NCBI RefSeq assembly: GCF_019668485.1
Contig: NZ_AP024619.1
Span: 132,501 to 196,500 of the forward strand
Origin: Gelria sp. Kuro-4
GTDB lineage: Bacteria > Bacillota > DTU030 > DUMP01
Direction: 5' to 3'
Length of the DNA stretch: 64,000 bases
The notes beneath the pieces were generated by a model that was not told where the DNA came from, searched no databases, and saw nothing but the letters and a program-made list of their open reading frames with translations. Of this stretch, positions 1 through 64,000 are shown in pieces. Position 1 is the first letter of the stretch. Each line of letters opens with the position of its first letter. Made by a program: the position numbers and the translations under genes.

Positions 1-495
1 CGGGTTCACCATAAGGTCCAGGTAGCGCTGGCGGTACCTGATCTCCACGTCCTTGAGCCCGTGCCACTTCTCGGGCAGGGGGCGCAGCGATTTACTGAGG
101 AGGGTGTAAGAGAACACCTCCACCGTGATCTCCCCCCGGCGGGTCCGGAACACCTTCCCCTCGACGCCGATGATGTCGCCCAAGTCCAGGTTGGTGAACG
201 CCTTGTACCTTTCTTCGCCCAGGTTATCGATCCGCGCGTACACCTGAATCTGGCCCGAGGCATCCCTGAGGTGTGCAAAGGTCACCTTGCCGTGCTCGCG
301 GATGGACATCAACCGGCCGGCAATCTTGACCTCGGTACCCTCCAGGGCAGCGTAGTTATCCAGAATTTCCTGGGCATGGTGGGAAAACGCGAAGTGGTCG
401 ATCTTAAAGGGATCCTGTCCCCGCTCCCGCAGCTCGTCCAGCTTGCGGCGCCGCGCCGCCAACTCGCTCGCGGGATCGAACGCTTCCAATTCCAT
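1..495 (-). CDS. lysS: Lysyl-tRNA synthetase, N-terminal part (cut by window edge)
   Basis: Class II lysyl-tRNA synthetase, which charges tRNA-Lys in the cytoplasm. Reading from ATG at 495 gives a helical N-terminus (MELEAFDPASELAARRRKL), then the OB-fold anticodon-binding domain (TEVKIAGRLMSIREHGKVTF, then LRDASGQIQVY) and the start of the catalytic region (VEIRYRQRYLDLMVNP), as in bacterial LysS. Only 165 codons are present and the rest lies left of base 1. AAGGAGGA precedes the ATG. It follows greA by 63 bp, as in other Firmicutes, and probably shares its promoter. The intergenic gap holds a GC hairpin at 517-539 without a T-run. Confidence 0.95.
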   Translation of the reverse strand, partial: MELEAFDPASELAARRRKLDELRERGQDPFKIDHFAFSHHAQEILDNYAALEGTEVKIAGRLMSIREHGKVTFAHLRDASGQIQVYARIDNLGEERYKAFTNLDLGDIIGVEGKVFRTRRGEITVEVFSYTLLSKSLRPLPEKWHGLKDVEIRYRQRYLDLMVNP

Positions 496-558
496 CTCGG
501 TCCTCCTTTGCGCAAGCGCCCAGGGTTTTAACCTGGGCGGGTGATTTTGGGGATAAAT

Positions 559-1038
559 TCAGTTTTGTACCGCAACGATCTTGTAATGCAGCAAGCCGAT
601 GGGTGCCTGTATCTCCACCTCGGAGCCGACACTCTGGCCTAACAGCGCTTTACCCACCGGCGATTCGTTCGAAATCTTCCTTTGCCGGGGGTTGGCTTCG
701 GCCGAACCGACAATGGTGTACTCTATCTCTTCGGGTTGGGGGGCATCCAGGTCGACGATGGTTACGGTAGAACCCACCTGCACCCGGCCGTCGCCCTCGG
801 CTTCATCGATGACGCGTACCTTTTGCAGCATGTTTTGCAGCTCCAGGATGCGGCCTTCAATAAAAGCTTGCTCTCTTTTGGCGTCTTCGTATTCCGAGTT
901 CTCGCTGATGTCGCCGAACTCACGCGCCTGCTTGATGCGTTCGGCCACCTCGTGCCGGCGGTGGGTTTTAAGGTCTTCCAGCTCCTGTTCGAGCTTTTCC
1001 AAGCCGGCCCGGGTGAGAATGACTTCTTTCTCTGCCAT
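559..1038 (-). CDS. greA: Transcription elongation factor GreA
   Basis: Rescues backtracked RNA polymerase by stimulating transcript cleavage. The 159-residue length is normal for the family. The N-terminal coiled coil carries the acidic tip (FGDISENSEYEDAKREQA), followed by the FKBP-like C-terminal domain (GSTVTIVDLD, and near the end SPVGKALLGQSVG). The start chosen is ATG at 1038 (MAEKEVILTRAG), 8 nt after GGGGG. An in-frame ATG at 1053 is possible but would add five atypical residues. It is the first gene of a probable greA-lysS operon with a strong promoter at 1172-1200. Confidence 0.95.
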   Translation of the reverse strand: MAEKEVILTRAGLEKLEQELEDLKTHRRHEVAERIKQAREFGDISENSEYEDAKREQAFIEGRILELQNMLQKVRVIDEAEGDGRVQVGSTVTIVDLDAPQPEEIEYTIVGSAEANPRQRKISNESPVGKALLGQSVGSEVEIQAPIGLLHYKIVAVQN

Positions 1039-1171
1039 GTTGTTTTCCCCCATCTCTTACGCCCCTTTTCTTGGCTTTGTAAGTTCTCCTAACCCCATAA
1101 GAAATACTACGAACCCGCGCTCCCGCTGGTCCGTAGCTTGCTTTATGGTAGTATCTCACCGTTTCTAGTCA

Positions 1172-1200
1172 ATTATAAAAGATGGGCGGAAGGGTGTCAA
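1172..1200 (-). promoter_or_regulatory. Sigma-A promoter of greA-lysS
   Basis: On the minus strand TTGACA (1200-1195), 17 bp, TATAAT (1177-1172): a consensus promoter. The transcript would start near 1165 and leave an unusually long leader of about 125 nt. In that leader ATACTAC and GTAGTAT (1148-1154 and 1104-1110) can pair. Confidence 0.85.
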
Positions 1201-1222
1201 GGAATTTTGAGACGCCGCGCGC

Positions 1223-2284
1223 TCAGCCGGCGCGCCGGCGGATGGCGCGCACCTCTTCTTCGCTCAGCGCCCGTTCAAAGCTCCTCAGGCCCGCCAGATG
1301 GAAGCCGTGTTTTTTCGCCAGGCGGGCGATCTCGTCGATTTGTTCCACCGAGATGTCGCGGCCCAGGGTGAAGTTCTCGTACCGGCCCTCCAGAGCCAAG
1401 ATCATAGTCTCGGCCATACAGGCGTAAGCCGTGCCGGGCGGAAAACCAAAGTTAAAGTGAAAGTCCACGCTCCCGGGCACCTGCACCACGCCGCCTTCAA
1501 TGACGAGCACGTCCCGGCGCTCCCGCGCCACCCGCACCGACACATCGCGCGGCCGCGCCACGTCGCACACCACGGCACCGCTCTTGAGATCCTCAGGCTC
1601 AATGATGGGCGTGGCGGAACCGGTAACGGTAAGGATCACATCGGCGCGGCGCAGGGCCTGGTGCAGATCGGCCGCCACCCGCACCGCCAGCCCGCTCTCT
1701 TTAAGAATCTGGCGCGCCAGGCGCTCCAGCTGGCCGCTGTTGCGGCTGGCCAGGGTGAGGTAGCGCACCTTACGCGCCAGCAGCCGGGCACAGGCGCTGC
1801 CGATGGAGCCGTTGGCCCCCACCACCAGTACCTCAGCCTCGTGCAGATCGATCCCCATTTTCTCGGCCCCCAGCTCCGTTCCTTCCAGCGCCGTGGCCAC
1901 CGTGTAGCTGTTGCCGGTGGTAACCGGGATGGACAGGTTCCGAGCGATGGTAACGCCGGCATCTCCCACCACGGAAGTGAACGCGCCCAAACCGACGATC
2001 TTTGCACCCAGTGTCTCGGCCTTCTTTGCGGCCTGGATGATGCGCTTTAAGACGAATGGTTCGGGGAGCGTCACCATCTGGCGGGCCGTCAGGGGACAGG
2101 CGACAAACCAACCCTCGGCCTCGGCGTGGGGCGATTTGATGCCGGTGATGTGCGACACCTTAAGGGGCGGTACCAGCGTGAAGGCTTTTTCTAGCAACGG
2201 GTCGGGGAGCGGCCGCAACCAGGGAAACTTACTGTAGATGTAGCTCGTATCGAGCGGGTGGATGAGAAAAGCGAAGTTCTGCAT
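1223..2284 (-). CDS. Long-chain acyl-ACP reductase-like Rossmann enzyme
   Basis: The 353-residue protein resembles cyanobacterial acyl-ACP reductase (AAR), which reduces fatty acyl-ACP to aldehyde with NADPH. Shared features: GLGAFTSVV near residue 98, TTGNSYT near 122, the nucleotide-binding GANGSIGSA near 157, and Cys289 in AYACMAETM, which lines up with the catalytic cysteine of AAR (LFACFAESM). The C-terminus (YENFTLGRDISVEQIDEIARLAKKHGF) also matches that family. Relatives are often labelled shikimate dehydrogenase-like. The ATG at 2284 follows AAGGAGG. It is the last gene of a three-gene operon (3764 to 1223), 11 bp after the previous gene. The aldehyde-forming role is inference; the substrate in this organism is unknown. 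Confidence 0.7.
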   Translation of the reverse strand: MQNFAFLIHPLDTSYIYSKFPWLRPLPDPLLEKAFTLVPPLKVSHITGIKSPHAEAEGWFVACPLTARQMVTLPEPFVLKRIIQAAKKAETLGAKIVGLGAFTSVVGDAGVTIARNLSIPVTTGNSYTVATALEGTELGAEKMGIDLHEAEVLVVGANGSIGSACARLLARKVRYLTLASRNSGQLERLARQILKESGLAVRVAADLHQALRRADVILTVTGSATPIIEPEDLKSGAVVCDVARPRDVSVRVARERRDVLVIEGGVVQVPGSVDFHFNFGFPPGTAYACMAETMILALEGRYENFTLGRDISVEQIDEIARLAKKHGFHLAGLRSFERALSEEEVRAIRRRAG

Positions 2285-2295
2285 GGCCGTCCTCC

Positions 2296-3198
2296 TTAGT
2301 TTAGGTCTTCGATCCGAGGCTTGAGGTCTAAACGGTCGAGCAGTTCTTCGTAGTCGGCCGGCCCGAGCTTTTGCCAGGGTTTGGTCGCCAGGCTCACCAA
2401 CACGCCTTCCATGACGTTGGTGCCGAAGGAGCGACCGTTAAGTTCTGGCGTGGTGGTCACCAGGGTTCGGACGCCGCGCCGCTTGAGGTCTTCAACATCC
2501 GCACTCGTCACCGTGTTGGTGATGATCACCTTGCCCGGCAGTTCCGGGGGCAGGTGGCGTTTGATGAAGAGGAAGTCTCCGGCAATAATGTCGTTGCTCA
2601 GGTAGTAGTGGCTAAAGCGGGGTTTTATCTCCTCCTGCTTCTTGCCGGTAGGGTAGAGCATCTCAAAGGGCAGGCGCACCAGGATCGGGGCGACCAGGGC
2701 TGCCGCCACCTTAAGCTGAGTGAGGGACTTCAGCGGCACGGGAATGCCCAGTCCAAACATCAGGTCGCCGATGGTCAGCCGGCAACCGGCCTGGGTTAAA
2801 CCCTCCGCCATACCCCAGCGATCTACGCCGGAAACCAGAAGGGCCTTCTTGCCGGCCAGGGGAATGCGCCCCGAGGTGGCCAGGTAACGGATTACCCGCC
2901 GCTCCAACGTGTTTTTCAGGCCGCTCCCGTCGACAATGGGTGTCTTGGCGGCCGCTCGCGCCAGGCGCTGGGCATCGCGGATGGCGTAGCGCCGCTCTCC
3001 GGCCACCAGGTAAAGGTCGATGCCGCCCATGCCGAAGGCGTCCACCTTGCCGTCGAGCTCTTTCAGCAGGGTGATGGCTTTTTCCATGTCGCCGTCGGTG
3101 CCGATACGCTCAATGAGGAACTTTTCGCCGAGAAACTCGGCCTCTACTTTATGATTGCGCTTGGAAGACCCTAAGCTTACGCTCACAACGTGCTTCAC
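2296..3198 (-). CDS. Conserved protein, 'quinate 5-dehydrogenase'-like
   Basis: A 300-residue cytoplasmic protein without signal or membrane segments. It resembles proteins that clostridial annotations name quinate 5-dehydrogenase, but I see no clear catalytic motif and do not trust the name. Visible landmarks are GMGGIDLYL near residue 57, VSGVDRWGMAEGL near 122 and IITNTVTSADVEDLKRRGV near 225. The GTG start overlaps the upstream regulator stop (GTGA), with GGGAGG before it, so the two are translationally coupled. Its fixed place between a regulator and an acyl-ACP-reductase-like gene suggests a joint role, which is inference. Confidence 0.55.
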   Translation of the reverse strand: MKHVVSVSLGSSKRNHKVEAEFLGEKFLIERIGTDGDMEKAITLLKELDGKVDAFGMGGIDLYLVAGERRYAIRDAQRLARAAAKTPIVDGSGLKNTLERRVIRYLATSGRIPLAGKKALLVSGVDRWGMAEGLTQAGCRLTIGDLMFGLGIPVPLKSLTQLKVAAALVAPILVRLPFEMLYPTGKKQEEIKPRFSHYYLSNDIIAGDFLFIKRHLPPELPGKVIITNTVTSADVEDLKRRGVRTLVTTTPELNGRSFGTNVMEGVLVSLATKPWQKLGPADYEELLDRLDLKPRIEDLN

Positions 3199-3764
3199 TC
3201 TGACCGCCTCCCGCTTTCCCGGTGGTTCGCGGCGGCACCCCCGGCTTTAAGCTCCCGGAGGAGCCGCCGTAGCTTTTCTGGGTCGACGAGTCTGTCTCCT
3301 TTAATGGGAGAATGGCCGATCTCCACGCACACCACTTTCTTGTCGAGCAGTGCCTCCACCACCCGGACCCGCATGTCCGAGCCGAGAAACACCACCACAT
3401 CGTAGCCGCGTACGGCGGCGATAATCTGCATCACTTCGTTCAAGAGCTCGCTGCCGCTTTTCTCGCGCACAAAGCGCCAGCGCTCCTCATCGGTCATGAC
3501 CAGGGTGTACTCTATTCCTTCCTCTTGGGCCAGGGCCAGAATCTCCTCTTTGTTGCCGATGGGGAAACCGACCAGGGCGATACGGGCGCCCCGATGTACC
3601 TCACCCAGCGCCTCAAGGCGTGAAACAAAGGAGCGCTCCGTCCCCTCGTGCGCGGCCACCTCCTGCTGGGAAACCCCGGCCGCCCGTAAATCCAGGATGC
3701 GGTCCACAACACGGTAAATGCGCCCGCGGTCGATCACCTTGCCACCGATGCGCGTAAGCTCCAA
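3195..3764 (-). CDS. Probable helix-turn-helix transcriptional regulator
   Basis: A 189-residue protein. Residues 20-60 (RILDLRAAGVSQQEVAAHEG then RSFVSRLEALGEV) look like a helix-turn-helix of the Xre/Spo0J style. The rest is an alpha/beta domain (IALVGFPIGNKE, VVVFLGSDMRV) that could bind a ligand. TTG start at 3764 after AGGGGGGAA. It heads the operon with the quinate-dehydrogenase-like and acyl-ACP-reductase-like genes and is the natural candidate for their regulator. A palindrome lies just upstream (3810-3819). The ligand is unknown. Confidence 0.6.
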   Translation of the reverse strand: MELTRIGGKVIDRGRIYRVVDRILDLRAAGVSQQEVAAHEGTERSFVSRLEALGEVHRGARIALVGFPIGNKEEILALAQEEGIEYTLVMTDEERWRFVREKSGSELLNEVMQIIAAVRGYDVVVFLGSDMRVRVVEALLDKKVVCVEIGHSPIKGDRLVDPEKLRRLLRELKAGGAAANHRESGRRSE

Positions 3765-3798
3765 CCCCTGTTCCCCCCTTAACCACCCCTATATCTTA

Positions 3799-3819
3799 TG
3801 TACACATTATTGTGCACAA
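3799..3819. promoter_or_regulatory. Candidate operator upstream of the HTH regulator
   Basis: The perfect 10-bp palindrome TTGTGCACAA (3810-3819) stands next to a similar TGTACACA half (3799-3806), 35-55 bp upstream of the TTG start. The AT-rich stretch overlaps the likely promoter, which suits autoregulation. No -35/-10 pair of good quality could be fixed. Confidence 0.35.
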
Positions 3820-3875
3820 GCTATGATGATTTTACCAATCGAGGAGGAAAAAAGCAAGTGACCTCAGGCAGATAA

Positions 3876-3904
3876 AACAAAAGACGCCCCGGTTGAGGGG
3901 CGTC
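3876..3904 (-). terminator. Intrinsic terminator after the chemoreceptor gene
   Basis: Minus strand GACGCCCC, 6-nt loop, GGGGCGTC (3904-3883), followed by TTTTGTTTT. Confidence 0.85.
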
Positions 3905-3926
3905 AAAGAGTCTGGGCGGCCGGGGG

Positions 3927-5711
3927 CTATAGCTTAAACCGCTGTACCGCCTGCTCCAGTTTGCGGGCCATGTCGGCCAGCACCTGGGCCGAAGAGGAGA
4001 TCTCCTCCATGGTGGCCGTCTGCTCTTCGGTGGCGGCGGCGATGTTCTCAGTGCCGGCGCTGGTGTTCTCGGCGATGCGGCTGACGTTCTCCGTGGCCGT
4101 CACCACCCGGTCGGAGCTGGCGGCCATCTCCTGGGCCGCTGCACTCACCTCCTGGATCTCCTGTGCCACCTTACCCACAGCGGCAAAGATCTTCTCCAGG
4201 GTGCTCTGGGCCGACTGCAGCAGCTCGCTGCCGGAGGCCACCTCGGCGCTGCCCGCCTCCATGGTCTTGATGGCCTTTCCGGTATCGTTCTGCGTGCGGT
4301 CCACCAGGCCGGCGATCTGCTTGGCCGCTTGAGCCGACTGCTCGGCCAGCTTGCGCACCTCGTCGGCCACCACGGCGAAGCCTCGGCCCTGCTCGCCGGC
4401 CCGGGCGGCCTCGATGGCGGCGTTCAGCGCCAGGAGGTTGGTTTGGTCGGCAATGCTGGTGATCACTTCAACAATCTGGCCGATCTCCCGCGAGCGCTGA
4501 CCCAGCTCGTTGATCAGCCCGGACAGGTTGGTCATGGACTCGCGCACCACATCGTTCTGGCGGATGACGTTTTTGATGGCAGTGCTCCCCTCTTCGGCCA
4601 GCCGGGCCGATTCTTGAGAAGAGGCAGCCACCGCCTGCGCACTCTCAGCCACCTGCTCCATAGCCGCCGCCATTTGCTTTACGGTGTTGCTGGCATCGGA
4701 CACCTCGCGGACCTGCTGCTCGGCGCCTTGCGCCACCTCCTGCACGCTGGCGGCGATCTGCTCGGTAGCCCGGGTGGTCTCTTCGGCGCTGGTGGTCAGC
4801 TGCTGGGCATATTCGCTCACCTTAAGGATACTGGTGCGAACCTCGGTGATGATCTCCCTGAGGTTGCCCACCATTTGGTTGAAGGCAGTGCCGAGCTGGG
4901 CCACCTCATCCCGGCCCCGGACAGGCACTTCCTCTCTGAGGTCCCCCCCGGCAATACCGGCTGCCGCCGTGGCCAGCCGGCGCAGCGGGCTGATAGTGCG
5001 GCGGGCCAGAAACACCGACAGCAGAATCCCCAGCACTGCCCCGACCAAGACCAGAACAAGCACCAGGCGCACCGTGTTGGTGGCGGCGGCCTGCGCGGCT
5101 TGCTGTGCGTCATGAACGCGTTTTTGGTTGATCCCCTGGAGCACGTTGAAGTTGGCCGTCAGGCGCTTGAGGATATCGTCCACACCGGTGAGGCCCTGCT
5201 GGATGGCCCCTTCCTTGTCACCGGCGGCGTATGTAGCAAAGACGTCCTTTTGTTGCTGAACCAGGTTATCATGAATCGAGCCGATCTGCTGCAAAAGGTT
5301 CTTTTCTTCCGACTCCTGGGCATACCCCTCGGCTTTATTGATCGCCGACCGCACGTTATTCGCATCTAACTCGGCCCTCAGGGTGTACTGTTCGTCCCCG
5401 GTCAGAAGGTAGGTGCGCTGGGCGTTGAGCTGTGCCGTAAGCGCACTGTTTATCTCGCTGATAGCCAGCACGTAGGGATGCGCCTGTTCCACTATCTGCT
5501 GGTACTCATGCATCACCTGCTGCATGCCCCAGTAGCTGTACCCGCCGACGGCAACCATGAAGACAATGAGGACGAAGTAACCAAGGAGGATACCGGTGAT
5601 AAGGCTGGTCGAGCGCCCGGCCGGCCCGGGCTGCCCTGTGCCGCGGCGCCAAGGCCCCTTCGGCAGTCGGGGAAGCCGGAACTTAATCCGTGGCCAGGAA
5701 AGTCTCTGCAT
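3927..5711 (-). CDS. Methyl-accepting chemotaxis protein
   Basis: Transmembrane chemoreceptor of 594 residues. A basic N-terminus is followed by TM1 (about 37-57, [18 protein letters not shown]), a helical extracytoplasmic four-helix-bundle-like sensor (about 60-210), TM2 ([18 protein letters not shown]), a HAMP domain ([19 protein letters not shown]) and the signalling coiled coil. The conserved hairpin tip reads [21 protein letters not shown] then [18 protein letters not shown], the CheA/CheW contact. The ATG at 5711 was chosen for its AAGGAGAAG site; an upstream in-frame start would run into the riboswitch terminator. No che genes are nearby. The gene sits behind a c-di-GMP-I riboswitch (5776-5898), so expression should follow the second messenger of the motile/sessile switch. 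Confidence 0.93.
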
Positions 5712-5775
5712 TACTTCTTCTCCTTCCTCGCTTATACTACTGCCCATCCCGGGCGTGTGCGCTTTTTCCGCAAGC

Positions 5776-5806
5776 AAAACCAGCCCTGGACTAATTGAAC
5801 CAGGGC
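5776..5806 (-). terminator. Riboswitch expression-platform terminator
   Basis: Minus strand GCCCTGG, 10-nt loop, CCAGGGC, tgg, TTTT. It lies between the aptamer and the chemoreceptor ATG, so it should act as a conditional terminator. I cannot decide from sequence alone whether ligand turns the gene on or off. Confidence 0.7.
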
Positions 5807-5815
5807 ACCCTGTAC

Positions 5816-5898
5816 GGCAGCCTGGCGATCCTAGCTCTACGCCTTAGACCCATGGCTTTGTGCCCCCACCTTTCGGCTGGGTTTACCTTTCACGCTCG
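5816..5898 (-). promoter_or_regulatory. Cyclic di-GMP-I (GEMM) riboswitch aptamer
   Basis: The minus strand carries the GEMM-I signature: GGTAAACC, a CCGAAAGG tetraloop region, CACAAAGCCATGGGTCTAAG and a closing GCCAGGCTGCC. The order and spacing match the class, including the tetraloop and the AAAGCC/GGTCTAAG core. It lies about 105 nt before the chemoreceptor start, a common place for this class. The terminator at 5776-5806 immediately follows. Confidence 0.88.
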
Positions 5899-5943
5899 TC
5901 TATTGAGGATTATTTTACCATTATTCGTTGTCGGATTGTGTCG

Positions 5944-7290
5944 TTATTTGTCGTCGCTGCTCGAAGAGGTGCTGATTTCCCGGCGGGCCAGGTCCAGGAG
6001 CGCTTTTTTGTTGTTGCGGCCCGGATCCTCCCACACCAGCTCCAGCAACCGCCGCCGCAGTGCTCCCAAGCGCGGTCCGGGCTTAAGCCCCAGTTGCGCG
6101 ATGAGCTCGGCACTGGAAAGGGCCAGATCTGCTGCCGTAAGCGGCGGATGCTCGGCCTCAACGGCGGCGGCCGCCTCGGCCAGCTCCCTCACCCCTGCAG
6201 CCTCCGGATCCCCCCAGATAGCCAGCCGGTCAGCCTGAATAAGGGCAATCGCCGCCGGGAAGTTCTCCCAGCCCACGCCGGCCGCCAGACGCCGTACCGG
6301 CGCCAGGCCCTGGGGAGCGCGCCAGAAGAACATGTGGTGCGCCACCAGGAGCGCCACCGTGCGCACGGTGCGCCGGCTGAAACGCAGCCGGCGCAGGATA
6401 ACGGGCACCAGGGCCGCCGAGCGGGCGGCATGCCCGGGGAAAAAGCGGCCGTAGGGACCCTCTTCCCAACGCTCCGGCTTGCCGACATCGTGCAGCAGGC
6501 CCGCTAAGCGCAGTTCCAGCTGGGGCGGGGTGAGGGAACAGGTCTTGATGTTGTGCCCCAGCACGTCGTCGGGATGCAGGCGGCTCTGCCGCACGCCCTG
6601 TCCTGCCAAAAGCTCCGGTACCACGCTGCGCATGAGGCCGCTTTCCACCAGAAGGTCCAAGGCCGCCCGCACGTTGGGCCCGGTGATAAGGAGCGCAAAC
6701 TCCGCGCCCCGCCGCTCGGCTGCCACCAGCGCCAGCCGCCCTGCCTCGGCCTTCAGGGCGCTCAGCGTTTTTTCTTCCAGCTGAAAACTGAGCTGGGAAA
6801 CAAAGCGCGCCGCCCTGAGCAGCCGCAGCCCGTCTTCGCGAAAGCGCCGTGCGGGATCGCCCACCGCCCGCAGCAGCCTGCGCTTCAGGTCCGCCCGGCC
6901 ATCCCAGGGATCCACCAGCTCCTCCTCCAGCGGGTCGAAGGCCATGGCGTTGATGGTGAAATCCCGGCGGGCCAGGTCCTCGCGGAGGTCCCCGCTGAAG
7001 ACCACGTGGCTGGGGTGGCGCCCGTCGCTGTACGGCCCGTCCCGGCGGAAGGTGGTCACCTCGATGGGGCGGCTGAGGAGCACCGTAACCGTGCCGTACT
7101 TGGGGCCGGTGAACACTGTACGCGGAAAGAGCTCTCGTACCACGGCGGGCGGGGCGGCTGTGGCCACATCGTAGTCCTCGGGTTCCCTGCCTAAGAGCAG
7201 GTCGCGCACCGAGCCCCCCACCAGGTAGCTGGGGTAGCCCGCTGACTTCAGCGTGCGCAGGCAAGCGATCACGGGCTCGGGCAGGCGCAC
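5944..7290 (-). CDS. cca: CCA tRNA nucleotidyltransferase / poly(A) polymerase family
   Basis: Adds or repairs the CCA end of tRNA. The 448-residue class II enzyme has the nucleotidyltransferase head YLVGGSVRDLLLGREPEDYD (residues 20-39, with the DxD pair), the RRD-type segment (TTFRRDGPYSDGRHP) and a C-terminal HD domain (GLLHDVGKPE). GTG start at 7290 with GGAGGAA before it. The candidate -10 TATAAT (7321-7316) is close upstream but has no good -35. The gene is an insert in the otherwise conserved dusB-to-greA interval. With the HD domain it could instead be a broader polymerase, but CCA addition is the usual role. Confidence 0.9.
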   Translation of the reverse strand: MRLPEPVIACLRTLKSAGYPSYLVGGSVRDLLLGREPEDYDVATAAPPAVVRELFPRTVFTGPKYGTVTVLLSRPIEVTTFRRDGPYSDGRHPSHVVFSGDLREDLARRDFTINAMAFDPLEEELVDPWDGRADLKRRLLRAVGDPARRFREDGLRLLRAARFVSQLSFQLEEKTLSALKAEAGRLALVAAERRGAEFALLITGPNVRAALDLLVESGLMRSVVPELLAGQGVRQSRLHPDDVLGHNIKTCSLTPPQLELRLAGLLHDVGKPERWEEGPYGRFFPGHAARSAALVPVILRRLRFSRRTVRTVALLVAHHMFFWRAPQGLAPVRRLAAGVGWENFPAAIALIQADRLAIWGDPEAAGVRELAEAAAAVEAEHPPLTAADLALSSAELIAQLGLKPGPRLGALRRRLLELVWEDPGRNNKKALLDLARREISTSSSSDDK

Positions 7291-7335
7291 CGCGCATTCC
7301 TCCTTCCGCCCTTATATTATAGCACCCGCCATAGG

Positions 7336-7371
7336 AAAAAGGATCCACCCCGACCTGCGCCGGGTGGATCC
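7336..7371 (-). terminator. Intrinsic terminator of the ftsH-to-7490 gene block
   Basis: Minus strand GGATCCACCC, 11-nt loop, GGGTGGATCC (7371-7341), then TTTTT. It separates the gene ending at 7490 from cca. The 118 bp between hairpin and gene hold only GC-rich inverted stretches. Confidence 0.85.
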
Positions 7372-7489
7372 CGCCTTCTCCGCTGCTTAAGCCGGCAGGT
7401 GAGGCGTACGCAGACGAAAACCCGGCACGGCCCCTGGCCCGCCGGCACCGTCCCGCCCCTGCCCGGCGCCGCCAGGGTCGCCGGTGCAC

Positions 7490-8452
7490 CTAATCCCAAG
7501 GGCTGGAGGGGAAGCGGCCCAGCACGCGGCGCAGGGTCTGCTGCAAAAGCCGGCTGTCGTCGTGCAGCATCCCCAGCTTGAGGCTGCGCAGGGTCAACAC
7601 CTCCGGCTGGCTCCCCAAGTCCAGGTCGCGGGCAAGGCGCGAGAGCGTCCGGGTACGCGCCCGCTCCAGCGCCGCCGGCAGGGCTTCCCCTTCGTGTAAA
7701 AAGCGCTCGAGCTCCTGCCCCAGGTAAAGGTGCGCCAGATTGGTCATGGGATTGCCGCAGTAACCGCTTTTGGTCTGGCCGAGCACCTCGGGCAGCTTAA
7801 AGTGCAGTCCCCAGGCAATGGAATCCTTGAGCTCCCGCGTCTCCTCGCGCATGGCCCAGGCCAGGTTTCTGGCCGTGCAGATGCCGCACTCCCGCAGCAC
7901 GCGGATGATAGCGTGCTCCACGGTATGGGCCTGCTCGGCGGTTACCAGGCCGCCCACCTGTCCCCGGATTTTGAGTTCGCTGCCGCCGTAGTCCCGGCCG
8001 TAAATGGTGATGGTAATATCCCGCTCGGAACGCGGCTCCGTGTAACCGCCCGCCGGCTGCCAGCCCGCCCCGGAGATAACGGGCTGGCCCCCGGCGCGCA
8101 GCCGGTCCAGGTCCAGCTCTTCGACGTTTTCGGCCACGATGAAGCGCCTTTCGGCGACAAAACGCCGGGCACGCGCGTGTGCCAGCCCTGCAAGGCGCGC
8201 CACTAAGAGCTCACCCTTGTTCCAGGTGACGGCATCCACCGTTTGCGCCCGCTCCAGCTCTTCAATGCGCACCAGCAGGCCCGCCGGGTAAAGCGCCCGG
8301 CCGCCGAGCGTGAGCGGCACCAAAAAGGCCACTGAGCCCGCCCCCAGACGTGCCAGGGTGCGGAGGGAAAAGGCATCCAGGAAAAGGCCCTGTATGCTCG
8401 CACCCGGCCGCGGAAACACGCCGTTCGCCACGGGTAAGGCCAGTAGGTTCAT
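7490..8452 (-). CDS. Conserved protein of unknown function in the dusB-coaX cluster
   Basis: A soluble protein of 320 residues that I do not recognise. Features: RSERDITITIYGRDYGGSELKI near residue 145, then HTVEHAIIRVLRECGICTARNLAWAM (a histidine-glutamate-histidine-rich helix with one cysteine), and SGYCGNPMTNLAHLYLGQELERFL. The conserved-looking H/E/C residues could mark a catalytic or metal site, but that is speculation. ATG at 8452 overlaps the dusB stop (ATGA), with AAGGGGTG upstream, so it is translationally coupled to dusB. An in-frame GTG at 8461 has no room for a ribosome site. It ends in a terminator. Confidence 0.6.
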   Translation of the reverse strand: MNLLALPVANGVFPRPGASIQGLFLDAFSLRTLARLGAGSVAFLVPLTLGGRALYPAGLLVRIEELERAQTVDAVTWNKGELLVARLAGLAHARARRFVAERRFIVAENVEELDLDRLRAGGQPVISGAGWQPAGGYTEPRSERDITITIYGRDYGGSELKIRGQVGGLVTAEQAHTVEHAIIRVLRECGICTARNLAWAMREETRELKDSIAWGLHFKLPEVLGQTKSGYCGNPMTNLAHLYLGQELERFLHEGEALPAALERARTRTLSRLARDLDLGSQPEVLTLRSLKLGMLHDDSRLLQQTLRRVLGRFPSSPWD

Positions 8453-9432
8453 GTGATCCACCCCTTTTCTGCCAGCGTCCGCTCATAGCCCTCCAGAAGC
8501 TCCAGCACCGCGGTCCGGGTGCCGGCCGCCATAATGCGGGCCCGCATGCCGGCCGCCCCCGGCAGCCCCTTGAGGTACCAGGCCAGGTGTTTGCGCATCT
8601 CGCGTATCCCCCGGCTTTCCCCGTGCTCCTGGATCACCAGCTCCAGGTGCCGGCGCGCCGCCGCCAGCCGCTCACGCACCTCCGGCGGCGCGGGCAGCAC
8701 GCCCTCCGTCAGGTAGGCCACGGTGCGCCCAATGAGCCAGGGGTTCCCCAGCGCTCCGCGGGCCAGCATCACCGCGTCGCACCCGGTCTCGGCCCGCATG
8801 CGGGCGGCGTCTTCCGGGCTGAAGATGTCGCCATTGCCGATAACGGGTACCGGCGCTGCCTCCTTCACCGCGCGGATGATACCCCAGTCGGCCCGGCCGC
8901 TGTAAAGCTGGGCGCGGGTGCGCCCGTGTACCGTAATGGCCGCGGCCCCGGCGGCGGCCAGCGCCCGAGCCACCTCAACCGCATTGATGTGTTCCCTATC
9001 CCAGCCGGCACGGATTTTTACCGTGACGGGCACGTCCACCGCCCCCGCCGTGGCTCTAACGATGGCCGCGGCGCGTTCCGGGTTGCGCATGAGGGCCGAA
9101 CCCTCACCGTTTTTTACCACCTTGGCCACCGGGCAGCCCATGTTGATGTCGATGGCCGCCGGCTGCAACCGGGCTGCCTGCTGCGCGGCCTGCGCCACCA
9201 CCTCCGGCTCGGAACCGAAAAGTTGGATCACCAGCGGCCCCTCGCCCGGTGCCGCTCGCGCCATGTCCCAGGTACGTTCGTTGCCAAAAAGCAGGGCGCG
9301 GGCGCTGATCATCTCTGTCCAGGCCAGCGCACAGCCCTGCTCCCAAGCCAGGAGCCGGAAGCTCCGGTCGCTCACCCCGGCCATGGGCCCCAGCACCACG
9401 GGGTTGGCCAGCGTAAGCCCTCCTAAGCGCAA
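8449..9432 (-). CDS. dusB: tRNA-dihydrouridine synthase
   Basis: FMN-dependent reduction of uridines in tRNA to dihydrouridine. The 327-residue TIM barrel begins LGGLTLANPVVLGPMAGVSD. The catalytic cysteine is in DINMGCPVAKVVKNGEGSAL. The FMN phosphate site is VIGNGDIFSPEDAARM followed by GCDAVMLARGALGNPWL. The TTG start at 9432 has GGGGGAAA upstream. The gene follows coaX by about 80 bp in the order seen in Bacillus (coaX ... dusB ... lysS). Confidence 0.93.
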   Translation of the reverse strand: MRLGGLTLANPVVLGPMAGVSDRSFRLLAWEQGCALAWTEMISARALLFGNERTWDMARAAPGEGPLVIQLFGSEPEVVAQAAQQAARLQPAAIDINMGCPVAKVVKNGEGSALMRNPERAAAIVRATAGAVDVPVTVKIRAGWDREHINAVEVARALAAAGAAAITVHGRTRAQLYSGRADWGIIRAVKEAAPVPVIGNGDIFSPEDAARMRAETGCDAVMLARGALGNPWLIGRTVAYLTEGVLPAPPEVRERLAAARRHLELVIQEHGESRGIREMRKHLAWYLKGLPGAAGMRARIMAAGTRTAVLELLEGYERTLAEKGWIT

Positions 9433-9511
9433 AGCGAGCTTTCCCCCTTATTCTATGCTGGAACGTTCAGCGCGCCCACCGCTTACGATAAGACCGCTCA
9501 GAGCTGAGCGG

Positions 9512-10291
9512 TCAGGCAGTGCGGGATTGACGTTCGTAGATGAGCCTGAGCCCGGTAAGAGTAAGGTCCACATCCACCGTGGCGATGGTCTCCGCGTGCT
9601 CTGCCACCATGCCGGCCAGCCCACCGGTGGCAATGGCCGGCGCCGCCGCGCCCAGCTCGCGCCGGATGCGCCGCACCAGGGCGTCCACCTGGCCGGCAAA
9701 GCCGTACACAATCCCCGCCTGCATGCTGGTGATGGTGTTCCTGCCGATGGCCGTGCCTGGGTCCACCAGTTCAATGCGCGGGAGTTTGGCCGCTTTCTGG
9801 AAAAGGGCCTCCGTGGCGGTGAGAATCCCGGGAGCAATGGCCCCGCCGAGGTATTCGCCCGACCCCGACACCACATCGAAGGTGGTGGCCGTGCCAAAAT
9901 CCACCACGATGCAGGGCCCCCCGTACTGGGTGAAAGCCGCCACTGCATTTACTATGCGGTCCGCCCCCACCTCGCGCGGGTTATCGCAACGGATCTCGAT
10001 ACCGGTGTCCATCTCCGGGCGCACCATAAGCGGCGCCCGACCGAAGTAGCGCCGGGCAAGCTTTTCCAGGATCCAGTTAAGGGGTGGCACCACGGAGGCG
10101 ATAGCCACCCCTTCCACCTCGTCCGGGGAAAGCCCGGCCAGGGCGAAAAGGTGCCGGAAAAAGACCCCGTATTCGTCCTCCGTGCGCGCGCGGTCCGTCT
10201 CCAGGCGCCAGCGGGCCAGAACCTCCGGCCCGCGGAACACCCCGGCCGTAACGTGGGTATTACCTACGTCCAAGGCGAGAAGAAGCCCCAT
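9512..10291 (-). CDS. coaX: Type III pantothenate kinase
   Basis: First step of coenzyme A synthesis: phosphorylation of pantothenate. The 259-residue ASKHA-fold protein has the N-terminal phosphate loop LLALDVGNTHVTAGVF, the pantothenate-site GADRIVNAVAAF, and the second phosphate loop IVVDFGTATTFDVV. TITSMQAGIVYGFAGQVD follows, as in CoaX. ATG at 10291 with GGGTGA before it. It sits 14 bp after the thioesterase gene, so the two are almost certainly cotranscribed; both handle CoA metabolism. Confidence 0.95.
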   Translation of the reverse strand: MGLLLALDVGNTHVTAGVFRGPEVLARWRLETDRARTEDEYGVFFRHLFALAGLSPDEVEGVAIASVVPPLNWILEKLARRYFGRAPLMVRPEMDTGIEIRCDNPREVGADRIVNAVAAFTQYGGPCIVVDFGTATTFDVVSGSGEYLGGAIAPGILTATEALFQKAAKLPRIELVDPGTAIGRNTITSMQAGIVYGFAGQVDALVRRIRRELGAAAPAIATGGLAGMVAEHAETIATVDVDLTLTGLRLIYERQSRTA

Positions 10292-10305
10292 GCTTTCACC
10301 CGCCT

Positions 10306-10701
10306 TTACCGCCGTTTCGCCTCGACCCGACCCAGGAAGCGCTCGGTGTCGATGATAAAGCGCTCGTGGACGCCTTCGCCCACCTTCTCCTTGTCGTCGT
10401 AGGCTTCGACCGCAAACACCAGCCGCCGCCCGTCGACCTCGGTAAGGGTGGAACGGGCCGTAAGCTTAAGCCCCACGGGTGTGGCCGCCAGGTGCCGGAT
10501 GTTCACCAGGGTGCCTACCGTGGTCCAGCCCTCTGGAAGCTCCGGCTGCACGGCCTCGCGTGACGCCCGCTCCAAAAAGGCGATGAGTATGGGGGTGGCC
10601 AGCACCGGCACACCACCGCTTCCCAGGTGGGCCGCCGTGTGCTCGGCCTTCACCTCGGCCGTGAATTCCGCCTTGAGCCCGGGTTGCAGCTTGAACTCCA
10701 C
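10306..10701 (-). CDS. Fluoroacetyl-CoA-thioesterase-like hot-dog protein
   Basis: A 131-residue single hot-dog domain. Thr36, Glu44 and His70 (in LATPILIAFLERAS and LVNIRHLAATPVG) reproduce the spacing of the Thr42-Glu50-His76 catalytic triad of FlK from Streptomyces cattleya, so a real acyl-CoA thioesterase is likely. The natural substrate need not be fluorinated; in anaerobes this family may remove toxic or misformed acyl-CoAs. GTG start after AGGAAG. It lies between ftsH and coaX where Bacillus has no such gene. The coupling to coaX suggests CoA housekeeping (inference). Confidence 0.75.
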   Translation of the reverse strand: MEFKLQPGLKAEFTAEVKAEHTAAHLGSGGVPVLATPILIAFLERASREAVQPELPEGWTTVGTLVNIRHLAATPVGLKLTARSTLTEVDGRRLVFAVEAYDDKEKVGEGVHERFIIDTERFLGRVEAKRR

Positions 10702-10774
10702 GCTTTCACTTCCTCTCAGCAGCGTTCCGGTGAAACCTATGGAAAAGGGCGACCTTCCGGTTGTCCTTTCGGGC

Positions 10775-12637
10775 TTACGCCTGCTGGGGCGCCGGGGGAA
10801 ACGAGATCCGAAGCTCGGCCGGCTTGCTGCTCTGCTCTTCCAGCTCCTTGTCCTTCATTAGAGCCTGGAATTCGTCCGCTTCCAGGGTTTCCTTCTCCAG
10901 CAGCGCTGCGGCCACCCGGTCGAGCCGGGCCCTGTTTTCGGCCAGAAGGCGGGCCGCTTTGTTGTAGCACAGGTCGATGAAGTGCCGCACCTCGCGGTCG
11001 ATGGCGGAAGCCACCTCTTCACTGTAGTTGCGATCCCGGGCGATGTCCCGGCCGAGGAACACCTCTTCCTGCTTGTGGCCGAAGGTAAGCGGCCCCAGCT
11101 CTTCGCTCATCCCGTACTCGGTGATCATCTTGCGCACCAGGTTGGTGGCTCGCTCCAGGTCGTTCTGGGCACCGGTGCTCACCTCTTTGAGCACCAGTTC
11201 CTCGGCCACGCGCCCGCCGAGAAGCTGCGTGATCCGGTCGAACAGCTCGGACCGGGTCATGTAGTAGCGGTCTTCCTTCGGCAGGCTGAGGGTGTAACCG
11301 CCCGCACGGCCGCGCGGGATAATGGATACCTTGTGCACCGGGTCGGTGTTCGGAAGAAGGTACCCTAACACGGCGTGCCCGCCCTCGTGATACGCCACCA
11401 GGCGCTTTTCGCGCTCGCTGATCACGCGGCTGCGCCGCTCGGGCCCAGCGATGACGCGGTCGATGGCCTCCTCCAGCTCGCTCATGCCGATGCGGCGCTT
11501 GTTCTTGCGCGCCGTCAGGATGGCGGCTTCGTTGAGCATGTTGGCCAGGTCCGCCCCGGTGAAGCCCGGCGTGCGCCGGGCCAACACGCCCAGGTCGACG
11601 TCTTTGTCCAGGGGCTTGTTGCGCGCGTGCACTTTAAGGATGGCCTCGCGGCCAACGACGTCCGGCTGGTCGATGATGACCTGGCGGTCAAAGCGGCCGG
11701 GGCGCAGCAGCGCCGGGTCAAGCACGTCGGGCCGGTTGGTGGCCGCCATGACGATGACGCCCTCGTTGACGCCGAAGCCGTCCATTTCCACCAGCAGCTG
11801 GTTTAATGTCTGCTCGCGCTCGTCGTGGCCGCCGCCCAGCCCGGCGCCGCGCTGCCGGCCAACGGCATCGATCTCGTCGATGAACACCAGGCAGGGGGAA
11901 TTCTTCTTGGCCTGCTCAAAGAGGTCGCGGACGCGGGCTGCTCCGACGCCCACGAACATCTCCACAAAGTCGGAGCCGCTGATGCTGAAGAACGGTACTC
12001 CCGCCTCGCCGGCCACCGCCTTGGCGAGCAGGGTTTTGCCGGTCCCCGGAGGGCCGACCAAAAGCACGCCTTTGGGGATGCGCGCCCCCAAGTCCAGGAA
12101 CTTTTTCGGCTCCTTGAGGAACTGGACAATCTCCTGCAGCTCTTCCTTGGCCTCATCCGCACCAGCGACATCGGCAAAGGTAACGCGGGTTTTCTCGTCC
12201 ACCGTATACAGCCGGGCCCGGCTGCGCCCGAAGGACATCACGCGGTTGCCGCCGCCCTGTGTCTGCTGCATAATGAACACCCAAACGCCGATTAAGAGAA
12301 GAATCGGCAGCAGGGTAGAGAACAGTGTGGACCACCAGGGCGGTCCCTGCACCGGTTTGTAGGATATCTCCACCTTGTGCGCTTCCAGCTTCTCCTCCAG
12401 GCGGGCGGTGTCACCTAAAAAGGGCGTGTTGAAGTGCGTGCCGTCTTTGAGCACACCGGAGACCTTAGTATTTGAAATCGTTACTGCTGCTACTTCACCC
12501 TTTTCCACATAACTCAAGAACTGGGTATAATTAAACTCTTTTTCCTGCGGAGCGGTGGTCGAAAAGTAGTTAATGATGGATAGGGCAATGATGATGAGCA
12601 GCAGGTAGAGGCTCATGCTGCGAAACACGCGGTTCAA
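10775..12637 (-). CDS. ftsH: ATP-dependent zinc metalloprotease FtsH
   Basis: Membrane-anchored AAA protease that degrades misassembled membrane proteins and some regulators. The 620-residue protein has TM1 near the N-terminus ([17 protein letters not shown]), an extracytoplasmic loop, TM2 ([15 protein letters not shown]), Walker [18 protein letters not shown], Walker [12 protein letters not shown], the SRH region [20 protein letters not shown], and the zinc site HEGGH (HExxH, where most FtsH have HEAGH). TTG at 12637 was chosen since AGGAGGG precedes it and the protein then starts [12 protein letters not shown], like other FtsH. It sits downstream of tilS-hpt, as in Bacillus. Confidence 0.95.
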
Positions 12638-12763
12638 AAGCAGCCCTCCTCTCAAGTACGCCTCCCAGTACCTGCTGAAATGCCAAAGCTCGCGGCTCCC
12701 AGGCCGATACTAGCTAATTGTAGCATATTTTTGCGGAGGGGGCAACAAAACGAAACGCCAGAC

Positions 12764-13285
12764 CTAGGGCTCGAGCACGGCGATGTAGGGCAAGTTCCGG
12801 TACATCTCGTTGAAATCCAGCCCATAGCCGACCACGAAATAATCCGGGATTTGGAAGCCCACGTACTTCACCGGGACCTCCACCTGCCGCCGGGATGGTT
12901 TATCAAGCAGGGTACAAATGGCCAAGCTGGCCGGCTTCCGGCTGGCCAAGTGCCGGTAGAGGTAATCCAACGTCAGGCCGGTATCGATGATGTCCTCGAC
13001 AACGAGCACGTGCCGGCCTTCCAGGCTTTCGTCCAGGTCCTTGAGGATACGCACCACGCCGGAAGACTCGGTGGCCGAGCCGTAGCTGGAGACGGCCATA
13101 AAGTCGAACGTCGCCGGCAGGTCGATGCGCTGAGCCAGTTCGCTCAAGAAGATAACCGCTCCCTTAAGCACGCCCACCAGCAGGAGGGATTTGCCCGCAT
13201 AGTCCTTGGTGATGGCGGCGCCCAGCTCCTTGACGCGGGCCTTCAAAGTGGCCTCATCCACGAGGATTTGACTAATGCTGCTCAT
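12764..13285 (-). CDS. hpt: Hypoxanthine phosphoribosyltransferase
   Basis: Purine salvage: hypoxanthine (and guanine) plus PRPP to IMP/GMP. A 173-residue protein with the PRPP loop VLVVEDIIDTGLTL, the N-terminal flexible loop FMAVSSYGSATESSGVV, and the base-binding end VVGYGLDFNEMYRNLPYIAVL. The ATG at 13285 (MSSISQILVDE) gives the family length. It overlaps the tilS end by 14 nt and has AAGGAGAC before it. In Bacillus TilS and HprT interact to activate ftsH, and the same gene order is kept here. Confidence 0.93.
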   Translation of the reverse strand: MSSISQILVDEATLKARVKELGAAITKDYAGKSLLLVGVLKGAVIFLSELAQRIDLPATFDFMAVSSYGSATESSGVVRILKDLDESLEGRHVLVVEDIIDTGLTLDYLYRHLASRKPASLAICTLLDKPSRRQVEVPVKYVGFQIPDYFVVGYGLDFNEMYRNLPYIAVLEP

Positions 13286-14723
13286 CTGTGTCTCCTTCCT
13301 TTGTTCCGCTGTCCGTTCTGTGTACCTCGATGTGGATTCTCCTCGCTGTACCCGGACCCGCCACGAAGCGAGCGTCCTCCCGCAGCCCTGCCACCCAGAT
13401 GATGTCGCGGGCCGTGGCAATTAGGAGAATGCGGCTGCGCTCAGAGCGCGGGATCTTGGCATCGATGAAAAAGTCGCTGAGCTTTTTACGCCCACCAAGG
13501 CCCCGGGGACAAAACCAGTCCCCGCGCCGCCAATTGCGGGCAAAAAGGCGGGGCCCGGCTTCATTATAGTCAAAAACAGCGCTCGCGACAAGGGAAACCG
13601 GAGCTGAAGAAGCCCTGTCCCCGTCGTCGGCGAAGAAGGTATGTACGGCATAGTCTAACTCAGGAATAATGGTCACGCCCGGAACCACCAGCGGGTAGGA
13701 GAAGGGCGGCACCGCCGCCGCCGGCGGAACGCGCGTAAGGCGCAGGTAGTCCGGGTGCCGCTCCGCCCGCACCCCGTGCGGCAGGTCCAGCACCCGCCCA
13801 GCCCCTCCGCCTGCCAGATCCAGCAGCGCCTCCGTGTGCGTAAAACCGAGGTCCTTTACGCCGGCGGGGCTCACCGCCGCGTAAGCCAGGCGCAGGACGC
13901 GCCGGCGCAGCGCCGGCGGCAACGCCTCAAGCTCTTCAGCCTTTAATCCAACGCCATCCCTTTGCGCGCACGCCGCCTTCCGGTAGGCTGCGGCCGCCGC
14001 TGCTTGCAGGTAGTCCTCTTCCTCCTGCCAAATGGCCGCGGACTGCGCCAGCACCTCCTTGATGCGCGGGTTGGCCTCCTCCGCCAGCCAGGGCAGGAAC
14101 GCCCGGCGGATACGGTTTCTCAGGTAATGGGGGTCGTCGTTGTAGGGATCGTGCCGCGGCTTCAGGCCGTGAGCGGCACAGTAGGCCTCGGTCTCCGCCC
14201 GCGTTACCCAAAGGAGCGGGCGCACCACGTAGCCATACGGTGCCCGGCGCAGGGGACGGATGCCGGCAATGCCGGTAAGCCCGGCACCGCGCACCAGGTG
14301 CAGCAGCACCGTCTCCGCCTGGTCGTCCAGGGTCTGGCCAACGGCCACTTTGGTGGCACCGGTGCGGCGCGCCAGGCGCTCGTAGAAGCGGTAGCGGGCT
14401 TCGCGGCCGGCCTGTTCTACAGTCATGCCGCTCTGCCGGATCAAGGCGGGGACATCGGCGTCCTCGCGGGCAAAGGGCACACCCAGGCGGCGCGCCAGCT
14501 CCTCAACCCAGCGGGCATCCGCTTCCGCCTGCGCACCGCGGAACATGTGGTTGAGATGCGCGACAATGAGGGACAGACCGTACTCCGGTGCCAAAGCCGC
14601 CAGGGCCAGGAGCAGGGCGGTGGAGTCGGGGCCGCCGGAGACGGCGACAATCACCCGCTCACCCTGCGCAAAAAGGCCGTAGCGCTCGATAGCCTGTCGC
14701 ACCTTGGTAACGAGCGTCGCCAT
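13272..14723 (-). CDS. tilS: tRNA(Ile)-lysidine synthase
   Basis: Converts the wobble C of tRNA-Ile(CAU) to lysidine with ATP. A 483-residue enzyme of the full-length type. The PP-loop VIVAVSGGPDSTALLLAL lies near residue 25, the N-type ATPase core follows (LNHMFRGAQAEADARW, VAVGQTLDDQAETVL), and the C-terminal TilS domain includes NWRRGDWFCPRGLGGRKKLSDF. ATG at 14723. It is separated from spoIIE by a terminator, so it probably starts the tilS-hpt-ftsH transcript. Confidence 0.94.
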   Translation of the reverse strand: MATLVTKVRQAIERYGLFAQGERVIVAVSGGPDSTALLLALAALAPEYGLSLIVAHLNHMFRGAQAEADARWVEELARRLGVPFAREDADVPALIRQSGMTVEQAGREARYRFYERLARRTGATKVAVGQTLDDQAETVLLHLVRGAGLTGIAGIRPLRRAPYGYVVRPLLWVTRAETEAYCAAHGLKPRHDPYNDDPHYLRNRIRRAFLPWLAEEANPRIKEVLAQSAAIWQEEEDYLQAAAAAAYRKAACAQRDGVGLKAEELEALPPALRRRVLRLAYAAVSPAGVKDLGFTHTEALLDLAGGGAGRVLDLPHGVRAERHPDYLRLTRVPPAAAVPPFSYPLVVPGVTIIPELDYAVHTFFADDGDRASSAPVSLVASAVFDYNEAGPRLFARNWRRGDWFCPRGLGGRKKLSDFFIDAKIPRSERSRILLIATARDIIWVAGLREDARFVAGPGTARRIHIEVHRTDSGTKEGDTDEQH

Positions 14724-14789
14724 GCCGTAACCACCTCTAGTTCACCTGTTACCCCTATTCGCCGTGTGGCTAGTATTTCCTGCTGCAAG

Positions 14790-14822
14790 AAAAATAGAGG
14801 CACAGCTTGCCTGCTGCGCCTC
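14790..14822 (-). terminator. Intrinsic terminator after spoIIE
   Basis: Minus strand GAGGCGCAGC, 6-nt loop, GCTGTGCCTC (one mismatch) followed by TATTTTTC, 25 bp after the spoIIE stop. Confidence 0.8.
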
Positions 14823-14847
14823 AGGCCCGGCGCCCTCAAGCGCCCGG

Positions 14848-17238
14848 TTAGGCCTGCTCCACCCGCACCGCCAGGGCAGTCATGTCGTCCGGGGCCCCAC
14901 CGGCCCGCCGGCCGGCCAGGTCGAGGACGGCGGTGGACAGTTCTTCAGGCTCATCGCCCGCCCGGGCAAGGTATTCCACCAGCCAGTCGATTCCAGCGGC
15001 GCGCTGCCCTCGTGCCTCGAGGACACCGTCACTCACCATAAGGATCACGTCGCCCGCCCGCAAGCGTTTTTTGCTTACCGCCGGCGCCACCTGTGGCAGA
15101 ATCCCCAAGGGCGGTGCGCCGGGGTTGATTACGGTAACGGTGCGCCCCCGCTTGACGAGGCTGGGGCAAGACCCCACCTTGATGAACTCCACCTCTCCCT
15201 GGTAGGGATCGAGCAGGGCCAGGTCCAGCGTGGCGAAGCGTTCTTCCGGCCAGCGCAGGGCGAGCACAGAGTTGAGCGTACGCAGGATGAGGTCCTCCTC
15301 CAGCCCGGCCGCCAGAAGTTTTTCCAAAAGGCGCACAGTAGCCTGGCTTTCCTGTGCCGCTTGGGTGCCGGAGCCCATGCCGTCGCTGAGGATAAGCGCC
15401 TGCCTGCCGTCGGGAAGCTCCAGCGCCCGGAAAGAATCGCCGGAAACCTCGCCTTCCTTCTTCGCCCGGCTGTAGCCGGCGGCCAGAAAGCGGAAACCGG
15501 CGGCGGGCGTCGCCTTGAGCCGGCATCCCGGCCGGCCGTCGGTCAGGCCGCAGCTTATGGCCCGCACCTGCATGGGCCGGCCCAGGGCCTGGCCGAGAAT
15601 GGCCGTGAGCAGCGTGATGCACTCGCGCCCGCCGGGACAACTGAGCCCGTCCAAGAGTACCTCCGGCCGGCCGACCGTGCTCTGCCAAACCTCCACCCGC
15701 TCGGCGCTCAGCTGGTGCCGTTCCAGCTCTTCCCGGACGGCCTGGGCTTCATCCTCCAGGGCGCGGACATCCACCTTCAGCTCCGCCGCCAGGTTGCCGA
15801 TCACCTGGGCGACGCCTGCGAGCTGGGCAGAGACGATCTCCCGGTCTTCCTCCACGCGCTTCTGCCACTTGGTGTTAATACGGTAGGTATCAAAAAGGTA
15901 GTTGACGGTGGTAAGCAGCTCGGGCAGGTGACGGCAGCGGCGGCGGATTCCGGCCGGTATGTCCTCTTTCACCAGGCCCCCGTGGGCTTCGGCCAGCGCC
16001 AGAAGGTCAAAGGTGCTCTGGTAGGTTTTATAAAACTCTGTCTCCCAGCAGCTGCGGTACAGGTTACAGCTTTCGCACACCTTAGCCGTAAGCGCGGTAA
16101 ACAGGGTGTTCAACCGGTTTTCCTCTTTGGCCCGCGCGGTAGCCGCCACTTCTTTGAACGAATTAGCCAGTTCGCTGAACACCTGGCTGAACTCGGCCAG
16201 GCGCTGGCCGGCAATCTGGCGCAGGTGCCCCTCATAGCCCTCCTGCCGGGCCCGCTGCTCGCGCGTGCCGGGTACCAGGCTGGAGATCTCCGTGAGCCAC
16301 GCGCGCGGCGTCAGTCCGAAAAGAGCCAAAGCCGCAGCCGGAGCGAGAAGGTAGGCCAGGTCCAGGCGATGCGGGGTCAGGTAGAGGGATAAAACCAGGT
16401 CCCCCAACAGGTAGCCGGTGGCGGTGCCCGGCTTTCCGGCCTCACGCATCAGCCCCGCGAGGAGGCCGGCGAAGCCCAGGATGCTGATGCTTTCCGGCCC
16501 GGACGTACCGGCGATGGTGCCCACGGTGGCCGCCAAAACACCCATGGCGGCGCCCATGCCGCCGCCACCGGCCTGGGCCAAAACGAGCACCAGGAAGCGG
16601 CTCAACACCGCCGCCGGGGCCAGCGCCCCGCCCGGCAGGCCGGCGGTTCCCGCCAAAGCCACCGCCGTCACCAGCCCAATAGAGATAACCTCTTCGTTGC
16701 TGAGCACCGCGCCGCCCTTGCGCCCCAAGGCCGCCGGCAGGCCGTGCGCGAAGATCATCGTGGCCACCGCCGCCAGGACGGCCTCAAAGGCGACCAAGCC
16801 CAGGTCGTACCCTGCCCCACCCGTTACCAGGACGGCCAAGGCACGGGCAGCCAGCAGGGAAGCGCCCAAGGCCAGGGCCTGCGCCGCCGGGCGCCACGGG
16901 ACGTGGGCCTTGCGGCGGAAAAAGGCGAGCGCCGTCAAGGCAAAAGCGTAGGGCAGGCTCCCTTCTAAACCCAAGACAGTTCCGAGACCGATGAGCGTCC
17001 ACAGGCCGACCACGGCCGCGGTGAGCGGCGACTCGGCCAGGAGCGCCGCAAACAAAGCCGGACCGAAGGGGGCTATGCCGCCCAAAAGGTTGGTGCGACC
17101 GGCGAGAAACGCGCCGGCGGCGAGAAGAAGGTTCTCCTTTCTCCCCAGCCGCAGGCTCCGCCCCCAATTCCTCACGCTGTGCACCGTCCGGCCCGGGTAG
17201 GGACAGAGGCGCATAAACGCCTCCTTGCCTTCCGCCAT
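14848..17238 (-). CDS. spoIIE: Stage II sporulation protein E, PP2C-type phosphatase
   Basis: Dephosphorylates SpoIIAA and so releases sigma-F in the forespore; it also acts at the polar septum. The 796-residue protein has about ten membrane helices in the first 320 residues, a coiled middle region with a cysteine group (CESCNLYRSCWETEFY) and a C-terminal PP2C domain with the metal-binding LILSDGMGSGTQAAQESQA and LMVSDGVLEARG. ATG at 17238 after GGGGGTGTG. An atypically spaced promoter (17306-17338) lies upstream. Its presence marks the host as a spore former. Confidence 0.93.
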   Translation of the reverse strand: MAEGKEAFMRLCPYPGRTVHSVRNWGRSLRLGRKENLLLAAGAFLAGRTNLLGGIAPFGPALFAALLAESPLTAAVVGLWTLIGLGTVLGLEGSLPYAFALTALAFFRRKAHVPWRPAAQALALGASLLAARALAVLVTGGAGYDLGLVAFEAVLAAVATMIFAHGLPAALGRKGGAVLSNEEVISIGLVTAVALAGTAGLPGGALAPAAVLSRFLVLVLAQAGGGGMGAAMGVLAATVGTIAGTSGPESISILGFAGLLAGLMREAGKPGTATGYLLGDLVLSLYLTPHRLDLAYLLAPAAALALFGLTPRAWLTEISSLVPGTREQRARQEGYEGHLRQIAGQRLAEFSQVFSELANSFKEVAATARAKEENRLNTLFTALTAKVCESCNLYRSCWETEFYKTYQSTFDLLALAEAHGGLVKEDIPAGIRRRCRHLPELLTTVNYLFDTYRINTKWQKRVEEDREIVSAQLAGVAQVIGNLAAELKVDVRALEDEAQAVREELERHQLSAERVEVWQSTVGRPEVLLDGLSCPGGRECITLLTAILGQALGRPMQVRAISCGLTDGRPGCRLKATPAAGFRFLAAGYSRAKKEGEVSGDSFRALELPDGRQALILSDGMGSGTQAAQESQATVRLLEKLLAAGLEEDLILRTLNSVLALRWPEERFATLDLALLDPYQGEVEFIKVGSCPSLVKRGRTVTVINPGAPPLGILPQVAPAVSKKRLRAGDVILMVSDGVLEARGQRAAGIDWLVEYLARAGDEPEELSTAVLDLAGRRAGGAPDDMTALAVRVEQA

Positions 17239-17305
17239 GCCCACACCCCCTACCACGGGTAGCGCGGTCGCTTGCGACCGGCTAAACCCTCCAAGTGGTA
17301 GGATT

Positions 17306-17338
17306 ATTCTAGCACACTTCCCTGGAAAAACTTGTCAT
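17306..17338 (-). promoter_or_regulatory. spoIIE: Candidate spoIIE promoter with 21-bp spacer
   Basis: Minus strand ATGACA (17338-17333), 21 bp, TAGAAT (17311-17306). In Bacillus subtilis the Spo0A-dependent spoIIE promoter also has sigma-A-like hexamers about 21 bp apart. I see no perfect 0A box; TGACAAG over the -35 is only a 5/7 match. Confidence 0.45.
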
Positions 17339-17481
17339 TTCCTGGTGGCCGCGTGCAGGTAGGAGACTGGACGGGGAAACAGGTTCTTCGGGGGTTGCGC
17401 TTGTCAGCGATGCACTGTGGAACGGCAAGCAGGGCACAAAGGTTGTTTGCCGGCGGTCCAGACATAACGTGGAAAAACGTG

Positions 17482-17532
17482 TTGTCATATCACGAATTTG
17501 GTGATATAATATCACGTGAAATGTGATATAAT
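17482..17532 (+). promoter_or_regulatory. Strong promoter overlaid by a four-site alternating operator
   Basis: TTGTCA (17482-17487), 17 bp, TATAAT (17505-17510) form the promoter. Over it lie four exact copies of one 7-mer in alternating orientation: ATATCAC 17487-17493, GTGATAT 17501-17507, ATATCAC 17509-17515 and GTGATAT 17523-17529. The gaps are 7, 1 and 7 bp. The central pair makes the 15-bp palindrome GTGATATAATATCAC, which covers the -10. Binding would occlude RNA polymerase. The last copy ends 5 bp before the ribosome site. Confidence 0.8.
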
Positions 17533-17545
17533 CGGAGGTGCAGAT

Positions 17546-18667
17546 ATGGTGGGTGGGTTGTTTCCTCTCGGAGGCCCGGTGGAAGCAGAAGACCTGGTAG
17601 GCCGGGAGGCTTTTATCACTTCTTTGGTGTCCCGGCTTTCTGAGGGGCAGAGTGTCATGTTAGCCGGCCCTCGGAGGATTGGGAAGACGTCCTTGGCCCA
17701 TGAAGTCTTACGGAGAACCAAAGAGCGAGGGGCGTACACCGCGGCCGTCGATTTATTTCGTTTTTCCGGGAAACGCGATTTTGCCACCAACTTTATTGAT
17801 GCCTGCTTGGAAAACCGCACTGGGATTAGGAAAACCCTCTCTGTTTTGGGAGACCGGACAAAAGCCCTGACAGGTGGTGTCCAGTTTGCCATCAAACTTC
17901 ATGACCTGGAGATTTCACTGGGATTCCCAGAGAGAAAATCAGATGATGAGTTGCTGGACTATGCTTTGCGGCTCCCGGGAATCCTCACGGAACGGGACGA
18001 CAAATCAATGGTGATCATGTTCGACGAGTTTCAAGACGCTTCCCGAGTGATGGACCGAGAGATCTTCAAAAGGATGCGCGCTCACTTTCAGACCCAGAAA
18101 AGAGTCGCGTATCTGTTCCTGGGCTCCAAAGAAGGCATGATGCGGGTTCTTTTCAGCGGCAAGGAAGAAGCCTTTTATCGCTTTGCAATTATGCTGCCGA
18201 TTCCAAGAATAGATGAAGAAGAGTGGGTACCCTACATCGCAAAAAAGTTCGCCTCCCGGGGAGTTGCAGCCTCGGATTCGGCAGTCAGGGAAATCGTCCG
18301 GCTCTCGGGTGGTCATCCCCAGGACACCATGTTTATATGCTCGGAAGTGTACTATACCCTCTTGGAAACAGGTGCTGCCGCCCTTACGCACGATTACGTC
18401 CTGTTGGGGTACCAGCGAGCACTTCTCGCTCTGGCTCCGGTTTTCGACGAAATTCTCGATGACTTGAGCAACCGTCCTCAGGCCAGGATAGTCCTCGACC
18501 ATTTGGCAGCGGGAGAAAACGTCTACGAAGAAGGTGTCCACCCTAACAAGATCAAGCGGGCCATTGACTATCTGATCACCAAGGCTGTGATTGAAAGAAC
18601 AGCCCGAGGCAGCTATGTTTTTGTCGAGCCCATGTTTCAGCAGTACATCTTGAAAGAGTTGCAATGA
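17546..18667 (+). CDS. ATPase (archaeal ATPase_2/AAA_16 type) with C-terminal winged-helix-like domain
   Basis: A 373-residue P-loop protein. Walker A GPRRIGKTS (41-49), Walker B VIMFDEFQD (156-163), a sensor-like LFLGSKEGMM, and a C-terminal region (about 310-373, ARIVLDHLAAGENVYEEG to TARGSYVFVEPMFQQYIL) that reads like the winged helix of archaeal-type ATPases. ATG at 17546 follows GGAGGTG; an in-frame GTG at 17516 lies inside the operator and before any ribosome site. It stands alone between divergent spoIIE and convergent trpG. Its base composition is lower in GC than spoIIE, consistent with transfer. The function is unknown; relatives occur in archaea and thermophilic bacteria, often on mobile DNA. 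Confidence 0.75.
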   Translation: MVGGLFPLGGPVEAEDLVGREAFITSLVSRLSEGQSVMLAGPRRIGKTSLAHEVLRRTKERGAYTAAVDLFRFSGKRDFATNFIDACLENRTGIRKTLSVLGDRTKALTGGVQFAIKLHDLEISLGFPERKSDDELLDYALRLPGILTERDDKSMVIMFDEFQDASRVMDREIFKRMRAHFQTQKRVAYLFLGSKEGMMRVLFSGKEEAFYRFAIMLPIPRIDEEEWVPYIAKKFASRGVAASDSAVREIVRLSGGHPQDTMFICSEVYYTLLETGAAALTHDYVLLGYQRALLALAPVFDEILDDLSNRPQARIVLDHLAAGENVYEEGVHPNKIKRAIDYLITKAVIERTARGSYVFVEPMFQQYILKELQ

Positions 18668-18712
18668 CCGGTTACCAGTACTGCCGATATGCCAAGCCGC
18701 CCTTTTCTCCCG

Positions 18713-18749
18713 ACCATAAAAGAAACACCCTGTGGTCTACCGACAGGGT
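18713..18749 (-). terminator. Intrinsic terminator after trpG
   Basis: ACCCTGT and ACAGGGT pair across a 9-nt loop (18727-18749). On the minus strand GTTTCTTTTA follows, fitting the end of the trpEG transcript. It may also serve the convergent ATPase gene. Confidence 0.7.
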
Positions 18750-18795
18750 ATCTCTGAAATGCGCCTTTCATGCAATGCGATCTTTTTCAGCGGCT

Positions 18796-19374
18796 TCAAG
18801 CCGCATTGATAATCCCTCCCAAGAAATTCTTTAATATCTGCTTGCCATTTTCTGTCAAGACAGACTCCGGGTGAAATTGAACGCCGTATACCGGTAACTT
18901 CTTATGCTTTATACCCATAATCGTTCCGTCCGATGTACGTGCAGTAATCTCCAGTTCCTCCGGCAGGCTCTCTTTTTCTATCACCAGCGAATGGTATCTG
19001 GTCGCACATATGGGATTTTTGACACCGTAAAATACCCAATGCCCGTTGTGTATTATCATCGATGTCTTTCCGTGCACTATCTTACCTGCCCTTACGATCT
19101 TCGCTCCATAAGCATAACCTATCGCCTGATGTCCCAAGCAGATGCCGAGAAGGGGTACCCGCCCTTCCAATTTTCTTATAAGCTCGACGCATATGCCGGC
19201 ATCCTCAGGCCTTCCGGGGCCCGGCGACAAGACAATTCTTCCGGCGCCTGAGTTTATTACTTCATCCACTGTTACCTCATCATTTCTGACCACTTCAACA
19301 TGCGGGTACAACTCGCCAATGTACTGGTATAAATTGTAAGTAAACGAATCATAGTTATCGATTAAAAGCACCAT
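18796..19374 (-). CDS. trpG: Anthranilate synthase component II (glutamine amidotransferase)
   Basis: Supplies ammonia from glutamine to TrpE. A 192-residue class I amidotransferase with the oxyanion region SPGPGRPEDAG, nucleophile Cys79 in LLGICLGHQAIGYAYG, and His168-Glu170 in VQFHPES. ATG at 19374 directly abuts the trpE stop (TAGATG), so translation is coupled. PabA activity (folate) is possible in some bacteria, but the tryptophan T-box argues for TrpG. Codon use is AT-richer than in the neighbouring housekeeping genes. Confidence 0.93.
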   Translation of the reverse strand: MVLLIDNYDSFTYNLYQYIGELYPHVEVVRNDEVTVDEVINSGAGRIVLSPGPGRPEDAGICVELIRKLEGRVPLLGICLGHQAIGYAYGAKIVRAGKIVHGKTSMIIHNGHWVFYGVKNPICATRYHSLVIEKESLPEELEITARTSDGTIMGIKHKKLPVYGVQFHPESVLTENGKQILKNFLGGIINAA

Positions 19375-20808
19375 CTACAAAACCTCCTTCAACGCCATGG
19401 CTTTATTCAGCGTTTCCTGATACTCCATCTCCGGCACCGAATCGTACACGATACCCGCACCGGACTGTATATAAGCACTTCCGTCCTTAAACACAATCGT
19501 CCTTATGGCAATGCACATGTCCATATCGCCCGTATAGGCGAAATAACCCACCGCCCCTGCGTATACACCGCGCCTTGCATTCTCCAGTTCATCGATCAGC
19601 TCCATGGCTCTTACCTTCGGCGCCCCGGACACCGTACCCGCAGGCAAACACGCCACAAGCGCATCGAAGCAGGTCTTATCTTCCTTCAGTTCGCCGGATA
19701 CGGTAGAAACTATGTGCATTACATGCGAATACATATCCACTTCCATAAACCTATCTACTTTTACAGTGCCGAATTTGCTTACCTTACCGAGATCGTTTCT
19801 TCCCAGGTCTACCAGCATTACGTGCTCGGCCCGCTCTTTTTCGTCCGAAAGCAGCTCCTCCTTCAGCCTCTCGTCGTCTTCTTTCGTCCTTCCCCTGGGC
19901 CTTGTACCTGCTATGGGGTTTGTCCTCACAACCCGGCCTTCAACGCTCACCAAACTCTCCGGCGATGAACCTACGATCTGAAAGTCCTCAAAATCAATGT
20001 AAAACAGGTACGGCGAGGGATTTAAAGACCTCAGCTTTCTGTAGGCGGCAAAGGGATCGATATCCGTTTGGGCCGTTATCCTTTGAGACAGCACCACCTG
20101 GAATATGTCTCCCGCCGCAATATGCTCTTTCGCCTTTCTTACTATCTCGCAAAAGGCCTCCTTATCACAGTTTGCTTCCAGGCCGCTCAAATTGCCTGAC
20201 GTATTTAAGGGATGGATCCTGCCCGGCTTCATAATCTCCTCTCTGATTGCATTCAGCCTCTCGACGACCCGGTCGTACTCTGCTTGTTCCTCCGGCATTA
20301 CGTTGTAAATGATGGAAACTGTATGGTAGAAATGGTCGTAGGCTATGACCTCTTTATAAAACAGCAAGCACGCCTCGGGTATTCCGATGACGTCGGGGTT
20401 CTCATCGGGCAGTTTTTCGTACTGCCTTACGACGTCGTAACCCACATAGCCCACTGCACCGCCTGTAAAAGCGGGCATTTCAGCTGCAGACAGGACGGGG
20501 TAGCCGCCCATGCGCTTTTTAACCTCATCGAGCACCCTGCCTCTTATAACTTCCGTTTTATCGCCGGTTTCCACATATATCTCGTCTCTATAGCTTTTAA
20601 TCACCATGTATGGATCACGGCCCAAGAAGGAGTACCGGCCCCACTTTTTGCCGTTTTCCGCACTTTCCAGTAAGAACCTGCGCTTCCCTTTTAAACTGTA
20701 AAATAAACCGATAGGCGTAAGTTCGTCTGCGTTTATCTTCAATATTACCGGTACGATGCCTCCCTTCTTTCTCAAACCGTAAAATGCCGATTTCCCAGGA
20801 AGTATCAA
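19375..20808 (-). CDS. trpE: Anthranilate synthase component I
   Basis: Chorismate plus ammonia to anthranilate, first step of tryptophan synthesis. A 477-residue protein with the tryptophan-feedback motifs FLLES (near residue 42) and LNPSPYLFYIDF, and catalytic-domain motifs IVGSSPESLV, NPIAGTRPRGRT and LVDLGRNDLGKV. I chose the TTG at 20808 (MILPGKSAFYGL), 4 nt after AAGGGAGTGG. The longer open frame to 20922 runs through the T-box terminator and is not coding. No trpDCFBA genes are in the window, so anthranilate synthase forms its own transcription unit. Confidence 0.93.
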   Translation of the reverse strand: MILPGKSAFYGLRKKGGIVPVILKINADELTPIGLFYSLKGKRRFLLESAENGKKWGRYSFLGRDPYMVIKSYRDEIYVETGDKTEVIRGRVLDEVKKRMGGYPVLSAAEMPAFTGGAVGYVGYDVVRQYEKLPDENPDVIGIPEACLLFYKEVIAYDHFYHTVSIIYNVMPEEQAEYDRVVERLNAIREEIMKPGRIHPLNTSGNLSGLEANCDKEAFCEIVRKAKEHIAAGDIFQVVLSQRITAQTDIDPFAAYRKLRSLNPSPYLFYIDFEDFQIVGSSPESLVSVEGRVVRTNPIAGTRPRGRTKEDDERLKEELLSDEKERAEHVMLVDLGRNDLGKVSKFGTVKVDRFMEVDMYSHVMHIVSTVSGELKEDKTCFDALVACLPAGTVSGAPKVRAMELIDELENARRGVYAGAVGYFAYTGDMDMCIAIRTIVFKDGSAYIQSGAGIVYDSVPEMEYQETLNKAMALKEVL

Positions 20809-20838
20809 GGTTCCACTCCCTTTCGTTGTTCTCAGTGT

Positions 20839-21188
20839 AAAAAAAAAATACCTCGTCCTACTGGGACGAGGTACCCCCGCGGTGCCACCCAACTTCAGCC
20901 CGTCTAGATAACAAAAAAGCACTTCACCCTCTTTAGGGCGAAATGCTTTCGCATCCGCTAGCCACCTAAACGCAGCCGTCTCATTTCAGGTACGGAAGTT
21001 TACACTTCGATACCCTGTCTTTTAACGGTAGACCACCGGTCTCTGCTACTACAATTTCGCATGACTTCTCCCGGGCCCATTCAACGACACCCACAGGTAC
21101 CGGAATTCCACCGCCCCGGCTCTCTATAACCTGGATATGCCGCCTACTCTTCCCGCTCATCGAATTTAACCGCTTTGATTGCCTACTG
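20839..21188 (-). promoter_or_regulatory. tRNA-Trp T-box leader of trpEG
   Basis: The minus strand carries the T-box sequence GGGTGGCACCGCGG (20890-20877), stem I with AGAGAG and GGTGGAA elements, and a specifier loop GAATGG in which TGG (21079-21077) is the tryptophan codon. The terminator at 20839-20873 is TACCTCGTCC, loop, GGACGAGGTA, then ten T. Uncharged tRNA-Trp should stabilise the antiterminator and open trpEG. Confidence 0.93.
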
Positions 21189-21194
21189 CTGATT

Positions 21195-21223
21195 ATATTA
21201 CAGGGGACATTGCCATATGTCAA
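21195..21223 (-). promoter_or_regulatory. Promoter of the trp T-box transcript
   Basis: Minus strand TTGACA (21223-21218), 17 bp, TAATAT (21200-21195). Start is expected near 21188, giving a leader of about 380 nt before trpE. Confidence 0.85.
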
Positions 21224-21297
21224 GGGATCTTTTACGCGAGCTTTTTGCGCTGCAGCCGTTTCGGCGCCGTTTTTGGCAAAAATCGGCCTTCTTCCGG

Positions 21298-23010
21298 CTA
21301 GTTGCAGCCAGGAAAAACCCAGTCCAAGGCTTTGGCCGGGCACGACAGCCACAAGGCCTGGGTAAGGCGGCCGTCCTTCAGCACCGTGAGGCGACCCCGG
21401 GCCACATCGACCTCGCCCCGGACCTCACCGTCTCTCACGGCCAGGGTGCAGCTCACCGGCACGATCTTATCACGCAGTTCGCCGCTCGCGCACTCTTCCT
21501 CCAGGGCCGGCGGCCGCCAGGAAACGATGAGGGTGTCCTTGTAGGCAGTGAGGTCGGGCGGGGTCGCGGCTTCCGTGCGGGCGGCGTACTTTCTGGCGAA
21601 CACAGCCAGGGCCGCGTCAACGGCCGGGCAGGAGGCAACCCGGCCGCTTCTTGTATCCACCGCCAGCACCTTGGCCTCCTGCGTGGCGATGTAGACGGTG
21701 TCGCCAAGCTTAGCCATGCGCGTACCGGCACCCGCCTCGAAAATGGGCAGGTCGTCCGCAATCACGCGCCACCTCACACCCTCCGGCGACCAGATCGCCT
21801 CCGCCAGCCCGTAACACGGCTCGCCCCGGGAGTCGGCACGCGTGAACTCAAAATACGCCTTTACCTGCGCGCCGGCCCATTCCGCCGCCACCGGCCGGAA
21901 GAGTTCCACCTGCCGATCCCAGTCCGGCGTAAGCGGCACCTTCTTTGCGCCGGCCGCCGACCGGACCTCGAGTTCTGCGGCAGTCTCCGGCCCCCGCTGC
22001 CCGCGCACAATCAGGATCTCGCTGCGCCCGCTCAGCGCCAGGACGAGGTCGAGACCGGCTGCCGCGTTCGCCCCGGCAAGGATCTCCGCCGGCGACCCGG
22101 GAGGTTCAGTAAAGGATAGGTCGCTACCCTTTTCCGGAACCAGGGCCACCCGTTCGCCGCCGTCCCAGCTGAAGAAGAAACCGCCGAAGGCGGGCTTCGC
22201 TCTTACTTCGAACAAGCGGCGCCCGGGGAAAAGCAGCCTCCCCGCCTCCAGGTCCCAGACGGCGCGGGCCACCGGGTAGGCGCCCAAGTCCTGCGCGGTC
22301 TCTTGGGCTTTGTCTACAGTAAGGAAAGGAACTACAGTTTGGCGCTCCGGCCCTTGACCGGGCGGGGCCTGCTTCTCCTCGGGCGGCGCCACCGCCCGAA
22401 TCTCGGCCACCCGCCAACCGTCCCGACCGCCGTAGTTTCTGACCAGGATTTCCTCTTCTTCTACCCCGAAAAAGCCTGAGGAGGTCCACATATTGTAGCG
22501 CACGTGGAAACGGGCGCTTCCGCCGTCACCCCTTTGAACCAGGGCCTCTACATCGTAGTCTTCCACCCATGGGCTGGACACACCGGTTACCATATAGGGC
22601 CGTATGTTCGTCGCCTCTTGAACCTCGGGGGCCAGCACCGCATACTGCAGGGCTCCATTTCGCGTCTTAACCCCCTCGGCCCACTTTAAAGCGGCTTCCT
22701 CGGGCGAACGCGGCGCCAGAGCCTGGACGAACATCGCCCGCTCCAAGAGCACCAAGCGCGGCATGCCGGAATCCGCCGAGGGCGCATCAAGATACACCGT
22801 ATTGGTTTTTTCGTCCCACCTCACAGAAAAACCGGCGGCCTCGGCCAAAGCCCGGAGGGGCACAAGAACGGTACCCTTCGTAAGCTCCGGTGAAACGGCT
22901 TTCGTCACGTCCTCACCATTGACGATAAGTCGCAGCGGGGCGGCCCAGGCCGTCTCACCAGAAAGAAGCACCACTAAAGCAGTCGCGGCAATGAAGCGCC
23001 GGACTTTCAC
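21298..23010 (-). CDS. Secreted protein with copper-amine-oxidase N-terminal (stalk) domain
   Basis: A 570-residue exported protein. Signal peptide at residues 1-23 (KVRRFIAATALVVLLSGETAWA), then a Cu_amine_oxidN1-type domain (LIVNGEDVTKAVSPEL to VPLRALAEAAGFSVRWDEK). The middle and C-terminal regions are unassigned and may form a beta-propeller-like sensor (IVSWRPPALEEE, VAVRDGEVRGEVDVARGR). The stalk domain is common in envelope proteins of Gram-positive thermophiles and does not imply oxidase activity. GTG at 23010 is 9 nt after AGGAGG; another GTG at 23016 is too close to that site. GC-rich like the core genes, unlike the flanking trp and glt genes. Confidence 0.7.
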   Translation of the reverse strand: MKVRRFIAATALVVLLSGETAWAAPLRLIVNGEDVTKAVSPELTKGTVLVPLRALAEAAGFSVRWDEKTNTVYLDAPSADSGMPRLVLLERAMFVQALAPRSPEEAALKWAEGVKTRNGALQYAVLAPEVQEATNIRPYMVTGVSSPWVEDYDVEALVQRGDGGSARFHVRYNMWTSSGFFGVEEEEILVRNYGGRDGWRVAEIRAVAPPEEKQAPPGQGPERQTVVPFLTVDKAQETAQDLGAYPVARAVWDLEAGRLLFPGRRLFEVRAKPAFGGFFFSWDGGERVALVPEKGSDLSFTEPPGSPAEILAGANAAAGLDLVLALSGRSEILIVRGQRGPETAAELEVRSAAGAKKVPLTPDWDRQVELFRPVAAEWAGAQVKAYFEFTRADSRGEPCYGLAEAIWSPEGVRWRVIADDLPIFEAGAGTRMAKLGDTVYIATQEAKVLAVDTRSGRVASCPAVDAALAVFARKYAARTEAATPPDLTAYKDTLIVSWRPPALEEECASGELRDKIVPVSCTLAVRDGEVRGEVDVARGRLTVLKDGRLTQALWLSCPAKALDWVFPGCN

Positions 23011-23116
23011 GCTCACCTTCCTCCTTTTTCGGTTCTACGCTGCCCACCTTCGTTGGAAGCTCTGCCTTTATTCTACTTTCCTCCTCAGTTTTTGCCAAAT
23101 AATTTTTCTTTGATTC

Positions 23117-24178
23117 TTAGCTAACTCCTTTGCGCGCCACAAAACGCGTTGCCTGAAATGCGGCGGCAAAGGCCACAATGAGTACGGCTAGAGCTACCAA
23201 CCAATTCGGCTTTCCCCCCAAGACCCCTCGGTAAACGGTCCAATTAAGCACGACGGCCGCAACCGTGCCAAAAGCAGTTCCCAGAAGGGCCCGGCTGTTG
23301 CCGAAAGAAAAGAACTCTCCGTTCTTCTCAAACGGCGCCGCCTGGAAAACCCACACAGCCGCAGCCAGGACGGCCGCGGAAGTGAGCAGCATAAGAGCTG
23401 TACCTTCCCACCCGAAGCCTTCCTGGACGAGTATCACCGGCGTTAAGAGCGGGCCGTAGTGGAAGATTTGCCATAAATACCGCCTGCCGGGGTCAACGCC
23501 CAAGGTCATGAGCACCGCAACGGCCGCCAGGGCCAGGCAGAAGGGGGCAAACTCTAGAGCCGCGCAGCAGAGTACGGCCGAGCGCCAGTTGCCGGCCACG
23601 GTTCCCGCGAGAAAGGCGAGGGCGTAAACGGTGAGGAAGACCGACCACCACCTCAGGTATGTCCCGGCCACAACCGGGAAAGTGAGGCCGGGCGGCGTAG
23701 GCAGAAAGAGGACCGGGAGGCCCGTTATTATCAGGCCCAAGGCCGTTCCCAAGGTGAGCGTAAGGGTGCCGGCGGAAAACTTTGTCAGCACAACCTCACC
23801 CCTCGTCACCGGCAGAGCCAGCAGATGCTCCAGCTTTCGCCCGTAGCGTTCGCCGGCCATCTGCGTTACGCCTAAAACCATAAGCAGGATAAAGGTTCCC
23901 CAGCCGGGATAGCCGTTGTAGGCATAGTTGAAGCCCGGAGCAGTGAACACTTCCGGGTTCACGTAGGCCAACTTAACTACTAAGTCGTGTGCCCAGTAAG
24001 TAGCCGGGGTGAATTCCGGCGGCAGGTAGGGCAGGTCGGCGACCGGGCCGTGCTTGACCAACCAAAGCAGAGTGTACCAGCTGAGCCCGAAAGCCAGAAC
24101 CAAACCCGTGAGGATCATCAGATAACCGTTTTGTATCCACTCGCGGAAAAGGAGGTGGCAGTTAACTATTCTTTTCAT
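23117..24178 (-). CDS. ABC-2 type transporter permease
   Basis: A 353-residue integral membrane protein with about six helices (e.g. LMILTGLVLAFGLSWYTLLWL, LALGLIITGLPVLF, AVLCCAALEFAPFCLALAAV). The cytoplasmic motif ERYGRKLEHLLALPVTRGEVVLTK is typical of ABC-2 exporters (…LLALPVSR…). It overlaps the end of the upstream ATP-binding fragment by 17 nt, as in a normal exporter operon. That ATPase is truncated, so this permease has no visible intact partner and may be non-functional or served from elsewhere. Confidence 0.8.
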   Translation of the reverse strand: MKRIVNCHLLFREWIQNGYLMILTGLVLAFGLSWYTLLWLVKHGPVADLPYLPPEFTPATYWAHDLVVKLAYVNPEVFTAPGFNYAYNGYPGWGTFILLMVLGVTQMAGERYGRKLEHLLALPVTRGEVVLTKFSAGTLTLTLGTALGLIITGLPVLFLPTPPGLTFPVVAGTYLRWWSVFLTVYALAFLAGTVAGNWRSAVLCCAALEFAPFCLALAAVAVLMTLGVDPGRRYLWQIFHYGPLLTPVILVQEGFGWEGTALMLLTSAAVLAAAVWVFQAAPFEKNGEFFSFGNSRALLGTAFGTVAAVVLNWTVYRGVLGGKPNWLVALAVLIVAFAAAFQATRFVARKGVS

Positions 24179-24542
24179 GCTGCACGTCCCTCCCCACTGA
24201 GGCTATAAACCAGTCTTCCAGCGAAAGCGGCAGCTCCTCGAAGAAAGTTGCTCTGGCCGCTTTGATCTTATCTACAACCCGGGCGGCATTTTCAGTTACG
24301 GTCAAGGACCACACGCGGCCACGGCGTTCACAGGCCGCTATTTCCGGCCAGGTTCTCGGATCCTCCGGCGGCTCTCCTTCCCAAACCACCTGGATGCGCC
24401 CGGCATCTGCTTTCAGCTCGTCAATCGCTTTTTCCACGGCAATCGTTCCCCCGTGTAGAAGCCCGATCCGGTCGCAGGCCCGTTCTAAATCGGCCAAAAT
24501 ATGAGTCGAATAGACGACCGTGGTGCCGCGTTCGGCGGCCTC
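24162..24542 (-). pseudogene. 3' remnant of an ABC exporter ATP-binding protein
   Basis: The in-frame sequence from 24542 reads EAAERGTTVVYSTHILADLE and continues to the C-terminal domain. It keeps the H-loop (STHIL) but has no Walker A, signature or Walker B. An in-frame TGA at 24545-24543 sits exactly where homology ends, and the sequence beyond (24546 onwards) is unrelated. About two thirds of the gene is therefore lost by deletion or rearrangement. Confidence 0.85.
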
Positions 24543-24900
24543 TCAACGCCCGAGGCGCACATCGCCCTCAGAAAAACCGGCCGATAAGAAACGTTGAGGC
24601 CCGGCTGAGTTATGGCCGGGCCTTAAAGGATGCCGGACAGCTATGAAAGCACTCTACAAAGTTCCTGCCATATGCCAATCGCCGCGCGAAGCTGTCGGAG
24701 CGTATGCAAAGCCTTAGTCAAAGGGGGGCTATTCCGATGCCCCTCTACTTCGAGAAGGAAGAAATATCCACCGAAGCCAGATTAAGAAGGGACCCCCCTA
24801 GGGGGGTGGTGGCTCCCTCCTTCCCCCGATACTCCCGGGGAGATCCACCTGCGACGATTTTACTCTACCTCACTTGAGCTTTGATGCCCTTCGTTAACGG
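24543..24900. other. Non-coding scar between the ABC remnant and the glutamate synthase genes
   Basis: No convincing gene. It holds a 7-bp inverted repeat (CTCAACG 24542-24548, CGTTGAG 24592-24598), a GGCCCGGC/GGCCGGGCC hairpin (about 24599-24624) and the perfect 16-bp palindrome ACCCCCCTAGGGGGGT (24792-24807). The hairpins may be terminators. The left end marks the break point of the truncated ATPase. Confidence 0.5.
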
Positions 24901-25638
24901 TCAATATGCATACAACTTACCGTAAGGCCTGCTGCTCTTGGGCGACAGCTTGATAAAGGGAGAAGATAATATGTCGTCAATTTCTGTCACCCCAAAATAT
25001 CTGCAGAAGGCTTCTATGTCCCCTTTAAGGGCTGTTTTTTCTTCATCGCCAACTTCTTCTACCGCCACATCCTTGCCCAGCTGGTTTTTGTTGACGCCGC
25101 CACGGATGTACACGGCGCCGCCGTGCATGCCAGTGGCTATATAGCGACCGACCACCGGGTCCTTTTCTTTCTTAAAGAGCCCTAGAACGACGAGCTTCCC
25201 GCCGGCCATGTACTCGCCGAGGAAATCCCCCGCCCTGCCGCCTACCACTATCACCGGGTACTTGTCCTGGTACGCCTTCATGTGTATGCCGACCCTGTAA
25301 CCCACACTGCCCTTTACAAAAATCTTGCCGGTCCGCATGGAGAGCCCTATAACGTTTCCCGCGTCGCCGTGTATGGCAATGGTGCCACCGTTCATGGTAT
25401 TGCCTATGTCGTCCTGTCCGCTGCCAAAAACGTTGATCCTGGGCCCGTCCATAAAAGCCCCCAGGTCGCTGCCGGGAGTCCCATAAATGTTGAGGGTGAC
25501 ATCCTTGTCGACCCCTGTGCCGATGTACCTCTGCCCCAGGACGTTCACCAGGTCGATCTCCTTAACCCCCCGGGCCACCGCATCATGAATCCGCTCGTTC
25601 AGTTCGCGGTAATTTAACCCCTTCGCATCGATTTTCAT
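24901..25638 (-). CDS. Glutamate synthase GXGXG-domain subunit
   Basis: A 245-residue protein made of the right-handed beta-helix (GXGXG) that forms the C-terminal domain of GltB. Repeats such as GSGQDDIGNTMNGGTIAIHG, GNVIGLSMRTGKIFVKG and GGRAGDFLGEYMAGGKLVVLG are clear. In split archaeal-type glutamate synthases it is a separate subunit, as here. It ends with a 40-residue tail (VEEVGDEEKTAL…). GGGGTG precedes the ATG. It is the third gene of the operon, after a 149-bp gap with no recognisable element. Confidence 0.85.
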   Translation of the reverse strand: MKIDAKGLNYRELNERIHDAVARGVKEIDLVNVLGQRYIGTGVDKDVTLNIYGTPGSDLGAFMDGPRINVFGSGQDDIGNTMNGGTIAIHGDAGNVIGLSMRTGKIFVKGSVGYRVGIHMKAYQDKYPVIVVGGRAGDFLGEYMAGGKLVVLGLFKKEKDPVVGRYIATGMHGGAVYIRGGVNKNQLGKDVAVEEVGDEEKTALKGDIEAFCRYFGVTEIDDILSSPFIKLSPKSSRPYGKLYAY

Positions 25639-25787
25639 CTTTATACACCCCTTTCATAAATTGAATTATAGCGGGAATGTAACGGCCTGAAACCACCCAG
25701 TGGTGAGGCCCTGGTTTGAATTTGCCGGGAAAAAGCTCAGGCGCCTTCGAAAGGCAAAAGCTCACACCAAGCTTAGCACGATTTCCG

Positions 25788-27290
25788 TTACTTTCCTGCG
25801 GGTTTTATGCCCAAAATATCCAGAGAAACCTCATCCAAGTCGATGCCCCGGAGCCTTTCCCTGTTGCCCCGGAGGCTTTCGATGGAGTTTACTCCCAGTG
25901 CTCCCAGGATTTCCTTAATTTCCAGGTTCCACGCCTTTATCATGTTGGTAAGTCTTTTTGTTCCTTCCTCCACATCCAGGCGCTTCACCAGTTCCGGTTT
26001 CTGGGTGGCTATGCCCCAGGCGCACAGGCCCGTATGGCACTTCTGGCAGAGGTGACACCCCATGGCGATCAGGGCGGAAGTCCCGATGGCTACCGCATCG
26101 GCCCCCAGGGCTATGGCCTTCACAACATCGACGCTTTGCCTTATGCCCCCGCTGGCGATGACGGAAGCCATGTGCCTTATACCTTCCTTCCGGAGCTGTT
26201 CATCCACTCTGGCCAGAGCCAGTTCGATGGGGATGCCCACGTGGTCCCTTATCGCTTGGGGCGCCGCCCCCGTTCCCCCCCTGAATCCGTCGATTGTCAG
26301 TATATCCGCGCCGGCCCTGACCACCCCGCTGGCGATGGCCGCCACATTGTGCACCGCCGCTATCTTCACTCCGATGGGCTTTTTATACCTGGTAGCCTCC
26401 TTCAAGGCGTAAATGAGCTGCCTTAAATCCTCGATGGAATAAATGTCGTGGTGCGGCGCCGGCGATATGGCGTCGGTTCCGGCGGGTATCATCCGGGTCC
26501 TGGATATATCTTCGGTGACCTTCTCACCGGGCAGGTGCCCGCCTATGCCGGGTTTGGCCCCCTGGCCTATCTTTATCTCCACGGCAGCGCAGGAGTTCAG
26601 GTAGGAAAGATTCACCCCAAACCTCCCGGAGGCACACTGCACCACAATACTGTCCTTGTACGGGAGAAGCTCCCGCGGAAGGCCGCCCTCTCCAGTGTTC
26701 ATGATCGTTCCCAGTTCCCTGGCGGCTCGCGCCAGGATAAGCTGCACGTTCAGACTTACGGCGCCGTAAGACATACCCGCAAATATGATAGGGGTTTCCA
26801 GCCTGATCTGAGGCTCCATCACCGTGGTAAGCTTCATCTCGCCCTTCTTATCCTGCCAGAATTCCAGCCTATCCGGCTTTTTGCCTATATAAGTCCGGAG
26901 CTCCATTGGTTCCCGCAGAGGGTCTATGGAAGGATTTGTTACCTGACAGGCATCCAGCAGCATTCTGTCCCAGAAGATCGGATAAGGCTTGTCGTTCCCC
27001 GCCCCGGTCAGTATCTTGGCGCCGGATTCCGACTGTTTCCACAGGTTCCTCAGTATGTCCTGACCCCACAGGCTGTTCTCTTTAAGTGCCAGAGGGAATT
27101 TTACCACGGTGATGGCCGCAGCGGGGCAAAGGCTGACACAGCGGTGGCACGCCGCACACTTTTCGTGATCGGCGACAACCCTGTCTTTATCGAACTTTAA
27201 GGCGCCGAAGCTGCACTCGCTCACACATCTTTTGCACTTGCTGCACTTCTCGTCTATTTTCACCATAAACTCCGGCGGTATCATCCTCAT
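25788..27290 (-). CDS. Glutamate synthase FMN-binding central subunit with ferredoxin domain
   Basis: A 500-residue archaeal-type GltB core. It has an N-terminal 2[4Fe-4S] ferredoxin domain (CSKCKRCVSEC and CAACHRCVSLCP, residues 12-60), then the FMN/2-oxoglutarate TIM barrel (IIFAGMSYGAVSLN, GEGGLPRELLPYKDSIVVQ, IKIGQGAKPGIGGHLPGEKV, TIDGFRGGTGAAP) and a C-terminal cluster motif CHLCQKCHTGLCAWGIATQ. ATG at 27290 with TTGGAGGAGA upstream, overlapping the amidotransferase stop (ATGA). The built-in ferredoxin domain suggests electrons come from ferredoxin rather than through a GltD flavoprotein, none of which is in the window. Confidence 0.88.
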   Translation of the reverse strand: MRMIPPEFMVKIDEKCSKCKRCVSECSFGALKFDKDRVVADHEKCAACHRCVSLCPAAAITVVKFPLALKENSLWGQDILRNLWKQSESGAKILTGAGNDKPYPIFWDRMLLDACQVTNPSIDPLREPMELRTYIGKKPDRLEFWQDKKGEMKLTTVMEPQIRLETPIIFAGMSYGAVSLNVQLILARAARELGTIMNTGEGGLPRELLPYKDSIVVQCASGRFGVNLSYLNSCAAVEIKIGQGAKPGIGGHLPGEKVTEDISRTRMIPAGTDAISPAPHHDIYSIEDLRQLIYALKEATRYKKPIGVKIAAVHNVAAIASGVVRAGADILTIDGFRGGTGAAPQAIRDHVGIPIELALARVDEQLRKEGIRHMASVIASGGIRQSVDVVKAIALGADAVAIGTSALIAMGCHLCQKCHTGLCAWGIATQKPELVKRLDVEEGTKRLTNMIKAWNLEIKEILGALGVNSIESLRGNRERLRGIDLDEVSLDILGIKPAGK

Positions 27291-28372
27291 GGTCTCTCCT
27301 CCAATCTGGCGTAAACCGGCTCTCCGCCCTGGGGACTCCACACATCGTCGGGGTCCGGGCAAATCTCCCTGATAGCGGCCTCCTCTGAAGACATATAAAC
27401 GGTATCCTGCTTCCTGGCCGCCACCATCGGCCTTAGCATAATCCTGTCCGTAAGGCCAACCATTGAATTGGCGTTGGAAATGATTATGCTGAAAGGTCCG
27501 TTCAAAAGGGCGCTGCCGTATACCATTCTCAGGGCGGTCATGGCCTCCATCTTGTTTTTATCCATCTCGTCTATTTCGCGCCAGAAAGGCGGAGCCAGAG
27601 CCGTGAGAGCTATTTCCTGCGGCAGATTGTGCTTTCTTAAGAGCAGGTCCAGCATGTAAACTATTACTTCCGTATCGGTCATGAGCGTGCATTGATAACC
27701 GAACATCTCCAGATACCTTTTATTGGTGCCGTATGAAGAAATCTCGCCGTTGTGGACCACCGCCCAGTCCAAGAGTCCAAAGGGATGTGCCCCTCCCCAC
27801 CAGCCGGGGGTATTGGTGGGAAAACGACCGTGAGCCGTCCAGAGATACCCTTCATACTCTTCCAGCCTGTAAAAGCGGCTCACATCCTCCGGATACCCCA
27901 TTCCCTTGAACACTCCCATGTTCTTGCCGCTGGAGAACACAAAAGCGCCGCCAAACTGGGTGTTTATTCTCATCACCACTGAAACCACATAATCTTCCTC
28001 CGACACTCCCGACAAAAGCTTGCTCTTGGGCACCTCCAGGAAATATCTCCAGAGTATCGGAATATTCGGCAGGTGCATCTTTTTTCTTACGGGGATGGCC
28101 TCGCTTTTGACCAGCACCATCTTTTCCTGCAAAAAGTTTTCCACGGATGCTTTTGTTCCCTCATCGTCATAGCTTACGTGAAACGCGTAATAATCCTTGA
28201 ATTCCGGATATATGCCATAGGCGGCAAATCCTCCGCCGAGGCCGTTGGATCTTTCGTGCATCACCGCAATGGCGTTCGTTATGACGTCACCCCGGATGCA
28301 TTTGCCTTTTTCATTGATTATGCCGACAATGGCACAGCCCGAAATGTCTTTTGCCTCCGGTTTCTTGTACAC
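27287..28372 (-). CDS. Glutamate synthase class II glutamine amidotransferase subunit
   Basis: A 361-residue protein equal to the N-terminal domain of GltB. The likely nucleophile is Cys13 in DISGCAIVGI, so 12 residues would have to be removed to expose it if it works like other Ntn amidotransferases. Glutamine-site motifs are AHGRFPTNTPGWWGGAHPF and VVHNGEISSYGTN. It is the first gene of the three-gene split glutamate synthase operon and starts downstream of a ykkC-type riboswitch and terminator (28406-28533). Confidence 0.85.
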   Translation of the reverse strand: MYKKPEAKDISGCAIVGIINEKGKCIRGDVITNAIAVMHERSNGLGGGFAAYGIYPEFKDYYAFHVSYDDEGTKASVENFLQEKMVLVKSEAIPVRKKMHLPNIPILWRYFLEVPKSKLLSGVSEEDYVVSVVMRINTQFGGAFVFSSGKNMGVFKGMGYPEDVSRFYRLEEYEGYLWTAHGRFPTNTPGWWGGAHPFGLLDWAVVHNGEISSYGTNKRYLEMFGYQCTLMTDTEVIVYMLDLLLRKHNLPQEIALTALAPPFWREIDEMDKNKMEAMTALRMVYGSALLNGPFSIIISNANSMVGLTDRIMLRPMVAARKQDTVYMSSEEAAIREICPDPDDVWSPQGGEPVYARLEERP

Positions 28373-28405
28373 ATTTTCTCCTCCCCGTTTTGTCTATGAT
28401 ATAGC

Positions 28406-28454
28406 AAAAAGCCTTTCGGAAGATTCAAGAACTGGAACCTTCCGAAAGGCTTTT
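28406..28454 (-). terminator. Conditional terminator of the glutamate synthase leader
   Basis: Minus strand AAAAGCCTTTCGGAAG and CTTCCGAAAGGCTTTT form a 16-bp perfect stem followed by T. Its 5' arm shares the AAAAGCC bases with the 3' edge of the riboswitch aptamer, so the two structures compete. Ligand binding should prevent termination. Confidence 0.85.
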
Positions 28455-28533
28455 ATCCTAACGGTGTAACCGGCTCCGCCGGCCGGTGCCGCTTGGTCCA
28501 GACGCTCCTGCCGGAACCCTAGGCACCCTTCCA
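28448..28533 (-). promoter_or_regulatory. ykkC-family riboswitch, subtype 2 (probable ppGpp sensor)
   Basis: Minus strand core: GTGCCTAGGGTTCCGG, TGGACCAAGCGGCACC, GGTTACACCG and GGATAAAAGCC in this order. CTAGGGTTCC, ACACCG and GGATAAAAG are ykkC-family hallmarks, and GGACCAAGCGG is the form seen in subtype 2 (ppGpp/PRPP) rather than guanidine-I RNAs. Known ppGpp members often precede branched-chain amino acid and glutamate synthase genes, which fits. Subtype assignment is from memory of the consensus. Confidence 0.82.
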
Positions 28534-28579
28534 ATAATCTGTACAATTACCTTCGATTATTCAATTAATGTTTGTCGGG

Positions 28580-28609
28580 ATTATACAACCGCCTGTATAG
28601 CTGCGTCAA
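28580..28609 (-). promoter_or_regulatory. Promoter of the glutamate synthase operon
   Basis: Minus strand TTGACG (28609-28604), 18 bp, TATAAT (28585-28580), about 45 nt upstream of the aptamer core. Confidence 0.85.
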
Positions 28610-28619
28610 GTTTTTTGCG

Positions 28620-29052
28620 CCAGCTTCTATGTTAAATTTCTGTAAAACAAGATCTCTGAAAACCCGCTGGCTCTTGATATCTTGATATTGCTCTTCGAGA
28701 GAACCCCGTATTTATTGGCTATTGGGAAAGGTGCGGTTGGCAGAAAATTTTTTTGCCACCACCTTGACAAATGTGGGATCAACCTATTAAACTACTAAAA
28801 AGCTTTACCTGCTCTGACTTCAAGCAGTAAAAACGCTGCTGGTTATGTAAGCCGATGGTTGGCCAAGGAGCTGTTCACTGCATTTGCTTGACAAGCGCTA
28901 CAAACATGGCAGAATAGGCCCGCTCGGCTCATGCAAGCAGGCTCCGGCCTGTTTGTTTTCTTAAAGGTGAGGAGGTGAGGAAGCAGGATGATGACAAGAA
29001 ACAACGGGTAAAGGTTTAAAGATTAGAAGATGTAGAAAGGAGATGAGCTGGT
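28620..29052 (+). promoter_or_regulatory. Long AT-rich leader/promoter region of the permease-hydantoin operon
   Basis: No gene. The best plus-strand promoter is TTGACA (28888-28893), 16 bp, CAGAAT (28910-28915). A second TTGACA stands at 28764-28769 with a weak -10. A CAGG/CCTG hairpin followed by TTTGTTTTC (about 28939-28962) lies between promoter and gene and could attenuate. TTGGCA and TTGCCA flank an A/T tract near 28737-28758. No known riboswitch was recognised. Confidence 0.45.
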
Positions 29053-30345
29053 TTGGACAGTAGGCAGAAAGGTGACGCGTTTGAAAAATATGCCCTGGAG
29101 GCGGTTCCTCAAGACAGCAGACAACCCTGGTACAGCATTGCTCTCATTTGGATCGGGGTAATGATCTGCGTACCTGCTCTAATGATGGGAGGCGCCTTAA
29201 TAACGGGTTTAACTTTACCTAATGCATTTCTTGCCGGGGTTATCGGCTATACCATCGTAGTGTTGTATATGAGCTTTCAAGGAATGCAGGCGGCAGATCT
29301 GGGAAGGCCTACAGTTATTACTGCCGGTTCCGCTTTTGGAATCACCGGTTCGCGGGTTCTTATATCCTTCGTTCTCGGTATTGCCTGTTTAGGGTGGTTT
29401 GGCGTACAGGCTAATGTTTGTGGAGCTGCATTCAGCAGCATCATGAAATCGTGGACAGGAGTAAGCATACCGGTATGGCTTTCTTCCCTGGTTTGGGGCG
29501 TGATTATGTTAGCGACGGCCATGCTTGGATTTAACGCGTTGAAATACTTGAATTACGTCGCTGTGCCCTCTCTGATTATTTTGTCTATCTACGGGACATA
29601 TGTTGCCATTTCAAAGTACGGCCTCCAGGTGCTTTCGACGTACCAACCGCCCACACCTTTTTCGCTATTACAAGGAATCGCCCTGGCAGTTGGAACATTT
29701 GCGGTGGGAGGCGTCATAGCCGGAGACTATTCTAGATACGCCAAAGGCAGAAAAGACGCTATTCTCTCTTCAGTGATCGGTGTGTGGCCGGCCGGGGTGG
29801 CGATGCTTTTCATGGGGGCCGTCATGGCAGTGGTGGCGGGTTCATACGACATCACTATAGTCTTGACGGAGATGGGGATCCCGGCAGTCGGATTGATTAT
29901 CCTTATTCTGGCAACGTGGACGACAAATACAGTAAATGCTTACTCGGGCGGCCTGGCGATTACCAACATGTTTAAATTAAGCGATGACAAGAGAGCACTG
30001 GCTACCGCCGTTGCAGGTGGGTTAGGAACCGTGTTGGCGGTGGCGGGAATCCTTAATTATTTTCTTAACTACCTCATGGTCCTGACGTCCGGCATACCAC
30101 CCGTAGCCGGGGTTATGATTGCCGACTACTGGGTTTTGGGTAAAGGTGATCCTTCCAGGTGGAGCGCCTATCCGGGCGTTAACCGGCCGGGTGTCCTATC
30201 TTGGTTGTTAGGTGTGGTTGCTGCTAATGCTTTCAAGGCAGGGATCGCACCGGTAACCGGGATAGCCGTTTCCATGCTAAGTTATCTGATTATTACCGCG
30301 TTGAAGGCGAAAAACATTTCTCCTGCCGTAGAAAAAGGTGTGTAA
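29053..30345 (+). CDS. NCS1-family permease (cytosine/hydantoin/purine type)
   Basis: A 430-residue transporter with about 12 helices, of the nucleobase:cation symporter-1 family (CodB/Mhp1/PucI). Typical stretches are GVMICVPALMMGGALITGL near residue 36, FGITGSRVLISFVLGIACLGWFGVQA and GDYSRYAKGRKDA. TTG start at 29053, 10 nt after AGGAG; the N-terminus (EKYALEAVPQDSRQPWYSIALIWIG) looks natural from there. The three downstream genes are of the hydantoin/oxoproline type, so a hydantoin or related ring compound is the likely substrate (inference). Confidence 0.85.
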   Translation: MDSRQKGDAFEKYALEAVPQDSRQPWYSIALIWIGVMICVPALMMGGALITGLTLPNAFLAGVIGYTIVVLYMSFQGMQAADLGRPTVITAGSAFGITGSRVLISFVLGIACLGWFGVQANVCGAAFSSIMKSWTGVSIPVWLSSLVWGVIMLATAMLGFNALKYLNYVAVPSLIILSIYGTYVAISKYGLQVLSTYQPPTPFSLLQGIALAVGTFAVGGVIAGDYSRYAKGRKDAILSSVIGVWPAGVAMLFMGAVMAVVAGSYDITIVLTEMGIPAVGLIILILATWTTNTVNAYSGGLAITNMFKLSDDKRALATAVAGGLGTVLAVAGILNYFLNYLMVLTSGIPPVAGVMIADYWVLGKGDPSRWSAYPGVNRPGVLSWLLGVVAANAFKAGIAPVTGIAVSMLSYLIITALKAKNISPAVEKGV

Positions 30346-30458
30346 GGTTTTTTCGATCGGGCACGCACCATGTGGCTGCCTGCGGGCAGTTGCGGTGCTG
30401 ATAATTGCCCTGCGGATGGGGTGCAGGCAAATCTGGTGCATTACGAGGAGGAAACGGC

Positions 30459-31553
30459 ATGGAAAGAATCGACGCACAGGCGGTTGAACACATTGCGCTG
30501 GGTGCAGCTCTCCTGGGTACCGGTGGGGGTGGAGATCCGCATGTCGGGAAACTCATGGCCTTACAGGCCATTAAAGCATACGGTCCGGTTACCGTGATAA
30601 AACCGGAAGAAGTACCGGATGACGCCGTGGTGGTACCAACGGCCATGATGGGAGCGCCGACGGTGTTACTGGAGAAAATACCAAACGGCGAGGAAATCTT
30701 CAGGGCTTTTAACGGACTGAGAAACTACTTGGGGAAGGAGATCTTTGCCACTCTCCCCATCGAGGCGGGAGGGATCAATTCGATGATCCCCATCGCCATC
30801 GCCGCTCGTCTTGGGATTCCTCTGGTGGACTGCGATGGCATGGGGCGTGCTTTCCCCGAGCTTCAAATGGTTACTTTTCATCTCTACAACGTCTCGGCTA
30901 CTCCCATGACCCTTACTGATGAAAAAGGCAACCTCATCATTATGGAAACCATAAACAATCACTGGGCCGAGAGTATCGCCAGGAACGCCGTTGTAACCAT
31001 GGGAGGATCCGCAATGTTAAGCATTTACCCGATGACCGGTAAAGTGCTTAAAGAGGCGGCAATAATAAATATTGTGTCCTATTCGGCAAGAATCGGGCGG
31101 GCCGTTCAGGAAGCCCGGCGAGTGGGGGAAAACCCGACTGCAGCTTTGTTGAGAGTAACGGGTGGTTTCAAATTGTTTAAGGGGAAAGTAGTAGACGTTT
31201 TAAGACGGACAGAAGGCGGGTTCGCCCGCGGTGAAGCCAGGATTGAAGGGATAGAAGAATACAGAGGCGAGTCGTTGGAGGTCAAATTCCAGAACGAAAA
31301 CCTGGTAGCCCTTAAAGGAGACAAAGTTATAGCCTCAGTGCCTGATCTAATCTGCATAGTTAACTTAGAGACCGCCATCCCTATCACCACCGAAGGACTA
31401 AAGTATGGCCACCGTATTCTGGTGTTGGGCATCCCCTGCGATCCCAAATGGCGCACGCCCAAAGGCATTGAGACGGTGGGACCGCGTTATTTCGGTTACG
31501 ATTTGGACTATGTTCCAGTCGAAGAGTTGGTAAAAGGCGGTGAAGCACAATGA
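30459..31553 (+). CDS. DUF917 family protein
   Basis: A 364-residue protein of the DUF917 family, which commonly accompanies hydantoinase/oxoprolinase-like genes and is thought to work with them. Recognisable stretches: LGTGGGGDPHVGKLMALQAI near residue 20, IEAGGINSMIPIAIAARLGIPLVDCDGMGRAFPELQM near 105, and YSARIGRAVQEARR. ATG at 30459 with GAGGAGGAAA; the open frame runs on upstream but without a ribosome site. It overlaps the next gene by 4 nt (ATGA). Biochemical role unknown. Confidence 0.8.
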   Translation: MERIDAQAVEHIALGAALLGTGGGGDPHVGKLMALQAIKAYGPVTVIKPEEVPDDAVVVPTAMMGAPTVLLEKIPNGEEIFRAFNGLRNYLGKEIFATLPIEAGGINSMIPIAIAARLGIPLVDCDGMGRAFPELQMVTFHLYNVSATPMTLTDEKGNLIIMETINNHWAESIARNAVVTMGGSAMLSIYPMTGKVLKEAAIINIVSYSARIGRAVQEARRVGENPTAALLRVTGGFKLFKGKVVDVLRRTEGGFARGEARIEGIEEYRGESLEVKFQNENLVALKGDKVIASVPDLICIVNLETAIPITTEGLKYGHRILVLGIPCDPKWRTPKGIETVGPRYFGYDLDYVPVEELVKGGEAQ

Positions 31554-33112
31554 ACTACCGGTTGGGTATAGACGTGGGCGGCACGAACACTGATGCCGTG
31601 ATCATTGATGAAAAACTTAACCTGGTGGCAAAGGTTAAGACCCCTACTACAGAAGACGTGACTACAGGTATATACACGGCGTTACGTATGGTACTGGAGC
31701 AATCAGGAGTAAGCAAAGACGATATTTCCTATGCTATGTTGGGGACAACTCACTGTACTAATGCCATCGTCGAACGCAAGCGCCTCTGCCGGGTGGGGAT
31801 TATCCGAATTGGCAAGCCTGCAACAATGGCGATTGCACCAATGGCGGATTGGCCATCAGACCTGGTGCAGGTAGTGGGCGCAGAGTATTTCATAGTGAGC
31901 GGGGGGCACGAATTCGACGGCAGAGAAATCGCCGCCTTAAACGAGGAAGAATTGAGGTCGGCGGCTCGGGCACTGAAGGGAAAGGTGGACGCAGCGGCCG
32001 TAACGTCGGTTTTTTCACCGATCTCATCGAAGCACGAAATGCGGGCTGCTGAAATTTTGCGGGAAGAGTTGGGGGCACTACCTATTTCCCTTTCTCATGA
32101 AATCGCCTCTATTGGTCTCCTGGAACGGGAAAACGCGACTATCCTGAATGCGGCGCTGGCACAGGTGGCCAAAACCACGGCCGTTGGCTTTAGAACAAGC
32201 CTGGAGCGGGAGGGGGTTAAGAACGCCCGTATTTACCTTTGCCAGAACGACGGCACGCTGATGTCCCTCGACTATGCCCTCAGGTACCCTATCCTGACAG
32301 TCGCCTGCGGACCAACCAACAGCATCCGTGGGGCATCTTTCGTGAGCGGCCGGCACAATTCCATTGTGTTGGACGTGGGGGGAACCACCAGTGACGTCGG
32401 GGTCCTGGTTAATGGCTTTCCCCGCGAGTCATCGGCGGCGGTGGAAATCGGAGGAGTTCGTACTAATTTCCGGATGCCCGATCTCATTTCGATCGGCTTG
32501 GGGGGTGGAACGATTATCCGGGAGGTGAACGGCGAGATTAAAGTAGGTCCCGATAGCGTAGGTTACCGGTTAACCGAGGAAGCGCTAGTATTCGGTGGAA
32601 ACACTTTGACCGCCACGGATATTGCCGTTCGCTTAGGCTTAGCCGAGGTGGGCGACCCGGCCAAGGTAAGTCATATCGAAAGAGATTTTGCCCAGGCAGT
32701 TCTGAATAAGATATCGGCGATGGTCAACGAGGCAATCGACAAAATGAAGCTTTCCCCTGACCCAGTACCGCTGATCGTTGTCGGAGGAGGAAGTATCATA
32801 ATAACCAATGAGGTAGAAGGGGTCTCGGAAATCGTTCACCCTGAAAACTATGAGGTGGCCAACGCCCTCGGTGCTGCCATCGCGCAGGTAAGTGGTCAGG
32901 TTGAACGAGTATACTCCCTAAGCGAGATCGGACGCGAGGAAGCCCTCAGGCGGGCGAAAGCAATAGCCTTTGAAGAAGCGGTCAAGGCCGGCGCCGAGCC
33001 ATCCACGGTCCAGATTGTTGAAGTGGAGGATGTGCCGCTGGCTTACCTGCCCGGTAATGCCACGCGGATCAGGGTAAAAGCAGCCGGCGACCTGAAGAAC
33101 GCAAAGAATTGA
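31550..33112 (+). CDS. Hydantoinase/oxoprolinase family protein (HyuA-like)
   Basis: A 520-residue ASKHA-fold ATPase-type subunit. The N-terminal phosphate loop is RLGIDVGGTNTDAVIID, the second LDVGGTTSDVGVLVNG, with GLGGGTIIREVNG and VVGGGSIIITNEV toward the end. Such proteins catalyse ATP-dependent opening of hydantoins or 5-oxoproline, usually with a HyuB partner. No HyuB-like gene is present here; the DUF917 protein is the neighbour instead. Translation is coupled to the DUF917 gene by overlap. Confidence 0.85.
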   Translation: MNYRLGIDVGGTNTDAVIIDEKLNLVAKVKTPTTEDVTTGIYTALRMVLEQSGVSKDDISYAMLGTTHCTNAIVERKRLCRVGIIRIGKPATMAIAPMADWPSDLVQVVGAEYFIVSGGHEFDGREIAALNEEELRSAARALKGKVDAAAVTSVFSPISSKHEMRAAEILREELGALPISLSHEIASIGLLERENATILNAALAQVAKTTAVGFRTSLEREGVKNARIYLCQNDGTLMSLDYALRYPILTVACGPTNSIRGASFVSGRHNSIVLDVGGTTSDVGVLVNGFPRESSAAVEIGGVRTNFRMPDLISIGLGGGTIIREVNGEIKVGPDSVGYRLTEEALVFGGNTLTATDIAVRLGLAEVGDPAKVSHIERDFAQAVLNKISAMVNEAIDKMKLSPDPVPLIVVGGGSIIITNEVEGVSEIVHPENYEVANALGAAIAQVSGQVERVYSLSEIGREEALRRAKAIAFEEAVKAGAEPSTVQIVEVEDVPLAYLPGNATRIRVKAAGDLKNAKN

Positions 33113-33134
33113 ATTCACGAGGAGGAAAGGTGCG

Positions 33135-33860
33135 ATGCGGATTAAGGTAATTGTGCCCATAACTTCCGCTGTTTTCAACGAAGAAGTACGGCGGGAATTC
33201 GGCGCTTACGCGGGTGCGGGGGTAGAGTTTGATGTGGAAAATCTTGACTACGGGCCGGCCTCAATCGAAAGTGAATTCGATGAGGCATTGGCGGTACCTG
33301 ATATCTTAAATAAGGTACAAAAGGCTGCGCAAAATGGATTTGACGGGGTGATAATCGATTGCTTCGGTGACCCCGGGGTAAAACCTGCGCGGGAACTAGT
33401 TGACATACCGGTATATGGCGGGTTTGAACCCTCAATACTCTTGGCCGCTGGGTTAGGGCAGCACTTGGGCATAGTCACTGTTTTACCTAACGTGGTCCCC
33501 ATGCTGGAAGACTTGGCTTCCAAACTTGGTATCGCAGGCAGGCTTGTTTCTATCCGCTGTGTTGACATTCCGGTTTTAGAACTAGGTAACCGGGATAAAT
33601 TGGAAAATGCTCTTTACCAGCAGGGCCTTGAGGCAATTAGAAAAGACGGGGTTCATGTGCTTATATTGGGATGTACCGGCATGATGGGGATGGCTATGAA
33701 TCTCCATAAAAGATTGAAGGAAACAGGTTACGACATCCCGGTTATCGACCCTGTCTTCGCAGCCATGAAAATGCTAGAGAGCTGCATTGCGATGGGAGTT
33801 AAACACAGCCGGCTTACTTACATGACTCCGCCGGATAAGCCCCGCAAGTGGTGGGAGTAA
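33135..33860 (+). CDS. Asp/Glu/hydantoin racemase family protein
   Basis: A 241-residue protein of the aspartate/glutamate/hydantoin racemase fold. The two catalytic cysteines are Cys76 (GVIIDCFGDPG) and Cys180 (ILGCTGMMG), each in its canonical setting. ATG at 33135 after GAGGAGGAAAGG, 22 bp behind the HyuA-like gene. It completes a transport-racemisation-hydrolysis set for ring amides (inference). Confidence 0.85.
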   Translation: MRIKVIVPITSAVFNEEVRREFGAYAGAGVEFDVENLDYGPASIESEFDEALAVPDILNKVQKAAQNGFDGVIIDCFGDPGVKPARELVDIPVYGGFEPSILLAAGLGQHLGIVTVLPNVVPMLEDLASKLGIAGRLVSIRCVDIPVLELGNRDKLENALYQQGLEAIRKDGVHVLILGCTGMMGMAMNLHKRLKETGYDIPVIDPVFAAMKMLESCIAMGVKHSRLTYMTPPDKPRKWWE

Positions 33861-34036
33861 GGGTATTTATTAGTGGAACCGTACGGGCGAAGAACTCAGC
33901 TCCCGCCCTGCAGTTTGTCTGTGCGACTTCAAGCGTCCACTCGGGATAAGCCCGCTGGATGCACGACCCGACAAGAAACCACGGTCGTGTGTTCAGTGAG
34001 GCGCTGTACGCCTCTACGGAAGGTCAGAAGGCCAAA

Positions 34037-34345
34037 ATCAAGTAGGAGGGGGCGGCTAGCCCCCGTCCTCTCACACCACCGTACGTACCGTTCGGTATAC
34101 GGCGGTTCACCAAGCTTGACGAACGCTTTGGTAACGTGCGGTTAAACTCATGAGGCCCTGGGCTTCCCAGTAGGCGATGCCCAGGGCCCTGTTCATTGGC
34201 CCATTGGCCATGCGCCAGGGTCCTTTGCGGGCATTCGCAAACTGATGCACGACCCACTCTGGTAGACCCAGTGCGCGCAGTTCGCGGTAGCGCGTCCGAA
34301 CCCGTTTCCACTGTTTCCAGAGGCACATGCGATGCGTCCTCACCT
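34037..34345 (-). mobile_element. 3' remnant of a group II intron with maturase C-terminus
   Basis: Minus-strand codons from about 34316 to 34107 encode the C-terminal maturase end (RTRYRELRALGLPEWVVHQF then ANARKGPWRMANGPMNRALG), like LtrA proteins. It is followed by the intron 3' RNA domains (GAACCGCCGTATACCGAACG … GGTGTGAGAGGACGGGGGCT) ending CTACTTGAT at 34037. The 5' intron and reverse transcriptase domains are missing, so the element is dead. Confidence 0.85.
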
Positions 34346-34370
34346 TTTTTCACCTGCCCCCCAAATTAAG

Positions 34371-34399
34371 TTGCCCACTAGGCACATTTAGGTTATAAT
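34371..34399 (+). promoter_or_regulatory. Promoter of the short antisense RNA
   Basis: TTGCCC (34371-34376), 17 bp, TATAAT (34394-34399), with no downstream gene on this strand. Confidence 0.75.
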
Positions 34400-34405
34400 A
34401 GGAGC

Positions 34406-34500
34406 AGGAAGCTCCGCGAAAGCTTCCTGCTCCGGAGGGCATTGTGACCCGGGGGAGTTAAGGGCTTTGCCTACTTAATCAAGTAGGCTCTATTTTTTCT
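34406..34500 (+). ncRNA. Candidate antisense RNA (antitoxin), about 95 nt
   Basis: The interval starts 7 nt after a consensus-like -10 and ends at an intrinsic terminator, GCCTACTT-AATC-AAGTAGGC then TCTATTTTTTC (34470-34499). It is complementary to the last four codons and the 3' UTR of the peptide gene on the other strand. It contains most of a 13-bp hairpin (34401-34433), which in the opposite direction can end the peptide mRNA. This convergent layout resembles par/Fst type I modules. Expression is predicted, not shown. Confidence 0.6.
34470..34499 (+). terminator. Terminator of the antisense RNA
   Basis: 8-bp stem GCCTACTT/AAGTAGGC with loop AATC followed by TCTATTTTTTC. The T-run doubles as the complement of the lysine codons ending the peptide gene. 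Confidence 0.85.
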
Positions 34501-34588
34501 TGCGGATGTTGGCCAGAATGTACCGCAGCAGCACGAGGGCCACCAGCGGCGCAATGACGATGTCCAGCGGTCCGATGTGTACTTCCAC
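34490..34588 (-). CDS. Fst/Ldr-like type I toxin peptide, 32 residues
   Basis: Small hydrophobic peptide with one membrane helix (DIVIAPLVALVLLRYILANI) and a basic RKKK end. The core IVIAPLVALVL is very close to the LVIAPIFVGLVL segment of the Enterococcus Fst toxin. GTG at 34588, 5 nt after AGGAGGTG. The ribosome site lies in one arm of an 11-bp inverted repeat (34592-34602 with 34640-34650), so translation should be blocked in the folded leader. It lacks the acidic tail of Fst. It is too short for routine gene calling. Toxicity is inference; a leader or phage peptide is the alternative. Confidence 0.65.
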   Translation of the reverse strand: MEVHIGPLDIVIAPLVALVLLRYILANIRKKK

Positions 34589-34591
34589 CGC

Positions 34592-34650
34592 GGCACCTCC
34601 TCTCCCGGGTTCTCCCCGGGCCGCATGCCCCTCGGTAAAGAGGAGGTGCC
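34592..34650 (-). promoter_or_regulatory. Ribosome-site-sequestering hairpin of the toxin mRNA
   Basis: Minus strand GGCACCTCCTC (34650-34640) pairs perfectly with GAGGAGGTGCC (34602-34592), which contains the Shine-Dalgarno sequence. A further hairpin at the 5' end of the leader (AGGTTCC/GGAACCT, 34692-34671) could stabilise the message, as in Fst-family mRNAs. Confidence 0.75.
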
Positions 34651-34703
34651 TTTTCTCCCCGCGCATCGGCAGGTTCCGACAGAAAGGAACCTGTCCAAGA
34701 AAG

Positions 34704-34712
34704 ATTATAGCA
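34704..34712 (-). promoter_or_regulatory. Extended -10 promoter of the toxin mRNA
   Basis: Minus strand TGCTATAAT, an extended -10 with no good -35. The start is expected near 34697, just before the 5' hairpin. Confidence 0.55.
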
Positions 34713-34778
34713 AATCTTGAGGGATAATGCACCCAGGACAAAAGTTTATCACGGGCGAACCAACCGAGCCGGAACCTG

Positions 34779-35450
34779 TTGAAGACTATACCGAGCCCAG
34801 GGTACTGCAGGAAGGCGGCCTATCCCAGGCCACGCTGCAGAAAGGGCACGGATGCGTTCGATCTCACAGTGCGGGTGGCCGTCGAGACTCCGCACGCCGG
34901 CCGACGCCGCACTATCCTGCGGGCGCTCTGCACAGCTTTCCGCGCGCTCGACGCGGATAACTCGCTGGTGGCCAAGCGCGTGAAGCCATCTGGCCTACCC
35001 GGTGCTTGCGGGCGCTGCAACTGCAGAGCGCACCGGGCTGAAACTCAATGCGGACTATGTTACGCCGCCGGAAGCCGCGCATCTTTTTTATCTCCCCACG
35101 GGACCCGCTGCAGGTGCACCACGGAGTTCGGCGCGCCGATAGAGCCCTGCAACTTCAACCGAACTTTCTACCGCATCAGGGATAAGGCCAAGCTGTCAGC
35201 CAAGATAAACCTGCATGCGCTGCGGCTTACCTATGCCACACGCTTGATTGAACGCGACGTGCCAATGAAAACCGCCCAGGTGCTTCTCGGGCACGCGAGC
35301 TATCAGGTAACCGCCGATACGTACTCCCACGTGGCCCAGGAGAGCGAAACCCAGGCGGTGCAGGTCCTGAACGACCTCCTCCCGAAGTCAAGTAAACCCC
35401 CGCACTCCGCCGGGAAGAACCGCAAGAAAAAGACTTCCCCTCAGCGCTGA
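34779..35450 (+). pseudogene. Degenerate tyrosine recombinase (integrase) remnant
   Basis: The C-terminal third reads as a tyrosine recombinase: INLHALRLTYATRLIERDVP (degenerate HxLRHTxAT), VLLGHASYQVTADTYSHVAQ with the catalytic-type histidine and tyrosine. Upstream the reading frame loses homology, with fragments in another frame (EPVEDYTEPRVLQ from about 34790), so the gene has decayed by frameshifts. It points at tRNA-Val, 155 bp away, which is the normal placement of an element integrase beside its tRNA attachment site. Confidence 0.75.
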
Positions 35451-35476
35451 GCCGAGAGGAAGACAACCGTACAGCA

Positions 35477-35512
35477 ACCCGCAGGAAAGTACTGGTTTCC
35501 TGCGGGTTTTTA
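35477..35512 (+). terminator. Intrinsic terminator after the integrase remnant
   Basis: AACCCGCAGGAAA, 7-nt loop, TTTCCTGCGGGTT then TTTATT: a 13-bp perfect stem. Confidence 0.9.
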
Positions 35513-35604
35513 TTCGACTAACCACCATATGAAGCTACTGCTTAAATCGTTGCAGTAAAACTGGCTACTACAATAAACCTGGGTCCCAAAACCTTTGAGA
35601 ATAC

Positions 35605-35679
35605 TGGTGGGCGGAACAGGGATCGAACCTGTGACCCCCTGCTTGTAAGGCAGGTGCTCTCCCGCTGAGCTATCCGCCC
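35605..35679 (-). tRNA. tRNA-Val(UAC)
   Basis: Reading the minus strand from 35679: acceptor GGGCGGA, D-loop TAGCTCAGCGGGAGAGC, anticodon arm CTGCC-TTACAAG-GCAGG type with anticodon TAC (35647-35645), T-arm CAGGTTCGATCCCTG, 3' acceptor and an encoded CCA (35607-35605). The full cloverleaf is present. It is the likely attachment gene of the neighbouring integrase remnant. Confidence 0.97.
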
Positions 35680-35704
35680 GCATATACCCGGAATCCGCTT
35701 ATTT

Positions 35705-35733
35705 ATTTTAGCACGGCGCCCACCTGCCGTCAA
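35705..35733 (-). promoter_or_regulatory. Promoter of tRNA-Val
   Basis: Minus strand TTGACG (35733-35728), 17 bp, TAAAAT (35710-35705), about 25 bp before the tRNA. Confidence 0.8.
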
Positions 35734-35835
35734 GGTAGGGCGGCGCGCGGCCGCGCGGGAAAGGGACCTGAGGTTGGCCTTTTTTGCGTTGGTGCAAAGG
35801 TATGAAAGGGATCAGCTTGGATCCCTGAAAAGCGC

Positions 35836-35886
35836 TTGTATCCCCGACCGGCCTGTGGTATTATATCCATATTCGATATCGGGAGG
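35836..35886 (+). promoter_or_regulatory. Promoter and possible operator of the padR operon
   Basis: TTGTAT (35836-35841), 17 bp, TATTAT (35859-35864). An inverted repeat ATATC-N7-GATAT (35863-35879) overlaps the -10 and start point and could be the PadR autoregulatory site. The ribosome site GGGAGG is at 35881-35886. Confidence 0.65.
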
Positions 35887-35891
35887 CGATA

Positions 35892-36323
35892 ATTATCGAC
35901 CTCGAACGCGATCTGCTCTCCGGTTTTATCAAGCTGCACATCCTCTTTCACGCCGGGCAGGGGCCGGTGTACGGCATTCAGCTGATGGAGGTGCTCTCCC
36001 GGCACAGCTACAGCGTCAGCCCGGGCACGCTCTACCCCACCCTGCACCAGCTGGCCGCCGCCGGTTACCTGGTGCAGGAAAGCTGTTTGGTAGAAGGGCG
36101 CGTGCGCAAGTACTACCGGCTGACGCCCCGCGGCCGCGAAGCGCTGGCCGCTTCCCGCGCCCGGGTACGGGAACTGGTTGCGGAGCTCTTTCCGGGCCAC
36201 CTGAAAGAACCTGCACAAAAGGGGACCGCTTTAGTACCGCCCTCCTCCGACGGCGCACGACCTGACCTTGAAGAGCAGGGTTCAGGTCCGGGGAACGAGG
36301 ATCAGGAAGGAGAAACCGTATGA
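35892..36323 (+). CDS. PadR-family transcriptional regulator
   Basis: A protein of about 143 residues with a PadR winged helix: DLERDLLSGFIKLHILFHAG, GPVYGIQLMEVLSRHSYSVS, PGTLYPTLHQLAAAGYL and RKYYRLTPRGREAL. The C-terminal 40 residues are polar and probably disordered. Alignment to relatives puts the start at IDLERDL, but only ATT (35892) or ATC (35895) is available after GGGAGG; the first GTG (35967) would delete the first helix. It heads a six-gene operon and overlaps fetA by 4 nt, so it probably controls the genes after it. Confidence 0.75.
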   Translation: MIDLERDLLSGFIKLHILFHAGQGPVYGIQLMEVLSRHSYSVSPGTLYPTLHQLAAAGYLVQESCLVEGRVRKYYRLTPRGREALAASRARVRELVAELFPGHLKEPAQKGTALVPPSSDGARPDLEEQGSGPGNEDQEGETV

Positions 36324-37060
36324 CAGATAAACTGGTCTTGGAACAGGTGAGTAAAGAGGTGGGTGGACAGGCGCTGCTTGAGAACATCTCCTTTGCCGTA
36401 CCGGCAGGCAGCATCCTGGCGCTGATCGGGCCTTCTGGTGCCGGCAAGAGCACTCTGCTCAGCCTGCTCAACCGCCTGGAAGACCCAACCGGCGGCAGCA
36501 TCCGCCTGGATGGAGTGGACATCCGTGCCCTGGACGTGCTTGTCCTCCGGCGCCGGGTAGGGATGGTGTTTCAGCGCCCCTCCCTGTTCCCGGGCACGGT
36601 GGCAGCCAACATCACCTATGGTCCGGCGCTGCGGGGCGAAAAACCCGCGCAGGCGGCAGAAGAGTATCTAAAAGAAGTCGGTCTGCCGCCGGAGTTCGCC
36701 GCGCGCGACGCACAGAACCTGTCCGGCGGCGAGGAACAGCGGGTCGCCCTGGCCCGCGCCCTGGCTAACGGCCCGGAGGTACTGCTCCTCGACGAGCCGA
36801 CCGCCGCGCTGGACAAGACGGCCGCCCACCAGGTAGAGGAACTCATCGCCCGGATCTGCCGGCAGCGCGGGCTGACAGCCCTTTGGGTCACCCACGACCT
36901 GGAGCAGGCGCGGCGCGTGAGCGACCGGGTGGTCCTCATCGTCGGCGGGTGCAAAGTGGAGGAAGGCGCCACGGCAGACTTTTTCTTGTCGCCCCAGACG
37001 GAAACCGGGCGGGCCTTCCTGGCGGGACGCCTTGCGGAAAACAGCGGGGAGGTGCACTGA
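36320..37060 (+). CDS. fetA: ABC transporter ATP-binding protein, FetA/YbbL type
   Basis: A 246-residue ABC ATPase: Walker A LIGPSGAGKSTLLSLL (residues 35-50), Q-loop VGMVFQRPSLF, signature LSGGEEQRVALARAL, Walker B VLLLDEPTAALD and H-loop LWVTHDLEQ. Together with the next gene it matches the FetAB exporter of E. coli, linked to iron efflux and resistance to oxidative stress. Coupled by overlap to padR (ATGA) and to fetB (TGATG). Confidence 0.85.
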   Translation: MTDKLVLEQVSKEVGGQALLENISFAVPAGSILALIGPSGAGKSTLLSLLNRLEDPTGGSIRLDGVDIRALDVLVLRRRVGMVFQRPSLFPGTVAANITYGPALRGEKPAQAAEEYLKEVGLPPEFAARDAQNLSGGEEQRVALARALANGPEVLLLDEPTAALDKTAAHQVEELIARICRQRGLTALWVTHDLEQARRVSDRVVLIVGGCKVEEGATADFFLSPQTETGRAFLAGRLAENSGEVH

Positions 37061-37827
37061 TGTCCTACTTATCCCTTACCTTATCCCTCTCCTTCGTCGG
37101 TCTCGCCATGTTCATCTCCCTCTGGCAGCACCTGAAGCTGGAGAAGGACCTCCTGGTGGGTACGGTGCGGGCCTTTATCCAGCTGACTGCGGTGGGTTAC
37201 GTGCTGAAGTTTATCTTCGAGCCGGCCGGCTGGCAGTACGTCACGCCCATGCTGGCAGTGATGGTGCTCGTGGCAGGCCAGAACGCCGCCCGGCGCGGCG
37301 AGGGGCTGCCCGGCGCCTTCCGCCTGGCGACGCTGGCCATTGCCGTGGCCGAAGCCGTAACCTTGGGGATGCTGGTAGGGCTCGGGATCATTCCGTTCAC
37401 ACCGCAGTATGTAATCCCCATCAGCGGCATGGTAATCGGCAACGCCATGGTCGCCTCCGGCCTCACTCTCAACCGGCTGCGGGCGGAGGTGGCGGCCCAA
37501 CGGCCCGGCATCCTGGCCGCCCTAGCCCTAGGCGGCACCTCCCGCCAGGCGGCAGAGCCCGCCCTCAAAGCGGCGGTCAAGGCCGGCATGATCCCCACCG
37601 TGGATTCCATGAAGACGGTAGGCCTGGTGCAGCTGCCGGGCATGATGACCGGTCAGATCATCGCCGGCGCCAGCCCGGTGGAAGCGGTTAAGTACCAGAT
37701 CCTGGTGCAGTTCATGTTGAGCGCCTCGGTCGGGATCACCAGTATGCTGGTGGCCCTCCTGGGCTACCGCCTCTTTTTTACCTCGACCCACCAGCTACGC
37801 CTTCCAGGCACCATCCCCGGCCGTTAG
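37060..37827 (+). CDS. fetB: ABC transporter permease, FetB (UPF0014) type
   Basis: A 255-residue membrane protein with about seven helices. Family landmarks: LLVGTVRAFIQLTAVGYVLK near residue 30, ISGMVIGNAMVASGLTLNRL near 125, ALALGGTSRQAAEPALKAAV and VDSMKTVGLVQLPGMMTGQI. These are the signature segments of UPF0014/FetB. One-base overlap with fetA. Export of iron is the assigned role of the E. coli pair; here the link with iron-sulfur-rich dehydratase genes downstream is suggestive. Confidence 0.88.
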   Translation: MSYLSLTLSLSFVGLAMFISLWQHLKLEKDLLVGTVRAFIQLTAVGYVLKFIFEPAGWQYVTPMLAVMVLVAGQNAARRGEGLPGAFRLATLAIAVAEAVTLGMLVGLGIIPFTPQYVIPISGMVIGNAMVASGLTLNRLRAEVAAQRPGILAALALGGTSRQAAEPALKAAVKAGMIPTVDSMKTVGLVQLPGMMTGQIIAGASPVEAVKYQILVQFMLSASVGITSMLVALLGYRLFFTSTHQLRLPGTIPGR

Positions 37828-37852
37828 CACCCGAAAGACAGGGGGCATAGCT

Positions 37853-38995
37853 TTGCTCTTAACCACGTGCAGCTACATTCCTTTGGAAATCCCGTTGGCC
37901 CTGGGCATACCGGCGCGAAGGTTGATCGCTAAGCCCGCCGGCCCCCAGGCCGATCCCTATCTACCCCGGGATTTTTGTCCCTACGCGCGCGGCGTGCTGA
38001 GCCAGGTCTCGGCCGATGAGGCGTCTCGCGCGCATCTAGGCGTGGCCGTGGCCGGCTCCTGCGATGCAATGCGGCGGGTTTATGACGCGCTGCGGCACTA
38101 CGCTCCAGGCATTCGCAGCTATTACCTGGACGTACCCCGGACCCAGGATCAGGATGCCGTTTCCTACTACGCCGGTGTGCTCCGCTCTTTTGCCCGTGAG
38201 CTGGCGGCCGGCTACCCCGGCGCTCCGCCGGAAAAGGAATGGCCCGAGCGGCTTCGGCAAGCGGCTGAGGAGCTGAACTTTCTGCGCCGCGCCCTCCTTA
38301 CAGCCTATCCAACAGCCGAACCTGTTCCGAACAGCTCCGGCAGCGGCGAGAAGCCGCTTCGGGCGTGCGCTACTGTCACTGAGTGGGTAGAGCTCTGCCT
38401 CGCGCTGAACGAGGCGCTCGCGCTCCCGGGCCCCAGCCGGCCCCACCGGCTGCAGGCAGTCGAGGCCGTCCTACGCCAGAGAACCGCGCCGGCGGCGCTG
38501 CGGGGGCCGGCGGTGCTCCTTACGGGGAGCTTCCTGCTCGATGCTACAGTACCGGCGGCAATCGAGGCCACTGGGTTCAGCATTGCCGCCGTGGACTCCT
38601 GCCTGGGTTGGCGAAGCCTAAAGGTGATGCTCCCGGAAGCAGAGGGGGATATCTTTTCCCGCTTGGCTGCAGCCTACCTCAGAAAGCCTCCCTGCCCGCG
38701 CCTGCTTGTTCGCGAGGCCCGCCGCCGCTGGCTGGACGCGCTCCTCTTTACAGAGGGGAAGGCGGCCAAGGTCGACGGTGTGGTTTACTTCGTACCAAAA
38801 TTCTGCGATCACGGGTACTATGAAAGCGTGGATGTCAAGGACCGGCTCTCTGAGTATGGCCTGCCTTTCCTTCTCTTGGAAGGCGAATATGGCGCCGGGC
38901 TCACCGCCCAAACGCGCACCCGGCTCGCCGCTTTCCGGGAACTGCTGGAGGAAAGGAGAAGGGCCCAAGGCGCGCTCGAGGCAAAAGAGGAGTGA
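37853..38995 (+). CDS. 2-hydroxyacyl-CoA dehydratase D-component-like subunit (1)
   Basis: A 380-residue protein of the HgdB/HgdC-BcrB/BcrC family, which holds [4Fe-4S] clusters and carries out radical dehydration or reduction after receiving an electron from the activator. Cysteine sites: TTCSYIPLEIP, DFCPYARG, AGSCDAMRRVYDAL, VDSCLGWRSL and VPKFCDHGYYE. TTG at 37853 after AGGGGGC, 25 bp behind fetB. A CoA-transferase gene, expected for a fermentative dehydratase, is not present, so the substrate is open. A double-cubane-cluster protein is an alternative. Confidence 0.75.
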   Translation: MLLTTCSYIPLEIPLALGIPARRLIAKPAGPQADPYLPRDFCPYARGVLSQVSADEASRAHLGVAVAGSCDAMRRVYDALRHYAPGIRSYYLDVPRTQDQDAVSYYAGVLRSFARELAAGYPGAPPEKEWPERLRQAAEELNFLRRALLTAYPTAEPVPNSSGSGEKPLRACATVTEWVELCLALNEALALPGPSRPHRLQAVEAVLRQRTAPAALRGPAVLLTGSFLLDATVPAAIEATGFSIAAVDSCLGWRSLKVMLPEAEGDIFSRLAAAYLRKPPCPRLLVREARRRWLDALLFTEGKAAKVDGVVYFVPKFCDHGYYESVDVKDRLSEYGLPFLLLEGEYGAGLTAQTRTRLAAFRELLEERRRAQGALEAKEE

Positions 38996-39000
38996 CGGGC

Positions 39001-40371
39001 ATGAAAGAGAAGAAAGGAACAATAAGATCCGGCCCCCTCTCTCCCGGAGGCAACGTACGCGGTCTGCAGCTCGCTCGCATGTTCCTCACAAATAACCTGA
39101 CGTATTTCCTGGCCCGCCTGGCCCTCAGGCCGCTCGGGCGTCGGCTCCGGCCCTACCAGGAAGCGGCGGTCCAGGGTATCCTTGCGGAACTCCATGCCGC
39201 TTATTCCGGGGAGAAGCCCGTAATCTTTGCCAGTGCCTTCGTACCAACGGAGCTCATCTACGGGCTCGGCGCCATCCCCGTTCTGCCTGAAGTGTGGAGC
39301 GGTTTCGCCGCGGCGGCCGGGTTCGGTGCGCCGGCGGTAACCGCTTCCGAGGCGGCCGGTTACTCTCAAGACCTGTGCAGCTTTCACCGCTGCAGCTTGG
39401 GGCTGGAAAACCTCGAGCTTCTACCAAAGCCGGCGGCCGTCATTGTTTCGTCGCACCTCTGCGACGGCGGCCGGCGCTCACTCTACCGCCACAGCCGTTC
39501 GTTCGGCTGCCCATTCTACGTTCTCGATGTCCCCTATGCCGCGACGCCGGACGGAGCGGCCTGGCTCGCCCACCAGATTGAGCGCACAGCCCGAGATCTG
39601 GTGCTGAAGGTGCCCGGGCTCTCCCTCGCCGGCCTGCCGGGGGCACTCGCAGCCGCCAACCGCGCCCGCACCGAGTATCTGGCCGTCTGCCGGCTCAGGC
39701 GCGAGCGGCCCGCACCCTGGGCTGGGAGCGAGGCTTTGAACTACGTGGCGGTTTTCCTTTCGGGCTGGGGAAGCAGCTGGCTGCCTGAGTTTTACGCCCA
39801 GCTCAGGTGCCACTTGGAGGAAGCCATCCGCCGCCGCGCCTTTCCGGTCCCCCAAGAGCGCCACCGCCTGCTCTGGCTCAATCTTCGCCCCTACTACGCC
39901 ACCCCGATTTTCACCTACCTGGAAAAGGAGTGCAACACCTCCACAGCCTTCGAAGAATACAGTCACCTCTACTGGCCGGCGCACACCCCCGAAGCCTGGG
40001 CGGAAAGCTTAGCCGCCAAGCTCGTGGCCCACTTCGGCTGGGGACCGATCGAGCGGAGGCTGGCAACCGTCTGGTCCCTGGTCCAGGAGTATGGAATAGA
40101 CGGGGTAGTCCAGTTTAACCAATGGGGCTGCCGGCAGTCTAATGGCGGCGGTCGCTTCTTGGCCGACTTTTTGCGGGCGCGCGGTATTCCTTTTTTGGAG
40201 CTGGCGGGCGACGGCGTAGACGGGCGCAGTTCTGGAGCGGCCCAGCAGCTCACCCGCATTGCAGCTTTCGTTGAGTTGCTTGAAGCCCGAAATACGCTGC
40301 CGCCGGGTCGACGAATTGAGGCAATCACACGGCAAAACGAGGTGCATGATCATGCTGGTAGCCGGCATTGA
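39001..40371 (+). CDS. 2-hydroxyacyl-CoA dehydratase D-component-like subunit (2)
   Basis: A 456-residue second member of the same family. Landmarks: FASAFVPTELIYGLGAIPVL, CSFHRCSLGLENLEL, and the highly typical FNQWGCRQSNGGGRFLADFL followed by RGIPFLELAGDGVDGR. The ATG at 39001 has AGGAG 9 nt before; an in-frame GTG at 38992 has no spacing for that site. It follows subunit 1 by 5 bp and overlaps the activator gene by 20 nt. Two unlike subunits point to a heterodimer, as in HgdAB-type enzymes. Confidence 0.78.
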   Translation: MKEKKGTIRSGPLSPGGNVRGLQLARMFLTNNLTYFLARLALRPLGRRLRPYQEAAVQGILAELHAAYSGEKPVIFASAFVPTELIYGLGAIPVLPEVWSGFAAAAGFGAPAVTASEAAGYSQDLCSFHRCSLGLENLELLPKPAAVIVSSHLCDGGRRSLYRHSRSFGCPFYVLDVPYAATPDGAAWLAHQIERTARDLVLKVPGLSLAGLPGALAAANRARTEYLAVCRLRRERPAPWAGSEALNYVAVFLSGWGSSWLPEFYAQLRCHLEEAIRRRAFPVPQERHRLLWLNLRPYYATPIFTYLEKECNTSTAFEEYSHLYWPAHTPEAWAESLAAKLVAHFGWGPIERRLATVWSLVQEYGIDGVVQFNQWGCRQSNGGGRFLADFLRARGIPFLELAGDGVDGRSSGAAQQLTRIAAFVELLEARNTLPPGRRIEAITRQNEVHDHAGSRH

Positions 40372-41155
40372 CTCCGGTTCAACCGCCACCAAAGTGGTGC
40401 TCCTTGCCGACGGGCGGGTTTGTGCCGCCTACACTGCCGCCACAGGTGCAGACCCTCAGCGCGCGGCTGCGCGCTGCCTGGAAGCGGCTTTGGCCCGGGC
40501 CGGGGCTCCGGCCGCCGACGTAAAAGCCGTGGTGGCCACCGGCTATGGGCGCGAACGCTTGTCCCAAGCCGACCGGACGCTCACAGAGATCACCTGCCAT
40601 GCTCGAGGCGCTCACGCCCTGGTACCGGAGGCCCGGACCGTGATCGACATCGGCGGACAGGACTCCAAGGTGATCCGCCTCGACGACGCGGGACTGCTGC
40701 TCGACTTCGTCATGAACGACAAGTGCGCGGCCGGCACGGGACGTTTCCTCGAGGTTATGGCCAATCGGCTCGAGATTGACCTTATGAGTTTCGGCGGCGA
40801 GTGGCTCAGGGCCAAAGCGGCCGCCAAGGTTTCCAGCACGTGTACTGTTTTTGCGGAGTCAGAGGTGATCGGCCTGGTCGCCGCCGGCACACCGCGGCCG
40901 GTCATTATTCGCGGGCTGTGCGAAGCCGTGGCCGCGCGCATCGCCGGTATGGCGCGCCGGGCGGGCGTGGTCCCGGCCGTCGTTTTTACCGGCGGGGTAA
41001 GCCTGAACGCCGGGGTTAGAAAATCGCTGGAGCAGCTCATCGGGCAAAAAATAGTCGTGCCCCCACTCTCTCAGTTCATGGGGGCGTACGGAGCAGCGCT
41101 TTTTGCCAGGGACTTGGCCCAGGAAAGGGCGGAAGCGGCCGGCGTGTCCCATTAG
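40352..41155 (+). CDS. ATP-dependent activator of 2-hydroxyacyl-CoA dehydratase (BadF/HgdC family)
   Basis: A 267-residue ASKHA ATPase that in the dimer holds one [4Fe-4S] cluster and drives an electron into the dehydratase. Phosphate loop AGIDSGSTATKVVLLADG, second loop VIDIGGQDSKVIRL, cluster ligands Cys125 (NDKCAAGTGRF) and Cys164 (VSSTCTVFAESEV), and adenosine site VVFTGGVSLNAGV. ATG at 40352 is 9 nt after GAGG; ATG at 40346 is only 3 nt away. It is the last gene of the padR operon and converges with the surface-protein genes 3 bp later. Confidence 0.92.
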   Translation: MLVAGIDSGSTATKVVLLADGRVCAAYTAATGADPQRAAARCLEAALARAGAPAADVKAVVATGYGRERLSQADRTLTEITCHARGAHALVPEARTVIDIGGQDSKVIRLDDAGLLLDFVMNDKCAAGTGRFLEVMANRLEIDLMSFGGEWLRAKAAAKVSSTCTVFAESEVIGLVAAGTPRPVIIRGLCEAVAARIAGMARRAGVVPAVVFTGGVSLNAGVRKSLEQLIGQKIVVPPLSQFMGAYGAALFARDLAQERAEAAGVSH

Positions 41156-41158
41156 CAC

Positions 41159-42730
41159 TTAGTGAAAGAGAAAGATCCGGTCACGGTAGTCGCGTAGTAT
41201 GTCTTGGCGCAGGTAGGTGATAAGGCGGGCCAACATGCCGGCCGCCTCTTCGCGCGTAAGGTAGGCGTTGGGGCGGGCGCGGCCGAAGCTGTCGCCGCTC
41301 ACCAGCCCGATCTCGCGGGCCACAGCGAAGCTTCCCCGCGCCCAAGTCGGGATCTCGCGGTCGTCGGCAAAGCCTGTGCTCGCGGCAGCCGGGCTCAAAT
41401 TTTCAAAGCCGAGGGCGCGGATAAAGGCGGTGACGGCCTGCGCACGCGTAAGATTCGCCTTGGCGCCGAAGTACCCCGGCGCTACACCCGTCATGATGCC
41501 GCGGTCGCTCACCTCTTTGAGATAGGGCCAGGCGGGGTCGGTGGCGGCCAGGTCGCGGTAGGGGCTCACAGGTGGCGGCGGCGCCTGTCCGAAGGGCAGG
41601 CGGCCGGTGGGTGGCGGGGCGGGTGGCTGAAGGCGCAGGGCGTGCGCCAGGGCCAGGGCAAACTCCCGCCGCGTCACGGGCGCTGTAGGGTGAAAATACT
41701 TATCCTGCCAGTCCCAGGCGGCGAGGCTTCCCAAAAGGGTGATGTCGGCCGCCGACCAGCGCCCGCCCACGTCCACATACTCCGGCACCGGCAGGCGCCG
41801 CGTGCTGGGTGTACCGGTGAGGTTGAGCGTCTTTTCGCCGCGGTTGCGCCGGCTGCCGGAAACCTCGCCCGCACTGTCCAGGCGGGGCAGGTCGTAACTC
41901 ACCCGAAGTATCCCTTCCTGCGTTTCGGTTTCCAGGTACCCGCCGGCAAAGCTGATTTCGCGCGGCTCATTGGGGACATACTTCAGGTCGAACTTGCCCG
42001 TGCGCGAAACCTGGCTGGTGAAGGTGCCGTCCCAGGAACTATGGTGCTCCACCGTGCGCCGCACCGGCCGTCCCTGGTCGTCGGTGGTCTGCTCTTGGGT
42101 GGTCCAGGTGCGGTCGGAGGTAACCGTGCCGTACATGGCCTGAACCTCGGTCCGCCCCCAGGGCTGGTCGTACCCGGTGATGTCGCCGGACAGCGTCACG
42201 GTAACCGTGCCTTCGTTCTGGTTGATGGTATAGACGCGGCGCCCTTCCACGTTCCCGGCGAAGTAGGAAACGGCGGGCTCATTCACTGTTACGGTGGAAC
42301 GGTTCCACACCGAGCTGCCTTCGTCCAGGGTATAGCGGGTGCGGCCGACGGTAATGGTTTCGCGCATGCGCACGGCCTGGGTTTGGGCCGTAACCTGCTT
42401 GCCTTCTTCTTTCCAGGTGGTGGCCAAGGTGAGCTGGCGGGTGAGCACCAGGCCGGCGGCCTTGTTTTCCAGGCGGTAGGTATAGGTGTCCTCCACTGTG
42501 TTCCCGCGTGCCCGCCCTTGTCGCTTCATGACGGTGCCGCTCACCACCAGCGGCTCGCCGGTGACCAAGACCACTTCCTGGTAAGTGGCGCTGCCGTTTA
42601 TACCCAGGTCGCCGCTGATGCCGCCCTCCAGGCCGGCCGGGCTGGGAGCGGCCGACGCCCCGGGAGAAAGAAGCGCCGCGCATACCAGAAAGACGGTCAG
42701 AAAGGTGCCAAGCTGCCTCCGCACCGCCAT
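41159..42730 (-). CDS. S-layer-homology-domain surface protein
   Basis: A 523-residue exported protein. Signal peptide LGTFLTVFLVCAALLSPGASA (about 8-28), a large beta-rich middle that reads like a membrane-distal or polymer-binding region (many TVT/TYT strands), then three SLH motifs at the C-terminus (YVDVGGRWSAADITLLGSL, YRDLAATDPAWPYLKEVSDR, FADDREIPTWARGSFAVARE) that attach to pyruvylated cell-wall polymer. ATG at 42730 shares one base with the upstream stop (TGATG). Last gene of a three-gene surface operon. Confidence 0.82.
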   Translation of the reverse strand: MAVRRQLGTFLTVFLVCAALLSPGASAAPSPAGLEGGISGDLGINGSATYQEVVLVTGEPLVVSGTVMKRQGRARGNTVEDTYTYRLENKAAGLVLTRQLTLATTWKEEGKQVTAQTQAVRMRETITVGRTRYTLDEGSSVWNRSTVTVNEPAVSYFAGNVEGRRVYTINQNEGTVTVTLSGDITGYDQPWGRTEVQAMYGTVTSDRTWTTQEQTTDDQGRPVRRTVEHHSSWDGTFTSQVSRTGKFDLKYVPNEPREISFAGGYLETETQEGILRVSYDLPRLDSAGEVSGSRRNRGEKTLNLTGTPSTRRLPVPEYVDVGGRWSAADITLLGSLAAWDWQDKYFHPTAPVTRREFALALAHALRLQPPAPPPTGRLPFGQAPPPPVSPYRDLAATDPAWPYLKEVSDRGIMTGVAPGYFGAKANLTRAQAVTAFIRALGFENLSPAAASTGFADDREIPTWARGSFAVAREIGLVSGDSFGRARPNAYLTREEAAGMLARLITYLRQDILRDYRDRIFLFH

Positions 42731-45372
42731 CACTCCTTCACCAGGATGAGAAGTCCCTGCTGCCCGCGGCGAAGGACGTCCACCGTATCGCCGACCGCCA
42801 GGCCTTCCCACGTTTGCGCACGGCCGTCCTTGATCACCAGGGCCCCGGTGAGGCTGAGCCGCTGGGGCGAGGTGGCCGTCTGCCAGGCGTTCTTGGCGGG
42901 GCTGAAGTCGCGCGCCTCTGCCAGGGTGAGGATGGCGCCGCTGCCGCTTTCAGCAACGCCGGCCACGCGCCCGGCCGAAAGCCGCTCGCCTCCCAGATCT
43001 TCCTCGGGCCATAGGGCCAGGCCCAGGGTCTCATCGCCCTCGGTCACCGCCAGGGCCAGCACATTGCCGTACTGCTTCCGGAAGTACCCCTGGCGGAACT
43101 CGGCCGGGGTGAGAACCTCCGGCGCAGCTCCGAGGAGGCTCAAAATGAGCGTATCCCGGCTGAGCCCCAGGTCGTCGCTGGCCCGGCGGCCGTGGTAGTC
43201 CCACTCGTTCTCGCTGAGCGTGTAGTAGTGGTCGAGCGTCCAGGCGTCCTGGCCCACCTCGTCCACCTGCCCCTTGTACACGGTGAGCGCACCGGGCAGG
43301 GCCTCCGCCCGGCCGAGCACCTGCACCACCAGCCCCAGGCTGCCGGCGGCTTCCTTGCTCACCAGGGCCTGTATGCTGTCGTCTTCCGCCAGAGCATAAG
43401 CATCGGTAAGGCGCCCGGCTTTGAGGACGATGGCGCCGGGGCTGAGGGCGATTGTTCCCGAAGAGAGCTTCACCTCACCCAAGGCCGGGTTCACCTCTTC
43501 CACCCGGCCTTCGTAGGCCTTCTCCTGTCCGGTTTTGATCACCAGCTGCAGGGCCTCGGGCCGCCCGAAACCGGTGTTTACGGCGGCATAGGCATCGTGG
43601 CCGCTGTAGCGGGCGGCGGTGGCCAGGTCCACCTCCCGACCACCCAGCCAGAGGGTGGCGGCAGGGGAAAGGGGCAGGCGCAGAGCGGCGCTCCCGGCAG
43701 GCTGCCAGGTGCCGCCCTCCAGGCGCTCGGGCTCCGTAAGGATGACCTCGCCGCCCCGCGGCGCGAAAGAGCCGAGCCGGCCCCGGTAGAGCCCCGCCAC
43801 CCGGCCGGCGGCCCCGGCGACGGTAAGGCGTTCCACCCAGGTACCATCCGCCCCACCGAGCCGGACCTCCACCCGGTCGCCCGGCTGCACCGCGTCCAGG
43901 TCGGCCGTGCGGCCACCAGCGAGCACTTGAGTGGCGGCGCTGAGCTCATACTCCACTTCTTCTCCATTTTGCAGGGTAAGGGCCAAGTGCTCGGCATCGC
44001 GGTAACGAACCCGGCCGCTCACCACCGCGCCCGCCGGCTCTGTGGAGGTGCCGGGCGTGCTGCCTGCCGCGGCCACCTCCCAGGCGGTGCCCGCCGCCGC
44101 CCTCACCGTGACTGTTTCACCCGCCGCCAGGTCCGCGGGCGTGGCCGGCCGGCCGGCTATGCTGACGGCGGTATAGGACAAAAGCGCCAGAGAACGGCTC
44201 TGCCCGGCTGCATCGCGCAGCCGCAGCGTCCCGGCACCGGGTTCAATCTCCTCCAGCGTACCCGTCAAGGTAACCACAGCGTCGGGCAGCACCTCGGCGA
44301 AGGGCACCACCCCGTCGCCCGTGACCAGGTAACGAATCGTCTCACCGACGCGCAGGCTGTCGCCCAGGGCCAGGCGGCCGCTCCGGAGGACCACCGTGTC
44401 TTTGAGGGGCGTGCCGGCCGGGGTGACCGTGAGTTTCAGGGTAGACGTACTGCCGCCGGGACCGGTGATTTCCAAGAGGGTGGAACGGACGGGCCGCCCG
44501 CCCAGGTCTTCGTCTTCAGCGAGCTGGGCCGTAATGGTTCCCAGCTGCCAGGTCGCCGCCGGGGCGGGAGGAAGCCGGTGTGCCAGCGCGTCCAAGATCT
44601 CGGCAAGTTCCGCCCGGGTTAAACCTCCGTGCGGGGCCAGGCGCAGCGGAGTCGGCCCCTCCACCAGCCCCAGCTCCAAGGCTCGTTCCACCAAGGGCCT
44701 GAATTCCGGGCTCACCTCACCGCCATCGGTATAAGTAGCCAGGAGTCCGGAGGCACCACCGGCGGCCGCTGCAGCCGGGCCCAGGGCCCGTACTGCCCAG
44801 GCGGCCACCTCTTCGCGCGTGGCCGGGGCGTCCCAGGCCTGCTGCGGGCCGCCGGCACCGGGTACCGCCTGGGCGGCTGAACCTCCTGTGATGCCGTGCG
44901 TACCGGCCACAGCCACATAGCCCTGCGCCCAGGGGGCAGCCCCGCCAGCCCCGCCGCTCGCCGAACTCGATGTGCCCCGGACCGCGCCGGCCACCTCCCC
45001 TTCCAGGCCAAGCAGGCGGACCAGGGCCACGATGGCTTCCTGGCGGGTGATGACGGCGTCCGGCCGGATGTCCCCGCTGCCATCGCCGCGCAGCACCCCC
45101 TGGGCCGCCAGGCGAAGCAGCGGCACGGCGGCCGGCCCGGCAGGCAGGTCGCGGAAGCGCAGCGCCTGCAGGAATTCCACCGCCCGTTCCCGTCCGGTGA
45201 GGTAAACGCCGAAGTTGCCCCCCGGCGCCTGGGCCTTGAGGGGCACTGTGCCTGCCGGCAGCAGGAGGAGCAGGGTCAATGTTAGGGCCGCTGCGCGCGC
45301 GGCCGCCCGGCCGGCTGCGGGCCGGTGCGCAGTGTAAGGGCGCGGTTTATTGCAGTAAGGAGCATGCAGCAT
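42730..45372 (-). CDS. Large SLH-domain cell-surface protein
   Basis: An 880-residue exported protein. N-terminal signal (ARAAALTLTLLLLLPAGTVP), then three SLH-like motifs in residues 60-270 (FRDLPAGPAAVPLLRLAAQG, PWAQGYVAVAGTHGITGG, FRPLVERALELGLVEG). The remaining 600 residues form repeated beta-rich modules with phrases such as GDRVEVRLGGADGTWVE and AGETVTVRAAAGTAWEV, probably small OB- or SH3-like units of unknown role. ATG at 45372 after GAGGAGG. It lies 12 bp after the IPT/TIG giant, so the two are cotranscribed. Confidence 0.78.
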   Translation of the reverse strand: MLHAPYCNKPRPYTAHRPAAGRAAARAAALTLTLLLLLPAGTVPLKAQAPGGNFGVYLTGRERAVEFLQALRFRDLPAGPAAVPLLRLAAQGVLRGDGSGDIRPDAVITRQEAIVALVRLLGLEGEVAGAVRGTSSSASGGAGGAAPWAQGYVAVAGTHGITGGSAAQAVPGAGGPQQAWDAPATREEVAAWAVRALGPAAAAAGGASGLLATYTDGGEVSPEFRPLVERALELGLVEGPTPLRLAPHGGLTRAELAEILDALAHRLPPAPAATWQLGTITAQLAEDEDLGGRPVRSTLLEITGPGGSTSTLKLTVTPAGTPLKDTVVLRSGRLALGDSLRVGETIRYLVTGDGVVPFAEVLPDAVVTLTGTLEEIEPGAGTLRLRDAAGQSRSLALLSYTAVSIAGRPATPADLAAGETVTVRAAAGTAWEVAAAGSTPGTSTEPAGAVVSGRVRYRDAEHLALTLQNGEEVEYELSAATQVLAGGRTADLDAVQPGDRVEVRLGGADGTWVERLTVAGAAGRVAGLYRGRLGSFAPRGGEVILTEPERLEGGTWQPAGSAALRLPLSPAATLWLGGREVDLATAARYSGHDAYAAVNTGFGRPEALQLVIKTGQEKAYEGRVEEVNPALGEVKLSSGTIALSPGAIVLKAGRLTDAYALAEDDSIQALVSKEAAGSLGLVVQVLGRAEALPGALTVYKGQVDEVGQDAWTLDHYYTLSENEWDYHGRRASDDLGLSRDTLILSLLGAAPEVLTPAEFRQGYFRKQYGNVLALAVTEGDETLGLALWPEEDLGGERLSAGRVAGVAESGSGAILTLAEARDFSPAKNAWQTATSPQRLSLTGALVIKDGRAQTWEGLAVGDTVDVLRRGQQGLLILVKE

Positions 45373-45384
45373 AGTCTAGCCTCC

Positions 45385-48300
45385 TCAGCGGTGCCGGGCC
45401 AAAATCACGTAGAAGCCGGGCCGGTCGAGAACCGTCTCCCCGCTCCAGGCGCTCAGGTAGGCGCCGGCGTTCACCCAGGCGTCGCGGTCGGGATCGTAGC
45501 GGTAGAGGGTGGGCGCGCCGGCGTAGTAGGCGGGATCGAGCTTGGCCTTGAGGCTCACGCTTTCCGCCAGATACGGCAGCTCCACCTGCCGGTGCCCCAC
45601 GCTGAGGCCGGTGCTCAAGCGGTAAAGCGGGGAGGCAGGGACCAGACCCGCAGGGAGCTCGCGCAGAAGGGCTGCGGCCTCCGCCCCCTGGGCTTCTTCA
45701 ATGGTGAGGGTAACCGCCGCTTGCTTTTCTTCGCTGCGGCTGAGGTCGCGCACAGGTGAGGTATAAAGGGCGCGCACGGGGAAGCTCAGGGCAAGGCGCG
45801 GCGTGGTGAGGTTAACCGTGGTGCGCCCGCTCAGGTCCGCCGCGGGCAGCACCAGGCTGAAGCGGCGCTCGCGCGCGTACTCCGGTTTGTCGAGGTCGAT
45901 GGTATAGCGCGAGCCGCCGAGCGTACCGGGCGCGATGCTCACGGCCGTGCCGCCTGCACCCCCGGCCGGGGTGACCTGGTACTCCGGTAGCTCCGGTTTG
46001 GCGCCGGGCTCGCTGTAGTCCTCATCCTTGGTGCGGGCGCTGGCGGTCATGGTCTCGCCGGAGACCCCTTCCGCGTTCACCGCGCGCACGGCAAAGTAGT
46101 AGCGGGTATCGGGCTCCAGGCCTTCGGCGTAGAAGTAGCGTATCTCCGGCTGGTCGGCCGGGGCGCCGTACGCCTTCCCCTCGCTGGTGCCGAAGAAGGT
46201 TAGGTCATCTCTATCCTGGCCCATGTAAATCTCGTAGGTGAGAGCCCCCGCGGGCGCCGTCCAGCTAAGCTCGATGGTGTTGGCACTTAAGGCGCGCGCC
46301 GTAAGGCCTGTAGGCGGCTTGGGCGGCCCGGTGAAGCTGAAGGCGTCCGGCAGGGTGAAGGTGGAACCGTCCGGGTTGGTCACGGTGACGTCCACCGCAC
46401 CCAGATCGTGTTCGGGGGTTATGGCAGTTAGTTCAGTGTCGCTCACACGCGTCACGTTTGTCGCCGGGACGTCGCCGAAGTCGACGCGGATTCCGAGGTC
46501 AAAGTTGCTTCCGGTGATGGTCACCTCTGTACCGCCGGCGGAGGGGCCGCTGGTCGGGTTAAGCGCCGTGATCTTCGGACCAGGCTTATCCTCGTAAGTA
46601 AAGGCCTGGCGCAGGCTGGCCACGGCGCCGTCCGGGTTCACCACCGTCACCGTCACCGCGCCGGCGGCGCCGGGCGGCGTGCGGCCGGTGAGCTCGGTAT
46701 CGCTTACCCAGGCTGTGTTATCGGCCAGGCGGCCGCCGAAGAACACGGCCGGGGTCTGCTCAAACCCACCACCCTGGATGGTCACCGGCGTACCGCCCTG
46801 GCTGCGGCCGGTGTTGGGTGCCACCGCCGTGAGCTTAGGCCGGCTCGTCGGTGTCGTATAAGTAAATCCCCCTGCCAATCGATCGCTCGCTCCATCCGGG
46901 TTCACCACCACCACGTCTACGGTAAGATCGCCCTGGCCGGGAGGCGCCGGCGGCACCGTGAAGGTGATGGTGGAGCCATCGACCACCTGGGCACCCTGTG
47001 CCTCCGTGCCGCCCAGGAACACCTTCGCTCCCTGGAGGAAGCCGGAACCTGTGAGCTGGGCCGGGATGTTCCCGCTGCGCGGGCCCTTGGTAGGGGCGAT
47101 GCCGTCCAGAGTGATCGCCGCCGTCTCCGCCGTGTAGGTAAAGGCGCCCGGCGCCGTGGCGGTCCCACCGTCCGGGTTGATCACGGAGATGTCCACCGGA
47201 CCGGCCTTTTCCACCGCCGGCGCCGTCACGCGCACGTACGCGGAGCCGGCAGGGCCCGGCCCATACACTTCCACCGGCACAGTCTGTCCTCCGAAAAGCA
47301 CAGTCAGCCCTTCCTGGAAATTCGTGCCCCAGATGTCCACCTTCGTGCCGCCGGTCACCGGTCCCTGGTTCGGAATTACGGCCGTGATGCTCGGCTGAAG
47401 GAGGGGGTCGGGAATATAGGTGAACCCTTGCTCCATGGTGTAACTCGCACCGTCTGGATTAAGCACGGTCACATCCACCGTGCGGTCGGCCGGACCGGCG
47501 GGCGTTATGGCAACGAGCGCTGTGCTGCTCAGCCAGGTGACCTTTTGCGCCGGGTTGCCGTCAAAGTACACCTTGGCCCCCTGGGCGAAATCGCTCCCGG
47601 TCAGCAGCACCGGCGTACCCCCGCCGGCCTGTCCCCGGCTGGGGGAAAGGCCGCCGATTTGCGGGCGCGTGCTGGTGCGGCGGTAGGTAAAGGCACCGGC
47701 CAGGGTCACCTGCGCCGCATCGGGATTGATGACGGTAACGTCCACCGGTCCCTCTTGGTCCGCCGGCGGGGTGAGAACTTTGAGGGTGGTCCCGTACTCA
47801 TCGGCGTCCTCGACCGGCTTACCTCGGCTGTCGGTAAGAGACTGCACCTCAGCAGGCTGATTGCCGAAAAGCACCTTGGGATACTCGACTTCGCCACCTT
47901 CGCTAAGGCGCACGCGGAAATCCACGCCTTTAACGGTCACCAACGTACCGCCGGCGAGGCTCCCTTCCAGCGGGAAAACCGAGTGGATCTCCGGGAGGGA
48001 ACCAGGGGCGACGTACGTGAAGCCACCCTCTTTTTGGGCCTGCCCGTAATCCGGGTTGATCACCGTCACGTCGACACTGCCTTTTTCCCCGGGCGGGGTT
48101 GTCGCCTCGAGCTTGCCGTAATCCCGCCACGTGACTTTGCTTGCCGGTTTGTAGCCGAAGTACACTGCGGCCCCTTGGCGGAAGTCCGACCCGGTGATGG
48201 TCACGACGGTACCTCCCGCTGTGGTCCCTCGCTCCGGATCGATGGCCAGAACGGTAGGCGCTGTTGCCGGTACGCGGTAGGTGAACCCGCCCGGAAGCGT

Positions 48301-51156
48301 CACCCGGCCGCTGTCCGGGCTGCCGTCCCGCCCGGCGTCCGGGTTCACGAGGGTTACGTCCACCGGTCCGGCTCCTTTCGCAGCCGGCGGCGTTTTGGCC
48401 GCCACTTCCGTGGGCGAGATGAAAACAACGCGTCCGGCAGCCCGGCTGCCGAAATACACCGTGGGACCAACGAGTTCCGGTTGGCCGCCGTTTTCTCTCT
48501 CTTCCTGCAGGAACCCCGTGCCCTTAATCGTCACCCAGGTGCCGCCATCAATAGTCCCTGCCGCCGGAGTGACGGAAGTAATCTTCGGGACGCTGATGTA
48601 CGTAAACTTCCCATCGACAAAGGTACTGCCGCCGTCTTTATTCGTCACCGTGATCCGCGCCGGCCCGGGGTCGCCGGAGGGAGTGAGGCAGGTGAGCTGG
48701 ACCACCGTTTGGTTTTCATAAACCTCACCGGTAACCGTAAGCTTAACGTTGGTAGCCGGCCTGCCGCCCACTAGGACCGTTGCTCCCTCTTCGAACCCCA
48801 GGCCGGTGATGGTTAAACTTGTCCCCCCGCGGCCGTCGCCAAAGGCCGGCTCAACCGCCCGAATCGTCGGCCGGCTCTTGATGGTGTAATAAGTAAACGC
48901 CCGCAAAAGTTTGCGCTCGCCGAAGGGGTTGCGTACGGTTACGTCTTTTACGCCTTCGGTATTCGCCGGCAGGATCACGCGGATTATGTCCAGCCCGTTT
49001 TCCACCGGGATGATGTCTTTACCCTCGGTGGCTTCTTCGCTGCCGAAGTAGATGTGCGTTTTCTCCAGCCTGAGCTGCTTTTCTGCCTCGGTCAGCTCGC
49101 TTTCGGGTTTATTTATCCAGTTGAAATTCTCCCCGATGATTTCAACTTTAGTTCCGCCGGCGGTCGGTCCCTCCGCCGGCCGAACGCTGGAGAGGTACAG
49201 GTTGTTCCCCCGGTAGATAAACCCGCCTTCTTTTTGGGCGATGCCGGGCCTCTGCCCTGCCGGTGCCGGGTTCACCAGCCAGACGGGAACCGAACCGGGA
49301 ACGTTGCCGGGGGCAGGTGGCGCCGTGACCGTAAGCTCGAAGACAGGGTCACTGCTGTAAACTGCGTCGGCCACGCGCATATCCTGCCGGGCGGCCAGGT
49401 ACTGGTCGGTCGGCTCGGGGCCGAAGTAAACCTTTACATCCTTGGTCAGGCGCCGCGCATAAATGACCACGGTAGAACCGCCCGCCACCGGCCCCTCGGG
49501 GCTCAGCGTCTCTACATTATGGATAGGGAGAACTGCTGCACCGTTCAGCTGGTCGGCGAATTCGGGAACGGGGACGGGCTTGTAGAAGGTAAAGCCGCTC
49601 GGCAGTTCCGCCACTTCCGTAACCCAGTTGCCGTCGATGGGCCGATAAACCAGAAGGGACACCGTAACCGACACTTGGTCTTCGTCCGAAGCGAAGATGG
49701 GTGTGGTGACCGTCATGGTGCTGGCGTCGCTCTGAATTACGCCCGTTCCCTCAAGCTCCTTGCCGCCGAAGTATACCTTGACCGTGCCGTCGTCGGCCGT
49801 AGGAAAGTTGATGCCTTGAAGCACTACGGTGGTTCGCTCACCCATGGGCCCCTGGGCAGGCGACACACCCGTTATAACGAGGGCTTTCTCCGGCTTTTGA
49901 TACAAGAAGCCCTGCTGCCGCACCGCATACCCGTTTGGCTCGGGGTTGGCCACCTTGACGTCCTGCCAACCGTCCAACCCGCCGGGCGCAGGCGGGGCAA
50001 TGACTTCGATCTCCTGACCGTTCTTAACGGCAACGTTTTTCGCTTCCTGAGCGCCAAAAAACACCCTGGCCCCGCTGATGAAGTTGGTTCCCGTAATGGT
50101 CACCACGTACCCCCCGGCTGTAGAACCGGCGTTAGGCGAAATGGAAGCGATAGTGGGGGTGACAGGTTCGCTGGTGTAGACAAACCCGCCGGGTAATCTG
50201 GATTCCACGGTTTGCGCCTTGGTGTTGGTGTAACTTATCACCAGATCGGCAGCGCCCACGCCTCCCGGCGTTTTCGCCTTGATCAGATTATCATCTAGCA
50301 CCTGGTAGTAGCCAGCATTGAGGGGACCTGTATCTGCCCTGGTAAGCTTCTTCCCTCCGAGGGAAACATATGTTTGACCTTGGTCAAGGTCTGGGTTACT
50401 AGGCAAGAGGAGAAAGAATCCCTGGCCGCGGATTTCCACTTCGGTGCCGCCGGAGGTCGGACCGTAGTTAGGCGTAATGCTGGTGACATACGGGGCCTCG
50501 ACGTACTCAAAACCCTCTGGCTTAGAAACGTCGGTAGAGTAGAACTGGTATGATCCTCCATCGGGGTTGATGACCTTCACCGGCTGCAGCCCGGCGGAAC
50601 CGGCGGAGGTAACCGCAGTAATAACGTGGGTGCCGTCCGCACCGTGGGCAACGTCGGTCACGCGGGCGTTGGCATTCCCAACCTGAACGGTGACAAGGTA
50701 ATTGCCCTGAGCGTCGCGACGGTTGTCGAACTCTGAGCCGGTAATGGTTATCACGGTCCCGCCCTTGACATGGCCATAGGCGGGGGATACGCTCTTTATC
50801 GATGGTGCGCTCTTCCGGTAATACACGGTGTACGTGGCAGCCTGGCCATCCGGGTTCGTCACCTTGAGGGTGGTCGCACCAACGTCTCCGTAAGGAGCCA
50901 CTGCTTCAATGCTCTTACCGTCCGTTGAAACCTGGATAATTTTTTCTGCAGGCCGGCCGCCGAAAGTCACCGTCACTTCTTGGGCAAAGCCGCTACCGGA
51001 AATAGTTACGATCGTTCCGCCCGCCGCAGAGAGGTAGCCATCTTGTGCTGTTATGCCGGTAATCTCTGGCCCCGCGGCCCGGACCGGGGGTGGGGAGAAG
51101 AGCGGGAAAAGGAGAAAGAAGGCCAGAGCCAAAGCTGTGAGTTTGTGCGCGCGCAT
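45385..51156 (-). CDS. Giant secreted protein with 16 IPT/TIG repeats and a fibronectin III domain
   Basis: A 1923-residue surface protein. Signal peptide LTALALAFFLLFPLFSPPPVRA (5-26, shortened here as LALAFFLLFPLF). I count 16 consecutive IPT/TIG domains, each starting like ITSVTPAAGTIDGGTWVTIK and ending with a VTVINPDG-type strand plus GGFTY. They are followed by one fibronectin type III domain (PPTGLTARALSANTIELSWT) and a 300-residue C-terminal domain. It has no SLH motif, LPXTG or membrane anchor, so it probably associates with the SLH proteins encoded directly after it. A role in adhesion or as an S-layer-associated fibre is inference. ATG at 51156 after GGGGGTG. Confidence 0.85.
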   Translation of the reverse strand: MRAHKLTALALAFFLLFPLFSPPPVRAAGPEITGITAQDGYLSAAGGTIVTISGSGFAQEVTVTFGGRPAEKIIQVSTDGKSIEAVAPYGDVGATTLKVTNPDGQAATYTVYYRKSAPSIKSVSPAYGHVKGGTVITITGSEFDNRRDAQGNYLVTVQVGNANARVTDVAHGADGTHVITAVTSAGSAGLQPVKVINPDGGSYQFYSTDVSKPEGFEYVEAPYVTSITPNYGPTSGGTEVEIRGQGFFLLLPSNPDLDQGQTYVSLGGKKLTRADTGPLNAGYYQVLDDNLIKAKTPGGVGAADLVISYTNTKAQTVESRLPGGFVYTSEPVTPTIASISPNAGSTAGGYVVTITGTNFISGARVFFGAQEAKNVAVKNGQEIEVIAPPAPGGLDGWQDVKVANPEPNGYAVRQQGFLYQKPEKALVITGVSPAQGPMGERTTVVLQGINFPTADDGTVKVYFGGKELEGTGVIQSDASTMTVTTPIFASDEDQVSVTVSLLVYRPIDGNWVTEVAELPSGFTFYKPVPVPEFADQLNGAAVLPIHNVETLSPEGPVAGGSTVVIYARRLTKDVKVYFGPEPTDQYLAARQDMRVADAVYSSDPVFELTVTAPPAPGNVPGSVPVWLVNPAPAGQRPGIAQKEGGFIYRGNNLYLSSVRPAEGPTAGGTKVEIIGENFNWINKPESELTEAEKQLRLEKTHIYFGSEEATEGKDIIPVENGLDIIRVILPANTEGVKDVTVRNPFGERKLLRAFTYYTIKSRPTIRAVEPAFGDGRGGTSLTITGLGFEEGATVLVGGRPATNVKLTVTGEVYENQTVVQLTCLTPSGDPGPARITVTNKDGGSTFVDGKFTYISVPKITSVTPAAGTIDGGTWVTIKGTGFLQEERENGGQPELVGPTVYFGSRAAGRVVFISPTEVAAKTPPAAKGAGPVDVTLVNPDAGRDGSPDSGRVTLPGGFTYRVPATAPTVLAIDPERGTTAGGTVVTITGSDFRQGAAVYFGYKPASKVTWRDYGKLEATTPPGEKGSVDVTVINPDYGQAQKEGGFTYVAPGSLPEIHSVFPLEGSLAGGTLVTVKGVDFRVRLSEGGEVEYPKVLFGNQPAEVQSLTDSRGKPVEDADEYGTTLKVLTPPADQEGPVDVTVINPDAAQVTLAGAFTYRRTSTRPQIGGLSPSRGQAGGGTPVLLTGSDFAQGAKVYFDGNPAQKVTWLSSTALVAITPAGPADRTVDVTVLNPDGASYTMEQGFTYIPDPLLQPSITAVIPNQGPVTGGTKVDIWGTNFQEGLTVLFGGQTVPVEVYGPGPAGSAYVRVTAPAVEKAGPVDISVINPDGGTATAPGAFTYTAETAAITLDGIAPTKGPRSGNIPAQLTGSGFLQGAKVFLGGTEAQGAQVVDGSTITFTVPPAPPGQGDLTVDVVVVNPDGASDRLAGGFTYTTPTSRPKLTAVAPNTGRSQGGTPVTIQGGGFEQTPAVFFGGRLADNTAWVSDTELTGRTPPGAAGAVTVTVVNPDGAVASLRQAFTYEDKPGPKITALNPTSGPSAGGTEVTITGSNFDLGIRVDFGDVPATNVTRVSDTELTAITPEHDLGAVDVTVTNPDGSTFTLPDAFSFTGPPKPPTGLTARALSANTIELSWTAPAGALTYEIYMGQDRDDLTFFGTSEGKAYGAPADQPEIRYFYAEGLEPDTRYYFAVRAVNAEGVSGETMTASARTKDEDYSEPGAKPELPEYQVTPAGGAGGTAVSIAPGTLGGSRYTIDLDKPEYARERRFSLVLPAADLSGRTTVNLTTPRLALSFPVRALYTSPVRDLSRSEEKQAAVTLTIEEAQGAEAAALLRELPAGLVPASPLYRLSTGLSVGHRQVELPYLAESVSLKAKLDPAYYAGAPTLYRYDPDRDAWVNAGAYLSAWSGETVLDRPGFYVILARHR

Positions 51157-51214
51157 GTCAGCACCCCCGCGTGGATTTCGGGCCGGCGCGGCCCGATAAA
51201 TAGCCTTATTCTTT

Positions 51215-51242
51215 TTATCGGCAGCCTTGGCTTAAGGCCTTA
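51215..51242 (-). promoter_or_regulatory. Candidate sigma-D (sigma-28) promoter of the surface-protein operon
   Basis: Minus strand TAAG (51242-51239), 16 bp, GCCGATAA (51222-51215). The -10 is an exact match to the sigma-D consensus; the -35 differs by one base. CCGATAAA and TTTATCGG also form an inverted repeat here (51193-51221). Confidence 0.4.
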
Positions 51243-51332
51243 GGACTACGCGCCTGTTCTGCCGCGCTTTTCCTCTGGTTGGAGGAAGGAACCGCGCCGG
51301 GCGAAGGCGAAGTAAGCGGCGAGGTGAAGGCG

Positions 51333-52037
51333 ATGGCAGCAGAAACGAGGCGCATATTGGTGGTGGAGGATGAAGAGCCGATCCGGCTCCTGGTGCGGCT
51401 GAACCTGGAGCAGGCCGGGTTCAGCGTTGAGGAAGCGGCCAGCGGGGAAGAAGCCTTGGCTAAGCTTGAGCAGAGCCCGCCCGACCTGGTGGTGCTGGAC
51501 CTTAAGCTGCCCGGCGTCGACGGCTACAGCGTCTGCCGCCGCCTGCGCGACCGCCACCCGGAGGTGGCGATTATTATGCTCACCGCGCGCAGTCAGGACC
51601 TGGATAAGGTGCTGGGCCTCGAGTTGGGTGCGGATGACTACGTGGTGAAGCCTTTCAATCCGCTCGAGCTCACCGCCCGGGTGCGGGCGGTGCTGCGGCG
51701 CCTGCGCCCCGTCCAAGCCGAAAACAGCGCCGAGCTTTCGGCCGGCGCTTTGACCTTGTCCCTTACCGCGCACGAGGTGCGCAAAGACGGCGCGCTTCTT
51801 GCGCTTACCCCCCGCGAGTTCGCCCTGCTCAAAGTGCTCATGGAACACAAAGGCCGGGCCTTCAGCCGGGATGAGCTCCTCGACGCCGCCTGGGGCCAGG
51901 ATTTCGTAGGCGACCCGAAAACGGTGGACGTACACATCCGCCGCCTGCGCGCCAAACTGGGCCGTGCGCCGGACGGCCGTCCTTACATAGAAACGGTCTG
52001 GGGTCTGGGCTACCGCTTTCGGGAGGTGGAGTCGTGA
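51333..52037 (+). CDS. OmpR/PhoP-family response regulator
   Basis: A 234-residue DNA-binding regulator. Receiver domain with the acidic pair ILVVEDEEPIRLL, phospho-acceptor Asp in LVVLDLKLPGVDG, and the lysine in DDYVVKPFNP. The C-terminal winged helix includes LTPREFALLKVLMEHKGRAF and TVDVHIRRLRAKLG. ATG at 51333 after GAGGTGA. The stop overlaps the start of the kinase gene. Its best target in the window is the 11-bp repeat array at 53500-53543, since OmpR-type regulators bind tandem direct repeats of this period. Confidence 0.93.
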   Translation: MAAETRRILVVEDEEPIRLLVRLNLEQAGFSVEEAASGEEALAKLEQSPPDLVVLDLKLPGVDGYSVCRRLRDRHPEVAIIMLTARSQDLDKVLGLELGADDYVVKPFNPLELTARVRAVLRRLRPVQAENSAELSAGALTLSLTAHEVRKDGALLALTPREFALLKVLMEHKGRAFSRDELLDAAWGQDFVGDPKTVDVHIRRLRAKLGRAPDGRPYIETVWGLGYRFREVES

Positions 52038-53485
52038 TGGCGACCCCCGGCCGGCCGTCGCAGCTTCGCCCCTGGGCCGGCATCCGCGGCCGCCTGGCCG
52101 GCACCTACTTCCTCTTGGTGGCGGTGACCGTCCTCCTCATCAGCGTCGCGCTCCTCACCGCCGTCCGCCAGTATTACCTGGATAATATCCGCGACATCCT
52201 GGACCAGCAGGCCGGGCTGGCCGCGCAATTCTACCAGAGTTATCTGGGGAAAAACCCGCTCGTCCAGGAGGCGCCGGACCTGGCGGCCGCCTTCTCCGCC
52301 ACCACGGCCGCGGCGGTGCAGGTGCTCGATTCCTCCGGCCGCGTGCTGGCCGACTCCACTGCGGCGTCCGACCGGCCCAATCTGAGCAGCGCGCCGGACG
52401 TGGCCCGCGCCTTGGCCGGTAAGGCGGCGACCTATAGCGGCAGCACCGCCCGGGGCGAGCCCTACCTGGCCGTGGCTGCACCCCTGGCCGTCGACGGCAC
52501 GGTACAAGGGGCCATCCGCTTCGTCACCTCGCTGGCACCCCTCGAGGCCCTCCTCGGCCGCCTGGCCGGGCGGCTGGCTCTCCTCGGAATCCTTTTGATC
52601 CTGGTTATGACCGCGGTCGGCTTCGTTCTGGCGCACACCATTGTGGAGCCGGTGCAGGAACTTACCGGCGTGGCGCGCCGGATCGCCGGCGGCGACCTCA
52701 CCGTGCGGGCGCGCCGGCATTTCCACGACGAAATCGGCACCCTGGCCGAGACCTTGAACTACATGGCGGCGGAACTGGCCCGCCTGGACCAGCTGAAGAA
52801 GGAATTCGTGAGCTCCGTCTCGCACGAGCTGCGGACGCCGCTCACAGCGATCCGCGGCTGGGCCGTCTCCCTGAAGGAAGGGTCAGTGGACCCTGCCTAC
52901 CAGGAGCAGGGCCTCACGATCATCGCCGCCGAAAGTGAGCGCCTGACAGGGCTGGTGGAAGAGCTGCTGGATTTCAGCCGCCTGGAGGCCGGGAAGCTTA
53001 CGCTGCGGCGCGGGCGGGTAGCCCTTCCCCCGCTCCTTCAGAGCACCGTGGCGGAGATGCAGCCGCGCGCCCGCCGCCTCGGCCTTACCTTGACCCTGGA
53101 CGTCCCCCCTGCTCTGCCCGAGGTGAACGCCGACCCCGCCCGCCTGCGCCAAGTGCTGGTGAACCTCCTCGACAACGCCCTTAAGTTTACCCCTACCGGC
53201 GGCACGGTGCGGGTATTCGCCGGCCTGGACGCCCCCGAAGGCCGGCTTACCTTCGGCGTGGCCGATACCGGCCCCGGTTTTACTTCCGAAGAGCTGGCCC
53301 GCCTCGGCCGGCGTTTTGCCCCCGGTAGCCGCCCCGGCGCCGGGAGCGGCCTCGGCCTCGCGCTCGTCAAGGAAATCCTGGCCCTCCACGGCGGGGAGCT
53401 CAAGGCGGAAAGCGCTCCCGGCCAGGGGGCCACGGTGCGCTGCACTCTGCCCCTGGATGGTATGGCGCCTTCCACTGATGTTTGA
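52034..53485 (+). CDS. Membrane sensor histidine kinase
   Basis: A 483-residue PhoR/ResE-like kinase. TM1 (LAGTYFLLVAVTVLLISVAL), an extracytoplasmic domain of about 130 residues of PAS/sCache style (VQVLDSSGRVLADST), TM2 (LALLGILLILVMTAVGFVLA), HAMP (EPVQELTGVARRIAGGDLTV), the H-box VSSVSHELRTPLTAIRGW, N-box LVNLLDNALKFTP and G-boxes VADTGPGFTSEEL and GSGLGLALVKEIL. GTG start at 52034, coupled to the regulator gene by a 4-nt overlap. The signal is unknown. Confidence 0.93.
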   Translation: MMATPGRPSQLRPWAGIRGRLAGTYFLLVAVTVLLISVALLTAVRQYYLDNIRDILDQQAGLAAQFYQSYLGKNPLVQEAPDLAAAFSATTAAAVQVLDSSGRVLADSTAASDRPNLSSAPDVARALAGKAATYSGSTARGEPYLAVAAPLAVDGTVQGAIRFVTSLAPLEALLGRLAGRLALLGILLILVMTAVGFVLAHTIVEPVQELTGVARRIAGGDLTVRARRHFHDEIGTLAETLNYMAAELARLDQLKKEFVSSVSHELRTPLTAIRGWAVSLKEGSVDPAYQEQGLTIIAAESERLTGLVEELLDFSRLEAGKLTLRRGRVALPPLLQSTVAEMQPRARRLGLTLTLDVPPALPEVNADPARLRQVLVNLLDNALKFTPTGGTVRVFAGLDAPEGRLTFGVADTGPGFTSEELARLGRRFAPGSRPGAGSGLGLALVKEILALHGGELKAESAPGQGATVRCTLPLDGMAPSTDV

Positions 53486-53499
53486 CCCTCTCCCCGCCC

Positions 53500-53564
53500 G
53501 TAACCCTTTGGTAACCCTTCTTTTACCGGTCGTTCACCCTTTACCGGCCTGCGTTCGCTATACT
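53500..53564 (+). promoter_or_regulatory. Tandem 11-bp repeat operator and promoter of the lipoprotein gene
   Basis: Four contiguous 11-mers: GTAACCCTTTG (53500-53510), GTAACCCTTCT (53511-53521), TTTACCGGTCG (53522-53532) and TTCACCCTTTA (53533-53543), sharing a T-N-ACC core every 11 bp. They are followed by TATACT (53559-53564). The position that a -35 would take falls inside the last repeat, and no consensus -35 exists. This is the layout of PhoB/PhoP-type activation. Confidence 0.7.
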
Positions 53565-53694
53565 CGAGGTGAAAAGTGGAAAGCCGGCCGCATTCACACG
53601 GCGTGCGCGCAGAACCGCGTCCGGAAAAGGTGCTTTGTTCCCAGTCAGCACCCTGAGCGACCGGCTGACGCAGCGTCAAATGGGAGGAAAGGTT

Positions 53695-56199
53695 ATGGGA
53701 CTGAGCAGAAAGGTTTGGCTGCAGGGCGCGGCTCTGGCCGCAGCCGGGGTGCTCATGGTTGCGGGCTGTACCAGCCTGCCCTCGCCGGGCTCGCTCCTTA
53801 AGCCACCTACGCCCGGCGGGCAACCGGGGTCGGAGGCCGAAGTGGACTACAAGCAGATCGTCCAGTCCTTCCTGCCGGCAGGCGCCACCCTCATCGAGCC
53901 GACGCAGGAAGGGTCGCACCTCGGCAAGCCCGCCGCGGTGCAGACGGTAGACCTTACCGGCGACGGTGAACATGAGCTTGTCGCCGGCTACCGCCTGGGT
54001 CAAGGCAGCGTGGGCGTCCTGGTGCTGGCCGAAGGGATGATCGACCACAACACCTACGGCTGGCACAAGATCTGGGAGGACAAGGCAAGCGGCAACGACC
54101 TGGCCCTCCTCCAGCCGGCCGACGTCACGGGCGACGGCGTGCCCGAGCTTTTAGTGGGCGTCTCCATCGGCGCCTCTGTCGGCAACGGCCTGAAGGTAGT
54201 GGGCTTCCCGAGCGGCCGACCCCAGGTGCTGGCCCAAAACGCCTACCACCGCCTGGACGTGGCCGACTTTTCCGGCGCCTATGGACCGGACGGCAAGGAA
54301 GAGCTGGCCCTCTGGAGCAAGGACACGGGCACCGCCATGGCTGTGGAGGTCTTCCGCTACCACGAGGGCAAGCTGATTCCCGCTCCTGACACGTACACAG
54401 CCTACTTCCCTACGGTGGTGAAGTACTACCAGGAGCAGCTCAAAGCCGCCCCGGAAGCCGCCTTTCTCTGGTACTACCTGGCCGACGCCCACGTGAAGGC
54501 CGGTCAGCCCCAGGAAGCTCTGTCGGCGCTGGCCAAGGCCGCGGCCCTGCCCGACGCCGGCCTGCCGCCGGCCGCCCTCGCGCTGGTCAAGGGCGAGGCC
54601 CTGCTCGCCCTGGGCCGCAACGAGGAGGCGCTGCGTACTTTTCGGGAGATCACCGCGCTTTCCTCTCGTTTGGGGAAGCATGATCAGGCCCGCACCCACT
54701 ACGGCCTCGCCCGCGCCGCCGAGGCCCTGGGCAACCTGGACGCCGCCCGGGCCGACTACCGGAAGGCGCATGAACTGGATCCGGACTGGCCGCTGCCCGA
54801 GCAGGCCCTCGACCGCCTGGACCTTGAACCCCTGGCGCGGCAGATAACCGCGGCGCTGGAACGCCTTACTCCGGAGGAGCGGGCCGATCCCGAGCGCGCC
54901 TTAAACCAGATCCGGGGCGGAAAAGCCCTCCGGCTGCACGTTACCAAGGCGAGCGGCGCCGGGCGGGAGCTCATCACCGTGGACTTCGGCCCTGCTGAGG
55001 CCGGCCTCTATCCGGCGCACGGGCTCTTCTGGTGGGACGGACCCCGCTTGGAGCGCTTCCACTCCCAGGTCTTTTACAGCAGCGAGGCCGCCTACCACGG
55101 GCTGGATGCCGGCTTCGCCGCAACGGAAGCGATGCTCACCCACGGGGTCGGCAGCCAGGCGGAGGCCGCCCTCATCTACGACAGCGCCGCCACAGGGAGC
55201 GGCAGTCCCCGCCCGGTCCTGTACCTCCTGCGCCTGGAAGGCCGGCCGTTGCCCGTTCTCTGGCGCATCCTCTGGCGCTCGCCCGGCGCGCCGACCCTCT
55301 GGCGGAACAGCCACGGCCAGATCCGCTTCACCGGGCCGGATCTCACTGAGTTCACCCTGGAGGGCGATTCCTGGTCGGTCGGGGATGGGAGGGACAACAT
55401 CTTCCAGGAGGCCAATGCCGGCCCGCACCGCCGCTTCCTCGACACCTGGCAGCGCGACGGCGACGCCTTTAGGCGCGTGCGCACCCGCACCCTCCCCTCC
55501 GCCTACGCCACGCTGGTGGAGCTCATCTACGACCTCAGCACCGGCCGTGATGACGAAGCTGCAAAGCTCGTCACCCACCCTGAGCTTCTTGACTGGGCAC
55601 GCGCCCTGGTTCTCACGCAGGAGCCCGTCGGTCAGAGGTGGCAGCTGGACCTGGCCGCGCCGGGGCCCAGCCCTGAGCAGGGCGGCCCGCTTACCATCAC
55701 CGGCGGCCCGGCGGCCGGGGTGACCGTCACCTTCCTGGAAAAGGACGGCCGGTTCCTGGTGAACGGCTTCAAGAAGGACGGCATCACCTTCATCCCCGGT
55801 CTGGCCCGGGCCATGACTGACTACCTGGAGAAGGGCGGGATCCAGCATGCCCCCTTCGGCGGAAAGGTCTTCGCTGCCTACCAGCTCCTGGGCACGGCGG
55901 AAAAGAACGGGGAGATCCAGGCCTACGTCTGGGCGCTCCTGCACGAGATTGTGCGGGAAGACACGGGATTTAAAGTCGGAAGCGGTTCAAGCCTTCCCCT
56001 CGTCCTCAAGTTCCGCCGTGACCCCGACGGGAGCCTCACTCCCGTAGGTTATGACAAGCCCGGCGACGGCGCCTACTACGCCCCCAGCATCAGGCGCCTC
56101 TTCCCGCCCGAGCTTGTGGAACCCATCCTCCAGCGCGGCGGCGACGTGCGCGACCTCGCCGCACAGATCTTCCTTAAGGCCCACCGCACCTCGTGGTAG
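53695..56199 (+). CDS. Secreted lipoprotein with TPR-like repeats
   Basis: An 834-residue lipoprotein. Signal sequence with lipobox LMVAGC (Cys25), a region like FG-GAP/VCBS repeats (TVDLTGDGEHELVAGY, PADVTGDGVPELLVG), a TPR-like helical part about residues 240-400 (LWYYLADAHVKAGQPQEAL, YGLARAAEALGNLDAARADY) and an unassigned C-terminal half. ATG at 53695 after GGGAGGAAAGG. It follows the two-component genes and carries the 11-bp repeat array at its promoter, so it is probably their main output or part of the sensing of envelope state. Function unknown. Confidence 0.7.
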   Translation: MGLSRKVWLQGAALAAAGVLMVAGCTSLPSPGSLLKPPTPGGQPGSEAEVDYKQIVQSFLPAGATLIEPTQEGSHLGKPAAVQTVDLTGDGEHELVAGYRLGQGSVGVLVLAEGMIDHNTYGWHKIWEDKASGNDLALLQPADVTGDGVPELLVGVSIGASVGNGLKVVGFPSGRPQVLAQNAYHRLDVADFSGAYGPDGKEELALWSKDTGTAMAVEVFRYHEGKLIPAPDTYTAYFPTVVKYYQEQLKAAPEAAFLWYYLADAHVKAGQPQEALSALAKAAALPDAGLPPAALALVKGEALLALGRNEEALRTFREITALSSRLGKHDQARTHYGLARAAEALGNLDAARADYRKAHELDPDWPLPEQALDRLDLEPLARQITAALERLTPEERADPERALNQIRGGKALRLHVTKASGAGRELITVDFGPAEAGLYPAHGLFWWDGPRLERFHSQVFYSSEAAYHGLDAGFAATEAMLTHGVGSQAEAALIYDSAATGSGSPRPVLYLLRLEGRPLPVLWRILWRSPGAPTLWRNSHGQIRFTGPDLTEFTLEGDSWSVGDGRDNIFQEANAGPHRRFLDTWQRDGDAFRRVRTRTLPSAYATLVELIYDLSTGRDDEAAKLVTHPELLDWARALVLTQEPVGQRWQLDLAAPGPSPEQGGPLTITGGPAAGVTVTFLEKDGRFLVNGFKKDGITFIPGLARAMTDYLEKGGIQHAPFGGKVFAAYQLLGTAEKNGEIQAYVWALLHEIVREDTGFKVGSGSSLPLVLKFRRDPDGSLTPVGYDKPGDGAYYAPSIRRLFPPELVEPILQRGGDVRDLAAQIFLKAHRTSW

Positions 56200-56310
56200 C
56201 CCCGCCGGTCGGCGTCACGCGGTAGGATAATCCAGCGGGCCAACGAATTATACTAACGAAAATACAATACGGCTCCCGCGGTAGGAAGCCGGATGCAGAG
56301 GTGAGGTAAA

Positions 56311-56811
56311 TTGGATCCTATTCTGGCACGCCGGAGCATCCGTAAGTATACCGCCCAGGCTGTCCCGGCGGAGGACATCACCTACCTTCTCCAGGCGGCC
56401 ATGAGCGCCCCGTCGGCCAACAATGAACAGCCCTGGCATTTCGTCGTCATCAAGGACCGGAAGCTCATGGCCGAAATCCCCAAGATTCACCCCTATGCGC
56501 AGATGGTGCCGGGAGCGCAGCTGGTCATCATGGTCTGCGGCGACCTCTCCCGGGATGCCACGAACGGCTACTGGGTGCAGGACTGCGCCGCGGCCACAGA
56601 GAACATCCTCATCGCGGCCCAGACTAAGGGCCTCGGCGCCGTCTGGCTGGGCGTTCACCCGCGCCAGGAGCGCGTGCACGGCCTACAGCAACTCTTTGGC
56701 CTCCCCGAAAAGGTGGTGCCCTTCGCCCTCGTCCCCCTCGGCTACCCGGCGGAGCACAAGCCCCCGGCCGACCGCTTCAACCCGGCCCGGGTGCATTACG
56801 ATCGCTGGTAG
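56311..56811 (+). CDS. Nitroreductase-family protein
   Basis: A 166-residue FMN-dependent oxidoreductase of the compact nitroreductase type. FMN-binding N-terminus ILARRSIRKYT, then MSAPSANNEQPWHFVVIKD, WVQDCAAATENILIAAQTKG and GLGAVWLGV; the length is typical of the short clostridial subgroup. TTG start at 56311 with GAGGTGAGG. Single gene ended by a terminator. The substrate cannot be told from sequence. Confidence 0.9.
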   Translation: MDPILARRSIRKYTAQAVPAEDITYLLQAAMSAPSANNEQPWHFVVIKDRKLMAEIPKIHPYAQMVPGAQLVIMVCGDLSRDATNGYWVQDCAAATENILIAAQTKGLGAVWLGVHPRQERVHGLQQLFGLPEKVVPFALVPLGYPAEHKPPADRFNPARVHYDRW

Positions 56812-56818
56812 GAAGACA

Positions 56819-56846
56819 CCCCCAGGCAGGGACCTGGGGGTTTTTG
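56819..56846 (+). terminator. Intrinsic terminator after the nitroreductase gene
   Basis: CCCCCAGG, 6-nt loop, CCTGGGGG then TTTTT. Confidence 0.92.
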
Positions 56847-56860
56847 TGCGCTCTCTGCTC

Positions 56861-56889
56861 TTGAGTTGCGCTGCCGTATATGTTAAACT
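56861..56889 (+). promoter_or_regulatory. Promoter of the HydG-like gene
   Basis: TTGAGT (56861-56866), 17 bp, TAAACT (56884-56889). The start is expected near 56896, giving a 228-nt leader. Confidence 0.65.
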
Positions 56890-57036
56890 TATGTCAAGAA
56901 AGTTTCTACGGCCCCAGCCAAGGCCGCTCCGGCTGCGGCGAAGGCCAGGAAACACTTAGCCTCAAGTACCTGAGCTCAGGGGAATTCTGCGAGCGAGGGC
57001 CGAGGGGGGAGAAGAACATGCTCAGCATTCGTTGAG

Positions 57037-57086
57037 GCCACCTTGCCGGTTGCCGCAGTAAAGGCACCGGCAAGCGTGGCATTTTT
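57037..57086 (+). terminator. Attenuator-like terminator in the leader of the HydG-like gene
   Basis: GCCAC-CTTGCCGG-T-TGCC, 8-nt loop, GGCA-CCGGCAAG-C-GTGGC then ATTTTTG: about 17 bp with two single-base bulges. It stands after the only good promoter and 38 bp before the ATG, so full expression needs read-through. The preceding 140 nt (56896-57036) are GC-rich and probably structured; I recognise no known riboswitch there. Confidence 0.7.
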
Positions 57087-57123
57087 GTCGCCGGATAGCC
57101 ATTTAGTAAAGGAGGGCGGCCTG

Positions 57124-58599
57124 ATGTTGAGCGCAGCCGCAAGAAGCTGGGCAGACGAACGTTTGGAAAGGATCTTGAAGCACGAAGCTGAGGAGAAGCG
57201 GCGGGATTTTATCGATGACGGCAGGATCGAAGCGCTTCTCGAAGAGACGGCCGATCCGGCCAAGGAAAAAGTGCGCGATGTCCTGGCCAAAGCCAGGAGC
57301 TTGGCAGGGCTTAAGCCGGAGGAAGCGGCCATACTTCTGAATAACACGAATGAAGACCTTTGGCAGGAGACGTACGCCGTCGCCCGCGAAATTAAACAAG
57401 AAATCTACGGCAACCGGATCGTGCTCTTCGCTCCTCTCTACATCTCCAGCCCCTGTGTCAATGACTGCATTTACTGCGGCTTCCGGCACTCCAATCCCCA
57501 GGTCCAGGGTAAAACGCTCAGCTGGGACCAGCTGGAGAAAGAGGTCCAAGCCCTGGTCGGGAAGGGACATAAGCGGTTGATAGTTGTCTACGGCGAGCAC
57601 CCCGCCAGCGATATAGACTTCATGTGTGAAAGCATAAGAAGGATTTATGCCATCCGCAAAGGAACCGGCGAAATCCGCCGCGTCAATGTCAATGCCGCGC
57701 CCCTTTTTGTCGCTGAGTACCGGCAGTTGAAGCAGGTAGGCATTGGTACCTTCCAGGTGTTCCAGGAGACGTATCACCATGGCACTTACGCCCGCCTGCA
57801 TCCGCGCGGCACCTTAAAGCATGTTTATACCTGGCGCCTCTTTTCCCTTCACCGGGCCGAAGAGGCGGGTATTGATGACGTAGCCATCGGCGCCCTGTTC
57901 GGGCTTTACAAGTGGCGCTTTGAGGTGCTGGGGCTGCTTTACCACGCGGAGGACCTGGAACGCGAATTCGGTGTCGGCCCGCACACCATCTCTTTCCCGC
58001 GCCTGCAGCCGGCCGCCAATACACCCTACGCCACCGCCTCGCCCTACCTCGTATCAGATGAAGAGCTGAAAAAGATCGTGGCGGTTTTAAGATGCGCCGT
58101 GCCTTATACGGGGCTCATCCTCACCGCCCGTGAACGCCCTGAGGTGCGCCGGCAGGTGATACCCCTGGGCGTGTCCCAGGTGGATGCCGGCTCGCGCATC
58201 GCCATCGGCGGGTACGAAGAAATGGAACACGAGCACATCCCCGACCGGGAGCAGTTCCAGCTGGGCGATACCCGTTCGCTGGACGATTTCATCCGGGAGC
58301 TGTGCGAAGACGGCTACATCCCTTCTTTCTGCACCGCGGGCTACCGCTGCGGCCGGACCGGCGAACACTTCATGTCCCTGGCGAAAAAGGGTCTCGTCAA
58401 GAACTTTTGCACCCCAAACGCCGTCCTCACCTTCAAGGAATACCTCCTCGACTATGCCTCCCCGGCAACCCGCCAGGCAGGTGAAGGAGTGATACAGCAT
58501 TACTTGGCAGCGCTGGAGGCCGGCCGGCCGGCGCAGGCGCAGGCCGTCCACGAACGGCTCCAGCGCTTGGAGGCGGGCGAACGTGACCTCTACTTCTAG
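57124..58599 (+). CDS. HydG-like radical SAM protein with altered auxiliary-cluster motif
   Basis: A 491-residue homolog of HydG, the tyrosine lyase that makes the Fe-CO-CN unit of [FeFe] hydrogenase, related to ThiH. The radical-SAM motif CVNDCIYC is intact (Cys111, 115, 118). The barrel matches HydG (TFQVFQETYHHGTYARLHP, ALFGLYKWRFEVLGLLYHAE, GVGPHTISFPRLQPA). The C-terminal auxiliary-cluster motif, normally Cys-x2-Cys-x22-Cys, reads CTAGYRCGRTG ... NFC: Cys403 and Cys429 are in place, the middle one is Gly406, and Cys409 replaces the usual leucine. ATG at 57124 after AGGAGGG. No hydE or hydF is nearby, so it may be a HydG paralog with another role. Confidence 0.82.
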   Translation: MLSAAARSWADERLERILKHEAEEKRRDFIDDGRIEALLEETADPAKEKVRDVLAKARSLAGLKPEEAAILLNNTNEDLWQETYAVAREIKQEIYGNRIVLFAPLYISSPCVNDCIYCGFRHSNPQVQGKTLSWDQLEKEVQALVGKGHKRLIVVYGEHPASDIDFMCESIRRIYAIRKGTGEIRRVNVNAAPLFVAEYRQLKQVGIGTFQVFQETYHHGTYARLHPRGTLKHVYTWRLFSLHRAEEAGIDDVAIGALFGLYKWRFEVLGLLYHAEDLEREFGVGPHTISFPRLQPAANTPYATASPYLVSDEELKKIVAVLRCAVPYTGLILTARERPEVRRQVIPLGVSQVDAGSRIAIGGYEEMEHEHIPDREQFQLGDTRSLDDFIRELCEDGYIPSFCTAGYRCGRTGEHFMSLAKKGLVKNFCTPNAVLTFKEYLLDYASPATRQAGEGVIQHYLAALEAGRPAQAQAVHERLQRLEAGERDLYF

Positions 58600-58897
58600 C
58601 CGACAGCAAAGCCCGCCTTCCGGCCGGTCAAGCCCACCAGCAGCGGCCCTGAGGCCGATTGCGGCGCAGATCTGCACCCGCTATCCTATTGCCAAGGCCT
58701 ACTTCGCCCAGGCCCTGGGCCGTCGTTTGCACTTCCTGACCAGGGCGGGGGAAGAAACCTATTTGCCTGCCGTCAAAATCCACATTAAAGGTGATCTCTA
58801 CCTTTTTTGCGAACCCCGCCGGGAGCTGGGGAGCGAAGTCTACGCGCAGTTGGTCCAGGAAGTAAAGGACGCACTCGAGCTTTGGCGGGGAAATTAG
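58583..58897 (+). CDS. Small protein of unknown function downstream of the HydG-like gene
   Basis: A 104-residue soluble protein, not recognised. After a polar Ser/Pro-rich N-terminus it forms an alpha/beta domain (IAAQICTRYPIAKAYFAQAL, YLPAVKIHIKGDLYLF, SEVYAQLVQEVKDALELW). The GTG start lies inside the end of the HydG-like gene (17-nt overlap), with GAGGCGGG upstream, so translation is coupled and a joint function is likely. A GC-rich terminator follows at 58902-58935. Confidence 0.6.
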   Translation: MTSTSSRQQSPPSGRSSPPAAALRPIAAQICTRYPIAKAYFAQALGRRLHFLTRAGEETYLPAVKIHIKGDLYLFCEPRRELGSEVYAQLVQEVKDALELWRGN

Positions 58898-58901
58898 AAG
58901 C

Positions 58902-58935
58902 CGGCCGGCAATGGCCCCGGCCGGCCCTTTTAGCC
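58902..58935 (+). terminator. Intrinsic terminator of the HydG-like operon
   Basis: GCCGGCCGG, 8-nt loop, CCGGCCGGC then CCTTTT. A second hairpin, AACCCCCAGG/CCTGGGGGTT with GTTT (58959-58986), backs it up and insulates the next gene. Confidence 0.85.
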
Positions 58936-58988
58936 CGCACCATGATCCCGCCACGGGAAACCCCCAGGTGTGGCCTGGGGGTTGTTTA

Positions 58989-59017
58989 TTGCCAGCTATA
59001 ACCTTCTCTGGTATAAT
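58989..59017 (+). promoter_or_regulatory. Promoter of the 59066 gene
   Basis: TTGCCA (58989-58994), 17 bp, TATAAT (59012-59017), directly after two terminators. Confidence 0.85.
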
Positions 59018-59065
59018 TATGATTACGGCGTCTCTGCCGGGTATTACTCTGTAGGAGGGAAGATA

Positions 59066-59836
59066 TTGCTTCTAAGCGAGTTTGCATTCGTCCGGCCCGA
59101 TATTATCAAGAAGGTTGCTGAGTTTGCCGTTAAGGAAAAGTGGGGCGAAAACGAAGAAGACTTAAGTATTCTTCAAAAGTACATTGATTACAACTTTGAA
59201 ATCGCTTATGAACAGAACCTGATTAAATTCGCCGAGGACAAATCTTATTGTCTCTGGCGCGTAGGGCACCTGGTGACCGACCGGGGCGAGCCTATCACCA
59301 TCCTTTTTGTTAAGAACAGGTTGGAAAACAAGCAGCCTTACTTGGCCCTCTTTGTTTTTAAGGGTATAGAATTCGATGCCAAGGTTGGGGACAGCACCGT
59401 GCGGGAAAAAGCGCCCAAGGCACCGCGCTACAAGTTCCCCAGTTATCATGCCAATTACAAGCTCAACTTCAACTTTGACCACTACCTGAGCGACCACGAA
59501 TCACGCGTGGCAGCGGCTTTGCCCAACCTTACCTCTTACCAGCGGTACCTGATCGTACTCGGCGCCATCCAGACAGCACACCTGATTGCCTCGCAGGTGG
59601 CCGTACCGCAGTGGTTCCGGGACAAGAACGCCTCTGTCGGCGGATATAAGTGGCTGCTGCCCCTGCGCATCACCGACCCGGACCTGTCCAAGAAGCCGAA
59701 TCTGGTAGCTGCCCTCGACCCGGATAACGACAGCCGCGAGTACCTGGTACGCACCCTGCTCCCGCCCGAGTGGGCTTACGCCAACGCTCGGGCGGTGATC
59801 AGCAGTATCGACGCCAAGATCAGCCACTGGGTATAG
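59066..59836 (+). CDS. Uncharacterised protein, possibly DUF3825-like
   Basis: A 256-residue soluble protein that I can only place tentatively. The segment NYKLNFNFDHYLSDHESRVAAALPN resembles the core of DUF3825 proteins, whose function is unknown. The N-terminal part (FAFVRPDIIKKVAEFAV, YIDYNFEIAYEQNLIKFAED, CLWRVGHLVTDRGEPITILF) looks like a small alpha/beta ligand- or nucleic-acid-binding unit. TTG at 59066 after GTAGGAGGG; the longer open frame starts upstream of the promoter and is not used. It is a monocistronic gene, AT-richer than its left neighbours. Confidence 0.5.
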   Translation: MLLSEFAFVRPDIIKKVAEFAVKEKWGENEEDLSILQKYIDYNFEIAYEQNLIKFAEDKSYCLWRVGHLVTDRGEPITILFVKNRLENKQPYLALFVFKGIEFDAKVGDSTVREKAPKAPRYKFPSYHANYKLNFNFDHYLSDHESRVAAALPNLTSYQRYLIVLGAIQTAHLIASQVAVPQWFRDKNASVGGYKWLLPLRITDPDLSKKPNLVAALDPDNDSREYLVRTLLPPEWAYANARAVISSIDAKISHWV

Positions 59837-59879
59837 AAGTAATAATCAACCAGGGTAGAGTAAGTGCAAGGCTTTCCGG

Positions 59880-60050
59880 CCCGTGACGAGCTGCAGGTCG
59901 GATTGCCCTGCACCCCTCTCAGAACCGTGCCTGCACAATTGACGCACACGGCTCCTCACAGTGCCGTGCACTAAAGGTAGCTGAGAAGTTCCGGCCGCAC
60001 ATCGTTCGATGCTCACATAGATCCGGGGACGGGGGACTGGTCGCTCCCAG
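59880..60050 (-). mobile_element. Group II intron-derived fragment
   Basis: The minus strand contains the phrase GAGGAGCCGTGTGCGTCAAT followed by CAGGCACGGTTCTGAGAGGGG, common in clostridial group II introns. No reverse transcriptase reading frame survives. It has lain down between the DUF3825-like gene and the end of the degU-like gene. Confidence 0.5.
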
Positions 60051-60065
60051 TCCCAGCACGTGATG

Positions 60066-60737
60066 TCAAGTCTGCACCAGATTGTGCTTGATGGCAAACA
60101 GCACCGCTTGGGTCCGGTCGCCGACTCCCAGCTTCTGGAATATGTTGGTCAGGTGGTTCCTCACCGTCTTTTCGCTTATGTAGAGCTTTTCCGCTATCTC
60201 CCTGTTGGAAAGCCCCAGACAGATCTGCTGCAGCACCTCGAGCTCTCTCTCCGTCAAAGCAAAATGATAGCGCGACTCTTCTTCTCTTTTTTTTGAAAGC
60301 CGGTTGAGCTCGTGGAAAACTTTGGGGGTAAGTGAAGGAGGGATAAAACCCTCCCCTTCCGCCACGCACCGGATGGTTTTCACAAGCTCGTGGGGCCTGA
60401 CGTCCTTTAAGACGTAGCCGGAAATGCCGCCCCTTATAAGCTCAAACAAATACTCCTCCTGGTTATGGATCGTGAGGGCTATTATCTTTATCCCCGGCTT
60501 TTCCTCTTTTATCACCTGCGTGGCTTTTATGCCGTCAACATTCGGCATATTGATGTCCATCAATACGATGTCGACATCGGTATTCCTGGCCAGTTCTATC
60601 ACCTGGTCGCCGTCTTCGGCCTCCCCGACCACGGTGATATCCGGCTCCAATGAAAGAATTTTTCTTATACCCTCCCGCAGAAGAGCATGGTCATCGGCAA
60701 TAATTACTCTAATTTGTTTTTTCTCTGCCTGTGACAT
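60066..60737 (-). CDS. NarL/DegU-family response regulator
   Basis: A 223-residue regulator. Receiver: IRVIIADDHALLREGIRKIL, phospho-acceptor in VDIVLMDINMPNVDG, conserved Lys in SGYVLKDVRPHEL. LuxR-type helix-turn-helix: LTERELEVLQQICLGLSNRE then IAEKLYISEKTVRNHLTNIF. ATG at 60737 after GGGGTGAGC, inside the 3' end of the kinase gene (29-nt overlap). The close relatives are DegU/LiaR. Targets are not visible; tad pilus genes lie upstream in the same direction. Confidence 0.93.
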   Translation of the reverse strand: MSQAEKKQIRVIIADDHALLREGIRKILSLEPDITVVGEAEDGDQVIELARNTDVDIVLMDINMPNVDGIKATQVIKEEKPGIKIIALTIHNQEEYLFELIRGGISGYVLKDVRPHELVKTIRCVAEGEGFIPPSLTPKVFHELNRLSKKREEESRYHFALTERELEVLQQICLGLSNREIAEKLYISEKTVRNHLTNIFQKLGVGDRTQAVLFAIKHNLVQT

Positions 60738-61908
60738 GCTCACCCCTCCGAACCCCAACCAAGCCATTTTCTTCGGGGGCGGTCGGTACACTTAGAATCA
60801 CTTCCGTTCCCCGGCCCGGGGAAGATTTTACTTCAAATTTGCCTTTCAATAACTGTATACGCTCCCTCATTCCGACAAGCCCGAAGGCCGTCCCGCTTTT
60901 TTCGGCCATTACTCTTTCCACGTCGAAACCGCAGCCGTTGTCTCGGACCACTACATTTATTCGGTTTTTCAAGAACTCTATTTTAGTCAGCACCTCCGTA
61001 GCCCTGGCATATTTCCTGATATTGGTCATGGATTCCTGGACGACGCGGAAAACAGCCACCACTAGAGGAGAAGGGAGTTCGTACTCTTTTCCCACAACCA
61101 CTATCTCGACGTAGATACCGTAGTCGTTCATGTATTGTTCGACGTAGCGCTCGAGGGCCGGCACGAGGCCCAGATCATCAAGGGACATGGGGCGAAGATC
61201 GAAAATTATTTTCCGCACGTCCTGGAGGCTCCTTCGCACCAGGTCCATCAAACTGTAGAGTTCCTCCCTCAACATCGCCGGATTAACTTCCATGAGCTTC
61301 AAACAAAATTCGGCCCTCATCACTATATTCGCCAGGCTCTGGGCGGGCCCGTCGTGAATCTCCCTGGCCACCCGCTTGCGCTCCTCTTCCTGGGCCATGA
61401 CAACCGAGAGGCCCAGGGCCTGCATCTGCTGCATCTCGCCTATCCGGCTGCTGATGGCGTCAAGATCGTTGCTCAATATCTTGAGCACCATTCCCACGTT
61501 GGCAATCAACTCTTCCGAGCGCTTTATGGTGACCTCCAAGTTTTTGAGGTTGCGCTCCAGGTGGTCCCTGTGCAGTCGGAGCAACTTTTCCTGTTCGCGC
61601 TTGCTCAAAAGCTCGATCTGCTTTTTATTGGCTTCTTCGTAAGCTCGTTTAATTTGCTCTTCACTATGACGCTTAAAATCCCGGCTGACTTCCATTAAAT
61701 GCCTTCTCGCCTGGGCGTAGGCCTTTTCCAGGTCGTCAACCTCTCGGATAATACCTGCTATCTCCTTTTTTACCGACTCAAGCTCATGCTTTGTCCTCTC
61801 GTACTCCAGCCTCGCGCTCTCGCCCAACTGGTAGAGCTGCTCCTTGCTCTTTTCCACAACTCTTCGCGTCTTTTGTATTATCCTCTCGAGATTCTCGATA
61901 TTGACCAA
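60709..61908 (-). CDS. DegS-like cytoplasmic sensor histidine kinase
   Basis: A 399-residue soluble kinase with no membrane segment. A long N-terminal coiled coil (about 1-170, as in DegS) leads to the HisKA_3 motif AQEEERKRVAREIHDGPAQS with the phospho-histidine, and a HATPase_c domain (VVQESMTNIRKYARAT, VVRDNGCGFDVERV, FGLVGMRERIQLLKG). TTG start at 61908 after GAGGATG. It lies 35 bp behind a HAMP sensor gene, so the coiled coil may take its signal from that protein. It overlaps the regulator gene. Confidence 0.92.
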   Translation of the reverse strand: MVNIENLERIIQKTRRVVEKSKEQLYQLGESARLEYERTKHELESVKKEIAGIIREVDDLEKAYAQARRHLMEVSRDFKRHSEEQIKRAYEEANKKQIELLSKREQEKLLRLHRDHLERNLKNLEVTIKRSEELIANVGMVLKILSNDLDAISSRIGEMQQMQALGLSVVMAQEEERKRVAREIHDGPAQSLANIVMRAEFCLKLMEVNPAMLREELYSLMDLVRRSLQDVRKIIFDLRPMSLDDLGLVPALERYVEQYMNDYGIYVEIVVVGKEYELPSPLVVAVFRVVQESMTNIRKYARATEVLTKIEFLKNRINVVVRDNGCGFDVERVMAEKSGTAFGLVGMRERIQLLKGKFEVKSSPGRGTEVILSVPTAPEENGLVGVRRGEHVTGREKTN

Positions 61909-61943
61909 AGCCGTTCATCCTCTAACCCAAATTATAGTACTTT

Positions 61944-62900
61944 TCAGCCTTCCGTCTTAAACTGCAGCACCAGTGAGTTAAGCTGGTCGCACATACGGAC
62001 AAGGCGCCTGGCACAGGAGTTAAGCTCCTTCAGCAGTTCGGACCGTCGGGCGGCTTCGAGCTCGCCGGCATCTTTTTCAAAGACTTCCGAGTGCCTGGCT
62101 ATAAGATTGGAAGTCGAGCACATATCGCCCAGTTTCTCCCTTATGGTATTAAAGAGCACCCCCAGCTCCCTGGTCATCACGTTGAAAGCTCTGGTCAGAT
62201 GCCCCAGTTCATCCCGGGTAGCCACGGGCAGCTTATACGAAAAATCACCGACGGCAACCCTTTCTGTAGCCAGCAGCAGCCCTTTTATCGGGCGCCCCAC
62301 CGCCCTGATGATTATCAGGCGGGCCAGCAGGAGCCCGGCCAAAGTTGCCAGCACAAAGTTGAAAATAATGTTGTACGCCGTCTGGCGCAGGTAACTCTCA
62401 ACCGAACGGAAGTCCATGAGGATGTACGTATGGCCGAGGGCTTGCCCGCCGGTGTCGACGATGGGCGATGTAAAAGCAACGGCGGTCACCTTACCGCTAC
62501 CGTCTTTTATAAGGGCAAGTTTTTTGCCGCCCGCCCCGGCTATTAGATCGTCGGCTTTATCTTTAGCCGAAGCCCCACCCGCGATGCCGGAGGAGGCCAC
62601 GGCGTCGCCGTTTTTGTCTAAGACTACAGCCTCAAGGATAGAGGCATCGTCCTCTATATCTTTCATCATCCGGTTAAGCAGCAGATAATTCCCCGACCCT
62701 GTCGCTTCGAGCGCAACCGTATTAACAAGGCGAACTGTCGCCCAACCCCGGTCCACGACCCCATTTATGAAGGCGTCGCGCTCCCTGACATACGTGGAAA
62801 AACCCACCCCTCCCATCAAGAGGGTGATGATCAGGGTAAAACCGAGGCTCAGCCGGAAGGTAAGAGAAAAACCTCCGCCTTTGTACCAGCTTGTTGTCAT
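61944..62900 (-). CDS. Membrane sensor protein with HAMP domain and no kinase
   Basis: A 318-residue protein: TM1 (FRLSLGFTLIITLLMGGVGF, 14-33), an extracytoplasmic domain of about 130 residues (ILEAVVLDKNGDAVASSG, then HTYILMDFRSVESYL, Cache-like), TM2 (IIFNFVLATLAGLLLARLII), HAMP (AVGRPIKGLLLATERVAVGD) and a short helical tail (MCDQLNSLVLQF). It has neither methyl-accepting nor kinase domain. The following gene is a soluble DegS-like kinase, so the pair may form a split receptor-kinase (inference). Confidence 0.82.
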   Translation of the reverse strand: MTTSWYKGGGFSLTFRLSLGFTLIITLLMGGVGFSTYVRERDAFINGVVDRGWATVRLVNTVALEATGSGNYLLLNRMMKDIEDDASILEAVVLDKNGDAVASSGIAGGASAKDKADDLIAGAGGKKLALIKDGSGKVTAVAFTSPIVDTGGQALGHTYILMDFRSVESYLRQTAYNIIFNFVLATLAGLLLARLIIIRAVGRPIKGLLLATERVAVGDFSYKLPVATRDELGHLTRAFNVMTRELGVLFNTIREKLGDMCSTSNLIARHSEVFEKDAGELEAARRSELLKELNSCARRLVRMCDQLNSLVLQFKTEG

Positions 62901-62906
62901 ATTTTA

Positions 62907-63257
62907 TCACTCCTCAAAAGTAAATTCAATCACATCGTCAATTTCTGTGCCGGTGGCTCTGCACACCCCGGCCGGGAGTTCCAGAGCTTTTGTGGCCCCT
63001 CTGACCACCGGCCCCAACCGAAACGGCGGGACGGAGTGCGCCACCTTCAAGACCCGGTCGTCGCGGTCCAGGAAGATCACATCGATGGGGTATCGCATGA
63101 ACCAGGTATGTATAGATGAACACGGCACAAGCAAGAGCCCCATACCCGTTCGAAAATCCGCTGTGCAAATCAAACCAACCAGCCTTTCGGCAAAAGAGAA
63201 GGCCGTCCTAACCTGCTGGGCCAGGACCGTTTTCCTGGTGAAATTAGTCGCCTTCAT
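62907..63257 (-). CDS. DUF192 family protein
   Basis: A 116-residue single-domain DUF192 protein with the typical GLICTADFRTGMGLLLVPCS, IHTWFMRYPIDVIFLDRDDR and ALELPAGVCRATG segments. No signal peptide. It lies 11 bp after tadC and 6 bp before the HAMP sensor gene, so it belongs to the same transcript. DUF192 genes often lie in tad pilus loci; their role is unknown. Confidence 0.88.
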   Translation of the reverse strand: MKATNFTRKTVLAQQVRTAFSFAERLVGLICTADFRTGMGLLLVPCSSIHTWFMRYPIDVIFLDRDDRVLKVAHSVPPFRLGPVVRGATKALELPAGVCRATGTEIDDVIEFTFEE

Positions 63258-63268
63258 GATTTCTCCCC

Positions 63269-64000
63269 TTAGAAACCAAAGGCACGCATTATCTGGATGG
63301 CCGCCGGACCAAGTAAGACGATGAACACCGCAGGGAAAATGAACATCACCATGGGCAGGAGCATTTTTACGGGTGCTTTCATGGCGGTTTCTTCCACCCG
63401 CTGGCGGCGCTTCTGCCGGGCTTCCTTGGACTGCGAGCGCAGCACGTTCCCTATGCTTATGCCCAGCTGTTCAGCCATGATGACCGACCCCACAAAATTC
63501 GACAGGTCGTCGACGGCCATTCTGTCGGCCATCTCCCGGAGTGCTTCTCTCCTGGACTTTCCCATCCTTATTTCCTGCAAAACCTGGAACAGCTCGTCGG
63601 CCAGGACGCCCCTGGATCTCTCCACCACCTTCACCAGGGCGGCGTCAAACCCCAATCCGGCCTCCACGCACACGGTGATAAGATCCAGCACGTCGGGCAG
63701 AGACTTTTCCACCTGCTGCCTGCGCTGCCGGGCTTTGGAGCTCACAACCGCATCCGGCGCTAGCCACCCGGCGATGCACCCTAAAAAGGCCATCACCGCA
63801 GACTGCATCGGCGTCTGTCCGGCCAGCTTCCATAGCTCCATGAACCCCAGCGCCCCCAGCCCCGCCAGCACATACTTCACCGCTAAGAGTTCCCGCGCGG
63901 AAAGATTCCACGGTCTGCCTGCCTCCAGGAGCCTTTTCTCCAGCGTTTCCGTGCCGGCGGCCGGTATGTGCCGCACCAGAGCTTTCGCCGCACCGGCCAG
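63269..64000 (-). CDS. tadC: TadC-like type II/IV secretion F-domain protein (partial)
   Basis: Inner-membrane platform protein of a Flp/Tad pilus or related secretion system. The frame is open to the window edge, so the N-terminus is missing. Visible: a membrane segment near AVMAFLGCIAGWLAPDAVVS, the T2SF domain (LPDVLDLITVCVEAGLGFDA, LQEIRMGKSRREALREMADR, LSNFVGSVIMAEQLGISIGN), then two C-terminal helices (MLLPMVMFIFPAVFIVLLGP). Other tad genes are expected beyond base 64000. Confidence 0.88.
   Translation of the reverse strand: MAGAAKALVRHIPAAGTETLEKRLLEAGRPWNLSARELLAVKYVLAGLGALGFMELWKLAGQTPMQSAVMAFLGCIAGWLAPDAVVSSKARQRRQQVEKSLPDVLDLITVCVEAGLGFDAALVKVVERSRGVLADELFQVLQEIRMGKSRREALREMADRMAVDDLSNFVGSVIMAEQLGISIGNVLRSQSKEARQKRRQRVEETAMKAPVKMLLPMVMFIFPAVFIVLLGPAAIQIMRAFGF

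Follow-up and report, generated by a model that had tools for sequence, protein, structure and literature searches.

The window, a 64,000-nucleotide stretch of DNA analysed as a whole, carries a hydG gene on the forward strand (57124..58599), an intact ATG-to-TAG reading frame of 491 aa. The encoded protein scored 505.9 bits against TIGR03955, the NCBI equivalog profile for HydG (cut-off 312.15), and 260.3 bits against the ThiH profile TIGR02351 (cut-off 380), which excludes an identity as 2-iminoacetate synthase (ThiH). ThiH is also not known to have the C-terminal cluster domain of HydG, which is present here. The radical-SAM CX3CX2C motif (C111-C115-C118; 57454..57477, +) is evident from the sequence, with Cys at these positions in 105 of 106 aligned HydGs and a gap in the remaining one. 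His274 (57943..57945, +) is invariant in a 75-sequence alignment and corresponds to the His of LYHA in 4wcx; we take it to be the counterpart of His265 (T. italicus numbering), which binds the dangler iron. The nearest solved relatives by sequence are two HydG structures, and an AlphaFold2 model built with 75 homologues (pLDDT 95) matched 4wcx with a TM of 0.98 (normalised to 4wcx) at 51% identity. Directly behind, a second gene (58583..58897, +) encodes a small protein of 104 aa; it starts at a GTG within hydG, overlaps it by 17 nt and is preceded by GGAGG, so that the overlapping 104-residue gene listed in the first-pass annotation is real. A DUF3825 protein (58970-59836, +; Pfam E 7e-22) begins just behind this pair. 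Elsewhere in the window, a 1923-aa protein (45385-51156, −) apparently holds, as judged by eye, many IPT/TIG-like repeats and a fibronectin-like stretch towards its end.

The pattern CX2CX22C is commonly taken as the HydG signature, with its cysteines considered indispensable for holding the [4Fe-4S]-Fe cluster at the synthon site. These three C-terminal cysteines are the protein ligands of the auxiliary cluster, while His265 binds the fifth iron. The window HydG departs from C-x2-C-x22-C and reads PSFC403TAG406YRC409GRTGEHFM...NFC429TPN. Cys403 (58330..58332, +) and Cys429 (58408..58410, +) are present and in register with C394 and C420 of the T. italicus (Ti) protein, and the middle residue is Gly406 (GGC; 58339..58341, +), where canonical HydGs have a Cys (Ti C397). 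A relocated Cys409 (58348..58350, +) follows three residues later. Alignment to 4wcx thus agrees with the first-pass description of two cysteines in register, a glycine in the middle and a new Cys409. That description also had Cys409 standing in place of Leu; Leu is among the canonical residues there, but this position varies (E, A, S, L, K, T). The other motif residues (C403, T404, Y407, R408, R411, T412, G413 and C429) are invariant or nearly so in the 75-sequence alignment. In the AlphaFold2 model, residues 405-408 form one helical turn, 409 comes right after it, and the next helix starts from 413. Because the departure is kept in a 92%-identical relative (L011/G002) and recurs in the phylum, it is neither a sequencing error nor chance.

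We further surveyed the hydrogenase machinery of the window's genome, which is complete (single contig, 2.88 Mb). A single HydG match was found genome-wide, the hydG at 190 kb, together with one HydE (349 bits, at about 961-962 kb) and one HydF (541 bits), whose gene adjoins hydE at about 961 kb. Six genes fall into PF02906 (Fe_hyd_lg_C), two of which contain the full H-cluster motifs (TSC[CS]P.W / MPC..K..E / E.M.C..GC..GGG). It is true, as had been noted, that hydE, hydF and hydrogenase genes are absent from the window, yet all three are present elsewhere in the genome. The protein had been read as a possible spare paralog, but the genome-wide check for a second, canonical HydG returned this HydG only. 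A sole HydG beside an active [FeFe] hydrogenase had been named as evidence against that reading, and the genome pairs its only HydG with hydE, hydF and two full-motif hydrogenases, as predicted from their genes. With one HydG, one HydE, one HydF and hydrogenases, the window HydG is the sole candidate for making the H-cluster synthon. A decaying or non-functional HydG with random ligand loss might explain why a Cys is missing from a motif that is reported to be essential in mutagenesis of other HydGs. We nevertheless regard decay as extremely improbable: the reading frame is intact, all other catalytic residues are invariant, the identity with the second species extends through the motif, and H-cluster hydrogenases are still in the genome.

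The occurrence of the variant was surveyed with a search pattern that left residues 406 and 409 free, and gave matches in 99 of the 399 phylum genomes sampled; about half of the HydG-bearing genomes fall outside the pattern (S-Y-C-T among those missed), and the frequencies given here refer to pattern-matching HydGs only. A residue other than Cys occupied position 406 in 23 genomes of this 399-genome sample (eight Gly with C409, six Asp with C409 and nine Gly without C409). A new Cys at 414 was found in three of the last nine, and also in L017 from another collection. These Cys414 HydGs (L132 4613-6121, −; L133 6791-8290, +; L131 7845-9371, −; L017 7297-8772, +), presumably from Candidatus Desulforudis-type genomes, share the motif CTAGYR[AST]GRTGC. 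In the tree set, C409 was present in 14 of the 23 HydGs without C406 versus 1 of the 80 with it (Fisher P = 1.6e-10, relatives treated as independent), and C409 or C414 in 17/23 versus 1/80. Within the Syntrophomonas class, 24 of 31 motif-bearing genomes lacked C406, and C409 occurred in 22 of these 24 versus none of the seven keeping C406. An independent-pairs test of C406 loss against the replacement Cys had two usable pairs, too few for significance. The earlier suggestion that a shifted Cys could ligate the cluster with altered geometry predicts that Cys409 goes with loss of Cys406, and such a statistical tie is seen, in a shift that is recurrent. Among the canonical HydGs of the set, L048 325-1764 (+; genome G371) is the only one that combines Cys406 with Cys409 (CTACYRCG), and G371 has a second HydG.

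All 23 variant genomes encode HydF, HydE and Fe_hyd_lg_C proteins, and the variant is the only HydG (E <= 1e-70) in 22 of them, the exception being G054 with a second, canonical HydG. In many variant genomes hydG and the small reading frame are followed by hydF, and in some a hydrogenase gene lies near by. D406 and G406 swap between close relatives, and two genera (g255 and g280) each include one species with the Asp/Cys409 motif and another with the canonical one, as if both forms did the same job.

E. coli is not known to have a HydG. Genome G027 is Syntrophomonas wolfei, since the primers that Losey et al. 2017 (PMC5626996) published for their cloning each agree with locus L127 without mismatch over 18-31 nt. 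The matches bracket hydG-ORF-hydE and hyd1ABC, and the enclosed HydG reads CTADYRCG, that is, Asp406 with Cys409. In that study, S. wolfei HydE, HydG, a 348-bp ORF between them and HydF were co-expressed in E. coli, from which active Hyd1ABC was purified (94.5 U/mg for H2-dependent NAD+ reduction, 6.6 U/mg for H2 production from NADH, 29.2 Fe per enzyme with 30 expected; PMC5626996). HydE, HydF and HydG are all required for hydrogenase activity, as stated in a review (PMC6212873). The activity of Hyd1ABC made in such a host, together with this requirement for all three maturases, indicates that HydG can work without the middle Cys. The accessible sections of Losey et al. 2017 (PMC5626996) contain neither a minus-HydG control nor a comment on the motif change, and the portion of the literature that we searched holds no report of it. 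Finding the motif to be common among proven HydGs had been put forward as an argument against a separate subfamily, and [DG]-x2-C is present in the S. wolfei HydG, a member of a maturation set that works by that account. As a relative with the same Cys loss belongs to such a set, CX2CX22C as written is not a valid requirement for HydG.

HydG trees were built without columns 404-415. All variants were placed inside one HydG clade of 42 rows, interspersed with canonical members, and forcing them into a single variant clade was 64 log units worse (AU test, P = 0.0038). Four changes at position 406 were inferred on the best tree and three to four in bootstraps, and regains may be among them. Among the variant lineages are Syntrophomonas, the genus of the window together with its sister group, and presumably also Desulforudis, Acetohalobium and Tepidanaerobacter. 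These results bear directly on the proposal of the first-pass annotation that the gene represents a separate radical-SAM tyrosine lyase subfamily, a HydG paralog with another product. The changed ligand motif and the distance of hydG (190 kb) from hydEF (961 kb) would fit such a paralog. However, the variants are not one clade, so they do not form a separate subfamily; moreover, the gene is the only HydG of its genome, the full [FeFe] pathway accompanies the variant in 23/23 genomes, and several of them have hydF and a hydrogenase gene next to hydG. The S. wolfei variant was also used in maturing an active hydrogenase (PMC5626996). We therefore consider a separate subfamily very improbable and this reading largely refuted. 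What stands of the first-pass annotation is the Cys shift, which is real, recurrent and tied to loss of the middle Cys, whereas its paralog or subfamily interpretation does not.

In canonical HydG, tyrosine is split at the radical-SAM cluster, and a C-terminal [4Fe-4S] cluster that carries a labile fifth iron is the site where Fe(CO)2(CN)Cys is built (PMC6212873). We propose that the window HydG is the one functional HydG of its genome and that the lost ligand equivalent to Ti Cys397 is most likely replaced by Cys409 as third thiolate, an explanation that we hold to be probable as a whole. The enzyme would cleave tyrosine to CO and CN- at its radical-SAM cluster and assemble the Fe(CO)2(CN)Cys synthon on its auxiliary [4Fe-4S]-Fe cluster, held by C403, C429 and Cys409, and HydE and HydF would then pass the synthon on to the [FeFe]-hydrogenases of the cell. 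Judging from the sequence pattern, Cys409 most likely takes over from Cys406 as the third cluster ligand, and would thus bind iron. Retention of the other motif residues and the modelled turn at 405-408, with 409 just after it, likewise point to 409, or to 414 in the sister lineage, as the most likely third thiolate. In neighbouring lineages Cys414 may play the role of Cys409, and a few have no obvious replacement. By analogy with S. wolfei, the G406/C409 form of the window presumably works as well, the relative in the active system having Asp406, not Gly406.

Another possibility is that a two-cysteine auxiliary site is tolerated, with C403, C429 and a non-Cys or exogenous ligand, and that C409 and C414 are incidental. 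Neither of these cysteines is found in six variants (L096, L097, L098, L130, L134 and L135), five of which are the sole HydG of their genomes beside HydE, HydF and hydrogenases, including L096 7829-9340 (−), L135 6689-8296 (+), L097 7936-9369 (+) and L098 7793-9226 (−), all with Gly406. A third thiolate near 406 may therefore not be strictly needed, and the interchange of D406 and G406 in close relatives fits the same idea. Nevertheless, loss of C406 is strongly tied to a Cys at 409 or 414 (17/23 vs 1/80), and the Syntrophomonas class shows the same for C409 (22/24 vs 0/7). The six variants without a replacement also still have other candidate ligands (C394/C398 in L097, L098 and L134; C394 in L130; H414 in L096 and L135). 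On balance, we think tolerance of a two-thiolate site in this HydG clade rather unlikely and prefer Cys409 as the replacement ligand.

The small gene behind hydG belongs to a family that is undescribed. A profile search yielded 28 members including that of the window (27 homologues), each directly behind hydG and mostly overlapping it, and no other occurrence was detected in the 1.3 Mb of loci searched. Homologues follow hydG in L012-L014, L017, L096-L099, L106, L107, L110, L111, L118-L121, L124-L128, L130-L133 and L135. The family is confined to one HydG clade, where it stands behind 20 of the 23 variants and eight canonical members, including those of Coprothermobacter and a Thermotogota genome. 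Its proteins have about 80-120 aa and start inside or just past the 3' end of hydG. The S. wolfei member is SWOL_RS05185; it is the 348-bp ORF of Losey et al. (PMC5626996), a length that agrees with reading the L127 member as 115 codons. Comparison of the window's protein with Pfam and NCBIfam gave no family match, and a profile search found no solved relative. Its AlphaFold2 model (pLDDT 87) consists of a helix, four strands and a helix; the best hit of a fold search with this model, a Roadblock-type MglB (E 0.12, TM 0.60), was not significant. Only G46 and R48 are invariant in the family alignment, which contains no conserved Cys, so provision of the missing Cys in trans was rejected. A tie to the loss of Cys406 is also unsupported, given that the gene stands behind eight canonical HydGs too and is absent beside three variants. 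The small protein might hold or load the dangler iron, or dock HydG to the GTPase HydF. We tentatively suggest, as a possibility we do not favour strongly, that HydG of this clade has a differently coordinated cluster (with a relocated thiolate or two thiolates) and that the small protein acts as an unrecognised maturation factor partnering HydG. The family is thus a candidate extra maturation factor in H2-handling anaerobes, including the syntroph S. wolfei.

Together, these findings indicate that HydG does not require the textbook motif, given the active hydrogenase made with the S. wolfei HydG (PMC5626996). Repeated loss of the middle ligand, with Cys at 409, at 414 or at neither, provides natural variants for probing cluster coordination, and these are suited to tests of how coordination governs dangler binding and synthon release. 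For annotators, HydG genes without the middle Cys should not be called defective.

Among known systems, ThiH shares the radical-SAM tyrosine lyase core with the window HydG. The canonical T. italicus HydG (PDB 4WCX) has the same fold, radical-SAM motif and C-terminal domain, and both proteins contain the putative dangler His and the C403/C429 equivalents; the T. italicus protein differs in having Cys397 where the window HydG has Gly406, and Met400 where it has Cys409. The HydGs of L131-L133 and L017 form the sister group of the window HydG and share Gly406 and the same small downstream gene, but their replacement Cys is at 414 rather than at 409. The S. wolfei HydG (SWOL_RS05190) resembles that of the window in lacking the middle Cys, in having Cys at 409 and in the homologous small ORF behind it, whereas it has Asp406 in place of Gly406, with 55% identity between the two. 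In S. wolfei, hydG-small ORF-hydE adjoins hyd1ABC, while hydG of the window stands apart from hydE/hydF and the hydrogenase genes.
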